Assembly (NCBI GenBank): GCA_021108215.1
Contig: JAIORK010000049.1
Location: 186,001-250,000 of the forward strand
Source: a bacterium
GTDB lineage: Bacteria; Oederibacteriota; JAAXVQ01; JAUVAV01
Direction of reading: 5' to 3'
DNA: 64,000 nucleotides
The position numbers were made by a program, and so were the translations under genes. Of the stretch, positions 1 to 64,000 are shown in pieces (position 1 is the stretch's first letter; every line of letters starts with the position of its first letter). Under the pieces are notes generated by a model. The model did no database searches, had not been told where the DNA came from, and worked only from the letters and a program-made list of their open reading frames with translations.

Positions 1-3000
1 TCATTAGCAGTAAGATACAAAACCGGTGGCGGTTCTTTTTTATATTCAGCACGATACACATCCATGGCCAATTCCAAAGACATCACAGCTGCTGACTTGC
101 CACCGCCCATGGATAAAAGCAGGGCCTCCCCTGCAATTTGTTTGACAATACTGTCATCCTTGCCTGCCACTTTCAATTCCAGATTCAAAAGATGCAACTC
201 AAAAGCGCGAGTGAGCAAACGCATCTGCATATTATTTGCTTCCCATCCTTTGGCGGCACCGTACTGCTTACGCCACTCCACGGGGATTTTAATCAAGGTA
301 TCACGAACTTGTTTCAATGCTTCTGAATCACCCGCATAGGTTTTGATGGCGTCATCCACAATCTTATCAATTATTTTACTATCAAGTTCCTGAACACTGC
401 TGTTTACTTCTGCCTCGCTGGACTTAAGTTTTTCAACGATGTCAGTCAAGACATCACCCAATTTTTCGGATTCTATTTCCATACGGTCAATAAGCGTACT
501 GCGCACTCCTTCTGCTTCCATGATCATGCGTTTAGCGCCGCCCTTCTGTATCTTGGCGATCACATCCGCTCGCTCTACTTGCAAATCTTGTGTAGTCATT
601 ACTTCACGCCCCAGTAAACGATCCCAAAAACTGCGCTCTCCTGCCTCAATCTTGGCAATACTGTCATTCACATCCAGCAACTCGCTCACAAGTTTCACCG
701 CTTCGCCAGAATTCTCCATATCTTCCAATTTCGGGATTATTCCCCTTTGGCTGGGACTAAAACCCGCGCGTTGTATTTTATTTTTTGCTCGACCCAAGAC
801 CTTTTCCAACTTCTTTATTTTTGCCTGATCACCCTGGTTGCGTGCCATGTCCAATTTGTTCTCTAATAAATTGATCTCCATTTCAATTTTGATGAGTTTT
901 TGCTGAGATTGTAAATTCTTGTCAGTGATGAATTTTTCCAACATAAAATCATCTATACGCTCAACTCCCGACTCATTCAAAGCTCGCGCAAATTCTTCCT
1001 GTGCTTTTGTATTGAGCATCTCTTTGTACGCATCCAATGATCCATCCGATTTTTTGTCTTTAAATTCCCGAAAATCATCAAGTTGCTTATACAACGCCTC
1101 ACTGACGACAATTTTTCCCTGCAGTGCCAACGCGCTCTTGAGCGCACGAGACTCGCTGAACTCAACAGCACGTTTGTAGTCAGGATTTTTCAGAGCTTCG
1201 ACGCTGTCTATACGTCCTGCCAGAAGCTCTCCGGCAACAGCAAGAATGCGAATTTCTTTTAAATTGAATTCAGCAACCACAGCATGCGCTCTTTCAAGCT
1301 GTAATGTCCGTAATTCCTTTTTCCGCGTTTCCAAAGCCCTGAATTCCATGCGCGCAATTTCAGAACGACCACTGTCTCTAGTCGCTAAAACTTCCTTCTT
1401 ATCAATAAGTTTTTCTAAATCCTGAATTTTAGTATCCAGTTTTCTTACTGTTTCGCTTCCGGCACCTTCTTTGACCAATAACAAAGATTCATTAAATGCT
1501 ATTTGTTCCGCCGCCCTGAGCTCCATGCTGCGGAGTCCACTATGCATTTTATGATCCTGTTCAAATTTCCGGTGTCTGGTCAACGTCTGCTCAAGAGGCG
1601 TTACTCTTTCCGACACAATTTTCGCCTCTTGGATACGCGCTTCCACCAATCGCGCGACTTCTGTATTAACCATACGCTCGGATATCAAACGCAATTGTTC
1701 GGTAGGCACTTTTTCGAGAATATTCGAAAGCCGAGTTGGTACTTTCTCTTCAATCATTTTAAAAATTGCCGGTTGTGTATTCTCCGGTGCACGTTCCATC
1801 ACCGCTGCCACCAGACGATCTGTCCCGGGATGTTTCAACAATTCTCCGGCCAGCGCCAGGTGTTGACCGGTAATATCCACAGCATTAAAAGGTTCCGCTA
1901 TCAATTTGCGGATCGTCTGCTGGGTACTTATTATTTTCTGCTCCAACGCCTTCTCTTTAGTTCGCAATTTCTCCAATTGCGCTTCCTCGTTTTTCAATTG
2001 ACTGCGCAAAGAATCTGTATCCCCAGCCTTCAATTCAAGTACAGACTTGCTGAGCGCGTCAATTTCCGTGCTCAGGTTCGCGCGTTGGTTATAATCTTTT
2101 TCCAGTGGTTTTTCCAAAACCCGGGTATTCTCTTCGACTGAGCGCAATTGTTCCGCTGCCAAACGCGCAACTGCCAAACGCGCAACTTCCGAACTCCCGC
2201 CGCCGCGCGTCTGCAGGATTTCCCGCACTTGATCCCGGATGGTAACGAATGCTTTTTCAGCATGAATCACTTCAGCTGCGGTCCGGGCGAGTATCTCCGG
2301 AGCAGCACTTGCCGTGCTTTGTTCCTCATATTTTTCAATCGCCGTCTGCAAATTTTCACTGCGCTCAATGAATTTCTCTCCTGCCCGATGCAGGTTCTCT
2401 ACTATGGCTTTGGCCAGCTCGGGCCCCACACTATAATCACTTTGCCGGGCAGCGATCACCTGTGCCCGTCCCTTGGATTGTTCGGTGGCGGATGCCAGTT
2501 CCTGCCGGGCATTGGAAAGGTTTGTTCGCGTTTCCATGGCAGACATCATTTTATTTTGAGACCGTTTCATGCGCATGGTATTCCAGGTATTGCCAAAACG
2601 CTGCTCGAGATTGCCAAAACGCTGACCGAGATTGCCAAAACGCTGACCGAGATTGCCAAAACGCTGACCGAGATGACTATCACCTTGCTTCCTGACTTCT
2701 AAATGTTGGTCCGCCAGGCGGGAATACTGATCCGCTGCCTGCCCCATCCGCGTTTCCGCACGTTCCAGGCGCGTGTTCAGCTTCCCAAAAGCGTCAGATA
2801 CTTTTTCCGGATTGGTCAAATTTTTGGTACGCCGTGCGGACAGCCGGTTACCCACCAGGCGAGCCCCTGCCTCAAGCACCGACTGACCGGTCAGAATTCC
2901 CGCGATTTGCCCGGCACGCTGCCTGACTTTTTGCATGGGGCCGGTTTCTTTGCCAACTTCAGAACTGCCTGCTTTGGCAGTCGCCGGATCAACCGATTTA

Positions 3001-6000
3001 GGTCCCATCGCGTTTATCATGTTAACTGCAAAGCGTTGGATGAAAACCTGGCCGGAAATAATTTGCAAACTGGTCTCGAATCCGCGCACCAGCGTCCCGG
3101 CCGGATCTTTGTCCCAGGACATCATTAACTGCTCCCTGGCATTTGGCTTCGTATCAAAAGGACGTGCCCCTTCAGGGGATCCACCCTTGGCATCGGCGCC
3201 ATCTGCCTGACCGGTCTTTACATCCTGACCACCGGCAAGATTTTTCATTTCCTGCGGATCCACATGTCTGAGCAAGCTATCGATAGCTGCATCATGAAAG
3301 CGCGAGCGTCCGGTCAGGCCCACGTCAGCTTTTTCTATCCCTTGCCGCGTCTCGGTTTTCATACCTTCAGCACCAGCACGCTGTGTGCCTGCCTGATCCA
3401 TGACATCACGGTAGTGCTGCTGTACATCCGTTAATTTGACTGTTTCAGCCTTCGGCGCAAACATACGGTTCATAAGGCTGCTCGTACCGCCCAAAATACC
3501 GTTTTTCATACTCTTGAGCATACCGCCCCAATTTTTCGGCGCAAATCCCTGCAGCATACCGCGTGCCGCGTCTGCCGCATCGCCGGCCCATTGCCCGGCT
3601 TTCTGCGCCGGTGTATGGTGATGCGCGCTTCCGGAATCAGTCTCTGTCTGTCGTGTATTTTCGCCTTTTTCAGTCTGTTCGGATTTGCCGCCTTCAGCCG
3701 CATTGCCCTCCGTGCCGCCACCCTCTGCGGCAGCAGTGGTCACGTCTTTTTCAGCTTTTGGCACATCCCCATCCAGACGTTTGATACCTGAAAAGAGATT
3801 TTTAATCATATCCCTACCTGCGCCGGTTTTTGCAATATCCTTGATGGAAACTTCCAATCCGCGAATTTGTTGCAAAGGGGCATTCCGGAGCATATCCGGA
3901 ATATGCTCCTGCATACGCAGTTCAAAAGGCTTGTTGTTCATACCGTCCAGAATCTTCTCCACACCCTGGGCATTCTCCGGTAAAACCCGGGTAAGCTCCC
4001 GGGCCAAACCATCCATGACTTTTGAATCCAGTTTGCCGTCATTTTGCATACGACTGACGGTTTCTCCGAACTGGCTCGCGGATTTTTCAGAACTGCTCGC
4101 AACGCGCGCCAAATCCTTCATGCTGCCATTACTTGCGGCTGCTTCCACAAAATGTTCCATGGACTGACCCGTCTTATCTTTTGCAATCGCATCTGCCAAA
4201 ACACTACGCCCTGCCTCAGTTTTTTCGGCTGCCCGCAGCATTGTGTCGGCAGCACTTTTGCGTGTTCCCGAATCCATTTTATCCAACGCCCGGACCATGC
4301 CATCCACATTGGCATTCATCATGGTTTTCATAGACAGCATGCGTATATTTTGAGTCAACCCTTTACCATTGGCAATCTCCATGGCAACATTCTGAATTCT
4401 GGATGTCAAAGCAGTGTCTTTGCCATCTACGCCGGCAATGATATCCATCGCCTTTTGCCCACTCTCTCCTGATGCCAAATCAGCTACAAAAGTTGCACGA
4501 TTTGTATTGGTCGCATCCGTACCGGCTTTCACAGTTTCCCGGATCATGGTATCAGACAATATATCGCGTGCCATATAATCACGCACCGTCATACCGTCTT
4601 TGGCAAGTGTCGAGGCAACTGTTTTCAATACGCCCCCGTCTTTGGGCAGGGATTCCGAGATGTGCCGGCTAAAAGAGTCCACACCTGCGACCCTTACATT
4701 GTTGCCGTCAATACGGATCATGGTTTCCAAAACCCGCGCGGCCTCTCCCGTGGCGAGTCCTTCCGTACTGGTTTTAAAAGCCGCGTCCGCCACGCGGGCA
4801 TCCCCGAGCTGCGCCAGACCGGTCGCCATGCGATCCAGGGCCAGGCTCATCTTCTCTCCGCCTTGAAGCATCCCTCGGGTTGTTCCTGATTCCATTTTCG
4901 TACGCGCAAGATTGATTTCCGCACCAATGGCTTTAAAAACCTTGTCGAACTTGGGTAATAATTCAAAATTTTTAGTATCAAGATTCACAGATTTCAAAAC
5001 ATCCATACCCACGCCAAATTTACTCAGTACTGTACTCACAACTGCCGATTTACCCGATAATTCATGGAATGCCTCATACTTTTCGATGCTGGAAAGATCT
5101 GTCCGTGTGGCAATATATTCTGCGGCAACTTTGGCATTTTCGACTTTAAAATTCAATTCCGATCCCCGGACCATATTTTTCAAGCCTTCCCCCGCGCGTA
5201 ATACCATGCTACCTTCACGCACTGTTGCCGCGTCAAAGCCTCTTGAAAAATCCATCCCCCTGATTTTTAGATTATTAGCCGTCTTTTTTACAAAGCTGGT
5301 GAAAGCCACACTCATTTCCTTGTACTCATTCCACTGGAACAAGGCCAGTAAGGCGGCGCCCGCCACCATGGCAACAGCATCCGCAATTTCAAAAAGATCA
5401 TCCGGTACCTGGATGCCGTCTGAGAGCAGCTTCCCAAGATTTATGAAAGTATCTTTCAGATCAAAAAAATCACGAATATAAAAATCATAAAACCACATGG
5501 TGAATCCGGTTAAGCCTCGGTTTAAAGATGCCATCCCTGCGCCGTATAAAAATGATTTTCCCACAACACTGACAATAGTAGAAAGCGTGGCAGCCAGCAC
5601 CTTGCCAATTTTTGCAATAATCACAGGATTTTGTAATAAAATACCGGCAGTGACCATGACCAAAATAATAAAATTATTCGCAACAAATTTGCTAATCCCG
5701 TACCATTTGGCCGCAGTGACCGCAACATAAATATCGATTTTTTCAGTCAACCAGGTTTCCTGACCGTCTGTCTTTTCCATCATCCAATTATGTATAGCAT
5801 CCGGCGCCTCACGGAGCACATTATTTGCCAGCCAGTTAAACCCAGCCACAAAAGGAGAAGCAATCACCTGGATGGGCACCAATATGGCCGTACCCACTAT
5901 CGCAACCCAAGAAGCAAACAACTTTGTACTTGTGTCCAAACGCGTCCAAAAATTTGATGAAAGCGATGTTTTATATGTCTCCCAATTTTCTCCGGCAATA

Positions 6001-9000
6001 TTCAGGGAATCCGATACTGTAACCACCTGTGTATTCCAGGCATTTTCGACTTGTTGCCACCATCCGGTTTTTTGCTGACCCCGATAGTTGTATTGCTCAT
6101 GCGAATTCATTTGGGTATTAAAGACCACAATATGTTCCTCAGCTTGATCAACACCCCAAACCAGGCGCCCTTCTTTCGACTGATCCACTTGTCCTAACAC
6201 TTCACCATTCAATATCATATTCGTAATACCCTGGGTATCCGCATACCCATGCAGCGGTCCATCAATACCAACCGGCGGGTTCAGTACTGAAAAATGTATG
6301 GCGCGATTATTATTGGCATCCTGACTAAAAGAATACACACCATCTTGCGAATATACGACCTCCATGTCATCAATCACAGAAGACATGTTCCCACTTTCCA
6401 CAGCACCAAGTATCTCTTCACCAATACCCGTGGCATGAATCGCCTCCGCTGTTCCGGAAAAAGCGGTTATAATAAATTGACTATCCATATTGAGAAAACC
6501 ATGTTTTTGCACACCCGCAATGATGGTCATTTTTTGATCACCAACCACCACCGAGCCAACCAGTTGAGCATCATCATCCGCTTCGACGCCCATTTGCAAG
6601 GTGACATTGCCTTCCGGATCTAAATAGTTAACAGTATGTACAAGCAACTTCCCTTCCTGGTCTTGAAAGTCTTTGGCAATAAAACCGGCCTGGTTTTCCA
6701 TATAAAAGGTGATGGTTTTTCCGCCGATACCATGTAACTGTAATACCTCCGGCGGGCCGATAACGGTATTGATGAGAAACTTCCCTTCCTCTGCATTCAC
6801 GCCTGACACAACCGTCACATAATGCCCATCAATAGTGGTGTGTCCAACCAGGTTGAAAACCGATTGACCCTCACTTTGGCCGATACTGACAGTAAACTTC
6901 TCATTTTCTTGATAGGTCACATCAAATGACTCATACGGTGAGACCGCTTCAGTATTGGTCGCACCAAATGTTCCGTATGGTAAAACCGCTTCAGTATCGG
7001 TCGCAACAAATGCTCCATATGGCGAAACCGCTTCATCTGTCGGGCTTGACAACCTATACTGGGCAGGAATATACGGACGCATTCCACCTCCCAATACGGT
7101 CCCTTCGCCGTTTTGTACCCGGTTCATCTCATCCACAGCTATATTGGCGGCTCGCAAGGCTGCTTCCGTGCCGATGGCGCTGACAGCCTGCAGATTTTCA
7201 CCTGTGGTGTCCAACGCTGCACTGACACGCACCAGACCTTTCGCTGTGACCATCACACCGGCCAGACTGTACATAGTCACACCGGTGACACTATCTTGCT
7301 GCACACCTACTGTGTAAACACTGCCGGGATTGTAGATAACTTCACCAATGGTACCCTCGATCTGACCTTGACCGGCTTGTTCAAAAATAATTTCATTGGA
7401 CGCGATATTCATGGCTTGCAAGGCTTCGCCTGTGCCGCTATAGGACGTGGCTTCAAAACCAATTTGTTTATCCGTGTTGTCGGACATAACGGTAATCACA
7501 CCCTGGCTGGTATGGATCATACCGATCAGGGAGTGGTTAATCCGGCCATCCGCATGCCGTCCAAAAGCCACGGTCATATTGCCATGGCCGTCCACAAAAT
7601 CAACCTTACGACCTAACGACACTTTTTCAACGATGGTGCCGCCGTCTTCGCCTACGCTGATATTTTTTTTCACAGCGATTACGTCTGCATACCCGTTCTC
7701 ATCCACATCACCCGCAATCAGGAGACCCAACGCGTACAGGACATCCGGCGGTCCTGAAGCTGAAGTAATGTGCATGCCCCGCAGCAGCACACCTTCCGCA
7801 TTTCGCATATCGCCGGCCACGATGGTGATGCGCGGATCATCCTGTAAATGTCCGATTAAAGCGGTCGTGGTTACTCCGGTCTCGGTATCCAATCCCAATG
7901 ACACGGTATACTGATTGTTCTCATCCGCAAACACCACCACGCCCTGATTACCGGCCTCATCCAAAACCATATCCGGTCCCAATACATTCAGCTGCGCAAA
8001 CCGGGCTCCGGCAATCCCCAGCGCGATCAGTGATTCCTGAGAACCAACCGCCGTATTAATCACCAAACCGGCCAGATATCTCCCTGCCGCATCTTGCTGC
8101 CGGCCGGACACGAGGGTCACACCGGGATCAGCTACCGCGTGGCCTACCAGGCTGAAAGTCGTTTCACCGGTATGCTGATTTGTCCCGAAGGATGCTGTCA
8201 CCGACCCTGTCTGATCGGTATACTTCACTTCGATATCCTCAACCGAACCATCTTCCTTCACAATGGTCGAAACCGCGGTGCCATCCCCTGCCAGTTCATC
8301 AATTTCATCAACCGCAATACCGTTCGCACGCAATGCTTCACACGGACCAACGGCGGTAGACACCATGAGTTCATCTTCAAGATTACCCTCGTGGTCCAGA
8401 CGCCGCTCTACCATCATGGTCACACGCCGGTCATCTGCCAGGCGTGCAATTAAAGTATAGGTAGACTCACCCGTGGTGCTGTCCGTATTGAAATTAATCG
8501 TGAAATCGCCGTCTCCGTTTAAAAAATCAACCGCATAACCATCGACCGATGCCTGGCCGTCCATACCCACGCGTACCACTTCCTCAGCAGCAATGCCCGC
8601 ACCAATCAAGTCTGCATAGGCGCCGGTGACTGTGGAGATCTGCATACCCGACACCCCTGTGCCGCTCTCATTTTGAACAGGTACGGCCACAACCGTCACT
8701 GCCGGATAATCCACCAAGCTGCCTTCCAAACTATACGTCACGGTCCCGGCTGCATTCTCACTCAGATTCATTGTGTAGAAACCATGGGTATCCTGATAGT
8801 TCACCTGGTGCGTCGTTGTGGTACCATCCCCATGCTTCACAACCGAAGCGGCCACACCCTGGGTCATCGCTGAAAATACTGTGGCATCCGCGTAACCGCG
8901 CGCAATAATTTCCGCTTCCGCCCCCCGTACCCGCTGTACGGTCCAAACCGGCTCACTGCCTAAGGATGCAATATCCAGGGTGGACGTCGTTTGGAATACC

Positions 9001-12000
9001 ACCTCCCCAAACACATTGATCTCTGTTTCAATCTCCGTGACCTGACCATCTTCTCCCAACTGCACCACGACCGTACGCTTGCTTATCTCGCTGTAGGAAA
9101 TCACCTGGCCGTGACGATTGTCATACTGGGCAATGTTCAGGGTAATCTGCTGCAAAACATCAAGTTCCAATACTTGCTGCTGCCCGCCGCCTTCTTCTCC
9201 CTCACCGCCCTCGCCGCCCTCGCTCGGTAAGGAGCGTCTGCCCGTGGCCGTATATTCCTCCCGCACACCCTCTGCGGAGATCAAAACGAATCCCCCTGAC
9301 GACGAGTCTTCAAACGTAAAGCCCTCACTCCCGGCGGCTTGCAGGCTCTGCATACATGAATTTGTGATATTGCCGTCTGCGTCATATTGGAGTACCACAC
9401 CGCCCATGTTATTCAAGGTGACCTCAGTCCCCAACAACTGGCCGGCATCATTATAAAAAGCCTGTGCCACACGCATACCATCCGTGCTGACCTGCCGGAC
9501 CGAGAAAGCATACGCAATGCTTTCTCCATTCATTTGCAGCAGTTGATCGTTGGCATCCGTGGTGACAAACTCAAAAACCTTTTCCACACCGCCGTCCGCC
9601 GTGTCATCCAAAAGTATGCTGACGATTTCTCCATTTTCATAGTGAGCCAAATAAGAAACTTGCCGGGAATCGCCTGATGCATCTTCCGCAGTCAGGGTAT
9701 TGTTGCCAAACACAAAATAACTACCGCTTTCAAAATCACTTTGTGTGCCAATAAAAACGGTCCCGGTCTCGGTTACATAAACAGGTTTATCTGCGAGATC
9801 ATATTCCTGCAGCATCGCTTCCGGTATCATGGCCAATATCGCAGCGTCAATATCTAAAACCGGGGTAATCTTCTCCCCGCTTTCGAGGGAAATAGCTTCA
9901 CCCGCCTCATTAAAACTGAAGCTGGTTCCCGGTTCGCCTGCGGCCGTCAACTCCGGCAGCGAACCACCCGACGGAACAATTTCCTGCACTGCCATAGCCT
10001 GTTGCGTCAGAATATCGACTTCCACCACATACAGGGTTCCCTCAAGATTCATAACGATGGTTTGTACAGGATCGCTTCCCGGTTGAATCATCATGACAGT
10101 TGAGATAACCGTATCCTCGACGCCATTCACACCCGGGACAGTGACCCTAATATCCACCTGTTTGGATGTCATAACCATCAATCCATCCTGGTTTTCATAT
10201 ATCTGGAGAATTTCCTGGGTCTCTGCTTTCGTGACCAGAACGTGTGCAACAGATAAGTCTCCGAATTCATTTACCGCTAGGGAGATTGTGAGCGACTGAC
10301 TGCCGGAAGCAATTTGGATTGTATAACCGCTGTCCGCAGCGGGCATGATCACCGCCCCGGTATCCGGGTCCACAAAATACTGGGCGCCGCCGGCAAACGC
10401 GGCATCCAGCGCTGTCTGATCCAGGTTGGCAACCAACGGATCAAGTATGGGTGTGATATCTACATCCGGTAATTCGGTCAACGCGTTTAAGCGCACACGC
10501 AAAACCAGTGCCCCTGCCAGGTCACCTTGTTCAACCAAAGCGGCAATGCCGTCCTGCACCAAATGCACGGCCTGCACTTCACCCAGCAAACACACGTTCG
10601 CAATCGAAGGGGGAGCATTGGGCATGGAGGTAATGAGATTATAATTTTGCAAAGCACGCATGCCCACTCCGGCATGGATGCCGTTATTCTCCGTCAGCAT
10701 TTGCATCGTATTGTCTAATATTTCAATGGCTTGAACCGGCTGACCACCGGCAGTAAGTATTTCGGCGCGGGTAATACTTGCTTGCGCGAATACCTCAACA
10801 GCACCTGATTGAAGCGCAAAATTCAGGGCTATATCGGAACAAACCATCGCAGTCGGCATGTCACCGGCAATCATGGTAAGCAAAGCCAGACCATTGTAGG
10901 CACGCGCCGCCACGTCAAACAAACCGGCTTCCGCCGCATTGACCGCAATGTCCTCTATCTGAGGAATAATAGATACGATGTCCAGTGCTTTAATTTCGGA
11001 TACAGTCAAGGGCTGGTTTTCCGCATTCAACACCGACATCTGTCCGGAAGCTGTAAAAGCGAGATCATAGCCAAAGCCGCCCAGATCAATCATGACGGCC
11101 CCGGTTTCGTATAAAGTAATCGTATCCTCATTCCGAACCAGAGTAACCACCTGTTGGCCATTGACGTCATTTCCCTCAACATGAAAACCATTGATTCCGG
11201 CTTCCAGCGCTTCTGAAAATAAAGCCGCGCTGAAACCTTCGGGTGTTGACATGTCCGGGAGGGTTTGAAAATCCGGCGGGCCCGCAACTTCCATCGTCGC
11301 GGCAACCAAATCCGTTTCCAGTAAATAATCTGCCAGCGTCGATGAGATAGTGACCGCTGATACCGGTGTCGATAAAATTTCTGCAGTTCCCACGACCGCT
11401 ATTTGCAATCCCGGCAAGTAAGTCTCGTATTCCGACAGCACATTTTGCGGAGTCCCCCCGGAACCGGGCTCAGCAGTATAACCATAATAGGCACTCTGTG
11501 CCCATAAGGGGATGGCATCCACCAGTGCCGCTACCGGAGATTCCGGCGGCGGCGCATAGACGTTCCAGTTTGAAGTCTCTTGCCCCATCGCATTATACTC
11601 AATCGCGGCAAAATGTTGACCCTGTGTACCATTATCATTTAGATGATACAATTGCTTAACCACGCTGCCATCTTCCCCGTAAGCAATCGTCCACGAGATG
11701 CCCTGCATACCATTCCCGGCACCGGCATAGGCATCCCAACCGGAAATCTCCCGGCCCTCACGATCATAGGTCAGGCTATGAAACAGCTCTCCGGCAGTCC
11801 GGTTCTCGTCCATGTGATGATAGTTCATAGCATAGGTGCCGTTCGGATTTTCTACACGTTCCCAGACCATCCCGACCGCACCTGTCGCGGTTTCCTGATA
11901 AAGGTTCCATCCCGAGATCACAGTAGCGTCCGCGCCGGTGCCGGAATAGGTAATACTCTGATACAACTCACCTTCCTTATTGGATTCCGCACTAGCATAA

Positions 12001-14444
12001 AAACTCATCGTATTGCCTTCACGTACTGAATACACGCCGTGTGTACCGTTGCCTGAAGCCTGATATTGGTTAAAACTCGCGACGACCCCCGATGATGAAT
12101 ACTGGACCCAGGAATACACAGCCGCTTGCACCGCAACCTCATAGGACTGGCCATTATTGGTTGCTGCCACCACAGCCATAAGATCGGACTGCTGCACCAT
12201 CATACCGCTTCCGGTTTGCACATAGTGCGTCAACACACCATAATTTCCATTCCCAACCGGTGCCCCAAAATCGCAACCGGCTGCTATCTGTCCCCGGTTG
12301 TTATAGCTGATCCATTTCACAATGTTGCCTTCGGCATTGGAAAAATAAACAATGCGCTTGTCAGCATCCCGCACCCAGTGCTGTCCGCCGGTTTCATACC
12401 CTTCCGCAGTATAGTCCCAGCCTTCCAGTGGAACACCATCGACCCGGTGGAGGGACACTTGCAGCAGACTGCCGGTATCATCACTCCCTGCATATGTGGA
12501 GTACGTTATCGTGCCATCACCATTGCTTATGCCTTCGGTATAACTATTGGTAGCAGGATCATAGCCTTCTGACATTCTACTTTCCCACGGTTTTAAATCC
12601 GCATAGGGATTCACCCCGGAGTTCATCGCAGCTGCTTCCGGTGCATTGAGCTGAATTTCCATTGCAGTTTGAATGAGCTGGACCTGGTTTTGGTTTGGCA
12701 TGGCAGCCAGTATCTCTGCAACTGCGACACTATCATACTGCCGCAAAATAGCCGCAGCCTGATGTACTGCCATCTGCTGGAGCAAGGAGACCTGTTCGGT
12801 GAGCGGCAAGCTGCTCAGCAACTCCATGGCCTCTCTTGAATCCAACGCCCCGAATGAAGACATAATATTTTCATAGCCGTTTTCTTTGTCTGCGTCGGCA
12901 ATCTGACTAAACGCTTCTGTGGAGATATTTTGCAGGGTCTCCGCCGCATTGTCCGGATGCATGGCACCGATAATATTTACGGCCTGTGCAGGATCCATGG
13001 CCGTAAGAATCTGGACCGCTGTTTCCGGTGACTGGGTTTCAAGGTAGTCCCCGGCTGTCTGTGGTTCCATACTTGTAAGCAGGGTTGACACTTGCTCTGT
13101 GCCGATAACATTCAAAACGGCTGTGGTTTGCTCTGGTGCACATTGGGTAATAATCCGGTTTGCAACTTCCGGTTCAAGTTGCACCAATATATTCGCAGCT
13201 GCCTGAGGTTCCAGATTTCCTATAAATGCGGCGGCCGCTTCCGGCGCGACTTGTGCCAAAACTTGCGCCGCCTCGTCGGGTGATACATTTGCCACAATAC
13301 TTCGGAATTGCTCAGTGGTGGCGCCATTCACAACAGCCAGCTTCTCTGTGGTCGACATCTCCGAGAGAATAACCTGCTGATTGGTTGACGGTAACTGACT
13401 GAGCAGTTCTGCCGCCACTTGTCCGGCTTCTGAAGTATTTATTTGTTGCGGCAAAGCAGCACCATTCTGGTTTTGCTGGGCCATGGTTAAAAGCAACTCC
13501 GCAGCTTTGCCGGTTTCTATATTCTGCAGGACCTGCCCGGCTGCATCCGGCTGCATTCCCGTAAGCAACCGGGCTGCATCCGACGGCTCCATAACATCAC
13601 ACGCATCTGCCATCGCCGGGGGTTGCATCAAATTGGCCACATCAACAGCTGTGTCCGGCGGCAAATTAACGAGCACCGCTGCGACCAAATTCGAATCCAA
13701 ATTTTCCTGTGATAAAGTCGCCGCCAAATCCTTAGCACTGAAATCATTTGCCAACGCATCAATGACATCGGCATCCTCAAAGGGATTTGGACCCGTACCG
13801 TTGAGAAATGCATTGATCATACTGGATACTTCACCGACCTGCTCAGTGATCGTCTCCATGTCAATCGCACCGGGGTCTTCTATAAGCTGTGTACCTGCCA
13901 CTGATTCCAGGTCATTGACCACCACAGCCAAATCCACCTCCGGAAAAGCCATATTTTCCGGCCCTACCTCCCAGGCCGTTTGAATGAATTCAGGTGATTC
14001 ACCACCATTCTGCATGCCAAACGCAGCGGCTTCTGTAGTCAAATCCATGGACTGCAGGCTCATATCCTCTGCCAGCGGTTCAGTAAACGCAGTGAGACAA
14101 AAATCAGATACTGTATTCAGGGCACCTGTATTCATTTCAAAGTATAAAAAATTCATTTGACTCATGCTGCCAAAATTCTGGGGCGAGGGAATATTAACTT
14201 GTATGCGTGGAGCAGTATAAACGGGAATTATAACTTGAGGAATTTCAATTGGTTTCGGCGGGGAAGAAGTACTACCACTGCTGCCACCGCCGCCGTATCC
14301 TGGATCATAATAAGCATACACACTGCCTGTATTCGAGATAATAAAACTAATCATAATTAGGAAGCTGACAATAGCACGGCTTCTACGTTGAAGGTTTTTG
14401 GCAAACAATCGCCACCAACACCTGATGGTTTTCACAATATCCAT
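1..14444 (-). CDS. Giant multidomain envelope protein with SecA-like ATPase region (3' end outside window)
   Basis: One frame stays open from 14444 to the window edge, at least 4,814 codons. Start chosen at 14444 because AAGGG lies 7 nt upstream; an in-frame ATG at 14459 lacks a ribosome site. Residues 1-44 form a signal peptide (Arg-rich, hydrophobic core, SVYA), then a Gly/Ser linker. Approximate domains: 192-602 helical repeats like MgtE-N/FliG; 624-969 YD-like beta repeats (YDREGREISGWDAY); 1935-2675 about eight copies of a ~95-100-residue module; 2840-3036 four hydrophobic segments; 3039-3552 helical; 3559-3619 Gly/Glu/His-rich; 3832-4766 coiled coil; 4775-4814 P-loop (LLSMGGGKSA, Lys 4783) followed by VLYLTAND, which resembles SecA Walker A and TVNDYLA. 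Giant genes are known from Omnitrophota. The function is unknown; export of the N-terminal half and a cytosolic motor half are inferences. Confidence 0.9.
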   Translation of the reverse strand, partial: MDIVKTIRCWWRLFAKNLQRRSRAIVSFLIMISFIISNTGSVYAYYDPGYGGGGSSGSTSSPPKPIEIPQVIIPVYTAPRIQVNIPSPQNFGSMSQMNFLYFEMNTGALNTVSDFCLTAFTEPLAEDMSLQSMDLTTEAAAFGMQNGGESPEFIQTAWEVGPENMAFPEVDLAVVVNDLESVAGTQLIEDPGAIDMETITEQVGEVSSMINAFLNGTGPNPFEDADVIDALANDFSAKDLAATLSQENLDSNLVAAVLVNLPPDTAVDVANLMQPPAMADACDVMEPSDAARLLTGMQPDAAGQVLQNIETGKAAELLLTMAQQNQNGAALPQQINTSEAGQVAAELLSQLPSTNQQVILSEMSTTEKLAVVNGATTEQFRSIVANVSPDEAAQVLAQVAPEAAAAFIGNLEPQAAANILVQLEPEVANRIITQCAPEQTTAVLNVIGTEQVSTLLTSMEPQTAGDYLETQSPETAVQILTAMDPAQAVNIIGAMHPDNAAETLQNISTEAFSQIADADKENGYENIMSSFGALDSREAMELLSSLPLTEQVSLLQQMAVHQAAAILRQYDSVAVAEILAAMPNQNQVQLIQTAMEIQLNAPEAAAMNSGVNPYADLKPWESRMSEGYDPATNSYTEGISNGDGTITYSTYAGSDDTGSLLQVSLHRVDGVPLEGWDYTAEGYETGGQHWVRDADKRIVYFSNAEGNIVKWISYNNRGQIAAGCDFGAPVGNGNYGVLTHYVQTGSGMMVQQSDLMAVVAATNNGQSYEVAVQAAVYSWVQYSSSGVVASFNQYQASGNGTHGVYSVREGNTMSFYASAESNKEGELYQSITYSGTGADATVISGWNLYQETATGAVGMVWERVENPNGTYAMNYHHMDENRTAGELFHSLTYDREGREISGWDAYAGAGNGMQGISWTIAYGEDGSVVKQLYHLNDNGTQGQHFAAIEYNAMGQETSNWNVYAPPPESPVAALVDAIPLWAQSAYYGYTAEPGSGGTPQNVLSEYETYLPGLQIAVVGTAEILSTPVSAVTISSTLADYLLETDLVAATMEVAGPPDFQTLPDMSTPEGFSAALFSEALEAGINGFHVEGNDVNGQQVVTLVRNEDTITLYETGAVMIDLGGFGYDLAFTASGQMSVLNAENQPLTVSEIKALDIVSIIPQIEDIAVNAAEAGLFDVAARAYNGLALLTMIAGDMPTAMVCSDIALNFALQSGAVEVFAQASITRAEILTAGGQPVQAIEILDNTMQMLTENNGIHAGVGMRALQNYNLITSMPNAPPSIANVCLLGEVQAVHLVQDGIAALVEQGDLAGALVLRVRLNALTELPDVDITPILDPLVANLDQTALDAAFAGGAQYFVDPDTGAVIMPAADSGYTIQIASGSQSLTISLAVNEFGDLSVAHVLVTKAETQEILQIYENQDGLMVMTSKQVDIRVTVPGVNGVEDTVISTVMMIQPGSDPVQTIVMNLEGTLYVVEVDILTQQAMAVQEIVPSGGSLPELTAAGEPGTSFSFNEAGEAISLESGEKITPVLDIDAAILAMIPEAMLQEYDLADKPVYVTETGTVFIGTQSDFESGSYFVFGNNTLTAEDASGDSRQVSYLAHYENGEIVSILLDDTADGGVEKVFEFVTTDANDQLLQMNGESIAYAFSVRQVSTDGMRVAQAFYNDAGQLLGTEVTLNNMGGVVLQYDADGNITNSCMQSLQAAGSEGFTFEDSSSGGFVLISAEGVREEYTATGRRSLPSEGGEGGEGEEGGGQQQVLELDVLQQITLNIAQYDNRHGQVISYSEISKRTVVVQLGEDGQVTEIETEINVFGEVVFQTTSTLDIASLGSEPVWTVQRVRGAEAEIIARGYADATVFSAMTQGVAASVVKHGDGTTTTHQVNYQDTHGFYTMNLSENAAGTVTYSLEGSLVDYPAVTVVAVPVQNESGTGVSGMQISTVTGAYADLIGAGIAAEEVVRVGMDGQASVDGYAVDFLNGDGDFTINFNTDSTTGESTYTLIARLADDRRVTMMVERRLDHEGNLEDELMVSTAVGPCEALRANGIAVDEIDELAGDGTAVSTIVKEDGSVEDIEVKYTDQTGSVTASFGTNQHTGETTFSLVGHAVADPGVTLVSGRQQDAAGRYLAGLVINTAVGSQESLIALGIAGARFAQLNVLGPDMVLDEAGNQGVVVFADENNQYTVSLGLDTETGVTTTALIGHLQDDPRITIVAGDMRNAEGVLLRGMHITSASGPPDVLYALGLLIAGDVDENGYADVIAVKKNISVGEDGGTIVEKVSLGRKVDFVDGHGNMTVAFGRHADGRINHSLIGMIHTSQGVITVMSDNTDKQIGFEATSYSGTGEALQAMNIASNEIIFEQAGQGQIEGTIGEVIYNPGSVYTVGVQQDSVTGVTMYSLAGVMVTAKGLVRVSAALDTTGENLQAVSAIGTEAALRAANIAVDEMNRVQNGEGTVLGGGMRPYIPAQYRLSSPTDEAVSPYGAFVATDTEAVLPYGTFGATNTEAVSPYESFDVTYQENEKFTVSIGQSEGQSVFNLVGHTTIDGHYVTVVSGVNAEEGKFLINTVIGPPEVLQLHGIGGKTITFYMENQAGFIAKDFQDQEGKLLVHTVNYLDPEGNVTLQMGVEADDDAQLVGSVVVGDQKMTIIAGVQKHGFLNMDSQFIITAFSGTAEAIHATGIGEEILGAVESGNMSSVIDDMEVVYSQDGVYSFSQDANNNRAIHFSVLNPPVGIDGPLHGYADTQGITNMILNGEVLGQVDQSKEGRLVWGVDQAEEHIVVFNTQMNSHEQYNYRGQQKTGWWQQVENAWNTQVVTVSDSLNIAGENWETYKTSLSSNFWTRLDTSTKLFASWVAIVGTAILVPIQVIASPFVAGFNWLANNVLREAPDAIHNWMMEKTDGQETWLTEKIDIYVAVTAAKWYGISKFVANNFIILVMVTAGILLQNPVIIAKIGKVLAATLSTIVSVVGKSFLYGAGMASLNRGLTGFTMWFYDFYIRDFFDLKDTFINLGKLLSDGIQVPDDLFEIADAVAMVAGAALLALFQWNEYKEMSVAFTSFVKKTANNLKIRGMDFSRGFDAATVREGSMVLRAGEGLKNMVRGSELNFKVENAKVAAEYIATRTDLSSIEKYEAFHELSGKSAVVSTVLSKFGVGMDVLKSVNLDTKNFELLPKFDKVFKAIGAEINLARTKMESGTTRGMLQGGEKMSLALDRMATGLAQLGDARVADAAFKTSTEGLATGEAARVLETMIRIDGNNVRVAGVDSFSRHISESLPKDGGVLKTVASTLAKDGMTVRDYMARDILSDTMIRETVKAGTDATNTNRATFVADLASGESGQKAMDIIAGVDGKDTALTSRIQNVAMEIANGKGLTQNIRMLSMKTMMNANVDGMVRALDKMDSGTRKSAADTMLRAAEKTEAGRSVLADAIAKDKTGQSMEHFVEAAASNGSMKDLARVASSSEKSASQFGETVSRMQNDGKLDSKVMDGLARELTRVLPENAQGVEKILDGMNNKPFELRMQEHIPDMLRNAPLQQIRGLEVSIKDIAKTGAGRDMIKNLFSGIKRLDGDVPKAEKDVTTAAAEGGGTEGNAAEGGKSEQTEKGENTRQTETDSGSAHHHTPAQKAGQWAGDAADAARGMLQGFAPKNWGGMLKSMKNGILGGTSSLMNRMFAPKAETVKLTDVQQHYRDVMDQAGTQRAGAEGMKTETRQGIEKADVGLTGRSRFHDAAIDSLLRHVDPQEMKNLAGGQDVKTGQADGADAKGGSPEGARPFDTKPNAREQLMMSWDKDPAGTLVRGFETSLQIISGQVFIQRFAVNMINAMGPKSVDPATAKAGSSEVGKETGPMQKVRQRAGQIAGILTGQSVLEAGARLVGNRLSARRTKNLTNPEKVSDAFGKLNTRLERAETRMGQAADQYSRLADQHLEVRKQGDSHLGQRFGNLGQRFGNLGQRFGNLEQRFGNTWNTMRMKRSQNKMMSAMETRTNLSNARQELASATEQSKGRAQVIAARQSDYSVGPELAKAIVENLHRAGEKFIERSENLQTAIEKYEEQSTASAAPEILARTAAEVIHAEKAFVTIRDQVREILQTRGGGSSEVARLAVARLAAEQLRSVEENTRVLEKPLEKDYNQRANLSTEIDALSKSVLELKAGDTDSLRSQLKNEEAQLEKLRTKEKALEQKIISTQQTIRKLIAEPFNAVDITGQHLALAGELLKHPGTDRLVAAVMERAPENTQPAIFKMIEEKVPTRLSNILEKVPTEQLRLISERMVNTEVARLVEARIQEAKIVSERVTPLEQTLTRHRKFEQDHKMHSGLRSMELRAAEQIAFNESLLLVKEGAGSETVRKLDTKIQDLEKLIDKKEVLATRDSGRSEIARMEFRALETRKKELRTLQLERAHAVVAEFNLKEIRILAVAGELLAGRIDSVEALKNPDYKRAVEFSESRALKSALALQGKIVVSEALYKQLDDFREFKDKKSDGSLDAYKEMLNTKAQEEFARALNESGVERIDDFMLEKFITDKNLQSQQKLIKIEMEINLLENKLDMARNQGDQAKIKKLEKVLGRAKNKIQRAGFSPSQRGIIPKLEDMENSGEAVKLVSELLDVNDSIAKIEAGERSFWDRLLGREVMTTQDLQVERADVIAKIQKGGAKRMIMEAEGVRSTLIDRMEIESEKLGDVLTDIVEKLKSSEAEVNSSVQELDSKIIDKIVDDAIKTYAGDSEALKQVRDTLIKIPVEWRKQYGAAKGWEANNMQMRLLTRAFELHLLNLELKVAGKDDSIVKQIAGEALLLSMGGGKSAAVMSLELAMDVYRAEYKKEPPPVLYLTAN
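2589..2672 (-). repeat. Four tandem 21-bp units encoding LGQRFGN
   Basis: Four units of 21 bp lie head to tail inside the giant gene; three are identical and the one at 2589-2609 differs by two bases. They encode a seven-residue unit repeated over residues about 3925-3952, at heptad spacing in a coiled-coil region. The near identity points to recent slippage-type duplication. Confidence 0.95.
6420..8640 (-). repeat. About eight copies of a ~95-100-residue beta-rich module in the giant protein
   Basis: A motif of the form G-x-x-E-A-L-x-A-x-G-I-A recurs near 6440, 6745, 7155, 7420, 7740, 8028, 8328 and 8605. Spacing is mostly 265-320 bp, with one wider interval. Between the anchors, segments like SLVGH, DPxVTVV and VxYxDxxG recur, suggesting strand-rich domains. 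I do not recognise a named family. The copies are diverged at DNA level, so this is an old protein repeat rather than a recent duplication. Confidence 0.75.
6918..7043 (-). repeat. Three tandem 42-bp units inside the giant gene
   Basis: Three imperfect 42-bp units (anchor ccgcttc at 6944, 6986 and 7028) encode a 14-residue unit of the form EAVxPYGxFxATxT. They sit as an insertion between two of the larger modules, which accounts for the wider module spacing here. Their similarity suggests recent expansion. Confidence 0.85.
12640..13870 (-). repeat. Short helical repeats (MgtE-N / FliG-like) in the giant protein
   Basis: Residues about 192-602 show repeated helices of the pattern ILxxMxPxxAAxxLxxM about every 20-25 residues, for example VQILTAMDPAQAVNIIGAM. 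The same pattern is typical of MgtE N-terminal and FliG-type superhelices. Sequence alone does not show what it binds. Confidence 0.65.
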
Positions 14445-14483
14445 AATATGACCCTTCATATTATCCAGTGATACTATAGTTAG

Positions 14484-14512
14484 GCATATCATAGAAATAG
14501 TAGGATGTCAAA
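14484..14512 (-). promoter_or_regulatory. Putative sigma-70 promoter of the giant gene
   Basis: On the minus strand TTGACA (14507-14512) is followed by a 17-nt spacer and TATGCC (14484-14489). The -35 box is perfect and the -10 box is weak. It lies 40 nt upstream of the chosen start. Confidence 0.5.
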
Positions 14513-14680
14513 TTCCCCCATCACCCAAAAATCGTTATTTTAAAAAGGTTTTTTAAATTTTGCCGCCTTTAATGGGGCATAACTATATAACCTGGGGGAA
14601 GTCCAGATTATGTATGATTCCAAAGTGGAAATTGATGTAATTATGAACCGAACGACTGTTCGCGGCATACCTTAACGCTT

Positions 14681-15067
14681 TTATTTTATAAGCCGCAAAT
14701 TAAGCGGATACCGGTATTGTTTTCCATCACTCGCAGAAATAGACGCAGCGATTGTAACAATGATATCAAAAACAACCAAAACCAGCATTATCAGCAATCC
14801 AATTAGAATTAAGGACAAAACTGCGGAAACTAAAAAATAGATCACAATGCTGATCTGAAAGTTGAGGGCTTCTTTTCCCTGGTCATCCACCAGGGCATAA
14901 TCATATTTCTGCAAGGACCATAGGATCAATGGTGCAACAACGTTCCCCAGGGGAATAAAAAATCCGGAAAAAGTACTTAAATGACAGAGCATGGCCCAGG
15001 TATTTTCCGTTTTTTCGTCCTGCACCGGCAGCTTAACTTTTTTTACGACTTTTTTCTTCACAGGCAT
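14681..15067 (-). CDS. DUF4870-like membrane protein
   Basis: This 128-residue protein has a Lys-rich N-terminus (MPVKKKVVKKVK), the sequence WAMLCHLSTFSGFFIPLGN typical of DUF4870 proteins, and further hydrophobic segments, two of them near the C-terminus (VIYFLVSAVLSLILIGLLIM). The start at 15067 was chosen because AAAGGAG lies 7 nt upstream; the longer frame from 15139 would overlap the preceding gene. DUF4870 proteins are small inner-membrane proteins of unknown function. It follows the hydrolase-like gene by 19 nt and probably shares its transcript. Confidence 0.8.
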   Translation of the reverse strand: MPVKKKVVKKVKLPVQDEKTENTWAMLCHLSTFSGFFIPLGNVVAPLILWSLQKYDYALVDDQGKEALNFQISIVIYFLVSAVLSLILIGLLIMLVLVVFDIIVTIAASISASDGKQYRYPLNLRLIK

Positions 15068-15086
15068 GTTTGCTCTCCTTTGGGTT

Positions 15087-16064
15087 TCACGGACAAATAC
15101 GTTTGGCAATGGAAATAATCCAGTGATGATATTTTCCAATCACGCCGGAATGCGTTTCCAAGGTGGTATCATACTGATCATAGGGCGACTCAGACGCCAC
15201 CGGTTTAATCCCCCATTTTTTTCTCGGAAAAGGCGCCGTGGCGCCATCCACAGCAGATCCGATGGGTTTTTCCAATATATGGTTAAACGCCAAAAAAGAT
15301 TTCCTCTGGAAAACATTGTAACAGACAACACCGGGATTTCTGACAATCGGGAAAGAATCCCCGCTCAAGTGAATCCCGGGAATCTTTTCTTTCCAAATGA
15401 TTTTCCATTTTTTTCCTTTTTTCACACTCCAGCCGGCGCAAAGACTGTCTGCCTCAGCCAATTCGGATATAACAGGGTCCAAGGTGACCAATCCCCGAAT
15501 TTTAACCCATCCTTTAAGCTGCTCAACCAAACGAATGGCAAAAATTCCGCCACGGCTATACCCGGCGATAAAAGCATCCGGCAACTGCCGGCGCGCCTGC
15601 ATGATCTCCTGAAATATCCCCTGGAGCATGAACATAATATTATCCACCGCTTTGATATTTTCAACTGAAAAATTCTGCCACTCATACTTAGGATTTAAAA
15701 TATTCAGTATCAGACAATCATCCTTATACAAATCAAACAGCATGGCAGCTGTATTGGGAAACTTGCTGGCATTGGTATAAACCTTGCATTTTCCCAACCA
15801 GATATTTTTTTCAATAATCCGATGAATACCTGTTAATTGCTCCCCGAAAAGTTTATCGCGTTCGGGATTGGAATCTAATGTCGGAATTTGTTGACCATTA
15901 ATGATGATGAATAAATATTTAATTTGTTTTTTTTGAACAAGTCTTTTTATTGTGGAGAGTCCATAGCCTTTTTTAGTGCTTAAAAATGAAAAAGTAGGCC
16001 ACTCGGTATCCTTAAGCGTATCATAATAAATTTTCGAACTGAAAAACTCCCGAGGTTTGTCCAT
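15087..16064 (-). CDS. Alpha/beta-hydrolase-like protein with GXSXG motif
   Basis: The 325-residue protein contains GYSRGG, a nucleophile-elbow motif with a candidate catalytic Ser, followed by LDPV (candidate Asp) and a C-terminal HSGVIGKYHHW segment with candidate catalytic His. This order fits a serine hydrolase or lipase fold, loosely like Tle-type phospholipases. No signal peptide is evident, so a cytoplasmic location or specialised export is possible. The substrate cannot be told from sequence. The ribosome site is weak. The next gene downstream is a DUF4870 membrane protein. Confidence 0.6.
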   Translation of the reverse strand: MDKPREFFSSKIYYDTLKDTEWPTFSFLSTKKGYGLSTIKRLVQKKQIKYLFIIINGQQIPTLDSNPERDKLFGEQLTGIHRIIEKNIWLGKCKVYTNASKFPNTAAMLFDLYKDDCLILNILNPKYEWQNFSVENIKAVDNIMFMLQGIFQEIMQARRQLPDAFIAGYSRGGIFAIRLVEQLKGWVKIRGLVTLDPVISELAEADSLCAGWSVKKGKKWKIIWKEKIPGIHLSGDSFPIVRNPGVVCYNVFQRKSFLAFNHILEKPIGSAVDGATAPFPRKKWGIKPVASESPYDQYDTTLETHSGVIGKYHHWIISIAKRICP

Positions 16065-16191
16065 ACCATTCCACTCTTATCCATTTTTAAGTATATTATC
16101 GGACAGATGATACACAGATGCAATTGAAATAAGGCAGGAATGTAGTCCCCTTCCGGTTGACGTCTGATCGTGGCCAAACGACCCTTACCAA

Positions 16192-16554
16192 CTATACAAA
16201 GGCATCCTTGAACCATTCCGGCGATTGACCTGCAAGCAACGCAACAACATCAAACCGGCATGCCGGCAATAGGGGTGAGGTAATCTTTCCCCCGCTTTTA
16301 TGATGTTTCTGAAGATACAGTTGTGCGGTCTTAATGATTTTTTTTTGTTTGATTTTATCGACAGTTGCCTGCGGTGTGCCAAAATCAGCATGCGTACGGC
16401 TTCTCACCTCAACAAAACAGAGGGTCTCACCGTCACGGGCAATAATATCAATTTCTCCGCAAACACAGCGATAATTGCGTGTGATAATTTCCAATCCCTG
16501 ATCTTCCAGAAACAGCACTGCCTGCTCTTCGCCGCAGTCACCTTTTGATTTCAT
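16192..16554 (-). CDS. yraN: YraN family (UPF0102) nuclease-fold protein
   Basis: The 120-residue protein has the YraN signature: GEEQAVLFLEDQGLEIITRNYR, then GEIDIIARDGETLCFVEVRSR, the acidic core of a restriction-endonuclease-like fold. The start at 16554 gives the usual family length and lies 4 nt after rnhB; the frame is open further upstream but that would overlap rnhB. The cellular role is poorly known, with DNA processing suspected. It is the last gene of the rpsP-rplS-rnhB cluster, a common position for yraN. Confidence 0.88.
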   Translation of the reverse strand: MKSKGDCGEEQAVLFLEDQGLEIITRNYRCVCGEIDIIARDGETLCFVEVRSRTHADFGTPQATVDKIKQKKIIKTAQLYLQKHHKSGGKITSPLLPACRFDVVALLAGQSPEWFKDAFV

Positions 16555-16558
16555 TTTT

Positions 16559-17209
16559 TTATTGAGAAAAATCCATCTGAAGAATCGGCGCAAAAGTTTT
16601 GCGGTGAAGTTCACAGATCCCATGTTCACGAATGGCTGTGATATGTGCCGCAGTACCATAGCCTTTGTGCTGTGCAAATCCCCAAGACGGATAAAGGTGA
16701 TCATAATCTTTCATAATACGGTCACGGGTCTCTTTGGCAATAATGGATGCCGCAGCAATGGAGAGTGAATGGTCTTCACCGGACACAACGGTTTTGGCAT
16801 TTCCGGCCCAGGCGGGCATGCGGTTTCCATCGATTAACAAAAAATCCGGTTTGTTGGCAATACTATTGACGGCCCGCTGCATGGCCAAAAAGGTTGCCTG
16901 CAAAATATTTACTTTATCAATAGTTTGCGCATCCACAATACCGACACCAATATCGCAGGCACGCTCGTGGAGCAGCATGAAAAGGTTTCTTCTTTTTACA
17001 GGAGATACTTTTTTTGAATCCCGGACATCTTCCAGACCTTGAATATTTTCCGGCAATATCACGCAAGCCGCCACAACCGGGCCGGCCAAAGGACCGCGGC
17101 CGGCTTCATCAATGCCGGCCACGTTCTGATGTCCTGCTTGTTTTGCCTGTTTTTCCAGTGCAAAACGGTCTAATAAATTAACCTCATCCAGCAGAGATTG
17201 ATTCCCCAC
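16559..17209 (-). CDS. rnhB: Ribonuclease HII
   Basis: The 216-residue protein begins its catalytic domain with AGIDEAGRGPLAGPVVAA, the RNase HII signature carrying the DE active-site acids. Further matches are RDSKK, LLIDGN and HSLSIAAASIIAKETRD. RNase HII removes ribonucleotides from DNA and RNA from RNA-DNA hybrids in the cytoplasm. It starts 2 nt after rplS and precedes yraN. An extra ~25 residues before the catalytic domain are unremarkable. Confidence 0.95.
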   Translation of the reverse strand: MGNQSLLDEVNLLDRFALEKQAKQAGHQNVAGIDEAGRGPLAGPVVAACVILPENIQGLEDVRDSKKVSPVKRRNLFMLLHERACDIGVGIVDAQTIDKVNILQATFLAMQRAVNSIANKPDFLLIDGNRMPAWAGNAKTVVSGEDHSLSIAAASIIAKETRDRIMKDYDHLYPSWGFAQHKGYGTAAHITAIREHGICELHRKTFAPILQMDFSQ

Positions 17210-17211
17210 AT

Positions 17212-17715
17212 TTATGCCTCGATTTTTTCTTCCGGTTTTGTTTCATTTTCCTGCTTGGCGGCCTCTTGCGCCTGGACCTGAGCAGCTGCTTCCAGAGCTG
17301 ATGCTGCTTGTTCAGCCTCAATCGCTTTTTGTTCCGCCGCCTGGATTTGCATAAGTTTGTCACGACGCATTTGTTTAATCTTGGCACTCTTACCGGTCTT
17401 ACCGCGTAGATAAAAAAGTTTCGCCCTTGCCACTTCACCGCGTTTGACAACTTTAATCTCGTTGATCATGGGTGAATTAATCAAAAAGGTACGTTCCACG
17501 CCGACACTCGAAGCAATCCTGCGCACTTTGATGGTTTCATTGATGCCGGCACCCTTGCGCCCGATCACGGTCCCCTCAAAAACCTGAATACGTTCTTTCT
17601 CACCTTCTTTAATCTTCAGGAAAACTTTGATAACATCTCCCGGATTAAAACCAGGCATGCGCTTTTTCCTCAAATGCTCTTTTTCAATACCTTTAATTGT
17701 TGCTCCAATATTCAT
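17212..17715 (-). CDS. rplS: 50S ribosomal protein L19 with C-terminal extension
   Basis: Residues 1-115 match L19 (FNPGDVIKVFLKIKEGEKER, FEGTVIGRKGAG, RRIASSVGVERTF, VKRGEVARAKLFYLRGKTGK). L19 sits at the 30S-50S interface. The chain continues for about 50 residues of an Ala/Glu/Gln-rich, probably helical tail, making 167 residues against the usual ~115. Its start overlaps the trmD stop (ATGA), so translation is probably coupled. Confidence 0.95.
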   Translation of the reverse strand: MNIGATIKGIEKEHLRKKRMPGFNPGDVIKVFLKIKEGEKERIQVFEGTVIGRKGAGINETIKVRRIASSVGVERTFLINSPMINEIKVVKRGEVARAKLFYLRGKTGKSAKIKQMRRDKLMQIQAAEQKAIEAEQAASALEAAAQVQAQEAAKQENETKPEEKIEA

Positions 17716-18497
17716 GTCTTGGACCTCCTACCAGTCCTTCGCCGTCTTTTGGTTTCCTTCAATTTCCCAATAACCTCGAGATCGGCGGAATTCAATTCAA
17801 CATTTTCAAGCAAATCAGGCCGGTGCATATATGTTTGCCTCAGCTGCTGCTCACGACGCCATGCACTTAGCTTCCTGTGATTCCCGGAAAAAAGAACTTC
17901 CGGAACTTTCCACGACCGGTACTTCGCAGGCCGGGTAAAATGCGGGTAATCCAGCAATCCATCTGAAAACGAATCAAATGCCGCTGAATCATCCGCGCCT
18001 AAAACTTCCGGAAGCAACCGCACCACGGCATCCACAACCACCACCGCCGCCGGTTCGCCCCCGGTCAATACATAATCACCAATTGAGATCACACCATCAC
18101 ACAACCGGTCTTCGACACGCTGATCAACACCCTCATAACGACCACAAATCAGTGTGAATTTTTTCTCCTGCGCCAGTTGTTCCGCCATTTTTTGGTCAAA
18201 ACGTCTGCCGGTCGGCGAGAGTAGATAGACACTCCCGGTCCCGCCGTTTTTCTCCACTTTGCCCAAGGCACGTGCGATGGGTTCAACTTTCATCACCATA
18301 CCACATCCGCCGCCATAGGGTTTATCATCAACAATTCGGTGTTTATTCCTTGAAAAATCACGAATATTAATCAGGCGTGATTCAAAAAGGCCCTTCATTC
18401 TTGCACGCTTCAAAATTGATTGAGAAAAAGATGCTTCTAAAAGTTCCGGAAACAATGTAAGAATATTCACGGTCAAAGACCGTTTCCGCATCATCAT
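17712..18497 (-). CDS. trmD: tRNA (guanine-N1-)-methyltransferase
   Basis: The SPOUT methyltransferase that makes m1G37 in tRNA. Visible motifs are LTLFPELLE, DDKPYGGGCGMVM, LSPTGRRFDQ, CGRYEGVDQR, SIGDYVLTGGE and the C-terminal PHFTRPAKYRSWKVPEVLFSG. About 260 residues, with a basic C-terminal tail. Several ATGs are in tandem; 18497 is taken, overlapping the rimM stop (TGATG). It lies in the conserved order rimM-trmD-rplS. Confidence 0.95.
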   Translation of the reverse strand: MMMRKRSLTVNILTLFPELLEASFSQSILKRARMKGLFESRLINIRDFSRNKHRIVDDKPYGGGCGMVMKVEPIARALGKVEKNGGTGSVYLLSPTGRRFDQKMAEQLAQEKKFTLICGRYEGVDQRVEDRLCDGVISIGDYVLTGGEPAAVVVVDAVVRLLPEVLGADDSAAFDSFSDGLLDYPHFTRPAKYRSWKVPEVLFSGNHRKLSAWRREQQLRQTYMHRPDLLENVELNSADLEVIGKLKETKRRRRTGRRSKT

Positions 18498-19033
18498 CAA
18501 TACCCTTCCGGGATTTTCACAATCATCTTTTTTTGTTCAAGATCAATTTTCAGTATAATCTCTTTACGGGCCGGCAGCATCATTTCTTTTTTCCCGCTGC
18601 CTCTGATTTCGTAAACATCATTCGACCCTGTCTGATAAACATCGACAACATTTCCCAGAACCCGCCCTTGTTGATCTTCCACCGTAAGCCCGATGATATC
18701 ATCAATAAAATAATTATCCGGTGAAAGTGTTCCCCGCTGGACTTTCGGCAATGCCAACCAACCGTTGGTTAACCCTGCCGCCTGATTCCGGTCCTGAATT
18801 TCTTGAAATCTCAGTATAATAAAACGCTCACAGGGTCTGCTGGATACCACTGTGAGTCGTTGCGCCTTTTTTTGTTTCCCGATCCAGTGCACACACCTAA
18901 GATTTTCAAAGCGCCCGGAAACATCGCTGAGTGAAAATATTTTAACCTCGCCACTCACACCATGAGGCGCGCCGACTTTGGCGATCATCACCCATTCTTC
19001 ATCCGGCGACACTGCGATGGTTTCCTTAGTCAT
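18497..19033 (-). CDS. rimM: 16S rRNA processing protein RimM
   Basis: The 178-residue protein shows the RimM N-terminal barrel (IAKVGAPHGVSGEVKIF) and the C-terminal PRC-barrel (GNVVDVYQTGSNDVYEI, MLPARKEIILKIDLE, MIVKIPEGY). RimM assists 30S head assembly with S19. It overlaps khpA by 4 nt and is followed by trmD, the normal operon order. Confidence 0.95.
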   Translation of the reverse strand: MTKETIAVSPDEEWVMIAKVGAPHGVSGEVKIFSLSDVSGRFENLRCVHWIGKQKKAQRLTVVSSRPCERFIILRFQEIQDRNQAAGLTNGWLALPKVQRGTLSPDNYFIDDIIGLTVEDQQGRVLGNVVDVYQTGSNDVYEIRGSGKKEMMLPARKEIILKIDLEQKKMIVKIPEGY

Positions 19034-19260
19034 TCTTGAATGACTAAGGAAACCTTACTTTTAGTTTTAGTGGCTGCTGCTGTTAATAATTGCCGGAGTG
19101 CTTTGACGGTCTGGCCTTTTTGACCAATAATTCTGCCAAGATCCTCATTTGCCACTTTCAATTCTAAAACGGTCCCGTCGCCACTCGTTTGCTCAGTTAC
19201 GTGTACTGCATCAGGATTATCCACCAACGATTTTGCGATATACTCAATCAGTTGTTTCAC
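19030..19260 (-). CDS. khpA: KH-domain RNA-binding protein KhpA (YlqC family)
   Basis: The 76-residue protein carries the KH motif LGRIIGQKGQTVKALRQLL. KhpA binds RNA, often with KhpB, and is typically encoded between rpsP and rimM as here. It starts with GTG at 19260, overlapping the rpsP stop by 4 nt, so translation is probably coupled. Confidence 0.92.
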   Translation of the reverse strand: MKQLIEYIAKSLVDNPDAVHVTEQTSGDGTVLELKVANEDLGRIIGQKGQTVKALRQLLTAAATKTKSKVSLVIQE

Positions 19261-19532
19261 GCTTTCTTCTCAGCCGCTGCCAATTCTTCAGCCTTTTTCA
19301 AAACACCTTGCTTATGAAAAATCCTGTGCACCGTATCAGTTGGTTTGGCCCCACGGGATACCCACCACGCAGCCTTTTCTTCATCCAGCGTTAATTTAAT
19401 TGGTTTTTTCAAATTATCATAGGTACCAAGTTGTTCAACGCATCCCTTGGGTTTTCTGGAATCAGTTACAACAATATGCCAAAAAGGTCTGTGAACTGCT
19501 CCTCTGCGTTGAAGTTTTATAATAGTTGCCAT
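19257..19532 (-). CDS. rpsP: 30S ribosomal protein S16
   Basis: The 91-residue protein matches S16 (IKLQRRGAVHRPFWHIVVTDSR, LGTYDN, WVSRGAKPTDTVHRIF). It binds 16S rRNA and supports 30S assembly. It heads the translation operon that runs down to yraN. Two tRNA genes lie directly upstream on the same strand. An ffh gene, often adjacent to rpsP, is not present here. Confidence 0.96.
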   Translation of the reverse strand: MATIIKLQRRGAVHRPFWHIVVTDSRKPKGCVEQLGTYDNLKKPIKLTLDEEKAAWWVSRGAKPTDTVHRIFHKQGVLKKAEELAAAEKKA

Positions 19533-19576
19533 TTTTCTTAACCCACCTCTATATTAATATGTTGCATTAAATCTTC

Positions 19577-19652
19577 TGGAGCCGATGACCAGAGTCGAAC
19601 TGGTGACCCACGGTTTACGAAACCGTTGCTCTACCACCTGAGCTACACCGGC
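19577..19652 (-). tRNA. tRNA-Thr (anticodon CGT), CCA encoded
   Basis: A full cloverleaf can be folded on the minus strand: acceptor GCCGGTG paired with CATCGGC, anticodon stem ACGGT/ACCGT around loop TTCGTAA (anticodon CGT, Thr), and T loop TTCGACT. Discriminator T and an encoded CCA complete 76 nt. Confidence 0.96.
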
Positions 19653-19695
19653 CAAAAACCCATATATAAAAGGATTTCTCATCCTGTTATTTGTA

Positions 19696-19771
<76 letters not shown>

Positions 19772-19888
19772 ATGTGATTTTCACAATGCCGAAGGATTGG
19801 AAAATCAGGTTCAAAATATTAGCAAATCAAGTTTTGAATGTCAACTCAATTTCATTTTCCCACTAACGAAAACATAATCCGGCCTGGC

Positions 19889-22531
19889 CTATTGTCCATG
19901 GCATTTCTTATATTTTTTCCCGGAACCACAAGGACAGGGATCATTTCTCCCGACTTTGGGTGTCTGGCGCCGAATCGGTTCAGTTTTAACCATGCCTCCG
20001 GCTGGAATAGCCTGACTCATATCCCGGGGACCACCTGGCATTGACGGCATAACGCCAGGCACATCGGATTGTTGATACCCTGATTTTTGTGTCGGAACAA
20101 TTTCTTCCCTGGATTCTGTCCAGCGTGAAGGCATAGAAGCCCTCGGTCCTTGATCCGGATTCTGAAATGCTTGAATCTTCAACAAAAGTTGGATCAATTC
20201 CTGCTTAATCTGAAGAATCATGTCGGCAAACATATTAAAACCCTCGCGTTTGTACTCCAGGAGAGGATCTTTTTGCCCGTATGCCCTCAGTCCAATCCCT
20301 TCTTTAAGTTTATCCATATCATAAAGGTGTTCCTTCCAGCGCTGGTCCACAATCTGCAGCAGTAAGGCACGCTCCAACTGGCGCATCACGTCAGCTCCAA
20401 AAGATGTTTCCTGATCTGAAAAACCTTTCAAAACCTGCTTTTTAAACTCTTCAGCAACAATTTCCCGATTAACACCGGGGATATCTTCCTCACTCCAGGT
20501 GAATACAGCTTTATACTGCTGACCCCAGGTATGGATGGATTCCCAGTTCCATTCTTCCGGATAGATCTTTTCCGGGGTCATTTCAGGCAGTGCGTCATCG
20601 TGAATATCATCAATCATGCCCAGGATATGTTCATGCAAATCCGCGCCTTCCAGCACACGGGTCCTTTCGCCATAAATCACGGTCCTCTGCTTATTCATGA
20701 CATCATCGTACTCCAACAAGTGTTTCCGAATATCAAAATTATGCCCTTCCACAGTCCGTTGAGCCCGTTCCAAAGCTTTTGTGATCCAGGGATGCTCAAT
20801 AACCTCACCTTCCTGCAATCCCAATTTTTCCAACATCCCTCCCACCCGTTCGGACCCAAAAATCCTCATTAAATCATCCTGCAAAGAAACATAAAAACAG
20901 GATGATCCCGGATCACCTTGCCGTCCGGCACGTCCGCGAAGCTGATTGTCAATCCGCCGGCTCTCATGCCGCTCCGTACCGATAATATGCAATCCACCCA
21001 ATTCACGGACACCTTCACCCAATACAATATCCGTTCCGCGTCCTGCCATGTTGGTCGCAATGGTCACAGAACCTTTTTGACCGGCCTGTGCAATAATTTC
21101 AGCTTCCCGCTCGTGCTGCTTGGCATTTAAAACTTGGTGCGGCACACCTTTTCTTTTAAGCAATGCGGAAAGTTTTTCGTTTTTCTCAATGGAGATCGTT
21201 CCGACCAAAACGGGTTGACCCAGTTGATTAAATTCTTTGATCGCCAAAGCGACCGCCTCAAACTTTTCACGTTCTGAGCGGTAAATCTGGTCCCCCCGAT
21301 CCTTGCGCACCATAGGACGATTGGTCGGAATCACAATAACATCCAATTTATAAATATGATTGAATTCTTCCGCTTCCGTATCCGCCGTACCGGTCATGCC
21401 GCTAAGTTTGTTATAAATTCTAAAATAATTCTGAAACGTAATCGAAGCCAGCGTCTGGTTTTCCCGCTGGATACGGACATTCTCTTTGGCTTCCAGCGCT
21501 TGATGCAATCCTTCCGAGAAACGCCTGCCCGGCATCAGCCGCCCGGTAAATTCATCTACAATAATAACCTGATTATCCTGAACAACATAATCCCGATCAC
21601 GGACAAAAATAACATGCGCCTTTAAACCCTGATTGATATGGTGAAGAATTTCTACATTTTTCGAATCATAAAGGTTGCCTACATTCATAAGTTTCTCGGC
21701 ATGCGCAACGCCCTCTTCAGTCATCACTACCGTGCGGGATTTCTCATCCTTGGTGTAATCGGTTTGAGCACTTAACCGCGGGATAATTTTATCAATCCGG
21801 TAATACTTATCCGTCGACTCTTCGGTGGGCCCTGAAATAATCAACGGTGTCCGCGCTTCATCAATCAAAATCGAATCCACTTCATCGACGATACAAAAAT
21901 TCAATTTGCGTTGAACACGTTCCTCCGGATGAATGGCCATATTGTCCCGCAGGTAATCAAATCCAAATTCATTGTTGGTCCCATAGGTGATATCACAAGC
22001 GTAGGCAGCCTTGCGTTCCTGCGAATCCAGTCCGTGCTTGATACATCCAACTGTCATCCCCAAAAAACGGTAAATCTCACCCATCCCGCGAAAATTACCC
22101 GTCCCCAACGAATCGCGTTCCGCCAGATAATCATTCACCGTAATCACGTGAACGCCATCGCCGCTCAGCGCATTGAGATAAACCGGCAATGTTGCCACCA
22201 GGGTTTTTCCTTCCCCGGTTTTCATCTCGGAAATTTTCCCCTCGTGGAGTACAATGCCGCCTTTCAGCTGCATGTCAAAATGGCGCATCCCCATACTGCG
22301 CACGGAAGCTTCACGTACAACCGCAAAAACCTCTATCAACAAGTCATCCAGGGTCTCGTCAGCCTGTAACCGTTTCCGAAATTCATCGGTTTTGGATCTC
22401 AGCTGTTCATCCGTTAATTTCTGCATCTCCGGTTCCAGGCCATTGATTTGTTCAACCAATGGCATCAGACGCTTTATATCCCGCGACGATTTAGTACCAA
22501 AAAATTTAGTCAAAATTTGATTTAACATCAT
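19889..22531 (-). CDS. secA: Preprotein translocase ATPase SecA
   Basis: The 880-residue motor of the Sec pathway. It shows Walker A (MKTGEGKT, residues 103-110), [11 protein letters not shown], the DEAD-type box in [45 protein letters not shown], and a C-terminal zinc-binding SEC-C motif ([13 protein letters not shown]). Length is normal for bacteria with the C-terminal metal site. It drives preproteins through SecYEG at the inner membrane. An ATGATG pair follows AGGGAG, so 22531 or 22528 is the start. It is the authentic SecA against which the giant gene's P-loop region can be compared. Confidence 0.97.
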
Positions 22532-22649
22532 AAACTCCCTTGATTATCCTGCCAGGGTAACGTGCTCCCTCAACAACAGGTTAAAAACACCCTCGAAAAC
22601 AAGTGCTGAAAAACGACGGTTCTTTCCTGCCGGATAAGCCTGTTGATTT

Positions 22650-23849
22650 TTATTTAAGCTTGCTTCCGGCCAATGCTTTGGCAATTCTATCCAATCCTTT
22701 TTTAAGATTATCGAGAGAGGTTGCATAAGAAATACGCAGAAATTCATCCGCACCGAAACCATCTCCCGGCACAACCGCCACTTGCGCATTTTCCAAAAGA
22801 TGATCCGCCAGTTGCATGCTGGTACTGATTGTTTTGTTCCCCAGTTTTTTACCCAGTAACCCGCCGATATTCGGAAAAACATAAAAAGCCCCTTGCGGCA
22901 TTTCACAAGTAACACCGGGAATCGCATTTAATTTCCCGACCACAAATTCCCGTCTTTCTTCAAAAGACTTCTTCATTTCGCCAAATGCCGACATGGGTTT
23001 AGTCAATGCAGCCAGTGCGGCTTTCATGGAAATACTCGCAGGGTTGGAGGTGGAGTGACTTTGCAGCTTGGCAATCGTGGCAATCACCTCTTCAGGTGCC
23101 GCGATATAACCAATCCGCCAACCTGTCATCGAAAAAGCCTTAGAGACGCCATTGACCACAATTGTCCAGTCTTTGGCTTTTGGCAGGACGGCTGCCGGCG
23201 ATACATGTTTTTCATTGTCATAAATCAAGTGCTCATAAATTTCATCTGAAAGCACAATGATTTTTTTAACAATCGCCACACGCATAATATCTTTGAGTTC
23301 TTCCTCGTTATAAACCGCGCCGGTAGGATTACTCGGCGAATTAAGAATCAGCATTTTTGTTTTGGGTTTAATGCGGCGGCGCAACGTAGCTGCCGTAATT
23401 TTAAAACCGTTTTTTTCCGTTGTTTTCATAACAACCGGCTTGGCGCCGGCAAGTTTCACCGCTTCAGGATAGCTGACCCAATACGGCGCCGGAATAATCA
23501 CTTCATCGCCGGGATCCAGGACAGCCTGGCAAATATTATAAATCGAATGCTTGGCACCGCAATTAATAACCACTTGTTTCACGGAATAATCCAACCCATT
23601 CTCACGGCTTAATTTTTCGCAAACCGCTTCTTTTAATTCCATCGAACCGGAAGCTGGAGTATATTTTGTATACCCGGCTTGAATGGCTTCAATACCGGCT
23701 TTTTTAATGTAATCCGGCGTATCAAAATCCGGTTCACCTGCCCCAAAATTAATAATGTCCATTCCGGACGCTTTAAGCTGTTTGGCTTTGGAATCAATGG
23801 CCAATGTTGGTGAAGGTGATACCCGTTTCATCCTTTTAGCGATTTGCAT
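22650..23849 (-). CDS. aspC: Class I/II pyridoxal-phosphate aminotransferase (aspartate aminotransferase type)
   Basis: The 399-residue fold-type I aminotransferase shows INFGAGEPDFDTP, the SPSNPTGAVYNEEEL loop, VLSDEIYEHLIYD and the PLP-lysine segment VSKAFSMTGWRIGY, a pattern typical of AspB/AspC-like enzymes. It probably transfers amino groups between aspartate and 2-oxoglutarate, and the lysine/threonine genes nearby need aspartate. Start set at 23849 because AAGGAGG lies 7 nt upstream; a longer start at 23864 would contain that ribosome site. It is separated from trxB by 181 nt. Confidence 0.9.
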   Translation of the reverse strand: MQIAKRMKRVSPSPTLAIDSKAKQLKASGMDIINFGAGEPDFDTPDYIKKAGIEAIQAGYTKYTPASGSMELKEAVCEKLSRENGLDYSVKQVVINCGAKHSIYNICQAVLDPGDEVIIPAPYWVSYPEAVKLAGAKPVVMKTTEKNGFKITAATLRRRIKPKTKMLILNSPSNPTGAVYNEEELKDIMRVAIVKKIIVLSDEIYEHLIYDNEKHVSPAAVLPKAKDWTIVVNGVSKAFSMTGWRIGYIAAPEEVIATIAKLQSHSTSNPASISMKAALAALTKPMSAFGEMKKSFEERREFVVGKLNAIPGVTCEMPQGAFYVFPNIGGLLGKKLGNKTISTSMQLADHLLENAQVAVVPGDGFGADEFLRISYATSLDNLKKGLDRIAKALAGSKLK

Positions 23850-24030
23850 ACACGCCTCCTTCAATCTGGCTAACTATATGATTCAATAGTGCGAAAAATA
23901 TTATCATAATCATCCTGACAAGTAAAGATTCCATTCCTTATACAACTGCATTGAAAAACAAGGTTTTTATGCTAGTGATCCCCTAGAAGCCCACAGGTTG
24001 GTATTGTGAAAAAAACCGGACATGCAATAA

Positions 24031-24978
24031 TTAGATGCCGGCAGGTTGCAAATATTTATCCGCCAAAACTGCGGCAGCGGCACCTTCTCCGGCGGCGACA
24101 ATGATCTGTTTGACGATATTGTCCCGGCAATCTCCGACTGCGAAAATTCCGGGTTGAGTTGTCATGAACCGCTGATCCGTTTTTATATAACCACCCTTAT
24201 CCAGCGAAACCGTTTCTTTCACAAATCCCGTTTGGGGGGTAAGTCCGGTAAAAATAAAAACACCTTTTACCTCAATCACCTTTTCCTCTTTACCGTCGCG
24301 CGGCCCAATTGCAATACCTTGTACGCCCTGCTCGCCGCCTACAATGCGAAAAGGCACTTTGGGGGTCACCGTCTCAATCTTAGACATTTTCAATACATGG
24401 TCCTGAATAATCTGATCCGCACGAAAAGCGTCCCGCCGATGGATCAAATAGACTTTTGAGGCAAACCGGGTAAGAAATTCCGCCTCTTCCAGCGCGGTAT
24501 TCCCACCGCCGACCACGGCCACCGGAACATCCTTAAAAAAAGCACCATCACAGGTTGCACAGTAAGAGACACCCCGTCCACGAAAAGCATCTTCACCCGG
24601 AACGCCTAATTTCTTTGGAATCGCACCGGTAGCAATAATAACCGTCCGCGCGGAATAATCCGCACCCGCGCAATGAACCGTATGAACATCCCCCGGGGTA
24701 ACCTGGATCACTTGATCCAGCACAATGGGAACATTAAATTCCTGTATCTGCGTATTCATTTTCATCATTAATTCCGCGCCATTCACATGCGGCAGACCTG
24801 GATAGTTATCCACCTGCCATGTGGTGACTGCTTGACCACCCGGCGCGAGTTGTTCCAGCACCAATACGCTCCGTCCCGCCCGGATTGCGTACAACCCGGC
24901 AGTTAATCCCGCCGGACCTGCACCGATAATCACATTATCGTAAATTCGCTTCTCTTTTTCGCTCACACTTCCTCCCAT
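24031..24978 (-). CDS. trxB: Thioredoxin reductase
   Basis: The 315-residue flavoprotein has the FAD site GAGPAGLTAGLYAIRAG, the redox disulfide CATCDG, the NADPH site GGGNTALEEAEFL and the C-terminal FAVGDCRD. It reduces thioredoxin with NADPH in the cytoplasm. It overlaps trxA directly upstream. A GTG at 24966 behind GGGAGGAA is an alternative start. Confidence 0.95.
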   Translation of the reverse strand: MGGSVSEKEKRIYDNVIIGAGPAGLTAGLYAIRAGRSVLVLEQLAPGGQAVTTWQVDNYPGLPHVNGAELMMKMNTQIQEFNVPIVLDQVIQVTPGDVHTVHCAGADYSARTVIIATGAIPKKLGVPGEDAFRGRGVSYCATCDGAFFKDVPVAVVGGGNTALEEAEFLTRFASKVYLIHRRDAFRADQIIQDHVLKMSKIETVTPKVPFRIVGGEQGVQGIAIGPRDGKEEKVIEVKGVFIFTGLTPQTGFVKETVSLDKGGYIKTDQRFMTTQPGIFAVGDCRDNIVKQIIVAAGEGAAAAVLADKYLQPAGI

Positions 24979-25289
24979 ACGTTGCCGGCAACAGAAATAA
25001 TCTTTGATTTTGTACAGGCGCCGACGATCTGGTCAACCAAGCGGCCTTGCTTAAAAAACAATAATGAAGGGATTGAAAAAATCGCAAAGCGACCGGCAAT
25101 GTTCGGATTGGCATCAACATCCAGTCGCAGGACCCGAATCTTTCCCTTGTATTCCAATGAAAATTCTTCAACCACCGGCGAGAGCATACGACACGGGGTA
25201 CACCATGCAGCCCAAAAATCCACGATCACCGGAGTTTCCGATTTCAAGACTTCCGACTCAAATGTCTGGTCTGTCACATCCATATTCAT
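24963..25289 (-). CDS. trxA: Thioredoxin with WCTPC active site
   Basis: The 108-residue thioredoxin fold has PVIVDFWAAWCTPCRMLSP, DVDANPNIAGRF and the cis-Pro segment IPSLLFF. The active-site dipeptide is Thr-Pro rather than the usual Gly-Pro. Start placed at 25289, where AGGGG and GAAAGG lie upstream. The frame extends to a TTG at 25331 and would add a short CxxC (TCTDCG); I consider that less likely. It overlaps trxB, its probable reductase. A 27-bp perfect palindrome lies 24 nt upstream. Confidence 0.9.
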   Translation of the reverse strand: MNMDVTDQTFESEVLKSETPVIVDFWAAWCTPCRMLSPVVEEFSLEYKGKIRVLRLDVDANPNIAGRFAIFSIPSLLFFKQGRLVDQIVGACTKSKIISVAGNVWEEV

Positions 25290-25313
25290 CCCCTGCCTTT
25301 CACCGCAATCTGT

Positions 25314-25340
25314 GCATGTTGGTTGGCCCAACCAACATGC
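25314..25340. promoter_or_regulatory. 27-bp perfect palindrome upstream of trxA
   Basis: Two 13-bp arms (gcatgttggttgg and its exact complement) flank one central base. It sits between a possible small gene ending at 25341 and the trxA start. It could be an operator for a dimeric regulator or an RNA hairpin. No T-run follows, so an intrinsic terminator is unlikely. Confidence 0.55.
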
Positions 25341-25472
25341 TTAAATAAACAGCTTCAAAACTATATAAACAATCATTAATAACCCATAAATAATCCCCAG
25401 GACTGTCAAATGCCATTGGGGGGAGAAGTGAATTTCCCCGCACTGTTCACGATCACTTTGTTTATCAATCAT
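25341..25472 (-). CDS. Possible 43-residue single-pass membrane protein
   Basis: A short frame fills the gap between lysC and trxA. It encodes a polar N-terminus (MIDKQSDREQCGEIHF) and one hydrophobic helix near the C-terminus (LTVLGIIYGLLMIVYIVLKL). The ribosome site is weak (AAGACGG). It starts 12 nt after the lysC stop. Function unknown; it may be a real small membrane protein or chance. Confidence 0.4.
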   Translation of the reverse strand: MIDKQSDREQCGEIHFSPQWHLTVLGIIYGLLMIVYIVLKLFI

Positions 25473-25483
25473 AACCGTCTTAT

Positions 25484-26710
25484 TCACGTCAAATTGGAAA
25501 GCTTGAATTTGTCATGAATTGCCTGCAACGCTTCTTCAACACGCTCTTCTTTTAAAATGACTGAAATTTTAATTTCCGAGGTGGAGATCATCTCAATATT
25601 AATCCCTTTTTCAGACAACGCCTGAAACATAGCCGCCGCGACACCGCTGTGGGTTTTCATGCCGACACCTACCACACTGACCTTTCCTATATGTTCGTCC
25701 GCCTCAAACCCCTTTGCACCGAGTTCCTGCACCAATTGTTCCACAATGCCTTTGGCTCGAGTCAGCTCATCCTGATGAATGGTAAAGGAAATATTTGTCG
25801 TTCCTTCTTCTGAAACGTCCTGAACAATCACATCAACATTCAAATCCTCTCCGGCCAAACGTCCGAATATTTTCGCAGCAATTCCCGGCTGATCCGGAAC
25901 CCAGAGAATGGTGATTTTCGCTTCTTTTTTCGTATGGGTGACACCTGATACCAATACGCCTTCCATCTGTTCAACCTCCTCCATAATGAGAGTGCCGGAA
26001 TCAGGTTTGACACTTGACCGGACATGTAAAACAATACCGTTTTTTTTGGCAAATTCAATTGACCGGTTATACAGTACTTGCGCCCCTAAACTTGCCATTT
26101 CCAGCATTTCATCATAGGAAAGCCTCGCAAGCTTGGATGCATCCCGCACAATTCTCGGATCTGCTGTAAAAACGCCGTCAACATCTTTGTAAAATTCACA
26201 AATATCAGAATCCAAGGCAGCCGCCAAAGCAACCGCCGTTAAATCAGAACCACCCCTGCCCAGCGTTGTGATTTCTTCTTCTGCTGTTTCACCCTGAAAT
26301 CCGGCAACAATCACGACTTTCCCTAAGTGCAGCGCTTTATGAATTTTCTCTCCGCCCATTTTAACAATCCGCGCCTTATTATGAACATCATCCGTTACAA
26401 TGCCAACTTGCGGCCCGGTAAAGGAAATAGCATCGCATCCCAGCGATTTGAGTGCAATCGCCATGAGTGCGATGGATTGCTGTTCACCGGTAGCCAACAG
26501 CATGTCCATTTCCCTTTCATCGGGATACGCTGTAATCGCTCTGGCTTTGGCAATCAATTCATCCGTCATATCACCGGGCGCCGAAACAACCACCACCACA
26601 TTGCGCCCCTTTTTTTTCACTTCAACAATTCTCTGCGCAACACCTTTCATCAGTTCGGCCGATGCCAAGGTGGCACCGCCGAATTTCATGACTGTAATAT
26701 TCCCTGCCAA
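25484..26710 (-). CDS. lysC: Aspartate kinase
   Basis: The 408-residue enzyme phosphorylates aspartate, the first step to lysine, threonine and methionine. It shows VMKFGGATLAS, TTLGRGGSDLTAVALAAAL, CEFYKDVDGVFTADPRIV and two C-terminal ACT domains (ILWVPDQPGIAAKIFGRLA; VGVGMKTHSGVAAAMFQAL), the likely site of feedback control. The TTG at 26710 is taken as start because AAGGAGG lies 9 nt upstream and the length then matches the family; 4 nt separate it from apgM. Last recognised enzyme of the hom-thrC-apgM-lysC operon. Confidence 0.95.
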   Translation of the reverse strand: MAGNITVMKFGGATLASAELMKGVAQRIVEVKKKGRNVVVVVSAPGDMTDELIAKARAITAYPDEREMDMLLATGEQQSIALMAIALKSLGCDAISFTGPQVGIVTDDVHNKARIVKMGGEKIHKALHLGKVVIVAGFQGETAEEEITTLGRGGSDLTAVALAAALDSDICEFYKDVDGVFTADPRIVRDASKLARLSYDEMLEMASLGAQVLYNRSIEFAKKNGIVLHVRSSVKPDSGTLIMEEVEQMEGVLVSGVTHTKKEAKITILWVPDQPGIAAKIFGRLAGEDLNVDVIVQDVSEEGTTNISFTIHQDELTRAKGIVEQLVQELGAKGFEADEHIGKVSVVGVGMKTHSGVAAAMFQALSEKGINIEMISTSEIKISVILKEERVEEALQAIHDKFKLSNLT

Positions 26711-26714
26711 TTCC

Positions 26715-28007
26715 CTAAGCCTCCTTGGCCTTATCCGGCTCAGATGATTCGCCTTGCCCGGCACCTGCCACATCGTCTACCGGAGTGGGCAGACCTTGCT
26801 TATCACTGTTTTCCGGCCATTTCCCAGTAATAAAAATATCCATCAAATGCCAACCCTCTTCAATATGCAACCCGGTTGCTTTGGCTTGTTCTTCATCATA
26901 GCCGTTTTGGCCATGGGTTATTTCCCGGCCGGGTTGATAAATAATAAACGGTACAGATTCATTGGTGTGCGTCCGTACATCCAACGGTGTGGGATGATCG
27001 GGCATCACCATTACTTTATAGTCTTGCCGGCCTTCCAGACCCTTGAGAATCGTCCCAATAACTTTGACATCAAAATCTTCAATCGCTTTGACTTTCCCCT
27101 GCACGTCCCCATTGTGGCCGCATTCATCCGGCGCCTCAACATGCACAAAAACAAAATCATGTTTTTTCAACACCTTCAACGCAGCTTCCGCTTTGCCGAC
27201 ATAATTGGTATCCAAATACCCGGTAACACCGGAAACTTTAATTACCTCCAAACCGGCATACAATCCAATTCCTTTAATAAGATCAACTGCCGAAATAACC
27301 CCGCCGGTGAGATGATATTTATCCGTCATTGTCGGCATGTTCGGTTTTGTCCCCTGCCCCCACAGCCAAATCATATTCGCCGGTGGTTTACCGTCATGCC
27401 GTCTTTCGCGGTTCACTTCATGTCCTTCCAAAAGAAACCGGGAATCCTCCATCAGCCGGCTGACATCCTTTTGACCTGTGCCTTTAGGCATATGCTCCGT
27501 GATTTCCTTACCGCTAATATCATGCGGCGGGGTACAATTTATTTTTAAAGGACCACTGCGCCATACCAGCAGATGACGGTAGCTGGTGCCCAAGTAAAAT
27601 TTAATTTTGTCTGAACCTAATTTCTGTCCCAACATTTTAATCAACGGTTTTGCATCTTCCGTTGAAATATGTCCGCTGGAAAAATCTTCCATAATATTCT
27701 TTTTGATATTAACCAGATTGCAACGAAACGCAACATCTTTGGGCCCTAAATCAACGCCGATATTAGCAGCTTCCAAAGGGGCGCGGCCTGAGAAGTACTT
27801 CCGCGGATCATATCCCATCAGCACCAAATTTGCCACATCCGACCCCAACGGATACCCATCCACCAATGTATGCGTGGTCCCCAAGGTACCCTTTTGGGCA
27901 AGAAAATCCATATTCGGTGTCTTGGCTGCTTGCAGGGGTGTTTTCCCTCCCAAATCGGGATGCGGATGATCCGCCATGCCATCGCCAACTAATAGTATAT
28001 ACTTCAT
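26715..28007 (-). CDS. apgM: ApgM-type phosphoglycerate mutase / proposed homoserine kinase
   Basis: The 430-residue alkaline-phosphatase-superfamily protein has VGDGMADHPHPDLGG (metal-binding Asp), MGYDPRKYFSGRAPLEA, VHVEAPDECGHNGD and MPDHPTPLDVRTHT (metal-binding Asp/His). These fit the archaeal-type cofactor-independent phosphoglycerate mutase family. Members encoded in threonine operons belong to a subgroup proposed to act as homoserine kinase. Here it lies between thrC and lysC and no thrB is present in the window, so homoserine phosphorylation is the likelier role. That assignment is inference. Confidence 0.88.
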   Translation of the reverse strand: MKYILLVGDGMADHPHPDLGGKTPLQAAKTPNMDFLAQKGTLGTTHTLVDGYPLGSDVANLVLMGYDPRKYFSGRAPLEAANIGVDLGPKDVAFRCNLVNIKKNIMEDFSSGHISTEDAKPLIKMLGQKLGSDKIKFYLGTSYRHLLVWRSGPLKINCTPPHDISGKEITEHMPKGTGQKDVSRLMEDSRFLLEGHEVNRERRHDGKPPANMIWLWGQGTKPNMPTMTDKYHLTGGVISAVDLIKGIGLYAGLEVIKVSGVTGYLDTNYVGKAEAALKVLKKHDFVFVHVEAPDECGHNGDVQGKVKAIEDFDVKVIGTILKGLEGRQDYKVMVMPDHPTPLDVRTHTNESVPFIIYQPGREITHGQNGYDEEQAKATGLHIEEGWHLMDIFITGKWPENSDKQGLPTPVDDVAGAGQGESSEPDKAKEA

Positions 28008-28012
28008 AATAA

Positions 28013-29107
28013 TTACTTCCTCTTAATCGTTTTTTTCAAACCCATTAATTTTATAACCTCCGCCATTTTAGGTTTGCAGGTTTTAAACTGACTGGACTGA
28101 TCAATGGCCCGATCCGGATCCTTCAAACCATGTCCGGTTAAAATGCAAACCGCCACAGAATCCTGAGAAGCATTTTGCTTGAAATAGCCCGATTTGGCTA
28201 TTTTCATAAAACCGGCAACCGAGGCCGCTGAGGCAGGTTCACAGAAAACCCCTTCCACTCGGGCCAGATGCCGATAGGCAGCTAAAATCTGATTATCCGT
28301 AACCATACCAATCATACCCTTGGATTCATCCCTGGCTTCTTCCGCTGATTGCCATGAAGCTGGATTGCCGATTTTTATCGCAGTCGCGATGGTTATCGGA
28401 TCTTTGATGGGCTTGCCTTTTACGATGGGTGCCGACAATGCTGCCTGCCATCCCATCATACGGGGCAAACGTGAAATTCGACCGCTTCGCTTATATTCTT
28501 TATAGCCCTTCCAATACGCTGTGATATTACCCGCATTTCCCACCGGAATAAAATGAAAATCAGGGCCACGTCCGCCAAGTTGATCGACAATCTCAAAAGC
28601 ACTCGTTTTCTGACCTTCTATGCGATATGGATTTATTGAATTTACAAGAGTTACGTTGTGTTTTTCAGAAATTTCTTTAACAATGTCCAGGGCTTGGTCA
28701 AAATTTCCTTCAATTGCAATAACTTTCGCACCGTGCATCATAGCCTGGGCAAGCTTTCCCAATGCAATGGCACCTTTGGGCAAAACCACATAACAATCCA
28801 ATCCGGCACGCGCAGAATACGCAGCAGCAGAAGCTGAGGTATTTCCTGTTGAAGCACATATAACAGCTTTTGAGCCTGCTTCTTTGGCCTTAGAAATCGC
28901 CATAGTCATTCCCCGGTCTTTAAACGATCCGGTTGGATTTGCCCCTTCAAACTTCAAATACACTGCCATCCCTGTAACTTGCGATAATTTCCCCAACGAT
29001 GGTGCCGGCACAAGCGGTGTGTCCCCCTCATGTAGCGACACAATGGGTGTGTTACCTGTCACGGGTAAAAATCTTCTATATTTTGATATAAGTCCTCTAT
29101 TAATCAA
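28013..29107 (-). CDS. thrC: Threonine synthase
   Basis: The 364-residue PLP enzyme makes threonine from O-phosphohomoserine. It shows SLHEGDTPLVPAPSLG, the PLP-lysine segment NPTGSFKDRGMTMAISKA, STGNTSASAAAYSARAGL and IPVGNAGNITAYWKGYKEY. It starts with TTG and overlaps hom by 8 nt. The next gene downstream is apgM. Confidence 0.95.
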   Translation of the reverse strand: MINRGLISKYRRFLPVTGNTPIVSLHEGDTPLVPAPSLGKLSQVTGMAVYLKFEGANPTGSFKDRGMTMAISKAKEAGSKAVICASTGNTSASAAAYSARAGLDCYVVLPKGAIALGKLAQAMMHGAKVIAIEGNFDQALDIVKEISEKHNVTLVNSINPYRIEGQKTSAFEIVDQLGGRGPDFHFIPVGNAGNITAYWKGYKEYKRSGRISRLPRMMGWQAALSAPIVKGKPIKDPITIATAIKIGNPASWQSAEEARDESKGMIGMVTDNQILAAYRHLARVEGVFCEPASAASVAGFMKIAKSGYFKQNASQDSVAVCILTGHGLKDPDRAIDQSSQFKTCKPKMAEVIKLMGLKKTIKRK

Positions 29108-30419
29108 TGGTCTCTACCCTTATCTTAAGCGTTGGCTGAACAGAAAATGACAATTTATCAATCGTCTCCAAAGCATCACAAACATCCTTTTCCTTGGCCG
29201 TATGCGTCATAAAAACAATTGGAACGCTGTTTTCTTTATTCGTGTCCTTTTGAATGACCGATTCAATCGAAATACCCTTCTCACTTAAAATACCGGCAAT
29301 TTTAGCGATAACGCCAATTTCTTCTTTCACTGTAAACCGCAGATAGTATTGCGATTGAATTTCTGTAATCGGTTCAATAACGAGTTTCCCACTATTATTC
29401 TGAGGTAAATAATACACTGCCGGCACCTTATCCGCCACACCCATATGAATATTTCTGGCAATGAATATCACGTCCGACATCACTGCCGAGGCAGTCGGCA
29501 TCTCACCGGCACCTTTACCGTAAAACATTGTCGGCCCGACTGAATCCCCAATGACATAAATACCATTGTAAACCCCATGCACAGAAGCCAATAAATGTTT
29601 TTCCGGAATCAAGGTGGGATGTACCCGCACTTGAACTTTCCCATTTTCATCTTGCTTGGCAATTCCCAGAAGCTTTATCTCCTGTTCCAATTCCTCACGT
29701 GCATACAGAATATCCTGTGCCGTAAGCTCTGTGATCCCTTCCAAATAGACATCTTTGGGTTCAATCCGTTTCCCAAATGCCAGCGAGGCCAAAATAACCA
29801 ATTTATGCATGGTATCACCGCCGCCGACATCCAGTGTCGGATCAGCTTCAGCATAACCTTTTTCCTGCGCTGCTTGCAACACCTCATGATAATTATGCCC
29901 TTTTCCCATCTCAGTCAGGATATAATTCGCTGTTCCATTAATGATTCCGTAAATAGCCTTTACATGATTGGCCGCCAACCCATCATTCAACCCCTGCACC
30001 ACAGGAATACCGCCGCCCACTGCCGCCTCAAAATAAATAGCTGCTTTTGATTCCCGGGCGGTCTGCTGGAGCTCGTCCCAATGCTCTGAAAGTAATGCTT
30101 TATTGGCTGTCACAACATGCTTCCCGGCTTTCAAAGCCCTAAGCACAAATGTTTTTGCCGGTTCAATACCTCCGACCAGCTCAACAACAATATGGATATC
30201 CGGGTCATTAATGACATCATCCACCTGTGTGGTTAATAATTCCGGATCAACGCGAATCCCACGGTCGCGGGTAATATCCAAATCCACAATTTTTTTCAAT
30301 TTCAAATCAACACCAGCGCGTAATTTTAACAGATCAGGACTTTCAAGTAATATCTTGGTGACACCCGTACCGACCGTCCCCCAACCAAGCAAGCCTACAT
30401 TGATTGATTGCGTCATCAT
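29100..30419 (-). CDS. hom: Homoserine dehydrogenase
   Basis: The 439-residue enzyme reduces aspartate semialdehyde to homoserine. It shows the NAD(P) site VGLLGWGTVGTGV, VVTANKALLSEHW, the FEAAVGGGIPVVQGL signature and a C-terminal ACT domain (GVIAKIAGILSEKGISIESV) for probable threonine feedback. It is first in the hom-thrC-apgM-lysC operon, behind a strong sigma-70-type promoter and an AAGGAG ribosome site. Confidence 0.95.
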   Translation of the reverse strand: MMTQSINVGLLGWGTVGTGVTKILLESPDLLKLRAGVDLKLKKIVDLDITRDRGIRVDPELLTTQVDDVINDPDIHIVVELVGGIEPAKTFVLRALKAGKHVVTANKALLSEHWDELQQTARESKAAIYFEAAVGGGIPVVQGLNDGLAANHVKAIYGIINGTANYILTEMGKGHNYHEVLQAAQEKGYAEADPTLDVGGGDTMHKLVILASLAFGKRIEPKDVYLEGITELTAQDILYAREELEQEIKLLGIAKQDENGKVQVRVHPTLIPEKHLLASVHGVYNGIYVIGDSVGPTMFYGKGAGEMPTASAVMSDVIFIARNIHMGVADKVPAVYYLPQNNSGKLVIEPITEIQSQYYLRFTVKEEIGVIAKIAGILSEKGISIESVIQKDTNKENSVPIVFMTHTAKEKDVCDALETIDKLSFSVQPTLKIRVETID

Positions 30420-30461
30420 TTAAAAACAGCTCCTTCCCAGAGTACCAAATTCAATCCCGGC

Positions 30462-30491
30462 ATTATACTGATGTCCATAACGACCTGTCAA
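30462..30491 (-). promoter_or_regulatory. Sigma-70-type promoter of the hom operon
   Basis: On the minus strand TTGACA (30486-30491) and TATAAT (30462-30467) are both perfect, with an 18-nt spacer. The leader to the hom start is only about 35-40 nt, so no leader-peptide attenuator fits. Confidence 0.8.
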
Positions 30492-30547
30492 GTGCCAAGT
30501 CCTGCCAACTTTACATTTTTTCCTTTGTTTTAAGGGTCTTTTGGGTT

Positions 30548-30595
30548 ATCAACAAAACCGGCAACCATCACGTGATGATTGCCGGTTTTGTTGAT
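30548..30595 (-). terminator. Long terminator-like hairpin between the TolC-like gene and hom
   Basis: Two perfect 17-bp arms flank a loop that is itself nearly palindromic (atcacgtgat). It begins 30 nt after the TolC-like gene's stop. In the direction of transcription no T-run follows the stem, so it may act as an mRNA-stabilising end or a factor-assisted terminator rather than an intrinsic one. Confidence 0.55.
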
Positions 30596-30625
30596 AAAAA
30601 AAACGATAGGATAAAATTCCAGCCG

Positions 30626-32515
30626 CTATTTTGATAAACCCATTGCTTTAAACAACCCGGAAATAGAGGTATAGTAATCCGCCAATGCCTGAACATAATT
30701 AACCCGTTCTTCGCCCAACTGAAGCTCAGAGGTCAAAACCTGCGAAAGTGGAATTTCATTCATCATCTGCTTGGCACGATTGATCTCCAAATCCTTTTCC
30801 CGAAATTTAATTTTTGATAAAGATGCCGTGACCATGGTCATGGCCTTTTGATAATTAAAGTAATTCTCTTCAACCTCATTGGCAACATTGCCGCGCAGCT
30901 CAATAAGATCAGCTTCGGAGGTCGCTTTTTCCACCCGGCTTTTGGCCAGATTGGAAAAATTCTCCAGTTTATCAAACAATCCCATGGTAACACTTTGCGT
31001 TTTGGAATCCTTGGTATTATCCTGCTGACCAAACTCCGTGGGAACACTCTTCTTGTTCTCCCATGAATATTGCGCTGAATTGGCTCCCAGAATCCAGGAT
31101 AATTGGAGTTTCATCGACCATTCATCACTGAGTTCAAGGCCTTCCCCTTTTTGGCTCTGACCGTTTTTTCCCACCTGACCAACAAACTCCAGTTTCGGCA
31201 TATCCTCTGCCATGGATATCTTGATACCGTATAGATCCGCCAGCGTCGTGTACTCATTCACCGCAAGATCCGGCCGGTTCTTAAAACTCAGACCAAGGCA
31301 CTCATCAAGTGAATAATTAAAATCAAAATCAGTGAATGTCAATACTGCATTAATCTGAATGCCGATCGAAGCGTCTACATTGCAGGCCTGACGCAATTCC
31401 AGTTCAGACAATGCAATATCCTGCTGAGAGGAAAGCAGCTGATAATAGGTCTGGTCCGTCTGTGATTGAACATTCAAAAATTCCTGATAGGAATTAAGTC
31501 CTTGCCGGTATGCTTCACGGGAAAATGAAAGCGCAGACTCGGCGGCTTTTGATAAATCAGCCTGAATTTCAAAAACCATCTGAGTTTTTACCAATTCATA
31601 ATAAGCTTTTTCCACTTTGTAGATGGTTTCCTGTCTGGCTTGTTCATGTTTTTTCTTAGCAACCACCAAATTGGTCTTATTTTGCTTCAATTCATAGATA
31701 AGTTTTCCGCCATTAAATATAATTTGTGTTGTTTCCAGACCATATTTCAAACCGGAAAAATCATCGTCGCCGCCTTCGCCGCCTTCACCGCCTGAACTGC
31801 CTTCCTGTTTTTCCCAATTCGCTTTGACGGCCGGCAAAAATTCCCTTTCCGATTCAAGCACTTTGTATCTTTCATACTCATGTTCCCGCAGTGCCACCTG
31901 CACACGCGGATCATTCAGAAGCGCGACACGTTTACAATCTTCCAAATTAGTCAAAATTGTCGGAATTTTCTGCGATTCCTCCCAGGCACTTTCTATTTCC
32001 TCAAGCTCCGCCAAGTCTTCGTCAGCATATTCATCTTCCCAATACTCATCCTCGTATTCCTCAACAACCTCTTCATAGTCATCCTCATACTCTTCATCCT
32101 CCCCGCCACTATCTTCTTCAAGTTCACCCAATTCACCGGTTTCAATTTCAAATTCTTCTTCCTCTTCAATAACTGCCGGCAACAATTCCTCATCAGATAA
32201 TTGTTCACCTTCCAATATTTCTTCTTCAAACTCCGGTTCCGGAAAATACTCTTCAGCACCCTGCTCGATGTCCTCAGTCGATTCAGTTGGCACCTCGCCT
32301 TCACCAACATCGTCTTCCACCACCACTTCTTCATACTCAAATTCTTCGCCTTCCGGCGCGAATTCAGCCCAATCTTCTTCATCCTGGTCTTCATAAATAA
32401 CTTCGTATTCTTCCTGATCATCCGCTTCCTGTGCCGGACTCTGAACAGGTTGCAGCATGATACCGCCCAAAACGACCATCATGATCAAGAGAAATAACTT
32501 ATACTTCTTCCACAT
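30626..32515 (-). CDS. TolC-family outer membrane efflux protein with hyperacidic N-terminal segment
   Basis: Signal peptide (KLFLLIMMVVLGGIMLQPVQSPAQ), then about 160 residues (30-190) rich in Glu and Asp with scattered Tyr and Trp, then the TolC/OEP repeat pair (CKRVALLNDPRVQVALREHE ... DECLGLSFKNRPDLAVNEY) with long helices. TolC proteins form the outer-membrane exit duct of tripartite pumps. Start at 32515 chosen because AGGGAG lies 8 nt upstream. It is last in the operon adaptor-RND-RND-TolC. The acidic segment is not part of the normal family fold; it could bind cations or be a natively disordered spacer. Confidence 0.9.
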   Translation of the reverse strand: MWKKYKLFLLIMMVVLGGIMLQPVQSPAQEADDQEEYEVIYEDQDEEDWAEFAPEGEEFEYEEVVVEDDVGEGEVPTESTEDIEQGAEEYFPEPEFEEEILEGEQLSDEELLPAVIEEEEEFEIETGELGELEEDSGGEDEEYEDDYEEVVEEYEDEYWEDEYADEDLAELEEIESAWEESQKIPTILTNLEDCKRVALLNDPRVQVALREHEYERYKVLESEREFLPAVKANWEKQEGSSGGEGGEGGDDDFSGLKYGLETTQIIFNGGKLIYELKQNKTNLVVAKKKHEQARQETIYKVEKAYYELVKTQMVFEIQADLSKAAESALSFSREAYRQGLNSYQEFLNVQSQTDQTYYQLLSSQQDIALSELELRQACNVDASIGIQINAVLTFTDFDFNYSLDECLGLSFKNRPDLAVNEYTTLADLYGIKISMAEDMPKLEFVGQVGKNGQSQKGEGLELSDEWSMKLQLSWILGANSAQYSWENKKSVPTEFGQQDNTKDSKTQSVTMGLFDKLENFSNLAKSRVEKATSEADLIELRGNVANEVEENYFNYQKAMTMVTASLSKIKFREKDLEINRAKQMMNEIPLSQVLTSELQLGEERVNYVQALADYYTSISGLFKAMGLSK

Positions 32516-32653
32516 AATCTTCTCCCTATAAAGGATAGTTAAATTTCCCCGCTTCAAAAACTGAAAAACCGCTATAAGCTGTTACAAATTATACTTGCCA
32601 TCCCGCTGCCTTCCCGGCTTCCCAGCCAAAATGCAATGGGTTTCTTATTCAGT

Positions 32654-32670
32654 TTCCCCGCACCGGGGAA
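32654..32670 (-). terminator. Small GC-rich hairpin after the RND gene
   Basis: Seven-bp arms (ttccccg/cggggaa) flank a 3-nt loop, 15 nt past the stop of the RND fragment. No T-run follows. The same ttccccg string recurs in other gaps of the window, so it may belong to a dispersed repeat family rather than be a dedicated terminator. Confidence 0.35.
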
Positions 32671-32685
32671 TTCGCGGTTAACCTA

Positions 32686-33438
32686 TTAAACCGATTCTTC
32701 CTGTGTTGGTTGCACACGCGGCGCACCAAATAATTTTCGGCTGATCCATGCAAGTACTTTTTGAGAGCTGGATTTAATGTCTTCAAAAATCACATAGACA
32801 CAAGGAATGAATAGTAAGGTTAATACCGTACTGGTAATCAATCCACCCACTACCGTGATTGCCAGGGGCGACCATAAATTCGAGCCCTCGCTGCGATCAA
32901 GTGCCATGGGCAGCAATCCCAACACTGCGGTTGAAACTGTCATGAAGATCGGTCGCAGACGGCTTTGCGAAGCCGCTAGAATCGCGCTAAACATACGTTT
33001 TCCCCGGGATACCAGCAGATTAATCGTATCCACCAAAATAATCGCCGGATTGACCACCATGCCGGCTAACATCAGCATACCAATAAAAACCCCCACACTT
33101 TTCGGCTTGCCGGTAATGTATAGAGCAACGACCACCCCAATAATCGCCATGACCACGGAAAACATAATAATAAACGGTTGGTAATAAGATTCAAAAAAAG
33201 CGGCCAATACCATATACACCAATATGACGGTAAGAATCACCGCCAGACTTAACTGCCGGGCACTCTCGATCATTTTATCGTAGTTACCGCCAAAACGGTA
33301 ATAATAACCCTTGGGAAAATCGATCCCGGTTAAAGCGTCACGGACTTTTTCAACTGCCGAACCAAGATCCGTTGATACACTGGCTGAAGTCTGAATCATG
33401 CGTGATTTGTTTTTACGCCATATTTCCGACGGACCCAA
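32686..33438 (-). CDS. RND efflux pump, C-terminal part (after frameshift)
   Basis: The 250-residue frame begins with LGPSEIWRKNKSRMIQTSAS, a segment that in RND pumps lies inside the second periplasmic domain. It continues through the last membrane helices (LSLAVILTVILVYMVLAAFF, GMLMLAGMVVNPAIILVDTINLL, RLRPIFMTVSTAVLGLLPMAL). It has no proper N-terminus and overlaps the preceding frame by 43 nt in another phase. Read together with 33396-35759 it rebuilds one full-length RND protein, so this is the downstream half of a frameshifted gene. Independent translation from the TTG at 33438 seems unlikely. Confidence 0.8.
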   Translation of the reverse strand: MGPSEIWRKNKSRMIQTSASVSTDLGSAVEKVRDALTGIDFPKGYYYRFGGNYDKMIESARQLSLAVILTVILVYMVLAAFFESYYQPFIIMFSVVMAIIGVVVALYITGKPKSVGVFIGMLMLAGMVVNPAIILVDTINLLVSRGKRMFSAILAASQSRLRPIFMTVSTAVLGLLPMALDRSEGSNLWSPLAITVVGGLITSTVLTLLFIPCVYVIFEDIKSSSQKVLAWISRKLFGAPRVQPTQEESV

Positions 33439-35759
33439 ACCGGCGTAAGGTAAACTTGATCACCGTTGGGTGCCGTAACCGTCAATTTGTTAATATCATC
33501 AAGCGTCTTGCGGAATTTCTCCTGCAAACGTACGATGGTCTCAATCTCAATTCCGGCATTCGTGTGAAAATCAGTCCCGATAACCCCACGCATTTGCGTA
33601 TTGATTTCTTCCGCCATGGTCTTGACATTTATATCAAACTGCGCCGCTTTGGCTTTGTCCACATGGAAACGCATTTCAGGACGCCCTTCTTTCATCCGAA
33701 TACGGACATCTGTCATGCCTGGCAGGGTCTCCAGCTTGTTCGCAATCGAGATCGCAAGCTGTTTCAATATGACGTAATCATATCCAAATAAATCCAGCAC
33801 CAACGTCTTCGTGCCCACTTCCTGTTTTTCTTCAAAATAAACGTAGGCAGGTCTAAACTGGACCAATTGAGGACGCAGATCATCCAAAATTTCTTTGGTA
33901 GACCGTTTACGCTGATAGGCAGGTTTGAATTCAACATGGATTTCCGAACGGTTTTGTTCCACCAATGAAGATAAATTTTTCACTTCCGGAACTTTTGCCA
34001 GGAACCGTTCCACCCGTTTAACAATATCATTGGAAATATCCAGTTTGGTACCGGCCGGCAGTGTCAAATTCACAGTCACCTTATTTTGCTCCACACTCCC
34101 CATGAATTCCGATCCCAGCTTGGTGTTTAAGTAAACCGCCAGACCGAGCAAAATCAGGAGAACCAGGGAAAAAAGATACCGATAACGGATGGCCAGGGTA
34201 AGCAGCCGGCGATAAATCCCTGCGAAAGTTTTCCCCAAAGGAACCCGTGCGCCCTCCACCCATTTTTTCTCTTCCACCTTGACCTCTTTCAGCATTCGGC
34301 TGGCCATAACCGGCAGCAATGTCTGGGCAACAAACAGTGATGCCGTGAGCGAAAAAATAACTGTCATGGCCAGTCCTTCATACAGCATGCGAATTTCCTT
34401 ATTCACAAAAATAATCGGAATAAAAACCACTACTGTCGTAATCGTGGATGCAATAATGGCAAAACCTACTTCTTCACTGCCAACCACTGCAGCTTCGCGT
34501 ACCGGCATGCCCTCCTGGTTTTTCTTAAAAATATTATCTAAAACAACAATACTGGCATCCACCAGACTTCCCGAAGCCAGTGCCAATCCGGAAAGCGTCA
34601 TGGTGTTGAGGGTGATATCCAAAAAATACATAGCTGTAAAAGTTGCAATAATTGCTAAAGGAATCGAGAGTGCAATAATCAACGGGCTGCGTAAATTCCG
34701 CAAAGTAATGACCAATATAAGCGAAGCCAATATCGCACCGCTAAACAAAGCACTTTTCACGGTTGATATGGCCGTTTTAATGCTGACTGATTGATCCATC
34801 ACGGTTACAAAACGGATCCCTTTTTTCATTTTTGGTTTCATTTCTTCCAGTGATTTTTTAATCCCTTCGCAGACCTCGATGGTATTGGCCTGACGCTCTT
34901 TATGCACATAGATCGAGACCGTGGGCGCGGTATCATAACGCGCATAGCCGGCAGCTTCCAGGAAGGAATCCCTTACGCTGGCCACATCTCCGACTCTAAT
35001 AATCATGCCTTCCGGAGAGGCTGCCAGACCTATTTTTTTAATACCTTCCACGGTTTTAAACTGACCAATCGCCCGCACCAAATAACGGTAATCACCTTTT
35101 TCATAGTTTCCCGCCAACAAGTTCACATTGTTGTCATGCAGTACTTTTACAATATGTTCAATGGAAAGACCGTATGATTGCAAGCGGCTCTGATTTATCT
35201 CGCATAATATTTTACGCTCCCGTCCACCGGAAACTTCTACATTGGAAACACCCGCCACCCGGTTCAAGGGCTCTTTAAGCTCCTTATCCGCCACTTCCCG
35301 CATATACTCCGTCGGAATGGTTTCCGAGAGCATGGCCACAATCATAACCGGCGCATCCGCCACATCATATTTTCCCAAAATCGGTTTGCGAATGCCTTTG
35401 GGAAGTTTATTACGAACTTTGGAAAATTTTTCCCGAACTTCCAACGCAGCAAAATTCATATCAATCCCGGGTTCAAATTCCAGGATCGTCTCGGATTTTC
35501 CATCCTCGGACGAAGATTCAATATTTTTCAGATGGGCGCAGGTGGAAACGGATTCTTCCACTTTCTTGGTCACCATATTTTCAACTTCGGTGGGCGGAAC
35601 GCCCGGATAACTGATATTGATGGTCACAACCGGATAACTTGTATTGGGCATTAATTCAACCGGTAGCTGTGACAATGAAACAGCACCCAAAATACTGATG
35701 CCGGTAAAAATCATAATAATCGTAACCGGTTTTTTAATAAAATATGCCGGTAATCCCAT
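33396..35759 (-). CDS. RND efflux pump inner-membrane protein, N-terminal part (frameshifted)
   Basis: This 787-residue frame contains the first membrane helix, the first periplasmic domain (LSQLPVELMPNTSYPVVTINISYPGV), helices 2-6 (TLSGLALASGSLVDASIVVLDNIF) and part of the second periplasmic domain, ending after NGDQVYLT with an unrelated short tail. RND pumps are normally about 1,020-1,070 residues; the missing ~250 are in another frame at 32686-33438. GGAGG lies 9 nt before the start, 1 nt after the previous RND gene. Two RND genes in tandem recall MdtBC-type heteromeric pumps. Confidence 0.85.
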   Translation of the reverse strand: MGLPAYFIKKPVTIIMIFTGISILGAVSLSQLPVELMPNTSYPVVTINISYPGVPPTEVENMVTKKVEESVSTCAHLKNIESSSEDGKSETILEFEPGIDMNFAALEVREKFSKVRNKLPKGIRKPILGKYDVADAPVMIVAMLSETIPTEYMREVADKELKEPLNRVAGVSNVEVSGGRERKILCEINQSRLQSYGLSIEHIVKVLHDNNVNLLAGNYEKGDYRYLVRAIGQFKTVEGIKKIGLAASPEGMIIRVGDVASVRDSFLEAAGYARYDTAPTVSIYVHKERQANTIEVCEGIKKSLEEMKPKMKKGIRFVTVMDQSVSIKTAISTVKSALFSGAILASLILVITLRNLRSPLIIALSIPLAIIATFTAMYFLDITLNTMTLSGLALASGSLVDASIVVLDNIFKKNQEGMPVREAAVVGSEEVGFAIIASTITTVVVFIPIIFVNKEIRMLYEGLAMTVIFSLTASLFVAQTLLPVMASRMLKEVKVEEKKWVEGARVPLGKTFAGIYRRLLTLAIRYRYLFSLVLLILLGLAVYLNTKLGSEFMGSVEQNKVTVNLTLPAGTKLDISNDIVKRVERFLAKVPEVKNLSSLVEQNRSEIHVEFKPAYQRKRSTKEILDDLRPQLVQFRPAYVYFEEKQEVGTKTLVLDLFGYDYVILKQLAISIANKLETLPGMTDVRIRMKEGRPEMRFHVDKAKAAQFDINVKTMAEEINTQMRGVIGTDFHTNAGIEIETIVRLQEKFRKTLDDINKLTVTAPNGDQVYLTPVWVRRKYGVKTNHA

Positions 35760-35760
35760 A

Positions 35761-38700
35761 TCAGGAAACCTCCTCCACCGGCTTTTTCAGCAGTACTGCC
35801 ATACGATGCTGAGCATTGTCCACCAGCAAATAAATCACCGGAATAACCACTATCGTCAGAAAGGTGGAAGATGCCAGTCCGCCGATAACCGTAACCGCTA
35901 AAGGTGCCATCAATTCTCCACCCATTGACAATGGAAACAGGGCAATGATGGTGGAAAAAGCAGTCATCAGAATCGGACGCATCCGCACCCGGCTGGCCCG
36001 AATAATCGCATCCTCTGCCTGCACACCTTGTTCACGTAACAAATTGGTATAATCAATTAAAATAATCCCATTGGACACAACAATCCCGATCAGCATAATC
36101 ATACCGATAATAACCACCAGTGAAACCGGGGTTCCGGTCATAAAAAGAATAACCGTCACACCGATCAGAGAAAGAGGTACGGTAAACATAATAATGAACG
36201 GCTGGATCAGGGACTCAAACTGTGAGGCCATAATCATGTAGACCAGCACCACGGCAAGAATCAGGGCAAATGCCAGACTCTGGAAAGATTCATTCATTTG
36301 TTCGCTCTCGCCTCCCAGATAAATAAAATATTCATCCGGTACCGGGTACTTGGCCAGTCGCCCCCTTATTTCATTGATGACTTCATTTAAACTGCGTTTA
36401 TAAATATTCGCCGTCACCATGATATAACGTTGTCTGTCCTGCCGCTTGATTTCCGAAGGTCCGACGCCCACACCAATATAGGCAACTTCATTTAAAGGCA
36501 CCTGAAGTTCAAGCGGTGAATGGATATATAAATTGCGTAAATCAGTTACGTTTTTCCTGTCCTCCGGACGCATACGAAGTCTAATGTCGACCTCATCTTT
36601 TCCCGGTTCCTTATATTTCGTATCCACAGCACCTTTAATCGCAATTTTAGCTGTCCGTGAAATATCATCTACAGATAAATTATATAAGGCCGCTTTATCG
36701 CGCTGGATATACACTTTGGTTTCAGGTGCTTCCTCCACCATTGTATTTTTGATTCCATAGAGACCTTTTATCTCCAGTAGGAGTTCTTCCACATCTTTGG
36801 TCATTTTTGCCATCAAACTAAGATCAGTCCCCTTAATGATCACAGCTATCGGTGCCCCGCCGGTAAAGGCTGAGACCTTCAAAGCACTGTCCTGTACCAG
36901 ATACTCAAATCGGGCCGGCCCGGTATCCAGTTTTTCCACCTTATCCTTGACTTCCTGCACCACATCGCTGGTTGAACGTTTCCGCTTCTTTTTCAAATTG
37001 ATCATCAGGGTCGCCTGGTGCGATCCCATTGCATCCGCCACCTGCCCGGCATCCTCATCCTTGGAAGATCCAATATTGAGAGTCACATTATATATTTCCT
37101 GAATAGCCAGCAGGATATCCTCCACCTGCCGGGAAACCCTATCCGTCACATCAATCAACGCCCCGGTGGGAAGATTAATTTTAATGACAAATTGTCCTTG
37201 GTCAACTTTGGGCATAAATTCTTTTTTGAGTGGAATAAATAAAACCATCGCAGCAATAAAAAGAAATACAACCAACCCCATACTTACGCGTTTATTTTTC
37301 ATAAACCAATCAAGCGTTTTCATAAAAAACATTTCAAATGCTTTAAGATGTTTTTCAAAATAACGAAGAAATTTCACTTCATCCAGCTGGCTCTCGCCGC
37401 CCTGCGAGACCAACATCGGAATCAACAACATGGCACCCATGGTGGATGCGAGCAGGGAGAAAGTCACTGTCAAAGCCAGATGTGAAAAAAGCTGTCCGGC
37501 AACCCCTTTCACAAACACCATTGGCAAAAACACAACAATCGTCGTCAATGTCGAAGCGACAACTGCGGTAGACACTTCACTTGCACCGATCACAGCCGCT
37601 TCCTTGGGTTTCAAGCCCAATTGACAATGACGATAAATATTTTCAATAACGACAATCGCATCATCCACCAAACGACCAATGCCCAGCGCCAAGCCACCCA
37701 ATGACATCATATTCAAGGTAATATCCGAAAAATACATCAAAGAAAATGTGGCCAAAATCGCGATCGGAATAGAGGTAACCACGATGATGGAAGCGCGCAA
37801 ATTCCGGAGAAAAATCAAAATAACTATAAAGGCTAAAATCCCTCCAACCGCCGCATCCTTAAATACACCGTTGATGGATTTTTTTACAAAAACAGACTGA
37901 TCATAAACCGTGATGATCCGGATATTACGCCCGCGGGGCAAATCAGCTTTTAATTTTGTTAACGCCTTTTTAACATTATCAACTGCTTCCAGCGTGTTAC
38001 CGCCGGCCTGTTTTTGAATGGTAATTGAAATGTTTTCCCTGCCATTGTAACGGGAAATCGAGGTTTTCTCCTTAAACGTATCGTATACTTTTCCAATATC
38101 TGAAAGCAATATCACCCGGTTATCTTTATATCGCTTCACATCATCCGCCGGCTGCGTCAGCGGCATCTGGTTGAGTTGCAGCAACTGCTGTTCCTGTGCC
38201 TCATATTCTTCGCTTTTATCAAGACCTACCGGCGATTTTTCAATTTCATCCAACGAGGTATACTCACCCATCGTACGGATCAGATAATCATAAAAATGCC
38301 CATGAATCGTACCTGCCGGATAATTCACATTTGAATTTTTAATCGCCTCCATCACCGAAAGTGATGAAATTTTGGCGGCATTCAAACGTCCCAGATCCAG
38401 GTCAACCAAAATTTCCCTGTCCAAGCCGCCTGTGATCTGAACAGAAGCAACCCCTTCTGATTTTTCAATCTGATTTTTGATGATTTTTTTGGAAATTTCC
38501 CGAACCTCATGCAACGGCATATCAGCAGAAACCGACAAAGTCATCACCGGCAGTTCAAAAGGATTATATTTCATGACAATGGGATCTTCTGATTCACGCG
38601 GTAATTTTTCTTTGACCAAATCGATTTTTTCGCGGACATTCAATGCGGCAAAATCCATGGACGTTCCCCAGGCAAATTCAAGCATGACCAGCGAAACACC

Positions 38701-38964
38701 CTCGCGCGATGTCGAATTGATCCGTTTGACATTATTTACAGAACTACAGGCGTCTTCAATCGGTTTGGTTATCAAAACCTCAATTTCTTCCGGCGCAGCA
38801 TTCTCATAATTCGTCAGTACAGTGAGTTGCGGAAAGGTAATCGGCGGAAACAATTCACGCGGAAGCCGCAAATAGGAAATAACGCCCAATAATATGACTG
38901 CCGTAAAAATCATCGCCACGAAAACAGGCCGGCGAACAGCAAATTTCGGTGCATTTTCAATCAA
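35761..38964 (-). CDS. RND efflux pump inner-membrane protein (AcrB/MdtB-like)
   Basis: Complete 1,067-residue RND transporter: first helix (PVFVAMIFTAVILLGVISYLRLP), first periplasmic domain, helices 2-6 including GGLALGIGRLVDDAIVVIENIYRH, second periplasmic domain (GPSEIKRQDRQRYIMVTAN) and helices 8-12 (VVIIGMIMLIGIVVSNGIILIDY; RMRPILMTAFSTIIALFPL). It uses the proton gradient to expel substrates through an adaptor and TolC. The start is TTG behind GAGG. It lies between the adaptor gene and a second RND gene. Substrate unknown. Confidence 0.93.
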   Translation of the reverse strand: MIENAPKFAVRRPVFVAMIFTAVILLGVISYLRLPRELFPPITFPQLTVLTNYENAAPEEIEVLITKPIEDACSSVNNVKRINSTSREGVSLVMLEFAWGTSMDFAALNVREKIDLVKEKLPRESEDPIVMKYNPFELPVMTLSVSADMPLHEVREISKKIIKNQIEKSEGVASVQITGGLDREILVDLDLGRLNAAKISSLSVMEAIKNSNVNYPAGTIHGHFYDYLIRTMGEYTSLDEIEKSPVGLDKSEEYEAQEQQLLQLNQMPLTQPADDVKRYKDNRVILLSDIGKVYDTFKEKTSISRYNGRENISITIQKQAGGNTLEAVDNVKKALTKLKADLPRGRNIRIITVYDQSVFVKKSINGVFKDAAVGGILAFIVILIFLRNLRASIIVVTSIPIAILATFSLMYFSDITLNMMSLGGLALGIGRLVDDAIVVIENIYRHCQLGLKPKEAAVIGASEVSTAVVASTLTTIVVFLPMVFVKGVAGQLFSHLALTVTFSLLASTMGAMLLIPMLVSQGGESQLDEVKFLRYFEKHLKAFEMFFMKTLDWFMKNKRVSMGLVVFLFIAAMVLFIPLKKEFMPKVDQGQFVIKINLPTGALIDVTDRVSRQVEDILLAIQEIYNVTLNIGSSKDEDAGQVADAMGSHQATLMINLKKKRKRSTSDVVQEVKDKVEKLDTGPARFEYLVQDSALKVSAFTGGAPIAVIIKGTDLSLMAKMTKDVEELLLEIKGLYGIKNTMVEEAPETKVYIQRDKAALYNLSVDDISRTAKIAIKGAVDTKYKEPGKDEVDIRLRMRPEDRKNVTDLRNLYIHSPLELQVPLNEVAYIGVGVGPSEIKRQDRQRYIMVTANIYKRSLNEVINEIRGRLAKYPVPDEYFIYLGGESEQMNESFQSLAFALILAVVLVYMIMASQFESLIQPFIIMFTVPLSLIGVTVILFMTGTPVSLVVIIGMIMLIGIVVSNGIILIDYTNLLREQGVQAEDAIIRASRVRMRPILMTAFSTIIALFPLSMGGELMAPLAVTVIGGLASSTFLTIVVIPVIYLLVDNAQHRMAVLLKKPVEEVS

Positions 38965-39003
38965 TTTCTTATCCTCGCTGTTGTTTTGTTCATTTGCCTG
39001 ATC

Positions 39004-40383
39004 CTAAAACGCGGCGCTTTGATACTCCATGATTTGAACCTTGGCACCATCTTTTAATTCTTCCATCCCTTCAACAACCACCAATTCCCCTTCATTGAGT
39101 CCCTCGGTAATCTGAACATTATCAGTGGTCACATAACCCAATTTGACGGTTTTGAATTCAGCTTTATTATTTTGGTTCACCGCAAACACATGATAAGCGC
39201 CCTTGACTTTCTTCAAAGCCGGACGCGGTATAATAATTGCATTTTTGGTTTCAAATATCTTAATCCGGACACGAACAAACATGCCCGGCAACAAAAGACG
39301 ATACGGATTGGCAATTTGAACCTTAACATTGAGTGTTTTGCTCTTCCCCTTCACCATAGGAGCAACATTGGTCACTGTGCCGCCAAAATCAAGATCAGGA
39401 TAGGCATCAACACTAATTTTTACTGATTGACCCAGAACAACTTTGTTGATTTCCCTTTCCATAATTCCAACTTCTGCAAAAACATCATCAATATCAAGAA
39501 ATGTCCCGATTTTCATATTTGGATTTATTGCGCTGCCTATTTCAACATCCCGGCTCCCCAAAATTCCGTCCGAAGGGGCAATAATTGCGGTCTTACCCAA
39601 TTCTGTTTCAGCCAATTCAACATTAATCCGTGCTTCTTCAAGTTTAGAGGGAATAATGGCGCCCAAATCATAAAGAGATTGCGCATTGGAATAATTCACC
39701 TTGGCTTGTTCATATTTCAGCAATTGCTCCTGCGGATCCAACTGAGAAATAATCTGGCCTGCCTTGATTTCATCTCCTTCACGAAAATAATAAGCTGATA
39801 CGTTTCCAGCAAGCTGAAAGCCGAGATTGACTTGAGCAAACCCTTTAATATTTCCCATGGCTAAAATAGAGTCCGAAAAATCGGTTTTGCTTATTTTTAA
39901 AACATTAACACGTGTTCCAACATCCGCAACTGCAACACCTGTGGTTTCAGCCGCCTGTTTTTTCTCCTTGAACAGAAGTTTGGAAACTCCCCATGCCAAA
40001 AACATCCCCACAACAACAATACTGATGATGGCAACCAGTTTATGTTCCTTAAACCAGCCAACCAAACCGGAAACATTCCCTTCTTGCTGTTCGCGAATGG
40101 CCTCAACCTGTCCTTTGACATCCACTTTTTTAAATTGCGTGGCCAGGCGGGAAAAACGAGTGGCAGCCTTTTTCTTATCCGGCTCAGCTGTTTTTGCCGC
40201 ATCGGATTTTATTTCCTCGGCCGTCTTTTCCTCTTTAGAACCACCCATTTCCTGTTTCTTAATCTGATCATATGTCAGATTATAAGAAGATACTAATTTT
40301 GATTCTTTCCGCTCCTCATCCGGAGATTTTTTATCCGGATCTTTATCCTCGTCTTTTTTACCTTTACCAAACAATGGGCTCAT
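39004..40383 (-). CDS. RND efflux periplasmic adaptor (HlyD/MFP family) with cytosolic N-terminal extension
   Basis: The 459-residue adaptor links the RND pump to TolC. After a membrane helix (residues 117-135, VAIISIVVVGMFLAWGVSK) come the barrel/lipoyl half (GFQLAGNVSAYYFREGDEIKAGQIISQLDP), a short helical hairpin, the second lipoyl half (IIAPSDGILGSRDVEIGSAI) and C-terminal beta domains. Unusually, about 110 charged residues (DEDKDPDKKSPDEERKESK) precede the helix, where most adaptors have only a signal peptide or lipobox. First gene of the efflux operon. Confidence 0.9.
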   Translation of the reverse strand: MSPLFGKGKKDEDKDPDKKSPDEERKESKLVSSYNLTYDQIKKQEMGGSKEEKTAEEIKSDAAKTAEPDKKKAATRFSRLATQFKKVDVKGQVEAIREQQEGNVSGLVGWFKEHKLVAIISIVVVGMFLAWGVSKLLFKEKKQAAETTGVAVADVGTRVNVLKISKTDFSDSILAMGNIKGFAQVNLGFQLAGNVSAYYFREGDEIKAGQIISQLDPQEQLLKYEQAKVNYSNAQSLYDLGAIIPSKLEEARINVELAETELGKTAIIAPSDGILGSRDVEIGSAINPNMKIGTFLDIDDVFAEVGIMEREINKVVLGQSVKISVDAYPDLDFGGTVTNVAPMVKGKSKTLNVKVQIANPYRLLLPGMFVRVRIKIFETKNAIIIPRPALKKVKGAYHVFAVNQNNKAEFKTVKLGYVTTDNVQITEGLNEGELVVVEGMEELKDGAKVQIMEYQSAAF

Positions 40384-40411
40384 TACACCCTCCAGAATTC
40401 AATTTCCCCGC

Positions 40412-40460
40412 TCGCTTGTCCGGCGGACTTGCCCAGCTTGCCCCGCGTATGCGGGGCAAA
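40412..40460. repeat. Diverged, inverted copy of the 62-bp palindromic repeat
   Basis: On the minus strand this stretch matches the core of the two elements at 49976 and 50088 (ccgcatacgc, then gggcaagctgggca) with only a few differences. It contains its own hairpin (gccccgc gtat gcggggc). It lies in the 228-nt gap before the adaptor gene's neighbour; apart from this I see nothing else in that gap. Confidence 0.6.
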
Positions 40461-40611
40461 TGCCGGTGCCGAATCAGCACAGGGATTTGGCTATAATCTA
40501 TAAAAACGCATTATGCCGCTCCCGCTTCATTCCCGTGATATTATCCAGGAAAAACCCGGACTAAAGCGACTAAGCGATCAAATACTTTACAGCTCATCTT
40601 TTTGTACATAA

Positions 40612-42498
40612 TCAATTTCCTGATTTAATCAAACGTATGCGCACCCTGCGATTTTTTGCACGTTTTTTCTTATTACTATTGCTGACAACAGGATTTTTAT
40701 CACCAAAGCCTTTAACCGAAATTTTATTACTGGGAATACTTTTTATTTGTACCAAATATTTCTTAACTGCCTTGGCCCGTTTCAAAGACAAGGCTTTGCT
40801 GCTTTTTTCATCTGATGATGTATACCCATGTACCAATACCGTCCGTTGTGGATAGCGATCAAAAGATAGTGCAATTTTATCCAGAGCAAATAAATAACGA
40901 TCATTTAGTTTACTACTGTTACGCGTGAAATAGACGGTAGTTTTCGTGACCAACCTCGCGGACTTTTTCTCCCCGCCGCGCACCTCTTTCTTGGCTGCCG
41001 CTTCGACATCATCCATCGCTTTATTTTTCATTTCCGTTTCACGACGCGCTTGTCGAATCACATCTTCCTTTGAACGGCGAACATATTTCGTGCGCGTACG
41101 GCTGCTGCCTTGTCGATCTTTTCCACGCGCAATTTTTGCAATTAACGCGCTATCAATCATCTTCGATTTTTTCAAAACCTGGCTGCCGACACTCCGTTTG
41201 GATTTCCCAACTTTAATATTGGCACCCAGTGTCTTTGATTCCTTCGCAACTTCCTGATCTTCCGGTTTTTTTGCCTCCACGGTCGTCATGGAACGCTTGG
41301 CATCCTTGGATTTTTGAATCACGACCTTACCTTCCATGGACCGCTTGGATTTCATCATTTTTTTCGCCCGTTCATTCAGCGAACGCTCGGAAGCTGTTAA
41401 CTTTTTCTTCACAATGCGTTTACGCTTCGATGCTGTTTTATCTTTAAGCATTTCACCCCAGGAAAATTTCAAAGAAATCCTATGCGTATCCCCTAAATCG
41501 CCAAACGGCATATACACATAATCCAACCCCAGTGATGAATATCGTACCCCGGCACCAAAAGAGAATCCCGGTGCTGCGGTGGAATCATACCCGGTACGAA
41601 AACCGGCACGCACAGCCACATCCAGCGTTTGATTGGGTGCGCTGCGAATACCGGTATGAATCCAGTATTCAGCCCCCGCATTGATCGACATCATGGCTTC
41701 CACAGTTTGATAGTTAAAATCAAGTGCTGCAGATAGATCATCATCCAAAAGTTTGTAGGCCAAACCGATACCTGCAGAAAGCGGGAGTGGATCGTTTTGA
41801 TAAAAAAACTTGACCGGTGTTCCCAGATTTTTTACGGAAATCCCGATCGTACTGGGAATGAAATAGGCAGCTGGATTTTCTTTGGCGAGATTGCGATACC
41901 AGCGGGTTTGTGAAAGCAAAAACTGATTGCCGATATCCAGTCCGAAACTAAATGATTGATTATCATCTATGCTTTCACTGATGATCTTCACACCCACACC
42001 AATCTTATGCTCGCGCAGCCCTAAATTACCCGCCCAGGCAAAATTCATAAGCAAATCCGACGCCCCAAAGGTGCCTCCGCTATTAAGTTCGTCATAATCC
42101 CCGGATGCCGACTCCACTGTTTTGGGTATCTCCCCTAAATAAAGAAACCCCACACTGATTCCAACTGCACCAATATAATCATACTTATCAGCGTATGAAA
42201 TATATTCATAACGAATATCTTCAAACCATTCCAAGTGAGTCAATCCAATACCGCTCCGTTTCAATTGCATGAGTCCGGCAGGGTTCCAATAGGTCGCATC
42301 AACATCATCCACCACTGCTATATACGCGCTTCCCATGGCTTCAGCTCTGGAGGATGTCCCGATTTTTAAAAACGGTGCACCGGAAGTTCCTTCCCCTTCC
42401 GCCCAGACTTGTGACAATCCCAAAAGCAACATCATTACCATGCCCAAGGACAGAAGCAGTCCTTTTTTCAGAATTCCCCTTTTCGTCTCAGTCATCAT
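40612..42498 (-). CDS. PorV/PorQ-like outer membrane barrel fused to an OmpA-like domain
   Basis: The 628-residue protein has a signal peptide, then a PorV/PorQ (UPF0164)-type barrel (APFLKIGTSSRAEAMGSAYI, ATYWNPAGLMQL, LDYVYMPFGDLGDTHRISL). A ~170-residue Lys/Ser/Arg-rich linker with recurring SKRSM/SKRSV follows, and last an OmpA/MotB-like peptidoglycan-binding domain (TVYFTRNSSKLNDRY ... NKKKRAKNRRVRI). The barrel should sit in the outer membrane and the OmpA part bind cell wall. Start set at 42498 behind GGAGG. The second barrel gene upstream is a relative. Confidence 0.85.
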   Translation of the reverse strand: MMTETKRGILKKGLLLSLGMVMMLLLGLSQVWAEGEGTSGAPFLKIGTSSRAEAMGSAYIAVVDDVDATYWNPAGLMQLKRSGIGLTHLEWFEDIRYEYISYADKYDYIGAVGISVGFLYLGEIPKTVESASGDYDELNSGGTFGASDLLMNFAWAGNLGLREHKIGVGVKIISESIDDNQSFSFGLDIGNQFLLSQTRWYRNLAKENPAAYFIPSTIGISVKNLGTPVKFFYQNDPLPLSAGIGLAYKLLDDDLSAALDFNYQTVEAMMSINAGAEYWIHTGIRSAPNQTLDVAVRAGFRTGYDSTAAPGFSFGAGVRYSSLGLDYVYMPFGDLGDTHRISLKFSWGEMLKDKTASKRKRIVKKKLTASERSLNERAKKMMKSKRSMEGKVVIQKSKDAKRSMTTVEAKKPEDQEVAKESKTLGANIKVGKSKRSVGSQVLKKSKMIDSALIAKIARGKDRQGSSRTRTKYVRRSKEDVIRQARRETEMKNKAMDDVEAAAKKEVRGGEKKSARLVTKTTVYFTRNSSKLNDRYLFALDKIALSFDRYPQRTVLVHGYTSSDEKSSKALSLKRAKAVKKYLVQIKSIPSNKISVKGFGDKNPVVSNSNKKKRAKNRRVRIRLIKSGN

Positions 42499-42699
42499 CT
42501 TTTCCTCCCTCTCGGAACACACTTAAAATTAACAAAAATTCGTAAGTTTTCCAGTTTTCCATTCTTCATTGTCGTTATTATCACCCAATCCGTTGTCTCA
42601 ATCCGATGCGCCCCAGATTCATCCAATCCCGCGATAACGGTTGATTTCCCGAGCGCTGCTATTAAACTTTTACACCTTTTTCCAAACAAACTCTATCTA

Positions 42700-43647
42700 T
42701 CAAAATTTGCTAATATCATTTGATAAGGGTCCGTAATGCAGAATCAGGCTTAAGCGGTGGACACCACCTAAATCAGCATATGGAACATAGGCATAATCCA
42801 GTTGTAAATCCGCCCACTTAATGCTCGCGCCCGCTGTCAGCCGCTGAATGACATTATCTGATTGAAGATCATTTCCGCCTAATTGCTGCCGATAGCCAAT
42901 GCGTGCTGAAAACGTTTTAACGTACCAGTATTCAACCCCTAATTGCAGATTGAGCTTATTATCCAGGGGTTGGTTTATTTCCAAGGCAGCATTTAACCCA
43001 TGTTCTTTTTCCTCACCATAGGTTTCTTTAAATGCAAAACCACCTCGGATATTGAGTGGCAAAGAATCACTTTTAATATCCGGACCTAAATTTTGGATTG
43101 ACAAACCTACTACCAGTTTGTTTTCCATAAAATTAACCAGCATTCCCAAATCTGCCGCCTCACCGGTTAATTGTTCCGTCCCCAGCTGACTCAACACAAA
43201 TTTCAAGTTAATACCTACGGAAAAATTAGAAATTTGCAATCCGTACCCTATAATGCCTGCGAAATCATATACTTGCAGGGGCTTTTCATCGCTTAAGTCA
43301 TTATCAATATCCGGCATGTGACGATACCACAACTGGAGTCCGGCTCCATAGGTATCACCTAAATTTTGTGCAAATGTAAAAATTTCATATTCCACATCAT
43401 CAAACCAAAAAACATGTTCAAAACCCGCATCGAAATAATCAGGTTGTAAGGTTGATAATCCGGCAGGATTCCATTCAATACAATTGATATCATCTGCCAA
43501 GGCGACAAATGCGCCTCCCATGCCGTTCGGCCGGGCTCCCTGACCAATCTTTAAAAAATTGGCAGCAGATGTTCCGACTCCGCGGGCAAATGAATAGCCA
43601 ACCGGCATCAGCAACATGCATAAAAGCAGAATGAAAATCTTGCGCAT
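42700..43647 (-). CDS. PorV/PorQ family outer membrane protein
   Basis: The 315-residue protein has a signal peptide (IFILLLCMLLMPVGYSFA) and the family start GTSAANFLKIGQGARPNGMG, then CIEWNPAGLSTL and the C-terminal LDYAYVPYADLGGVHRLSL, all shared with the barrel half of the next gene. In Bacteroidota PorV receives type 9 secreted proteins at the outer membrane; homologues outside that phylum are of unknown role. It lies 39 nt downstream of a kelch-type secreted protein and 201 nt upstream of the PorV-OmpA fusion. Confidence 0.85.
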   Translation of the reverse strand: MRKIFILLLCMLLMPVGYSFARGVGTSAANFLKIGQGARPNGMGGAFVALADDINCIEWNPAGLSTLQPDYFDAGFEHVFWFDDVEYEIFTFAQNLGDTYGAGLQLWYRHMPDIDNDLSDEKPLQVYDFAGIIGYGLQISNFSVGINLKFVLSQLGTEQLTGEAADLGMLVNFMENKLVVGLSIQNLGPDIKSDSLPLNIRGGFAFKETYGEEKEHGLNAALEINQPLDNKLNLQLGVEYWYVKTFSARIGYRQQLGGNDLQSDNVIQRLTAGASIKWADLQLDYAYVPYADLGGVHRLSLILHYGPLSNDISKF

Positions 43648-43686
43648 AAGTATCTCCTTTATTATTAATACACGCCATAAACGCGT

Positions 43687-46600
43687 TTACTGTTTAAATA
43701 CAACTACTTTTCTTGTTTTATGGGTATTACCCGAATTATACTGAATAATATAAACACCATTTGCTACAATTTCACTATTTTCATTGGTACCATCCCAAAT
43801 CCATGACCCGGTTGCAGGTAAATTAACCCCGGCCGGGATATCAATATCCTGTCTTTTGATCAATTCCCCTTCGAGGTTGTAAACTCGAATAATTATGTTA
43901 GCCACTGAATGATCCCGGGTTTTATAGGTAATCAATAATTGATCAATTTGGGGATCAAATTTATTGTGATTAATTTGAAAACTATCATTACCAATTCGCT
44001 TGGATTCCGCATAATCAACATACACCCGGTTAATTGAAGGTGAGCGGGCAATACCGGTACGATCATTGGTTCTGGTTTCATAAAAAACCTTGTAATGAAT
44101 ATAGCGTGCAAACTGCTGAACCGTAAAAGGCCCAATCGCTTGGGGTATTGTCCAGTCAGACCAGCATCCTTTTTCAATCGCATACCGGCATTTCATATCC
44201 ATAATTTCCATATTTTCATTGCCATCCCAACCGACCATCTCAATAAGTTGGTCACGGTCAAGATCAATAAACCGCTCATAGGTTCCCTGCCAGGCATAGA
44301 CAATATCCTGATCCTGGAACATATCAATAATACTGGTCATATACGCGCTCGATGTGTGCGGATCCACCATATTGTAGCGTCCGCCTAAGACGTATAAAAA
44401 TCCATTGTCCCCGACTGAGGAATGCCCGGCGACCGCATATTCTAATGTTGTATTAGAAAGCGCCCATGACCCGGGGTTGGGAAACGCGGGAATTCGACCT
44501 GTGGTTGGATCAAGTGTGCAATAGTAGACAGTGTTTCGCAAAGTCCCACTATTATTAACACCCCCGATAACATAGAATTTACCATTCATAAAGACCACTT
44601 GATGTTCTGCCAAAGCTTCCGGCAAGGGGGATAATGTCATTTCTTCCCAATCATTTAACGTAGCATCTGAATTAATTTGCGCATAAAATATCTGGTCTTG
44701 CGGCACACCGGCAGCATCACGGCCGCCAAAGAGATAAACTCTGTTATACGCCACGCAGGCTGCCATATCATAGCGAGAACTGATACTTGGGGCTGCCGAG
44801 GGCGGATTACTCAAAGGCGCTGTTTCCGTCCATCCTCCGGCACCTCCGACTTCATTGATCGTACCACCGGGATTGGGCCGGCAAAACCACACCCGGTCTT
44901 CAAAAACCGGGGTGCTTTCTCCTGCAGGCTCACCCGCTGCATTCCAGCCGTTGTTTTGACGCGAGATCCCCCCCATAACATAAATATTGCCATTATGCGC
45001 CACTGTCGTATGTCGAATAAGCGGTTGATAAATCGGCAATGCCGTGTTGGATGTATAACCGCTGGCACCACCTGCCTCCCAGGCAGGATCATAAATGGGT
45101 AAAGAGGCCGTAAATTCAAATGATCCAACACCACTACTGGCACTTCCCTGGCCAACCTCTTCATACATAACGACTGTCCTACCCGCTTGAGTGGGCCGTC
45201 CTAAACTGTCACCGACTCCCGCCGCTGTTACTGAACGAGATGCCGCACCAGCCCAAATCCAGGCGTTCATAGAATTGGCGCCACCCACAACATAGATTGC
45301 GCCATTGGCAATTGTTGAAGCGTGTAAAATCGAGGCCATAGGTATAGACCCGCCGGTATCCGGTGCCGCCCATGTCTGTAGCGAACCATTGGTATCCACT
45401 TCAGAATTATAGACCGTTGAATAGGCGGATGGTTGAGTATCAGTTGTATAATGAATGCCACCGGCATAAGCGGAAAATGTATTGGGTCCGCCACCGATAA
45501 CAAAAACCATGGGTGAACTGCTTGAGGTCCCTACATCATCACCTGGAAGCGGAACGCGCAGCACACCTGAATGCCCTCCCCAGGTATCATAAATATTGCC
45601 GCCATAAGCCGATCTAAACAGCGGAGTCGTCGGAACCCAACGGGAAATATTGGTCTTGGGCGTTGCCAATGTGGATGTATAGACCATATTTTGAATACCT
45701 GTACTGTTATAGCCGCCTATTAAAAACAAATGTCCATTAAAAGAAACCAGATTGTGGTTATAAACCTCAATCGGCAAATCCGTTGAACGGCTCCAGGTAT
45801 CACGCGCTCCGGGACCGGGAATAAGCCCATTGGGAGGCTCAAGCCGCGCGTAAAAAACATCTGCCCTGGCATTGCCGGATGTCTGACCACCGGCAACCCA
45901 TATTTTCCCGGCAGAAATCGTTGCAGAAGCGGCATACATCGGTTCCGGCAAGCTGGTGGTTTGCGTCCAGCCGGCTATATCACCTGTGGTAATGTCAATC
46001 GCACCCACATAAACATCTGCAGTCGTATCTAAGGGTTCACCTGTTGTCGACCCGCCCAAAACATAAATATTCCCATTCGAAATCGTTGCACAATGCCCGG
46101 AAATATTAATCGGCAGCGGTGCCGTAGTTGTCCGCCATGACCAAATATCACCACTTGGCTGGACATCCGCATAATAAACCGTATTCTGAGCAATATTTGA
46201 TCCGTCCTGACCGCCAATAACATAAATTCTACCCTCAAAATAGGCTGACTTGGCCCTAAAGATAGCTTGCGGCAAGGATGCCACAGCGGTCCATGTATTG
46301 GACTTGTAGTGAGCTTTGATCGTCCCATCATGGCCAAGAATACGGGCCCAGTAAACTGCTGATAAAGTGGTATCCGCTGTGGACCTTCCACCAATAATAT
46401 AGTAACGGCCATTCACTACTGTCGATGTGTGCCCATAGGTCGGCTGCGGAAGCACCGAAGTATCATCAGCTTCCTTCCACTCATCGACCGACCCGTCACT
46501 AAAAACTGTTCCATACCAAATTTTATTAAGCGAATTTGCTACAGTAGGACCGCCAAAAGAAGTGCTGTCGTCACTGCCATAACCACCACTCAAATAAATT

Positions 46601-46911
46601 TTTCCATTATAAGTCGTTGCCGAGGAAAGATAGAGCGATGTATTGGACGGACCGCTTACCGTAGCCCAATTTCCCAACATCGCATAGGGCGCCAATTTCA
46701 GATCACCATCAAGATTTTGGCCAATCTGTATATTGTCATCTTTCCCAGCATAGAAATCTGTTGAGAGATTATCTACAAATTGCTTGGCTGATACATGACC
46801 CGGAGCCGACAGCAGACTCAAACAAAAGATCAAAAAAAACATTTTAACAGCGTAACCAAAAAGAGGGATAATGGACTTTTGCTCAATAGGACTAACCGAC
46901 ATTTTTTTCAT
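43687..46911 (-). CDS. Large secreted kelch-repeat protein with FlgD-Ig/T9SS-like C-terminal domain
   Basis: The 1,074-residue protein has a signal peptide (FFLIFCLSLLSAPGHVSA) and many kelch-type blades (YVIGG, YVLGGS, YLFGGRD, each followed by W and preceded by GG). These predict one or more beta-propellers. The last ~90 residues form an FlgD-Ig-like module (IIRVYNLEGELIKRQDI, WDGTNENSEIVANGVYIIQY, RKVVVFK), like the C-terminal sorting domains of type 9 secretion cargo. AGGAGGGG lies 9 nt before the start. Its ligand is unknown; surface location is inferred from signal, CTD and neighbouring PorV genes. Confidence 0.88.
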   Translation of the reverse strand: MKKMSVSPIEQKSIIPLFGYAVKMFFLIFCLSLLSAPGHVSAKQFVDNLSTDFYAGKDDNIQIGQNLDGDLKLAPYAMLGNWATVSGPSNTSLYLSSATTYNGKIYLSGGYGSDDSTSFGGPTVANSLNKIWYGTVFSDGSVDEWKEADDTSVLPQPTYGHTSTVVNGRYYIIGGRSTADTTLSAVYWARILGHDGTIKAHYKSNTWTAVASLPQAIFRAKSAYFEGRIYVIGGQDGSNIAQNTVYYADVQPSGDIWSWRTTTAPLPINISGHCATISNGNIYVLGGSTTGEPLDTTADVYVGAIDITTGDIAGWTQTTSLPEPMYAASATISAGKIWVAGGQTSGNARADVFYARLEPPNGLIPGPGARDTWSRSTDLPIEVYNHNLVSFNGHLFLIGGYNSTGIQNMVYTSTLATPKTNISRWVPTTPLFRSAYGGNIYDTWGGHSGVLRVPLPGDDVGTSSSSPMVFVIGGGPNTFSAYAGGIHYTTDTQPSAYSTVYNSEVDTNGSLQTWAAPDTGGSIPMASILHASTIANGAIYVVGGANSMNAWIWAGAASRSVTAAGVGDSLGRPTQAGRTVVMYEEVGQGSASSGVGSFEFTASLPIYDPAWEAGGASGYTSNTALPIYQPLIRHTTVAHNGNIYVMGGISRQNNGWNAAGEPAGESTPVFEDRVWFCRPNPGGTINEVGGAGGWTETAPLSNPPSAAPSISSRYDMAACVAYNRVYLFGGRDAAGVPQDQIFYAQINSDATLNDWEEMTLSPLPEALAEHQVVFMNGKFYVIGGVNNSGTLRNTVYYCTLDPTTGRIPAFPNPGSWALSNTTLEYAVAGHSSVGDNGFLYVLGGRYNMVDPHTSSAYMTSIIDMFQDQDIVYAWQGTYERFIDLDRDQLIEMVGWDGNENMEIMDMKCRYAIEKGCWSDWTIPQAIGPFTVQQFARYIHYKVFYETRTNDRTGIARSPSINRVYVDYAESKRIGNDSFQINHNKFDPQIDQLLITYKTRDHSVANIIIRVYNLEGELIKRQDIDIPAGVNLPATGSWIWDGTNENSEIVANGVYIIQYNSGNTHKTRKVVVFKQ

Positions 46912-46947
46912 AAAAAAGAACCCCTCCTGAAATTGAGTATAATAAAA

Positions 46948-47226
46948 TTAGCGAATATCTCGTTTCGTTGACTGAACACTGCTTTCAATTATTTGCAATC
47001 GTTGATCAACGGAAATAAACAAACGAATAATTTCAGCTGCCAGATATAAAATCAAAAAATAAATACCCCCAATAAAAAGAACCCCCAGACTGGCTAATTT
47101 TCCGGATCCAGGGGTTTTACCAAATAAAATTATCAATGCGCCTGCCAATCCAAGACCACCTAAAATATAAGAAAGAACCTTAAGAACCGAGATAGAAATC
47201 CTGAGAAAAGAATATTGACTTTGCAA
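46948..47226 (-). CDS. Small two-helix membrane protein of unknown function
   Basis: The 92-residue protein has two hydrophobic helices (VLKVLSYILGGLGLAGALIILFG and LGVLFIGGIYFLILYLAAEIIRL) and a polar C-terminus (DQRLQIIESSVQSTKRDIR). It starts with TTG, 6 nt after AGGAG. A strong promoter lies about 75 nt upstream and the kelch gene follows after 36 nt, so it probably heads the kelch/PorV transcript. No family recognised. Confidence 0.7.
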   Translation of the reverse strand: MQSQYSFLRISISVLKVLSYILGGLGLAGALIILFGKTPGSGKLASLGVLFIGGIYFLILYLAAEIIRLFISVDQRLQIIESSVQSTKRDIR

Positions 47227-47298
47227 GAGTGTCTCCTGTTTTTAGTATTAGATTTGTCAAGGCAATACTTAATGCCTATATCTTACAAAATATATATA

Positions 47299-47327
47299 AA
47301 TATACCATTTTCACGCGCACGTGTCAA
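47299..47327 (-). promoter_or_regulatory. Sigma-70-type promoter before the kelch/PorV cluster
   Basis: On the minus strand TTGACA (47322-47327), a 17-nt spacer and TATATT (47299-47304) form a near-consensus promoter ahead of the gene starting at 47226. The rest of the gap 47227-47500 is AT-rich with no recognisable gene. Confidence 0.75.
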
Positions 47328-47500
47328 CATCCGTGAACATTTTACTACTTCTTTTTTAATGTATTGGCTGCTTCATCCCTGTTTTTAGAATAAAGCGGGA
47401 GAATAATAATGATCTTTTACAGATCATATTTCTACCAAACGGATAGATATTTGAAGAACGGGACTTCCATAGATCGCCGGATCAGAGCGGAAAAATTTGA

Positions 47501-48106
47501 TTATAGTCTAATAAATTCATGCAATAGAAATGCCAATAACAAAACAGTAATCACTGTTAAAATAAATTTTATGCTTCTCTTTAGCGCGGCAACTCTTTTC
47601 CATTTTATATTAAGCAGCAAAGGAATACTGAAAAATGCGTACCCCAAAAACACATAAGTGAAAAATACGACCCCTTGCATTCCCGGATATTTCCCCATGA
47701 CCAAAAAGCATGCAATCCATAGGGGCGCAATTAAAATCACAGTTGAGAGCAAACCCATCAAAAACAGCGGTATACTTAAATGTCTGGGATTGATGGTCTC
47801 TGCCAAGGGTAATTCAGGAGAATGATTTGTGAAAAAAAATAACAGCACAAACAGAAGTAAAATACAGGATACGGCAAACAGTAAACGCTGAATCAGAGAA
47901 TTATCCAGTATGCTCCCCAGCCACCCACAAAAAAACCCCAACAGACAATATCCAACCCACCGGCCTGCCAGGTAATGTGCGATCCTTACAAACGTAGGTC
48001 TAACTGCAAACAGTCCGTCAATATTCGGAAAAGTGAAACCAATTGCACGAGAATGTAAATACATGTATCCGGCAATTATCATCCCGATGAGGAAACCCAC
48101 CATCAT
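47501..48106 (-). CDS. Integral membrane protein, possibly SafE/DsbD-like
   Basis: The 201-residue protein has about six hydrophobic helices. The segment IAHYLAGRWVGYCLLGFFCGWLGSIL resembles the second-helix motif of the TauE/SafE, UreH and DsbD transmembrane families. The Pro/Cys signature of true CcdA/DsbD proteins is absent. It might move small anions, metals or electrons, but sequence alone does not decide. Start set at the ATG at 48106, 7 nt after AGAGGTG; a GTG at 48115 is possible. No close operon partner. Confidence 0.55.
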   Translation of the reverse strand: MMVGFLIGMIIAGYMYLHSRAIGFTFPNIDGLFAVRPTFVRIAHYLAGRWVGYCLLGFFCGWLGSILDNSLIQRLLFAVSCILLLFVLLFFFTNHSPELPLAETINPRHLSIPLFLMGLLSTVILIAPLWIACFLVMGKYPGMQGVVFFTYVFLGYAFFSIPLLLNIKWKRVAALKRSIKFILTVITVLLLAFLLHEFIRL

Positions 48107-48251
48107 GAACAACACCTCTTTGGATTAACCCTACATTCACTGCTCCAAAAACGGTTACTATTTTCAAGTTCAATTGCTCTGCATTGGGGCGTGATTATGC
48201 TGTCGGTTGCTGCTGCGCAATGACCCGATGAGCAAGCAAAATTCCACACTA

Positions 48252-49820
48252 TTATTTTTTCCCCGGTGCCGCCTGTTCAAAGGTGAGTACGCGAAAAACA
48301 AAAAGTTCGGTCCGCTTATCCCGCCAACTATCCATCGGAAGCCTGGCTTTTTGCGAACACAAATTGTTCAGGAATTCCTCTTTGCTCCATCCTGTATCCG
48401 TGGCAACTTGCGGAAGAAACAAACCCGTACGGTCTCCCCGTTTTACCATCACACCATGAACTCCCAAAATAATTTCAGAAGGATCAGCAATTTTTTCCAA
48501 TGGCGACAACACAGAAATTTCGATATCCGTAAAAGGCAGTTCTGCAACCTCAAGTGCCTGAAACCGCGGATCTTCAAAAGCCGCAGCACATGCCATTTGA
48601 GAAACCGCTTGATAAAGCGGTAAACGTGATTCCGTCATTCCGACGCAGCCCTGCAACATGCCATTGCGCTTCAATGTTACATAAACAGGATAACGCTTCA
48701 ACAGTGATTTTTGTGAAGTTGTTGGCATCAATTGATTGCCGGTCGCCAACCCCTCAGTGATGGCAGCCCGCGCTATATTCAACAACTCTCTTTTTTCCTG
48801 CTGCGCTAACTGAATCTCCGCCGAGTCCTTAATTTTATTAATTAGCTTATCGGGTTTTGCGGGATTTGCCACCATTGCCATCGCCGCATATCCAACAACT
48901 CTTTTTTTATCCTTTGTGACATCCCCGGAATTGGCATAATGTAAAAGTTGACTTTGATTGGCGCCATTGATATTTGCCGCAATCATTGTTGTTTTCAATG
49001 CAGACAGCCCGCAAACCGTACATACTAAATCTGAAATACCGCGTGATAAAACTTCGCGATCAAACCGATCCAACTGGTAGGGGTCCATTTTTTCTACCGC
49101 GCCCAGCATTTTTTTATCAATCACCTTCGCATCCGCCCAGGTGGGATAATGCGATAGATCCGTCGAACAAATAATCACGGCATTGCGCATACTTGCCTGC
49201 GCGGCAATCGCTTCTGCAACCGACCAGCATTCGTCCCAGGTTGAGGTCCCCATAAGAATCGGAACCATCTTTGCACGGGGTGCAATTTTTTGCAAAAAAG
49301 GAACCTGCACTTCGACCGAATGTTCTTTCACCCATGCCCGCGGTAACAAGTGGACATCAGGACAACTTTTTAGTAATTCACGCACCGCTTGCAAATCAAC
49401 CGGGTAGTCTCCCAGCGGCGTATGAAAAGCCTTGCCTTGCCAGACAATGGCCCCACCCACATCTGCATAATGAGACGTGCCGATAATGTAGATGGTATCG
49501 ATCTTTACCTTCGCAAGTGCTTTCATCGCCATCGCCGTGATAACTCCGGAATAGACATAACCGGCGTGCGGGACCACCAATGCTTTCAACTCCCCTTGCA
49601 ATTTGGGTGGCGGTGCATTATAAAACGCTTTTTTTAACAACGCCGTCAACTCCTTTGCAGAATCAGGATAAAAGCTCCCGGCAACCGCCGGTTGACGTAT
49701 TTGTCTCACCTGGTTCCCCGCCGAATTGCACCCCGTTATGACAGGCGCTAAAAAAATCATCATCACAAATAAAAGCATCGGCCGAAAAACGGATATGTGA
49801 CTTCTTAATACCCATAACAT
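48252..49820 (-). CDS. Exported lipoprotein fusing Memo (AmmeMemoRadiSam B) and AMMECR1 (A) domains
   Basis: The 522-residue protein begins with a hydrophobic signal and lipobox (VITGC, Cys 31). Residues ~40-300 match Memo: RQPAVAGSFYPD, VVPHAGYVYSG, GTSHYADVGG, STDLSHYP and VCTVCG, which keep the His/Asp/His/Cys metal-binding set. Residues ~345-515 match AMMECR1: VTLKRNGMLQGCVGMTE, AAAFEDPRF, LPFTDIEISVLSPLE. These domains usually occur in cytoplasmic proteins with a radical SAM partner; no such partner is in the window. The lipobox implies a membrane-anchored periplasmic or surface protein. The catalytic role is unknown. Confidence 0.88.
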   Translation of the reverse strand: MLWVLRSHISVFRPMLLFVMMIFLAPVITGCNSAGNQVRQIRQPAVAGSFYPDSAKELTALLKKAFYNAPPPKLQGELKALVVPHAGYVYSGVITAMAMKALAKVKIDTIYIIGTSHYADVGGAIVWQGKAFHTPLGDYPVDLQAVRELLKSCPDVHLLPRAWVKEHSVEVQVPFLQKIAPRAKMVPILMGTSTWDECWSVAEAIAAQASMRNAVIICSTDLSHYPTWADAKVIDKKMLGAVEKMDPYQLDRFDREVLSRGISDLVCTVCGLSALKTTMIAANINGANQSQLLHYANSGDVTKDKKRVVGYAAMAMVANPAKPDKLINKIKDSAEIQLAQQEKRELLNIARAAITEGLATGNQLMPTTSQKSLLKRYPVYVTLKRNGMLQGCVGMTESRLPLYQAVSQMACAAAFEDPRFQALEVAELPFTDIEISVLSPLEKIADPSEIILGVHGVMVKRGDRTGLFLPQVATDTGWSKEEFLNNLCSQKARLPMDSWRDKRTELFVFRVLTFEQAAPGKK

Positions 49821-49975
49821 CGCAACACCCTCCTTGATCTACCTACTACAATCTTCTTACTTATTTACACACGTAACTGTATTCCCGTTTTTTCATTCTC
49901 TTTAAAATAGCACAACTTGATTATTTTTTTATATATATTTCTTCCTCTCAAAGGAAAATCAATTGCGATAAAAAT

Positions 49976-50037
49976 CCACGGGCTTACCCGGCATACGCCT
50001 CCGCATACGCCGGGCAAGCTGGGCAGGCTGCCCGTGG
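49976..50037. repeat. 62-bp palindromic element, copy A
   Basis: Outer 8-bp arms ccacgggc/gcccgtgg enclose a ~46-bp core with an inner hairpin (cccggc/gccggg) and the string gggcaagctgggcaggct. Copy B has the same length and core but different, still complementary, outer arms. Confidence 0.85.
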
Positions 50038-50087
50038 TATTTTTGTCGGGAGATGTTCGCCTGCGGCGATATTTTTACTCGCTTCAC

Positions 50088-50149
50088 CGATGGACTTACC
50101 CGGCATTCGCCCCCGCATACGCCGGGCAGGCTGGGCAGGCTGTCCATCG
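50088..50149. repeat. 62-bp palindromic element, copy B
   Basis: Same core as copy A with about three changes, and outer arms cgatggac/gtccatcg that pair perfectly but differ from copy A. Same orientation, start 112 bp from copy A's start. Confidence 0.85.
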
Positions 50150-50174
50150 TGTTCGCGCCGGCACGATAAAAAAC

Positions 50175-50326
50175 TTTGCATTTGTCATTGCGGGCGAAGC
50201 GAAGCCCCGACCGGATGGGGGATCGTATGGGACTTCCGTTGGTCGCAATCCCGTTTGTATCATCATTTTGCAATCAAAACAGATTGCTTTGTCGCAAAAA
50301 ACGCTCCTCGCAATGATAAATGCAAA
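50175..50326. mobile_element. MITE-like element with inverted ends
   Basis: A stretch of about 152 bp bounded by inverted ends of about 18 bp (tttgcatttgtcattgcg and its near-complement; one mismatch). The inner end carries gcgggcgaagcgaagc, a string like the cattgcgagcgaagcgaag repeats seen in many bacterial genomes. It has no coding frame. Transposition is inferred from the ends only. Confidence 0.65.
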
Positions 50327-50410
50327 AAAGTGTTGGACGCACGACACTGCCTGACAAAGCAATAACTGATTAATCACATGTGTTCATCCACTTTTTTACT
50401 TTTCCGGAAT

Positions 50411-50800
50411 TTACTCGCAAATAGGTTTGCCGTCTTTGAGTAACTTGTAGACCACCCTGAGTCGGCCTTCGCGTTCCTGACAAATAGCGATAAACTGATC
50501 TACTGTATTTTTCAGTTCTTTGCCGGCCTGCGAGTCTCCGGGTTCGTATTGATAAGCTGGTGTTTTCCCAACTTTTTTTTCTTTTAAAAACATGCTTTCC
50601 TCGAGTTCCTGCATTTCATTTTTAAGTGATTTTAATGAACGATTCAAACCTTTGACAAGTTCATCCAATCGATACCAGGTATCAGGATGATCATGATAAA
50701 ACTGAATGACTTCCCACTTAACAAACGAATTGGCATAGCGTTCGACAAAACTCTCGATGGCTTCATCCATTTTCATGATATCAGCTATATTTTCATCCAT
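50411..50800 (-). CDS. Small hypothetical protein, possibly winged-helix
   Basis: The 129-residue soluble protein has a predicted helix-rich N-terminus (VKWEVIQFYHDHPDTWYRLDELVKGLNRS) followed by LKNEMQELEESMFLKEKKVGKTPAYQY, a layout compatible with a winged-helix DNA-binding domain with a beta wing. A second helical part follows. AGGA lies 6 nt upstream of the start. It is divergent from the GAF-kinase gene with a well-formed promoter in the shared gap. No family recognised; a transcriptional role is inference. Confidence 0.6.
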   Translation of the reverse strand: MDENIADIMKMDEAIESFVERYANSFVKWEVIQFYHDHPDTWYRLDELVKGLNRSLKSLKNEMQELEESMFLKEKKVGKTPAYQYEPGDSQAGKELKNTVDQFIAICQEREGRLRVVYKLLKDGKPICE

Positions 50801-50907
50801 ATCTTTTCCTGTGCCTCCCAGGGAACCCCTTTAGGCACCGCTGAACAATCGCGAATCGCATACCCATTTGGCAGGGGAAATTCTTACCGCAGTATTTTTT
50901 CGAAATT

Positions 50908-50936
50908 ATTATTAATCTACAAACTTTAAATGTCAA
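50908..50936 (-). promoter_or_regulatory. Promoter for the small hypothetical gene at 50800
   Basis: Minus strand TTGACA (50931-50936), 17-nt spacer, AATAAT (50908-50913; one mismatch to consensus). It is about 110 nt before the start and only 18 nt from the -35 box of the divergent kinase promoter. Confidence 0.65.
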
Positions 50937-50954
50937 GTATTCCTGAATTTATTA

Positions 50955-50983
50955 TTGAACCGTATCGAAAATCACCGTATAAT
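50955..50983 (+). promoter_or_regulatory. Promoter for the GAF histidine kinase
   Basis: Plus strand TTGAAC (50955-50960), 17-nt spacer, perfect TATAAT (50978-50983). Transcription should start near 50990, which excludes the in-frame upstream start at 50930 and supports the start at 51065. Confidence 0.7.
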
Positions 50984-51064
50984 CTCAACGTTTTCGATGG
51001 CGGCTATCCTTGTTTTATTACTATTCCCGCCTTTGCTTTTATCAACAGCATTCAGGAGCACACG

Positions 51065-52360
51065 ATGCCGGCCTCTCTACGAAACCTCAATACTGCCATT
51101 TCTGAAATCCACGCGAGTCTTTCCCCGCGCCACGTTATTGACATTGCACTTAAATGGTCAAAAACACTGCTTCATTGCAAAGCCGGCGCTATTTTTCTCC
51201 CACATCATTCCAGTGAAGGATTAAAAGTTTACTTTCACCTGCCAACCTGCGAACCGGAACAACTCAAAACATCGGTGGCAACAAACTCACAAAGTCTTGA
51301 AAATTGGATAATTTCATCTGGAAAACCGCAAATCATACATAACAATTTTCAAAAAAATCTTTTAAAAAAAACCGAAATTCCGGCACTGGAACCCATCCAC
51401 AATTTGATGGCCCTGCCTTTGAAACACAAGACCAAACCAATCGGTGTTCTGGAAGTCATGAACCACCGAACGCATTCGCCTTTTTCCCCCAAGCAGCTCC
51501 ACTTTTTAGAGATGCTTGGCCAACAAATCGCCACCGCCCTCCACAACGCCCAAGTGTACAGTGCACAGCAAGCTTTCGCAAAAGAACAAAAACGCCAAAT
51601 CAGTTCCACAACCGAACAGTTACGCAGCGCCAATGAAAAACTCCGCGAAACCGACAAAACAAAATCCGAGAGTATTTCCATGATCGCCCACGAACTCAGG
51701 AGTCCCATTACTTCCATAGCCGGTTTCGCTAAAATACTTTATTCCGGCAACACGGGACCCTTAACCCGCGACCAAAAAGAATTCTGCGGCATTATCCAAA
51801 AAAACACCGAAAACATTGACCGGCTTGTTGGAGATCTATTGGATATGACCAAGCTGGAATTGGGTAAACTTGTTTTACATTTCGATATACTCGCATGCCG
51901 CGAATTGCTCAAAGAAGCATTTTTTTCCATCCGCGGAATTTCAGAAAAAGACAACGAAAGAATCCACCTTAGACTCCCGGAAGAAAAAATGTTTGTTTCC
52001 GGTGACCGGCTGCGTCTTGTCCAGGTATTGGTTAATCTTTTGACCAATGCTCTAAAATATTCCCCGACAGATAAACCGATTCGCGCCTATTATTTTTCTG
52101 ATGAAACCCATATCACTTTTGCCATTGAGGACCAAGGAACCCCGTTGTCCGCCGAGCAGCAACAAAAAGTTTTCGAAAAATTTTACAGAGTTAAAAACAG
52201 CACCATCAAAACGACCGGCAGCGGTTTAGGCTTGGCAATCTCCAAAATCATCCTCGAAAAACATGACGGAAAAATATGGGCGGAAACACTTCCCGGACCC
52301 GGCAATCGTTTCTGTTTCCGTTTAAAAAAAATTGCAGGTCCTGTTGTTCCTCCGTTGTAG
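51065..52360 (+). CDS. GAF-domain sensor histidine kinase
   Basis: The 431-residue protein has a GAF domain (about 20-165; AGAIFLPHHS, NLMALPLKHKTKPIGVLEVMN), a coiled linker, a HisKA domain with phospho-acceptor His 209 (MIAHELRSPITSIAGFAKIL) and an HATPase domain (N box NLLTNALKYS, G1 IEDQGTPLS, FEKFYR, G2 GSGLGLAIS). G1 has Gln where Asn is usual. No membrane helices, so a cytoplasmic sensor. Start chosen at 51065, 7 nt after AGGAG and downstream of the promoter. It is the only clear plus-strand gene; no receiver gene is directly beside it on that strand. Confidence 0.9.
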   Translation: MPASLRNLNTAISEIHASLSPRHVIDIALKWSKTLLHCKAGAIFLPHHSSEGLKVYFHLPTCEPEQLKTSVATNSQSLENWIISSGKPQIIHNNFQKNLLKKTEIPALEPIHNLMALPLKHKTKPIGVLEVMNHRTHSPFSPKQLHFLEMLGQQIATALHNAQVYSAQQAFAKEQKRQISSTTEQLRSANEKLRETDKTKSESISMIAHELRSPITSIAGFAKILYSGNTGPLTRDQKEFCGIIQKNTENIDRLVGDLLDMTKLELGKLVLHFDILACRELLKEAFFSIRGISEKDNERIHLRLPEEKMFVSGDRLRLVQVLVNLLTNALKYSPTDKPIRAYYFSDETHITFAIEDQGTPLSAEQQQKVFEKFYRVKNSTIKTTGSGLGLAISKIILEKHDGKIWAETLPGPGNRFCFRLKKIAGPVVPPL

Positions 52361-52422
52361 CGGCCTTCTCCCAGGACTTGCTTACCACCCTGCCTGCGCG
52401 CCACTCCAGCCGGCATGGCGGT

Positions 52423-52707
52423 CTACCGTACCAGCGGCCAGGTGACTGCAAAAAAAACAACATATAAAATAGCAGCCAGACTTCCGCCCAAACCCATCAC
52501 GGAATGTCTGGAAAAAATAAGAAACACTGACGCTAAAATACCTACTGAAAAAGAAATCAATGCATACGAACCAGCAGACGTAGACGCTATCGGCATGACA
52601 AACATCACCCAAATATACGAAAGTAAATAAATCCCCATAAAAATCGCCAATCCCAATATAAATTGTTTTCGTTCGCCCGTTGCCCGAATTTTAATCTTTC
52701 TTCCCAT
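52423..52707 (-). CDS. Small membrane protein of unknown function
   Basis: The 94-residue protein has a basic N-terminus (MGRKIKIRATGERKQ) and three hydrophobic helices (FILGLAIFMGIYLLSYIWVMFV; ALISFSVGILASVFLIFS; GLGGSLAAILYVVFFAVTWPL). AAAAGGAG lies about 10 nt upstream. It is convergent with the GAF kinase and follows the receiver gene by about 80 nt. No family recognised. Confidence 0.6.
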   Translation of the reverse strand: MGRKIKIRATGERKQFILGLAIFMGIYLLSYIWVMFVMPIASTSAGSYALISFSVGILASVFLIFSRHSVMGLGGSLAAILYVVFFAVTWPLVR

Positions 52708-52788
52708 CGTCGCTACACTCCTTTTCGTAAATTACTCTTTTTTTCGCACAAAACCGGCAGACTCAATTACCGATCATTATTTCGATCC

Positions 52789-53154
52789 TCAGGTAATCGG
52801 GCCTGCTAAAATTCCGCTTACTTTTTCCTGCAATGTTTTCAAACTAAAAATTTTCGGAATCCTGTCTACTTCCTGATAAATTTTTTCATGTTCCGCGACG
52901 GCAGTCACCACCAGAATTGGAATGACAATGTTTTCTTCCTTCAACGCTTGTCCAAGTTGCTTCCCGTCGATATACGGCATTTTAATATCCAATATAATAA
53001 GATCATATCCATTCAAACGCAAATAATTAAGCGCCTCAATACCGTTTTCAGCCGCTTCAACGGCATAACCCAGATATTCCAGGTACTCCACAACCGGTTC
53101 CCGAATCACAGTTTCGTCGTCCACAACCAATATGCGTTTTTTTTTCATCCCCAT
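52789..53154 (-). CDS. Single-domain response regulator (receiver only)
   Basis: The 121-residue receiver domain has the acidic pair (VVDDE, residues 12-13), phospho-acceptor Asp 56 in LIILDIKMP and the switch Thr in LVVTA. The usual KPF is replaced by PKIF. No output domain, so it should act on another protein, CheY/Spo0F-like. Its start directly abuts the stop of the upstream histidine kinase, its likely phosphodonor. Confidence 0.9.
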   Translation of the reverse strand: MGMKKKRILVVDDETVIREPVVEYLEYLGYAVEAAENGIEALNYLRLNGYDLIILDIKMPYIDGKQLGQALKEENIVIPILVVTAVAEHEKIYQEVDRIPKIFSLKTLQEKVSGILAGPIT

Positions 53155-54852
53155 TTAGGTCTCACCCTCTTGGACTGGAAGTAAAATCGTAAAAATCGTC
53201 CCAACACCTTCACGGCTCTCCACCTCGACAGAACCGCCGTGTTCATTCACGATACCGTAACTGGTCGCCAACCCCAATCCGGTCCCATGCCCTCTTTCCT
53301 TGGTGGTAAAAAAGGGTGTAAAAATATTTTGAAGATCCTCTTTTTTTATCCCGATCCCATTATCTTCAAATTTCACAACAATCTTATTCTCTTTTACGGA
53401 TGTGATGATTTTAAGATAACCGTCTTTTTGTGCCATGGCATCACAAGAATTATTCAGTAAGTTGATAAATACTTGTTCCAGCCGATAACGATCGGCGGAG
53501 ATTTTCGGGATATCTTTTGCAAAAAAAGTCTCTATGTGTACACGGTGAAATTGCTTAAAATTAACCGCCATGGTCAACGTCTCCTGCAAAACTGCATGAA
53601 TATCCACTGTCTGTTTCTTCGGTTGGTCTTGACGTGCAAAGGATAAAAAGCTCTTAATAATACGATCAATACGCGTCACACCCTCCGAGAGTGCATAAAA
53701 AACCTGTTCACGTTTATCCGGACGGGCCAAACCATATTCTAAAAGTTCCAAATTTAACTTAATACCTGTCAGTGGATTATTAACCTCGTGGACAAGACTG
53801 GCCGCCATTTTACCCATACCGGCCAAATGGTTGGTCTGGACAAGTTTATTCCGGATATTTTCCTCCCGGGTGATATCTTCTGTGATCAACACCAACCGGG
53901 TTATATCACCTGGTTCATCCGTCAACTTAACACAGACATACGAGTAACGAATAATTTTTTTTGTTCCCTCCAGCGTCGTATACTCCATCCGCAGCCCGAT
54001 TAAATCCTCACCTTTTTCAAGCAGCATCGCTGCCTTGGGTCGAATAAACTGCTCGGTCAACATTTCCAAAGGAAGTTCGCTGCCGGGTTGTTCCTTCAGC
54101 GTCCCTGCCAAAAAAGCAAACCGAAAATGTACGCCATTGCTATAAAGCAATTTAAGACTCTCATCAATGATAACGACACCTACCGGAATATTTCTCAGGA
54201 TACTTTCCAGTTGTACTTGCGACTGCCGGGCAGCCAAATTTGCCTGCTTGTACTCTTCGATCTTCTCTTTCACCCGTTTGTTCAAGGTCAAATTCAAATC
54301 CCTTAATTGATTCTCCGTCCTTCGTTTGACAACAATCATCCCTGTGCCCAAAATAATAATCATCGCGAAATAAATCAAAATTGCGGATATGGTAAAGGAA
54401 GCATCCAATCCCTGACTCTCCAGGGATTTCAAAAACCCACTTTGCGGAATGTATACAATTCCCAATGCCGCAATAAAAATCAATGCATCCAAAATTGCCA
54501 CGGCAGGCCATGCAACCAAAATTACATTGAATATTATTATGAATGTATATGTAATGACAAAGGTTGCCATAAGATATTGCGGTGCATGCACCACAACGGC
54601 AACCGAATCCGCCGCCAGATGACAAAGAATAAAAATATAGGCACACAGCTGACATTTTTTTTGTCGAATGTTCAGAAAAAGCGCCACGCTATAGACCAAC
54701 GAAAATAGGATTACGCCATAAATGAGAAAACGCTTTTCGACCGGCACAAAAAACGCTTCCAAAGGCCAAACACTAAGCGCTGCCAAAAATGTAACCAGCA
54801 GACTAATTTTCAATAGTTTAAATTCCTGCGTCAATGACTTATCCACAATCAT
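53155..54852 (-). CDS. Membrane-bound PAS histidine kinase (NtrB-like)
   Basis: The ~565-residue kinase has about six hydrophobic helices (residues 15-180), a coiled linker, a PAS domain (ILRNIPVGVVIIDESLKLLYSN ... ITEDITREENI), HisKA with His ~355 (LAGMGKMAASLVHEVNNPLTG) and an HATPase domain (NLLNNSCDAMAQ, FEDNGIGIKKEDL, TPFFTTKERGHGTGLGLATS). The ATG at 54852 is used; a TTG three codons upstream is possible. It follows the lycopene-cyclase-like genes closely and abuts the receiver gene. The membrane domain may sense a lipid or membrane state, which is inference. Confidence 0.9.
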   Translation of the reverse strand: MIVDKSLTQEFKLLKISLLVTFLAALSVWPLEAFFVPVEKRFLIYGVILFSLVYSVALFLNIRQKKCQLCAYIFILCHLAADSVAVVVHAPQYLMATFVITYTFIIIFNVILVAWPAVAILDALIFIAALGIVYIPQSGFLKSLESQGLDASFTISAILIYFAMIIILGTGMIVVKRRTENQLRDLNLTLNKRVKEKIEEYKQANLAARQSQVQLESILRNIPVGVVIIDESLKLLYSNGVHFRFAFLAGTLKEQPGSELPLEMLTEQFIRPKAAMLLEKGEDLIGLRMEYTTLEGTKKIIRYSYVCVKLTDEPGDITRLVLITEDITREENIRNKLVQTNHLAGMGKMAASLVHEVNNPLTGIKLNLELLEYGLARPDKREQVFYALSEGVTRIDRIIKSFLSFARQDQPKKQTVDIHAVLQETLTMAVNFKQFHRVHIETFFAKDIPKISADRYRLEQVFINLLNNSCDAMAQKDGYLKIITSVKENKIVVKFEDNGIGIKKEDLQNIFTPFFTTKERGHGTGLGLATSYGIVNEHGGSVEVESREGVGTIFTILLPVQEGET

Positions 54853-54888
54853 CCATTCCAAACTACCGTGTTTTTCAGACAGTTAGTT

Positions 54889-55425
54889 TTATGCAGTATT
54901 TTCCGGTTGCCAATAACGAACCATCCAGGGAAAGGCCAGAGAAAAAAACAAAATCGCAACCACACCCTCCAGCGGATAGTGAAGCACAGGCAGTATTGTG
55001 TTCCACCGCAGGTTTTCATTATATTGCCAGACCTTTAAAACATGCAAGCCAATTAATTCACTCCCCAAAAAGTACGGTACGCCTATGAGTACATCGGTTA
55101 AAAAAAGGCGTTTGTCACCCCGCATTCCAGCATGTTTTCCAAAAAAGATGCTGCATAATTTTTCCGAAAGCAACACAACCCAGGTAAGATTGATTCCCCA
55201 GCCTATCACCACAAACGGCGAGATATCCCGCCAAATATAAAATTGCATGAAATAGGTCCATGCCGGTTCTGTCATGTATTCCACGCACAGACCGGTTAGC
55301 ATGCCGGCAAAAACCAAAGACCAAAAAGGCTTGTGCCATAGTCTGCTGATGGCAACCCACGAAACAGCAAAAATAACCCCAGTTAATAATTCAGCGCGCC
55401 ATGCAACCAGCCAGTCCCAAATCAC
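54889..55425 (-). CDS. Lycopene-cyclase-domain-like membrane protein, diverged
   Basis: The 178-residue protein has about six hydrophobic helices. Near the C-terminus LPVLHYPLEGVVAILFFSL (residues 146-164) matches the PLEE-type helix of the CrtYc/CrtYd lycopene cyclase domain, but the second Glu is Gly, so activity is doubtful. It starts with GTG, overlapping the previous gene by 4 nt. Last of four tandem related genes and just upstream of the PAS kinase. Family membership is likely but not certain. Confidence 0.65.
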   Translation of the reverse strand: MIWDWLVAWRAELLTGVIFAVSWVAISRLWHKPFWSLVFAGMLTGLCVEYMTEPAWTYFMQFYIWRDISPFVVIGWGINLTWVVLLSEKLCSIFFGKHAGMRGDKRLFLTDVLIGVPYFLGSELIGLHVLKVWQYNENLRWNTILPVLHYPLEGVVAILFFSLAFPWMVRYWQPENTA

Positions 55426-55796
55426 CGCTTTGCCACGCCCAATTTATCCAGCAATAATTGGAACCAACTCTGAAAAACCACCAACGAAGGCACTACCAGA
55501 AAATACAGCAAAAATTCTTCCAGCGGAATCAAACCAATTTTCACGCCCCAAATTTGATTTTCGTTCCATATCCACCAACCCCAATGAAGTGCAATCGTTT
55601 CAGAGATAGTCATAATCACAAGAAAAACAAGCGTAGTCCACAAAAGTGATTTCCATTGTATTTTCTTCAAACAAAACGGAAGACCCGCGATTACTTGAAT
55701 TAATACTCCCAATAACCACCAAACGAGATAAAGGCGCCTTTGACCATGACGGTAGGAGAAGGAGCCTGGTTTTCCATCCACATTATTTTCAGGCAT
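55422..55796 (-). CDS. Lycopene cyclase domain protein (CrtYc/CrtYd-like)
   Basis: The 124-residue protein has three helices (LVWWLLGVLIQVIAGLP; LWTTLVFLVIMTISETIAL; IGLIPLEEFLLYFLVVPSLVVF). The PLEE motif at residues 91-94 after WWIWN is the signature of the small heteromeric lycopene cyclase subunits that cyclise the ends of lycopene in the membrane. AGGAGG precedes the start, which overlaps the upstream gene by 8 nt. No crtB, crtI or crtE is in the window, so the substrate may not be lycopene. Confidence 0.8.
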   Translation of the reverse strand: MPENNVDGKPGSFSYRHGQRRLYLVWWLLGVLIQVIAGLPFCLKKIQWKSLLWTTLVFLVIMTISETIALHWGWWIWNENQIWGVKIGLIPLEEFLLYFLVVPSLVVFQSWFQLLLDKLGVAKR

Positions 55797-56127
55797 TTCG
55801 CCTCCTTGACATATCCAATTTGGCGGACAATCCTGAATAAAGAAAGGTAATCATCCAGGCAAATGGAAACCAAAAAAGATATTCTTCCAGGGGGGCTCCC
55901 CATACATTCACACCGATTAAGCTGCTGTATTGTTCAGAAAATTCCCATGCCTTAAAAATATGCAGACTCAATAATTCATTCAAAACCTGTAGAATCATAA
56001 CTGTAATGGCTGTCAACAAAGCACTCCAACGCCAATAGCGATTCATTTTCGGCCACGCCCAATAAACTGCTGCAATTGCCATGCCGCATAACATCAAGTC
56101 CATGATCATATACCAGGGCAGCTTCAT
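55789..56127 (-). CDS. Lycopene cyclase domain protein (CrtYc/CrtYd-like)
   Basis: The 112-residue protein has three helices and the motif WGAPLEEYLFWFPFAW (PLEE at residues 79-82). Start taken at 56127, one nucleotide after the stop of the preceding gene, so translation is probably coupled; a longer frame to 56298 overlaps that gene and lacks support. One of four tandem related genes. See neighbours for the caveat about missing carotenoid genes. Confidence 0.78.
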   Translation of the reverse strand: MKLPWYMIMDLMLCGMAIAAVYWAWPKMNRYWRWSALLTAITVMILQVLNELLSLHIFKAWEFSEQYSSLIGVNVWGAPLEEYLFWFPFAWMITFLYSGLSAKLDMSRRRNA

Positions 56128-56128
56128 T

Positions 56129-56860
56129 TCATTGCCGCTTCCGGTTGAAACACTCATACAGCGACATTGCCGCCAAGGGGGCGAAAATAAAAAAATTCCA
56201 ATCATCCACAGGAACCCCGGGTGGAAACATCCATCCCAGCGTGGCATGATAGGACCACCATGTTTGAGTAAAAGCAATCCAGTTCCAGAAAAAACCAATC
56301 ACTGTCATCACCACAACTGTTAACCATGCTGCTTTTAGAATGACTCGTCTTTTTTGAAAAAACCATATCCCGATACTCAATCCATTGAACAATACAAGTT
56401 GGCTGATAATATAAAATGGATTTTTTTGAAATTGAACATAACTGATTAAAACCGCAATCATAGCCCCGACAGTTATTCCCGCAATTGACAGCAAATATCC
56501 TTTTCCAGCTCGCGAAGTGAAGTGGAAATACTGTCCCAGTGCCAAATACACGAGAATGCTTAGTGCTCCGCCTAATGGATAAAATAAAATTTCCTCCAGC
56601 GGCAAATGCGGCAGCACCTCAAATCCCAACATAGTATCAGGATTAAAAACCCACCAGCCGCTTAAGGTAACCAAAAAACTCCAGGAATAGCCAAGAAGCA
56701 TTACCAGACCCACTGACTTAAAAAAAGCGGCATAGTCTATATTTTTAGTGTATTTAATCAGAAAAATAATCGGAAACACAAAAAACGAAAGGATTGTCAG
56801 AAAATACCATGGTACTTGGCGGGCATTGCTATCAGGACAATTCGGCATACGACCGGTCAT
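56129..56860 (-). CDS. Double lycopene-cyclase-domain membrane protein
   Basis: The 243-residue protein has about seven helices. The first half carries GWWVFNPDTMLGFEVLPHLPLEEILFY (motif at 87-90). The second half repeats the layout with QTWWSYHATLGWMF and PVDDWNFFIFAPLAA, in which PLEE is replaced by PVDD. Fused two-domain forms occur in fungal and archaeal-type cyclases. GGGGTGGGG precedes the start. First gene of the overlapping four-gene set; the unusual run of nine G (C on the plus strand) lies just upstream. Confidence 0.78.
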   Translation of the reverse strand: MTGRMPNCPDSNARQVPWYFLTILSFFVFPIIFLIKYTKNIDYAAFFKSVGLVMLLGYSWSFLVTLSGWWVFNPDTMLGFEVLPHLPLEEILFYPLGGALSILVYLALGQYFHFTSRAGKGYLLSIAGITVGAMIAVLISYVQFQKNPFYIISQLVLFNGLSIGIWFFQKRRVILKAAWLTVVVMTVIGFFWNWIAFTQTWWSYHATLGWMFPPGVPVDDWNFFIFAPLAAMSLYECFNRKRQ

Positions 56861-57000
56861 TTCCCCACCCCCCCCCGTTATTACTCTTACTTGTCAGATC
56901 ACCTCTTCATTCCATTAGACGCATAAAAGTCAATTTTTATAATAATATTATACACTATTTTTTTTTATATATTTTTAGCAATTTTTCGGTAATTTTTTAG

Positions 57001-58341
57001 TTAGGTATCGTTGCTTTTTCTTTTTTCCGCCTTTTTTTTTATTCTTTTCTCAATAATATCTCTAAAGTCCCCCTCCCACCCCAGTTCACCAGGCTCAAAA
57101 AATCTCATTGTCCTAATTTTATCTGGCAAATAGTCATCCGCAACCCAGTGCCCCTCATAATCATGAGCATATTTATACCCTTTTCCATAACCCAGCGTTC
57201 GCATTAATTTTGTCGGAGCATTTCGTATGTGCAACGGAACCTCCAGTTCGCCTTCATCTCGAATTGCTTTCTGTACTAAAAAATATCCTGATTCCAAAGC
57301 ATTGCTCTTCGGAGCAAGACTTAAATAAACCGCTAGTTCAATCAGAGCCAATTTCCCCTCAGGCAAACCTACAAAATTAAAAGCTTGCTGGGCACTCACC
57401 GCCATCATGAGCGCACGCGGATCAGCCAACCCAACATCTTCACTCGCCATGCGCGTCATGCGCCTCAATAAATATTTAGGATCTTCGCCGGCTTCCAACA
57501 TTCTCGCCAGCCAATAAACCGCCGCATCCGGATCCGAACCACGAATACTTTTGTGTAAAGCGGAAATAAGATTATAATGCTCATCACCTTTTTTATCATA
57601 ACGCAGTGCTTTACGCTGCATGGCCTCTTCCGCAATTGCCAGCGTAATACAGGTATTCTTTTCCTCCCCGGCCAAAGCAACCGCCTGCTCAAGCACATTC
57701 AATGCAGCTCTTGCATCCCCATGGGATTTTTGCGCAATGTGCTGCAACGCGCTTTCCTCCGCGCTCACGGCCTGCGCCTCCGTGCCCCGGCCGGCTTCGA
57801 CCAGACCTTTTTTCAGAATACCGATTAAAGACTCTGCGGAAATAGCATTCAACACATACACTTGGCAGCGGGACAATAATGCAGCATTCACTTCAAAAGA
57901 TGGATTTTCCGTCGTGGCACCAACCAAAACAATATCACCTTGTTCGACAAAAGGTAAAAAAGCATCCTGCTGAGCCTTGTTAAAACGGTGAATCTCATCA
58001 ACAAATAAAATCGTCTTACGCTGATGATACCGCATCAAATCCTTCGCAACCGCCAAAACTTCCTTCAACTCTTTTATCCCGGAGGTGACTGCCGAATAGG
58101 ACCGAAATTCCGCTTTAGAATATTTCGCAATAATCATGGCCAGAGTTGTTTTCCCGGAACCCGGCGGTCCCCATAAAATCATCGACGGAATCGTGTCCTT
58201 TTCAATTGCTTTTCGCAAGACACGTCCTGATCCCAAAATATGTTCCTGGCCGACAACATCATCAATCACATGCGGACGCATCCGATCCGCCAAAGGGACC
58301 AGCCCCATATTCCGGTTGTGTGCTGTGTCAAAAAGATCCAT
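57001..58341 (-). CDS. rarA: Replication-associated recombination protein A (AAA+ ATPase)
   Basis: The 446-residue RarA/MgsA/WRNIP1 protein has PLADRMRPHVIDDVVGQEHILG, Walker A LWGPPGSGKTTLA, Walker B TILFVDEIHRFNKAQQDAFLP, sensor 1 LVGATTENPSFEVNAALLSR and the C-terminal tetramerisation part (YKYAHDYEGHWVADDYLP). It acts at stalled replication forks. Start set at 58341, 8 nt after GAGG, giving the usual length; the frame is open to 58425. Standalone gene. Confidence 0.95.
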   Translation of the reverse strand: MDLFDTAHNRNMGLVPLADRMRPHVIDDVVGQEHILGSGRVLRKAIEKDTIPSMILWGPPGSGKTTLAMIIAKYSKAEFRSYSAVTSGIKELKEVLAVAKDLMRYHQRKTILFVDEIHRFNKAQQDAFLPFVEQGDIVLVGATTENPSFEVNAALLSRCQVYVLNAISAESLIGILKKGLVEAGRGTEAQAVSAEESALQHIAQKSHGDARAALNVLEQAVALAGEEKNTCITLAIAEEAMQRKALRYDKKGDEHYNLISALHKSIRGSDPDAAVYWLARMLEAGEDPKYLLRRMTRMASEDVGLADPRALMMAVSAQQAFNFVGLPEGKLALIELAVYLSLAPKSNALESGYFLVQKAIRDEGELEVPLHIRNAPTKLMRTLGYGKGYKYAHDYEGHWVADDYLPDKIRTMRFFEPGELGWEGDFRDIIEKRIKKKAEKRKSNDT

Positions 58342-58457
58342 TTTCCCAACCTCGAAAATTAATTTATTTTCACTGTAGGATACCATGGTAAGCGGGAAAT
58401 GCCATAGACGGAATTTTTTACTCAAACTGATTTGGCAAACTGGTATTTTGTCTATGT

Positions 58458-59381
58458 TTACTGGATATAGACAACCCCGAGTACTTCTCGCATATCGTCA
58501 ATGCCCATTTCTTTTTTCAATACTTCATTAACCAGGATATCTATTTTTCTTGGCGGAATAATCCGGCTCTCAGACGCGGTCACATTGCCTGATTGAATTA
58601 TTTCGATAACTTGCCTGCCAACATCACCAAAGTCAACTGTAAAAGCCAACATAGCACCACTCTTCACATGAAACCGGGATAGCCCCACAAGCGGAATTTT
58701 ATTCTTTCTTGTGTAGTCGGCAATAATTTTTAACGATGCAGGATGAATAACGGTTGGATCGGCAACCAATAAAAGCAAGTCAACCGCATTGCTGGTAAAA
58801 CGCCGGCAAGCTGTCTGGATTTCATCACGCGAGCCGACCGGTACCGCCATAAGCTGAAACTGATGGCTGCCGCCTATTTTCCTGACATGATTCACCAGGG
58901 ATCCTGTCAATCCGGGATTAAAAATAACTCCAATACGGTTCCGCTCCGGAAACAACTCACGCAACAGCTTAATTTGTTGCTCGATTTTTATTCCCACAAG
59001 AATCCCGGAAGCGCCGCGCTTTTTAAAATGAACCTGATCATAAACCAAAGAATAATATACCGGAATATCCAAATGTATGTTTTTTGCTAATCCAACAGCT
59101 TTTTTTCCCATGGCAATCACCAAATCCGTCTTCTCCGGTATAAGACCCAATACTTTCGAGGACGCGATGTTGTGATTTTTAGATAAAATTATTTCTTCCA
59201 GATCTTCTCCCAGTACTTTTACAATCGGGGCTCGAACTTCCTGGTACGGCCCTTTATCATGGCTGAGCACCATGACAACCTTCCCGGCTTCCACCGGGCC
59301 TCCCAAAAAAACGATTTGACCCATCATCATCGTGACAGTGAAACCCATCCAAAGCGCTTTATGCAATTGCTTCCCCAGCAT
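58458..59381 (-). CDS. ABC transporter substrate-binding protein (ABC_sub_bind family)
   Basis: The 307-residue protein has a signal peptide (ending PVEAGK) and the two-lobed fold of the ABC_sub_bind/TrpX-like family (VLSHDKGPYQEV, IPVYYSLVYDQ, IGVIFNPGLTGSLV, DLLLLVADPTVIHPAS, LVGLSRFHVKSGAMLAFTVDF). Such proteins bind small organic ligands in the periplasm and are often paired with a TonB-dependent receptor, as here (30 nt downstream of one). No permease or ATPase gene is in the window, so it may act as a sensor partner instead. Ligand unknown. Confidence 0.85.
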   Translation of the reverse strand: MLGKQLHKALWMGFTVTMMMGQIVFLGGPVEAGKVVMVLSHDKGPYQEVRAPIVKVLGEDLEEIILSKNHNIASSKVLGLIPEKTDLVIAMGKKAVGLAKNIHLDIPVYYSLVYDQVHFKKRGASGILVGIKIEQQIKLLRELFPERNRIGVIFNPGLTGSLVNHVRKIGGSHQFQLMAVPVGSRDEIQTACRRFTSNAVDLLLLVADPTVIHPASLKIIADYTRKNKIPLVGLSRFHVKSGAMLAFTVDFGDVGRQVIEIIQSGNVTASESRIIPPRKIDILVNEVLKKEMGIDDMREVLGVVYIQ

Positions 59382-59411
59382 TCGTCACCTCATGGCAGAC
59401 TAAATTTTCTT

Positions 59412-61463
59412 TTAAAAACGATATTTAATTTGTCCAAAGAAATTTGTCCCGCCGTCCCCGGGGACCACATCGATATTTCTCCGTACATGTTCCGGATACA
59501 ATACTTCCTGTCCAAGAATATTTGTAATTACAAGACTAATCTCAAGGTTTTGAAATATCTGATATGTGGTTTTCCAATTGAGCAACACATGTGCGGGAAC
59601 GACCACTTCCTGACCGGGTGTGAAATCCGGCGATAAGCTGCCGTCAGAAATCGTCCCCTTGCGTTCCCCAATATAGTTTATAGTGAGTACATTGGTGAAT
59701 CCGCTGATCCGATTTTCCAGGGAAGCATTAACAACGACCTGATCAAGATACTGGATGGGACTCCAATCTGATTTTTCCTTTCCTTCTTTATATGAACAAT
59801 TCATTATGTATCCGAGCAGTTTTTCACCTAAAATTTCTCCCCGAATATCAAATTCCACACCATAAATTCTTTGGCCCTCCGCATTTCCATAACCCGGCGT
59901 AGCCCGCGATGGTGTGGTATCGCTTTCCCGATCTTCTAATTCTGTAATTGCCGGAATATCGCCTGATTGATAGGTTACAATACGTCCGATCATATCGTCG
60001 GTTTTCAAACCAAAAAGCGTCAACCTCAGTCCCTGCTTGGCAACACTCCAATCCGCACTCAACTCCAGGGTAGCGATCCTTTCAGGGTTCAAATCAGGAT
60101 CACCATATAAAACGTTACGCGTATTCACATACTTTTCAAAAAATGTCGGATTACGAAAAGCCGATCCGTAAAGTAATTTAACAAACAATTTTTCTGTGGC
60201 TGAATACACCATACTCACGCGCGGCACATAAGTCCCGCCATATTCACTGTTATTGTTATAACGAACGCCGCCCACTACTTTAAGCTTTTCCAGCATGCCA
60301 AACTCCACCTGTGAATAAACAGAAATATCATCCGCAGTATAATCACTTAAAAATGCTGATGCCCAGTGGGATTCATTTAACGCCAGATCATAAAATTCAT
60401 ACGGATCGGTTGCTTGTCTTTCATAGGAAATTCCCGCGCTTACAAATGCCGCCGACCAGATCTCATAGATACCATCAACATCCATCCCGTATTTGGCCCC
60501 GGAATATTTCATATCAATTTCCGTTCCTGCAAATGAATCCATATAACCATCATAAGACGAAATAGCATAATGTACCCGCGCGTTGAGTTGTACTTCCTCC
60601 AGTTTTTTTTCATAATGCAATGTTGAACCACTGGCTGACGTTTCCACCTCACCGGTCATGGCATGTACCGGAACGATCCCGAATTTATCTTTCTCCTGCT
60701 TAAAATGATAGATATCCAACCGGAAATCACCGGCGGAAATATTCCCAAACAGGTTATAAAAATCATTTTCATAGGCATCCTGGTCCAGATCATAATAACC
60801 CAGCTGCGCTGTGATTCCTGTTTCATCAACCGCATCGACCTTGTAGCCCTGGTGCTGATTGTACGAACCTCCGACTAAAAAATCAACCATCTCAAATTTC
60901 ATCCCCAAAGTCAGCTCACCATTGGTCGTTGTCTTACTCCCGGCAGTAACACCAACCTCCATGATGTCTGTGGCTGATTTTGTAATAACACTGATCACCC
61001 CGGCAAATGCACCGGTCCCGTATAAAACCGAACCGGGACCGCGAATAATCTCGATTTTTTTAATAATATTAACCGGGATGGCTTCCAACCAGTGAGTGCC
61101 GACAGTCGCATCGCGAATCGGCGTTCCGTTGAGTAACAATAGCGTCCGGTTGTTATAGTGACTTTCTTTAACACCTCGAAACGCGAGCGACGTATATCCA
61201 AAAAAAGATTCGGAGACAGTGACACCGGGAATACTTTTAATAACATCATATAGGGTTTCGGACGGTGTGCGCGCAATATCTTCAGCAGTAATAACCGAAA
61301 TAACGCCGGGTGCCTGATGAATACTTTCCACTTTTTTAGTGGCAACTGAAACACCCAGGTAAATGAGGTCCTCAAGATCTACATTCGTCTCCTGCGCGCC
61401 GGCATTCCCAACCAAAACAGCGCCAACAAGCACCGCATAAAATATCAACCAACTTTTTTTCAT
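59412..61463 (-). CDS. TonB-dependent outer membrane receptor
   Basis: The 683-residue receptor has a signal peptide (AVLVGAVLVGNAGA), a plug domain (IHQAPGVISVITAEDIART, LYDVIKSIPGVTV, LLLLNGTPIRD, IEIIRGPGSVLYGTGAFAGVISVIT) and a 22-strand-type barrel ending in LVITNILGQEVLYPEHVRR and the terminal aromatic F. These receptors import siderophores, cobalamin or other ligands using TonB. AAGGAG lies 6 nt upstream. Probably an operon with the substrate-binding protein. Ligand not deducible. Confidence 0.93.
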   Translation of the reverse strand: MKKSWLIFYAVLVGAVLVGNAGAQETNVDLEDLIYLGVSVATKKVESIHQAPGVISVITAEDIARTPSETLYDVIKSIPGVTVSESFFGYTSLAFRGVKESHYNNRTLLLLNGTPIRDATVGTHWLEAIPVNIIKKIEIIRGPGSVLYGTGAFAGVISVITKSATDIMEVGVTAGSKTTTNGELTLGMKFEMVDFLVGGSYNQHQGYKVDAVDETGITAQLGYYDLDQDAYENDFYNLFGNISAGDFRLDIYHFKQEKDKFGIVPVHAMTGEVETSASGSTLHYEKKLEEVQLNARVHYAISSYDGYMDSFAGTEIDMKYSGAKYGMDVDGIYEIWSAAFVSAGISYERQATDPYEFYDLALNESHWASAFLSDYTADDISVYSQVEFGMLEKLKVVGGVRYNNNSEYGGTYVPRVSMVYSATEKLFVKLLYGSAFRNPTFFEKYVNTRNVLYGDPDLNPERIATLELSADWSVAKQGLRLTLFGLKTDDMIGRIVTYQSGDIPAITELEDRESDTTPSRATPGYGNAEGQRIYGVEFDIRGEILGEKLLGYIMNCSYKEGKEKSDWSPIQYLDQVVVNASLENRISGFTNVLTINYIGERKGTISDGSLSPDFTPGQEVVVPAHVLLNWKTTYQIFQNLEISLVITNILGQEVLYPEHVRRNIDVVPGDGGTNFFGQIKYRF

Positions 61464-61570
61464 ATCCGTCTCCTTTTTTATTGGAATCTTTAAAAGTCAG
61501 TTTTCAGTTGTATGTATCTTCGGCATTCATTATAAAAAGTGAACCAGGTTTAATTATGTTAGTCGTTTCA

Positions 61571-61592
61571 TCCCCGGCTTTTAAGCCGGGGA
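61571..61592. repeat. GC-rich hairpin (tccccggctt arms)
   Basis: Perfect 10-bp arms with a 2-nt centre, in the 257-nt gap between the DUF1015 gene and the TonB-dependent receptor gene. Confidence 0.6.
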
Positions 61593-61616
61593 CAGTTTGT
61601 TTGAAAAACAAACTGT
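61592..61616. repeat. AT-rich hairpin (acagtttgttt arms)
   Basis: Perfect 11-bp arms and a 3-nt loop, immediately next to the preceding hairpin. Confidence 0.6.
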
Positions 61617-61643
61617 GGAATAGTCATAATGGTATTTTACAAC

Positions 61644-61687
61644 TCAATTTCATTTCCCCGATCTTCAGAGCGGGGAAATGAAATTGA
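61644..61687 (-). terminator. Strong hairpin downstream of the DUF1015 gene
   Basis: Perfect 17-bp arms (tcaatttcatttccccg and complement) with a 10-nt loop, 33 nt past the DUF1015 stop. No T-run follows in the direction of transcription. It shares tttccccg with strings in other gaps of this window, so it may be a repeat-family hairpin serving as transcript end. Confidence 0.5.
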
Positions 61688-61720
61688 ACTTGACAGGTTG
61701 AAGAAAACCACCCACAAAAA

Positions 61721-63028
61721 TCAATCTAAACGTACCGGGTTCATCACCATTCCGGTAATCAATTTTGGCAGGAAGTATGTTGTTTTCTGCGGCAGGGTCT
61801 CACCCTGTTTGGCCAGGTCCCAAATTGCATCAATGTTCGGTAACCCGGGTAAAAAAGCAGCCTGGGCATTGCCGCGACTTACACTCCGGCGTGCTTCATC
61901 GAGATTTTTTGTATATTGAACACGCCCTTTTTCTTCTCCCGGTTGAATGTTCAACAGATGTCCCAAGATCATTTGATTGAGGATAACAATATCCAAACGA
62001 TGGTAGATGCGGGAATGCCTAGTATCTTGCGATTGAAAAAACTCATCCATAAAACTTTGACGGATTTTCAACAACATTGCCTGTTTCCCGCCTTTTTCCA
62101 AATAGCCGATCACTGCGCTGCGGGTCTTCTTCGCCAAATCTGCCTGGGCGGCTTGCAGCTTGGAAACCGCCCCGACTTTTTCCACTTCAAAATAATCACC
62201 CATTTTTTTCTCAAATGTTTTCCATCTGGCCGCCGGAACATCACTCACCAAACGAAAAACCGGAAGAACGCAAAGACCGGGATCATGGATTTCAGAAAGA
62301 CACATCATAATGTACTCCGCATTGGGAGCCGCCTGAGATCCCATTTCCTTCTGGTAACGGATCGCGGTTAAATAACGATGGTGTCCATCTGCAATCAAAA
62401 GTTTTTTTCCTTGAAAAGCATTTTGAATCAATTGAATTTGCGAAGATTGTGTGACCGTCCAAAGTTTTTGCCCATCACCTGCCCAATCTTTGAAATCCAA
62501 TGCCGCTTTCTTTTGGGTTACTTTCTTTAAAATACCGCTAATTCGTTTGGACGGATCGCGATAGAGAGAAAAAACCGGAGAAAAACTGACCCCGGTTTCT
62601 TTCAGAAGATTAAACCTATCTTCTTTGGGTCCGGCATACGTTTTTTCATGCGGCAGAATTTTACCCTCACCAAATTTCTCCAATTTGATATAGCCGATTA
62701 AACCGGTAAATTTTTTTAAGTTTCCGTCAGGATCAATGTAATCATTTTGAATGATATAAAAAGCGGGTTTGGCTTCCTTTTCCAAAACACCCCGGTCAAT
62801 CCAGTCTCGCAATGTGGCATGTGCCCGGGTATACCGGTTATTATTGTCAGAATCCGTTTGCTTGGTCTTACCATATTCCAGACGAATAATATTATACGCG
62901 TGTGCACGGTAAAAACGATTTTGGTCATGCGGAGAAATAATATCATAGGGTGGTGTTACCAACCGCTGAATTTCCGAAACATGTTTTTTTTCATATCTCA
63001 AGCCACAAAAAGGAATGATTTTTGCCAT
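61721..63028 (-). CDS. DUF1015 family protein
   Basis: The 435-residue protein matches DUF1015 (COG4198): IIPFCGLRYEKKHV, LVTPPYDIISPHDQNRFYRA, NIIRLEYGK, ILPHEKTYAGPKEDRFNLLK, LLIADGHHRYLTAIRYQKEM. The family is widespread, cytoplasmic and of unresolved biochemical function, with a proposed link to amino-acid or sugar-phosphate metabolism. Its ATG overlaps the stop of the cyclic-nucleotide-binding-domain gene (TGATG), so translation is probably coupled. Confidence 0.9.
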   Translation of the reverse strand: MAKIIPFCGLRYEKKHVSEIQRLVTPPYDIISPHDQNRFYRAHAYNIIRLEYGKTKQTDSDNNNRYTRAHATLRDWIDRGVLEKEAKPAFYIIQNDYIDPDGNLKKFTGLIGYIKLEKFGEGKILPHEKTYAGPKEDRFNLLKETGVSFSPVFSLYRDPSKRISGILKKVTQKKAALDFKDWAGDGQKLWTVTQSSQIQLIQNAFQGKKLLIADGHHRYLTAIRYQKEMGSQAAPNAEYIMMCLSEIHDPGLCVLPVFRLVSDVPAARWKTFEKKMGDYFEVEKVGAVSKLQAAQADLAKKTRSAVIGYLEKGGKQAMLLKIRQSFMDEFFQSQDTRHSRIYHRLDIVILNQMILGHLLNIQPGEEKGRVQYTKNLDEARRSVSRGNAQAAFLPGLPNIDAIWDLAKQGETLPQKTTYFLPKLITGMVMNPVRLD

Positions 63029-63513
63029 CAGCTATTCGAATCTTGTTTCTTTTTAATTCGGTCTTTCCAACTCGTAATCGCCACCAATTCTTCATTGGTG
63101 TTCCGAAGCCGCTGCGAAAGAATTGTAATAATCTGGGTTAATATTTTATAAGCCAATTCAAGGTCCTGCTTAAGCATTTTATCAAATGATTCTTTCTGAA
63201 TAACCATACAGCGGGTTTCTTCCATCGCTATAATATTGGCGGAATAAGGCAGATTGTCAAACAATGACATCTCGCCAAAAATTGCTTGCGGACCAAATGT
63301 CGTGATAAGTTTGTCTTTTTTTCCTTCCATACGTTTGGTAACCTTCACCTTACCCTTAATAATCACATGCAGCGCGCCGCCCAAGCGGCCCTCTTCCAGA
63401 ATCATTGCGCCTGTTTGATAAAGCTTAATCCTGGCCAGCTTGAAAATTTTTTCCAGTTCGCTGTCATCCAGCCCTTCAAAAATATTGATTGTCCTAAGTA
63501 AACTGACTTCCAT
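63028..63513 (-). CDS. Cyclic-nucleotide-binding-domain protein without output domain
   Basis: The 161-residue protein is a cNMP/Crp-type sensor domain: LRTINIFEGLDDSELEKIFK, GAMILEEGRLGGALHVIIKGKVKV and FGPQAIFGEMSLFDNLPYSANI (phosphate-binding cassette; the usual Arg is not obvious). A C-terminal helix follows but no HTH. It ends in a basic tail. GGAGG lies 6 nt upstream of the start. It may regulate a partner protein, perhaps the DUF1015 protein to which it is translationally coupled; this is inference. Confidence 0.85.
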   Translation of the reverse strand: MEVSLLRTINIFEGLDDSELEKIFKLARIKLYQTGAMILEEGRLGGALHVIIKGKVKVTKRMEGKKDKLITTFGPQAIFGEMSLFDNLPYSANIIAMEETRCMVIQKESFDKMLKQDLELAYKILTQIITILSQRLRNTNEELVAITSWKDRIKKKQDSNS

Positions 63514-63566
63514 GGAATGCCTCCAGCGGTTCGTTCATTGACCGGGGTTTCCGATCCACAACATAT

Positions 63567-63998
63567 TCAATAACGAATTCTCACCACTTCAAGTTTACCG
63601 AGCGCATGAGATTTTTTTTCCTCCGTCCCCATCAAATCCGGAAGTATTTCCTGCGTCCGGTGGATTGATTGGTCCGGGACTCGGTTCACACTCCCCAGCG
63701 CAACGGCCAAGGAACTCCCTATTGCAAAACCCACTATCATCCATATATCTGCTTGATAAAAATCGGGGGTGAATTTCCCCTGCACCATCGCATCAACCGA
63801 CATCACAGACACATAACTAAAAAATGCTGTAAACGGCAATGAAATGAAAAAATGCACTTCAAAATCCTGCAACCAATTATTGTCTGTATAGACAGTTCCC
63901 GCCTCTTCTTCCGGCACGGCAAGTATTGCAGTTGTACTGTCTCCTGCCGGCTCAACCTCACCGCCGGTATCGGATACGTAGTCGCTCAATTCCGACAT
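63567..63998 (-). CDS. Hypothetical membrane protein (start near window edge)
   Basis: The 143-residue frame has an acidic N-terminus (LSDYVSDTGGEVEPAGDS), two hydrophobic helices (FFISLPFTAFFSYVSVMSV; IWMIVGFAIGSSLAVALGSV) and a polar C-terminus. No family recognised. Only 2 nt lie upstream of the ATG, so the true start may be outside the window. It is 53 nt upstream of the cyclic-nucleotide-domain gene. Confidence 0.55.
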   Translation of the reverse strand: MSELSDYVSDTGGEVEPAGDSTTAILAVPEEEAGTVYTDNNWLQDFEVHFFISLPFTAFFSYVSVMSVDAMVQGKFTPDFYQADIWMIVGFAIGSSLAVALGSVNRVPDQSIHRTQEILPDLMGTEEKKSHALGKLEVVRIRY

Positions 63999-64000
63999 AT

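Follow-up and report, generated by a model that had tools for sequence, protein, structure and literature searches.

A tandem set of lycopene-cyclase-like membrane proteins is linked to a histidine kinase and a receiver in uncultured bacteria of candidate phylum FCPU426

The CrtYc/CrtYd pair of carotenoid cyclases and its fused form CrtYcd are built from a three-helix membrane domain carrying a PxEE motif, which is described by the Pfam profile PF18916 and the NCBIfam profile TIGR03462 and for which no relative of solved structure is detectable by sequence. No obvious paralogy was reported for this cyclase type (Klassen 2010, PMC2889829). Membrane proteins as inputs of histidine kinases also have precedent, here used by analogy. 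In Ks-Amt5, an Amt transporter is fused to a histidine kinase and forms an ammonium sensor (PMC5764959), and in Staphylococcus aureus the polytopic, Abi-domain membrane protein SpdC controls WalK and contacts kinases through their transmembrane domains (PMC5854430). Here, we report a locus from an uncultured bacterium assigned to candidate phylum FCPU426, in which cyclase-like genes, a histidine kinase and a receiver are linked and form a single six-gene cassette. The three-helix domain and PxEE motif of the known cyclases are common to three of its proteins. In contrast to a CrtYc/CrtYd pair, however, the cassette has four cyclase-like genes with five domain copies, replaces the W-D motif of ordinary cyclases and is tied to a two-component system in a genome without phytoene synthase.

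The cassette occupies positions 52789–56860 of the 64,000-nt stretch of DNA analysed (hereafter the window). All six genes lie on the minus strand and are read from 56860 down to 52789 in the order P1, P2, P3, P4, kinase, receiver. P1 (56129–56860) encodes a 243-aa, two-domain CrtYcd-like protein with a PLEE and a PVDD motif; P2 (55789–56127) and P3 (55422–55796) encode single-domain proteins of 112 and 124 aa, which have NE and SE, respectively, in helix 2 and PLEE in both cases. P4 (54889–55425), which begins with GTG, encodes a 178-aa membrane protein with PLEG in its C-terminal half. The kinase (53155–54861; 568 aa) combines a membrane part with a probable PAS, a HisKA and an HATPase_c domain, and the receiver (52789–53154; 121 aa) lacks an output domain. 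Hydropathy indicates six membrane segments in P1, three each in P2 and P3, five in P4 and six in the kinase. The four cyclase-like genes had been described as overlapping, which is roughly right: P2 and P3 overlap by 8 nt and P3 and P4 by 4 nt, and a gap of 1 nt separates P1 from P2. The intervals from P4 to the kinase and from the kinase to the receiver are 27 and 0 nt, and the spacing in relatives is comparably tight. On the left, the cassette is flanked by an AAA ATPase gene (57001–58425, minus strand), which we take from its sequence to be rarA, and on the right by a gene for a 94-aa membrane protein (52423–52707, minus strand). Both are found with or without the cassette; rarA lies outside it, and the 94-aa gene probably does so too.

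P1, P2 and P3 match PF18916 with 31.1, 30.7 and 33.9 bits, respectively, all above the cut-off of 27 (E = 3.7e-7, 4.8e-7 and 4.7e-8), and P1 also exceeds the cut-off of TIGR03462 (44.7 bits), below which P2 and P3 remain. In hhalign comparisons with the first domain of the ordinary cyclases, the first domain of P1 (P1a), P2 and P3 reach probabilities of 97.9%, 95.3% and 96.4%, respectively. P1 aligns collinearly with fused CrtYcd (hhalign probability 95%), and P2 and P3 are similar to the single-domain form. P4 matched neither PF18916 nor TIGR03462 nor any other library profile searched. Profile comparison related its C-terminal half to P2 (0 of 40 column shuffles reached the score) and found no demonstrable relation of its N-terminal half to anything tested, so that a sixth domain copy there is unsupported. 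Because P1–P3 match the family profiles and the C-terminal half of P4 is linked by profile comparison only, we regard four of the five copies proposed in the preliminary description as firm and the fifth as weak. Relatives of P4 occurred in 6 of 384 genomes, all within phylum FCPU426. AlphaFold2 models, built on five-sequence alignments, were weak (pLDDT 57 for P1 and 67 for P4); that of P1 places an extra last helix at residues 221–241, and a Foldseek search of the PDB with that of P4 returned no meaningful match. Intact homologues stand in the same order in other genera at about 40–65% identity, and dN/dS is about 0.2 for P1, P2 and P4 and 0.1 for the receiver in the pairs for which it was computable, the remaining pairs being saturated in dS. 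The conserved order and the low ratios of about 0.1–0.2 show that the gene set is not a product of chance.

The motifs of the domain are partly kept and partly replaced. In the first domains of the ordinary cyclases, W-D in helix 2 is invariant (19 of 19 genomes); its place is taken by W-S in P1, N-E in P2 and x-E in P3. For N-E, the alignment of the P2 family is the firmer basis, since the joint alignment has some P2 rows cut short or displaced at the helix-2 column. At the beginning of helix 3, the PxE(E/D) motif has a counterpart in every copy: PLEE in P1a, P2 and P3, PVDD in the second domain of P1 (P1b) and PLEG in P4. W60-S61, PLEE and PVDD of P1 are invariant in all five relatives, as are N50-E51 and E81-E82 of P2, and E66 (the x-E position) and PLEE of P3, in seven of seven each. 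PVDD and PLEG had been called degenerate, a description that does not hold. PVDD corresponds to the normal PxED motif in the second domain of fused cyclases, and both PVDD and the E-G of PLEG are invariant in all examined relatives with the gene (two families), indicating fixed variants rather than decay.

The substrate pathway of an ordinary cyclase is missing. A profile search found no PF00494 protein (the family of phytoene and squalene synthases) in any of eight sampled genomes of the order; the same search was positive in 13 other genomes from the phylum and in 7 of the 14 controls. These and the other genome-wide statements rest on profile searches, and the domain surveys took in hundreds of roughly 98,000 genomes. 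The genomes are metagenome assemblies, that of the source being 3.56 Mb and 97% complete; incompleteness could account for a gene missing from one genome, but hardly for phytoene synthase missing from eight. A TIGR03462 survey of 389 genomes recovered 19 genomes outside the phylum with genuine domains; each has an ordinary cyclase with exactly two copies, compared with four matches and the weak fifth copy in the source genome, and PF00494 is present in all 19. One further weak TIGR03462 match, in genome G053, lies inside an unrelated large polytopic protein and was set aside as chance. Candidates for CrtI in the source genome were likewise rejected, the FAD oxidases being PRK07233- or PRK07208-like or far below the CrtI/CrtD cut-offs. 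One CrtD/CrtISO-like FAD oxidase, below all curated cut-offs, is encoded on contig 64 of this genome (L082:1154–2656) between acyltransferase-like and ketoacyl-synthase-like genes, possibly a polyene or fatty-acid cluster. Rhodopsin, a user of cyclic carotenoid, gave no match, in a search that lacked a positive control and in which no control genome matched either.

These data bear on the most conventional interpretation, that P1, or P2 together with P3, is a divergent but true lycopene or carotene cyclase, supplied with carotenoids by neighbouring organisms or by a phytoene synthase that escapes recognition. The collinearity of P1 with CrtYcd and the above-cut-off Pfam matches of P1–P3 speak for it. 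We nevertheless consider it improbable, given the absence of PF00494 throughout the sampled order, the character of the FAD oxidases, the loss of the otherwise invariant W-D, the five domain copies as opposed to two and, with the reservation just given for that search, the lack of a rhodopsin match. Judged by its sequences, the cassette is not an ordinary carotenoid cyclase: PF00494 is absent, the copies are supernumerary and W-D is replaced, with PxEE kept. With the first enzyme of carotenoid synthesis missing from the genome, a pigment-making family has seemingly been reused, most likely for signalling. An annotation as ‘lycopene cyclase’ in uncultured phyla is thus no proof of carotenoid synthesis.

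The two genes that follow P4 encode a two-component system: a kinase with HisKA (E = 1.6e-12) and HATPase_c (E = 1.4e-26) domains and a conserved histidine, and an adjoining receiver (PF00072, E = 7e-21) whose single domain makes up the 121-aa protein. H358, the phosphoacceptor, and N361-N362 are invariant, and the ATP-binding motifs are conserved. The kinase has no large extracytoplasmic sensor domain. The preliminary description of a PAS kinase and a single-domain receiver directly after the cyclase-like genes is borne out, except that the PAS match falls below the Pfam cut-off (E = 0.08). An output domain on a response regulator is usual, not obligatory.

The cluster was recovered in other genera of the family, and its tight tandem order is found in five genera in total; genes of the cluster are present in seven of the eight sampled genomes of the order. 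For comparison, we use the source genome (G000), four further members of its family (G002–G005), one from the genus of G005 (G001), two genomes of a second family (G006 and G007) and one of a third (G009). G000, G002 and G003 all show rarA, P1, P2, P3, (P4), kinase, receiver and the 94-aa membrane protein gene in this order, P4 being absent from G003. G004 has the same order as far as the receiver, where its contig ends, and in G005 the order is divided between two contigs with both flanks present. In G001 and G006, by contrast, rarA directly adjoins the 94-aa gene, within about 75 bp, with none of the six genes between them, and profile searches found neither cluster nor kinase anywhere in G001. 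The joint absence of all six genes from this site indicates that they were gained or lost together there. The second family carries P2-P3 (G006, at a contig end) or P2-P3-P4-kinase (G007) at another site, with no P1 upstream, and the G007 kinase has no adjoining receiver; the receiver is conserved after the kinase in G002–G005. Not every part is essential: P4 is missing from G003, P1 beside P2 from the second family and the adjoining receiver from G007.

In the third family, a locus of G009 (L103:7913–10263, contig 6) has a P4-like gene between a preceding FAD oxidoreductase gene, which it overlaps, and a membrane hybrid kinase gene downstream. A P4-type gene therefore stands directly before a membrane kinase in three families, a constant pairing set among other neighbours in families f2 and f4. 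The oxidoreductase (559 aa, FAD-dependent) weakly resembles geranylgeranyl reductases and lycopene cyclases, and two more receiver/kinase genes lie upstream. Across 44 genomes of the phylum, the membrane part of the cassette kinase was found only in G000, G002, G003, G004, G005 and G007; these are the cluster-bearing genomes except for the contig-truncated G006. When 84,980 species genomes were scanned for P1 with exact seven- or eight-residue patterns, which would miss distant forms, only four P1-bearing relatives were recovered; they are metagenome-assembled genomes, two labelled candidate division FCPU426 and one Candidatus Firestonebacteria. Plasmid searches with P3 and with the G009 relative of P4 found no match.

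This distribution also addresses whether the kinase and receiver could lie beside the cyclase-like genes with no functional relation to them. Genes surrounding the cassette generally keep their order within the family, so adjacency there is weaker evidence than it appears, and to that extent an accidental neighbourhood would be understandable. Such an explanation is very unlikely, however, in view of the joint absence of all six genes from the empty site, a kinase membrane part never found without the cluster and a P4–kinase pairing that recurs among different neighbours.

Taking these results together, we think it about an even chance that the six genes constitute a membrane signalling cassette, in which P1–P4 would serve as the input module of the kinase with a putative role in binding or converting a non-carotenoid isoprenoid. 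P1–P4, with their CrtYc/CrtYd-type fold, would assemble in the membrane beside the kinase, and the acids retained there (PxEE, and x-E of P2 and P3) suggest a site for a hydrophobic isoprenoid (for instance, a polyprenyl lipid or quinone tail), whose chain the module may still protonate or isomerise. With two polyprenyl synthases and two UbiA-type enzymes encoded in the source genome, the cell has isoprenoids of other kinds at its disposal. The six-helix membrane part of the kinase would sense binding or turnover in P1–P4, and the kinase would then phosphorylate the lone receiver, which, having no output domain, would work by protein contact or in a phosphorelay. We infer the direction of signalling, with P1–P4 as input rather than output, mainly from this missing output domain, which is not decisive. 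The narrower proposal of a multi-subunit receptor with the lycopene-cyclase fold, arising by duplication and recruitment of the family without carotenoid synthesis, detecting a membrane isoprenoid and driving the kinase, is tentative, with somewhat less than an even chance.

The same acids would also suit catalysis. As an enzyme complex, P1–P4 might catalyse the cyclisation or isomerisation of an isoprenoid other than a carotenoid, either a polyprenyl lipid or a quinone side chain, with the kinase and receiver regulating or reporting on the pathway rather than being driven by contact. P2 and P3 strictly retain PxEE and the acids of helix 2, and P1 strictly retains PLEE; polyprenyl synthases and UbiA-type enzymes are at hand, and the P4-like gene of G009 overlaps the oxidoreductase gene described above. 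We regard such a complex as rather unlikely, however, because the receiver offers neither a DNA-binding nor an enzymatic output for gene control and the cassette contains no further isoprenoid gene. The preliminary description, a membrane complex for making or sensing an isoprenoid and signalling through the kinase, or else a new use of the fold, survives, since no phytoene or squalene synthase was found in the source genome or in close relatives, and the kinase stands with the cluster in the relatives whose contig is long enough to show it; the isoprenoid ligand and the single assembly are its conjectural parts. The multiplied fold, the missing substrate pathway and the tie to a kinase indicate either a new membrane-lipid sensor or a new isoprenoid reaction.

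For the signalling cassette that we prefer, the two precedents offer analogies of architecture. In Ks-Amt5, as proposed here, a membrane family with another primary role is recruited as kinase input, but it forms one fused protein, in contrast to the separate cyclase-like proteins encoded beside the kinase. SpdC likewise is a separate polytopic membrane protein that controls a kinase, with no homology to P1–P4 claimed; it differs in being a single protein that acts on many kinases. In the open-access literature, we found no paper linking the cyclase domain with histidine kinases.

Some further loci were noted. A P2/P3-like pair, in which the P3-like member ends in a long C-terminal extension, occurs in G015 (L027:378–1686, on the 5.9-kb contig 658). 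The pair is adjoined on the opposite strand by hybrid kinases and a receiver, which were not counted as evidence of linkage, and the PF00494 genes of this genome are apparently of the squalene (HpnC/D/E) type. Within the window, a TonB-dependent receptor gene adjoins one for an ABC-type substrate-binding protein (PF04392) upstream of rarA (58458–61463). At 49917–50377, several frames are open on both strands and similar peptides recur (for example, ACPAYAG), which suggests short interspersed DNA repeats.
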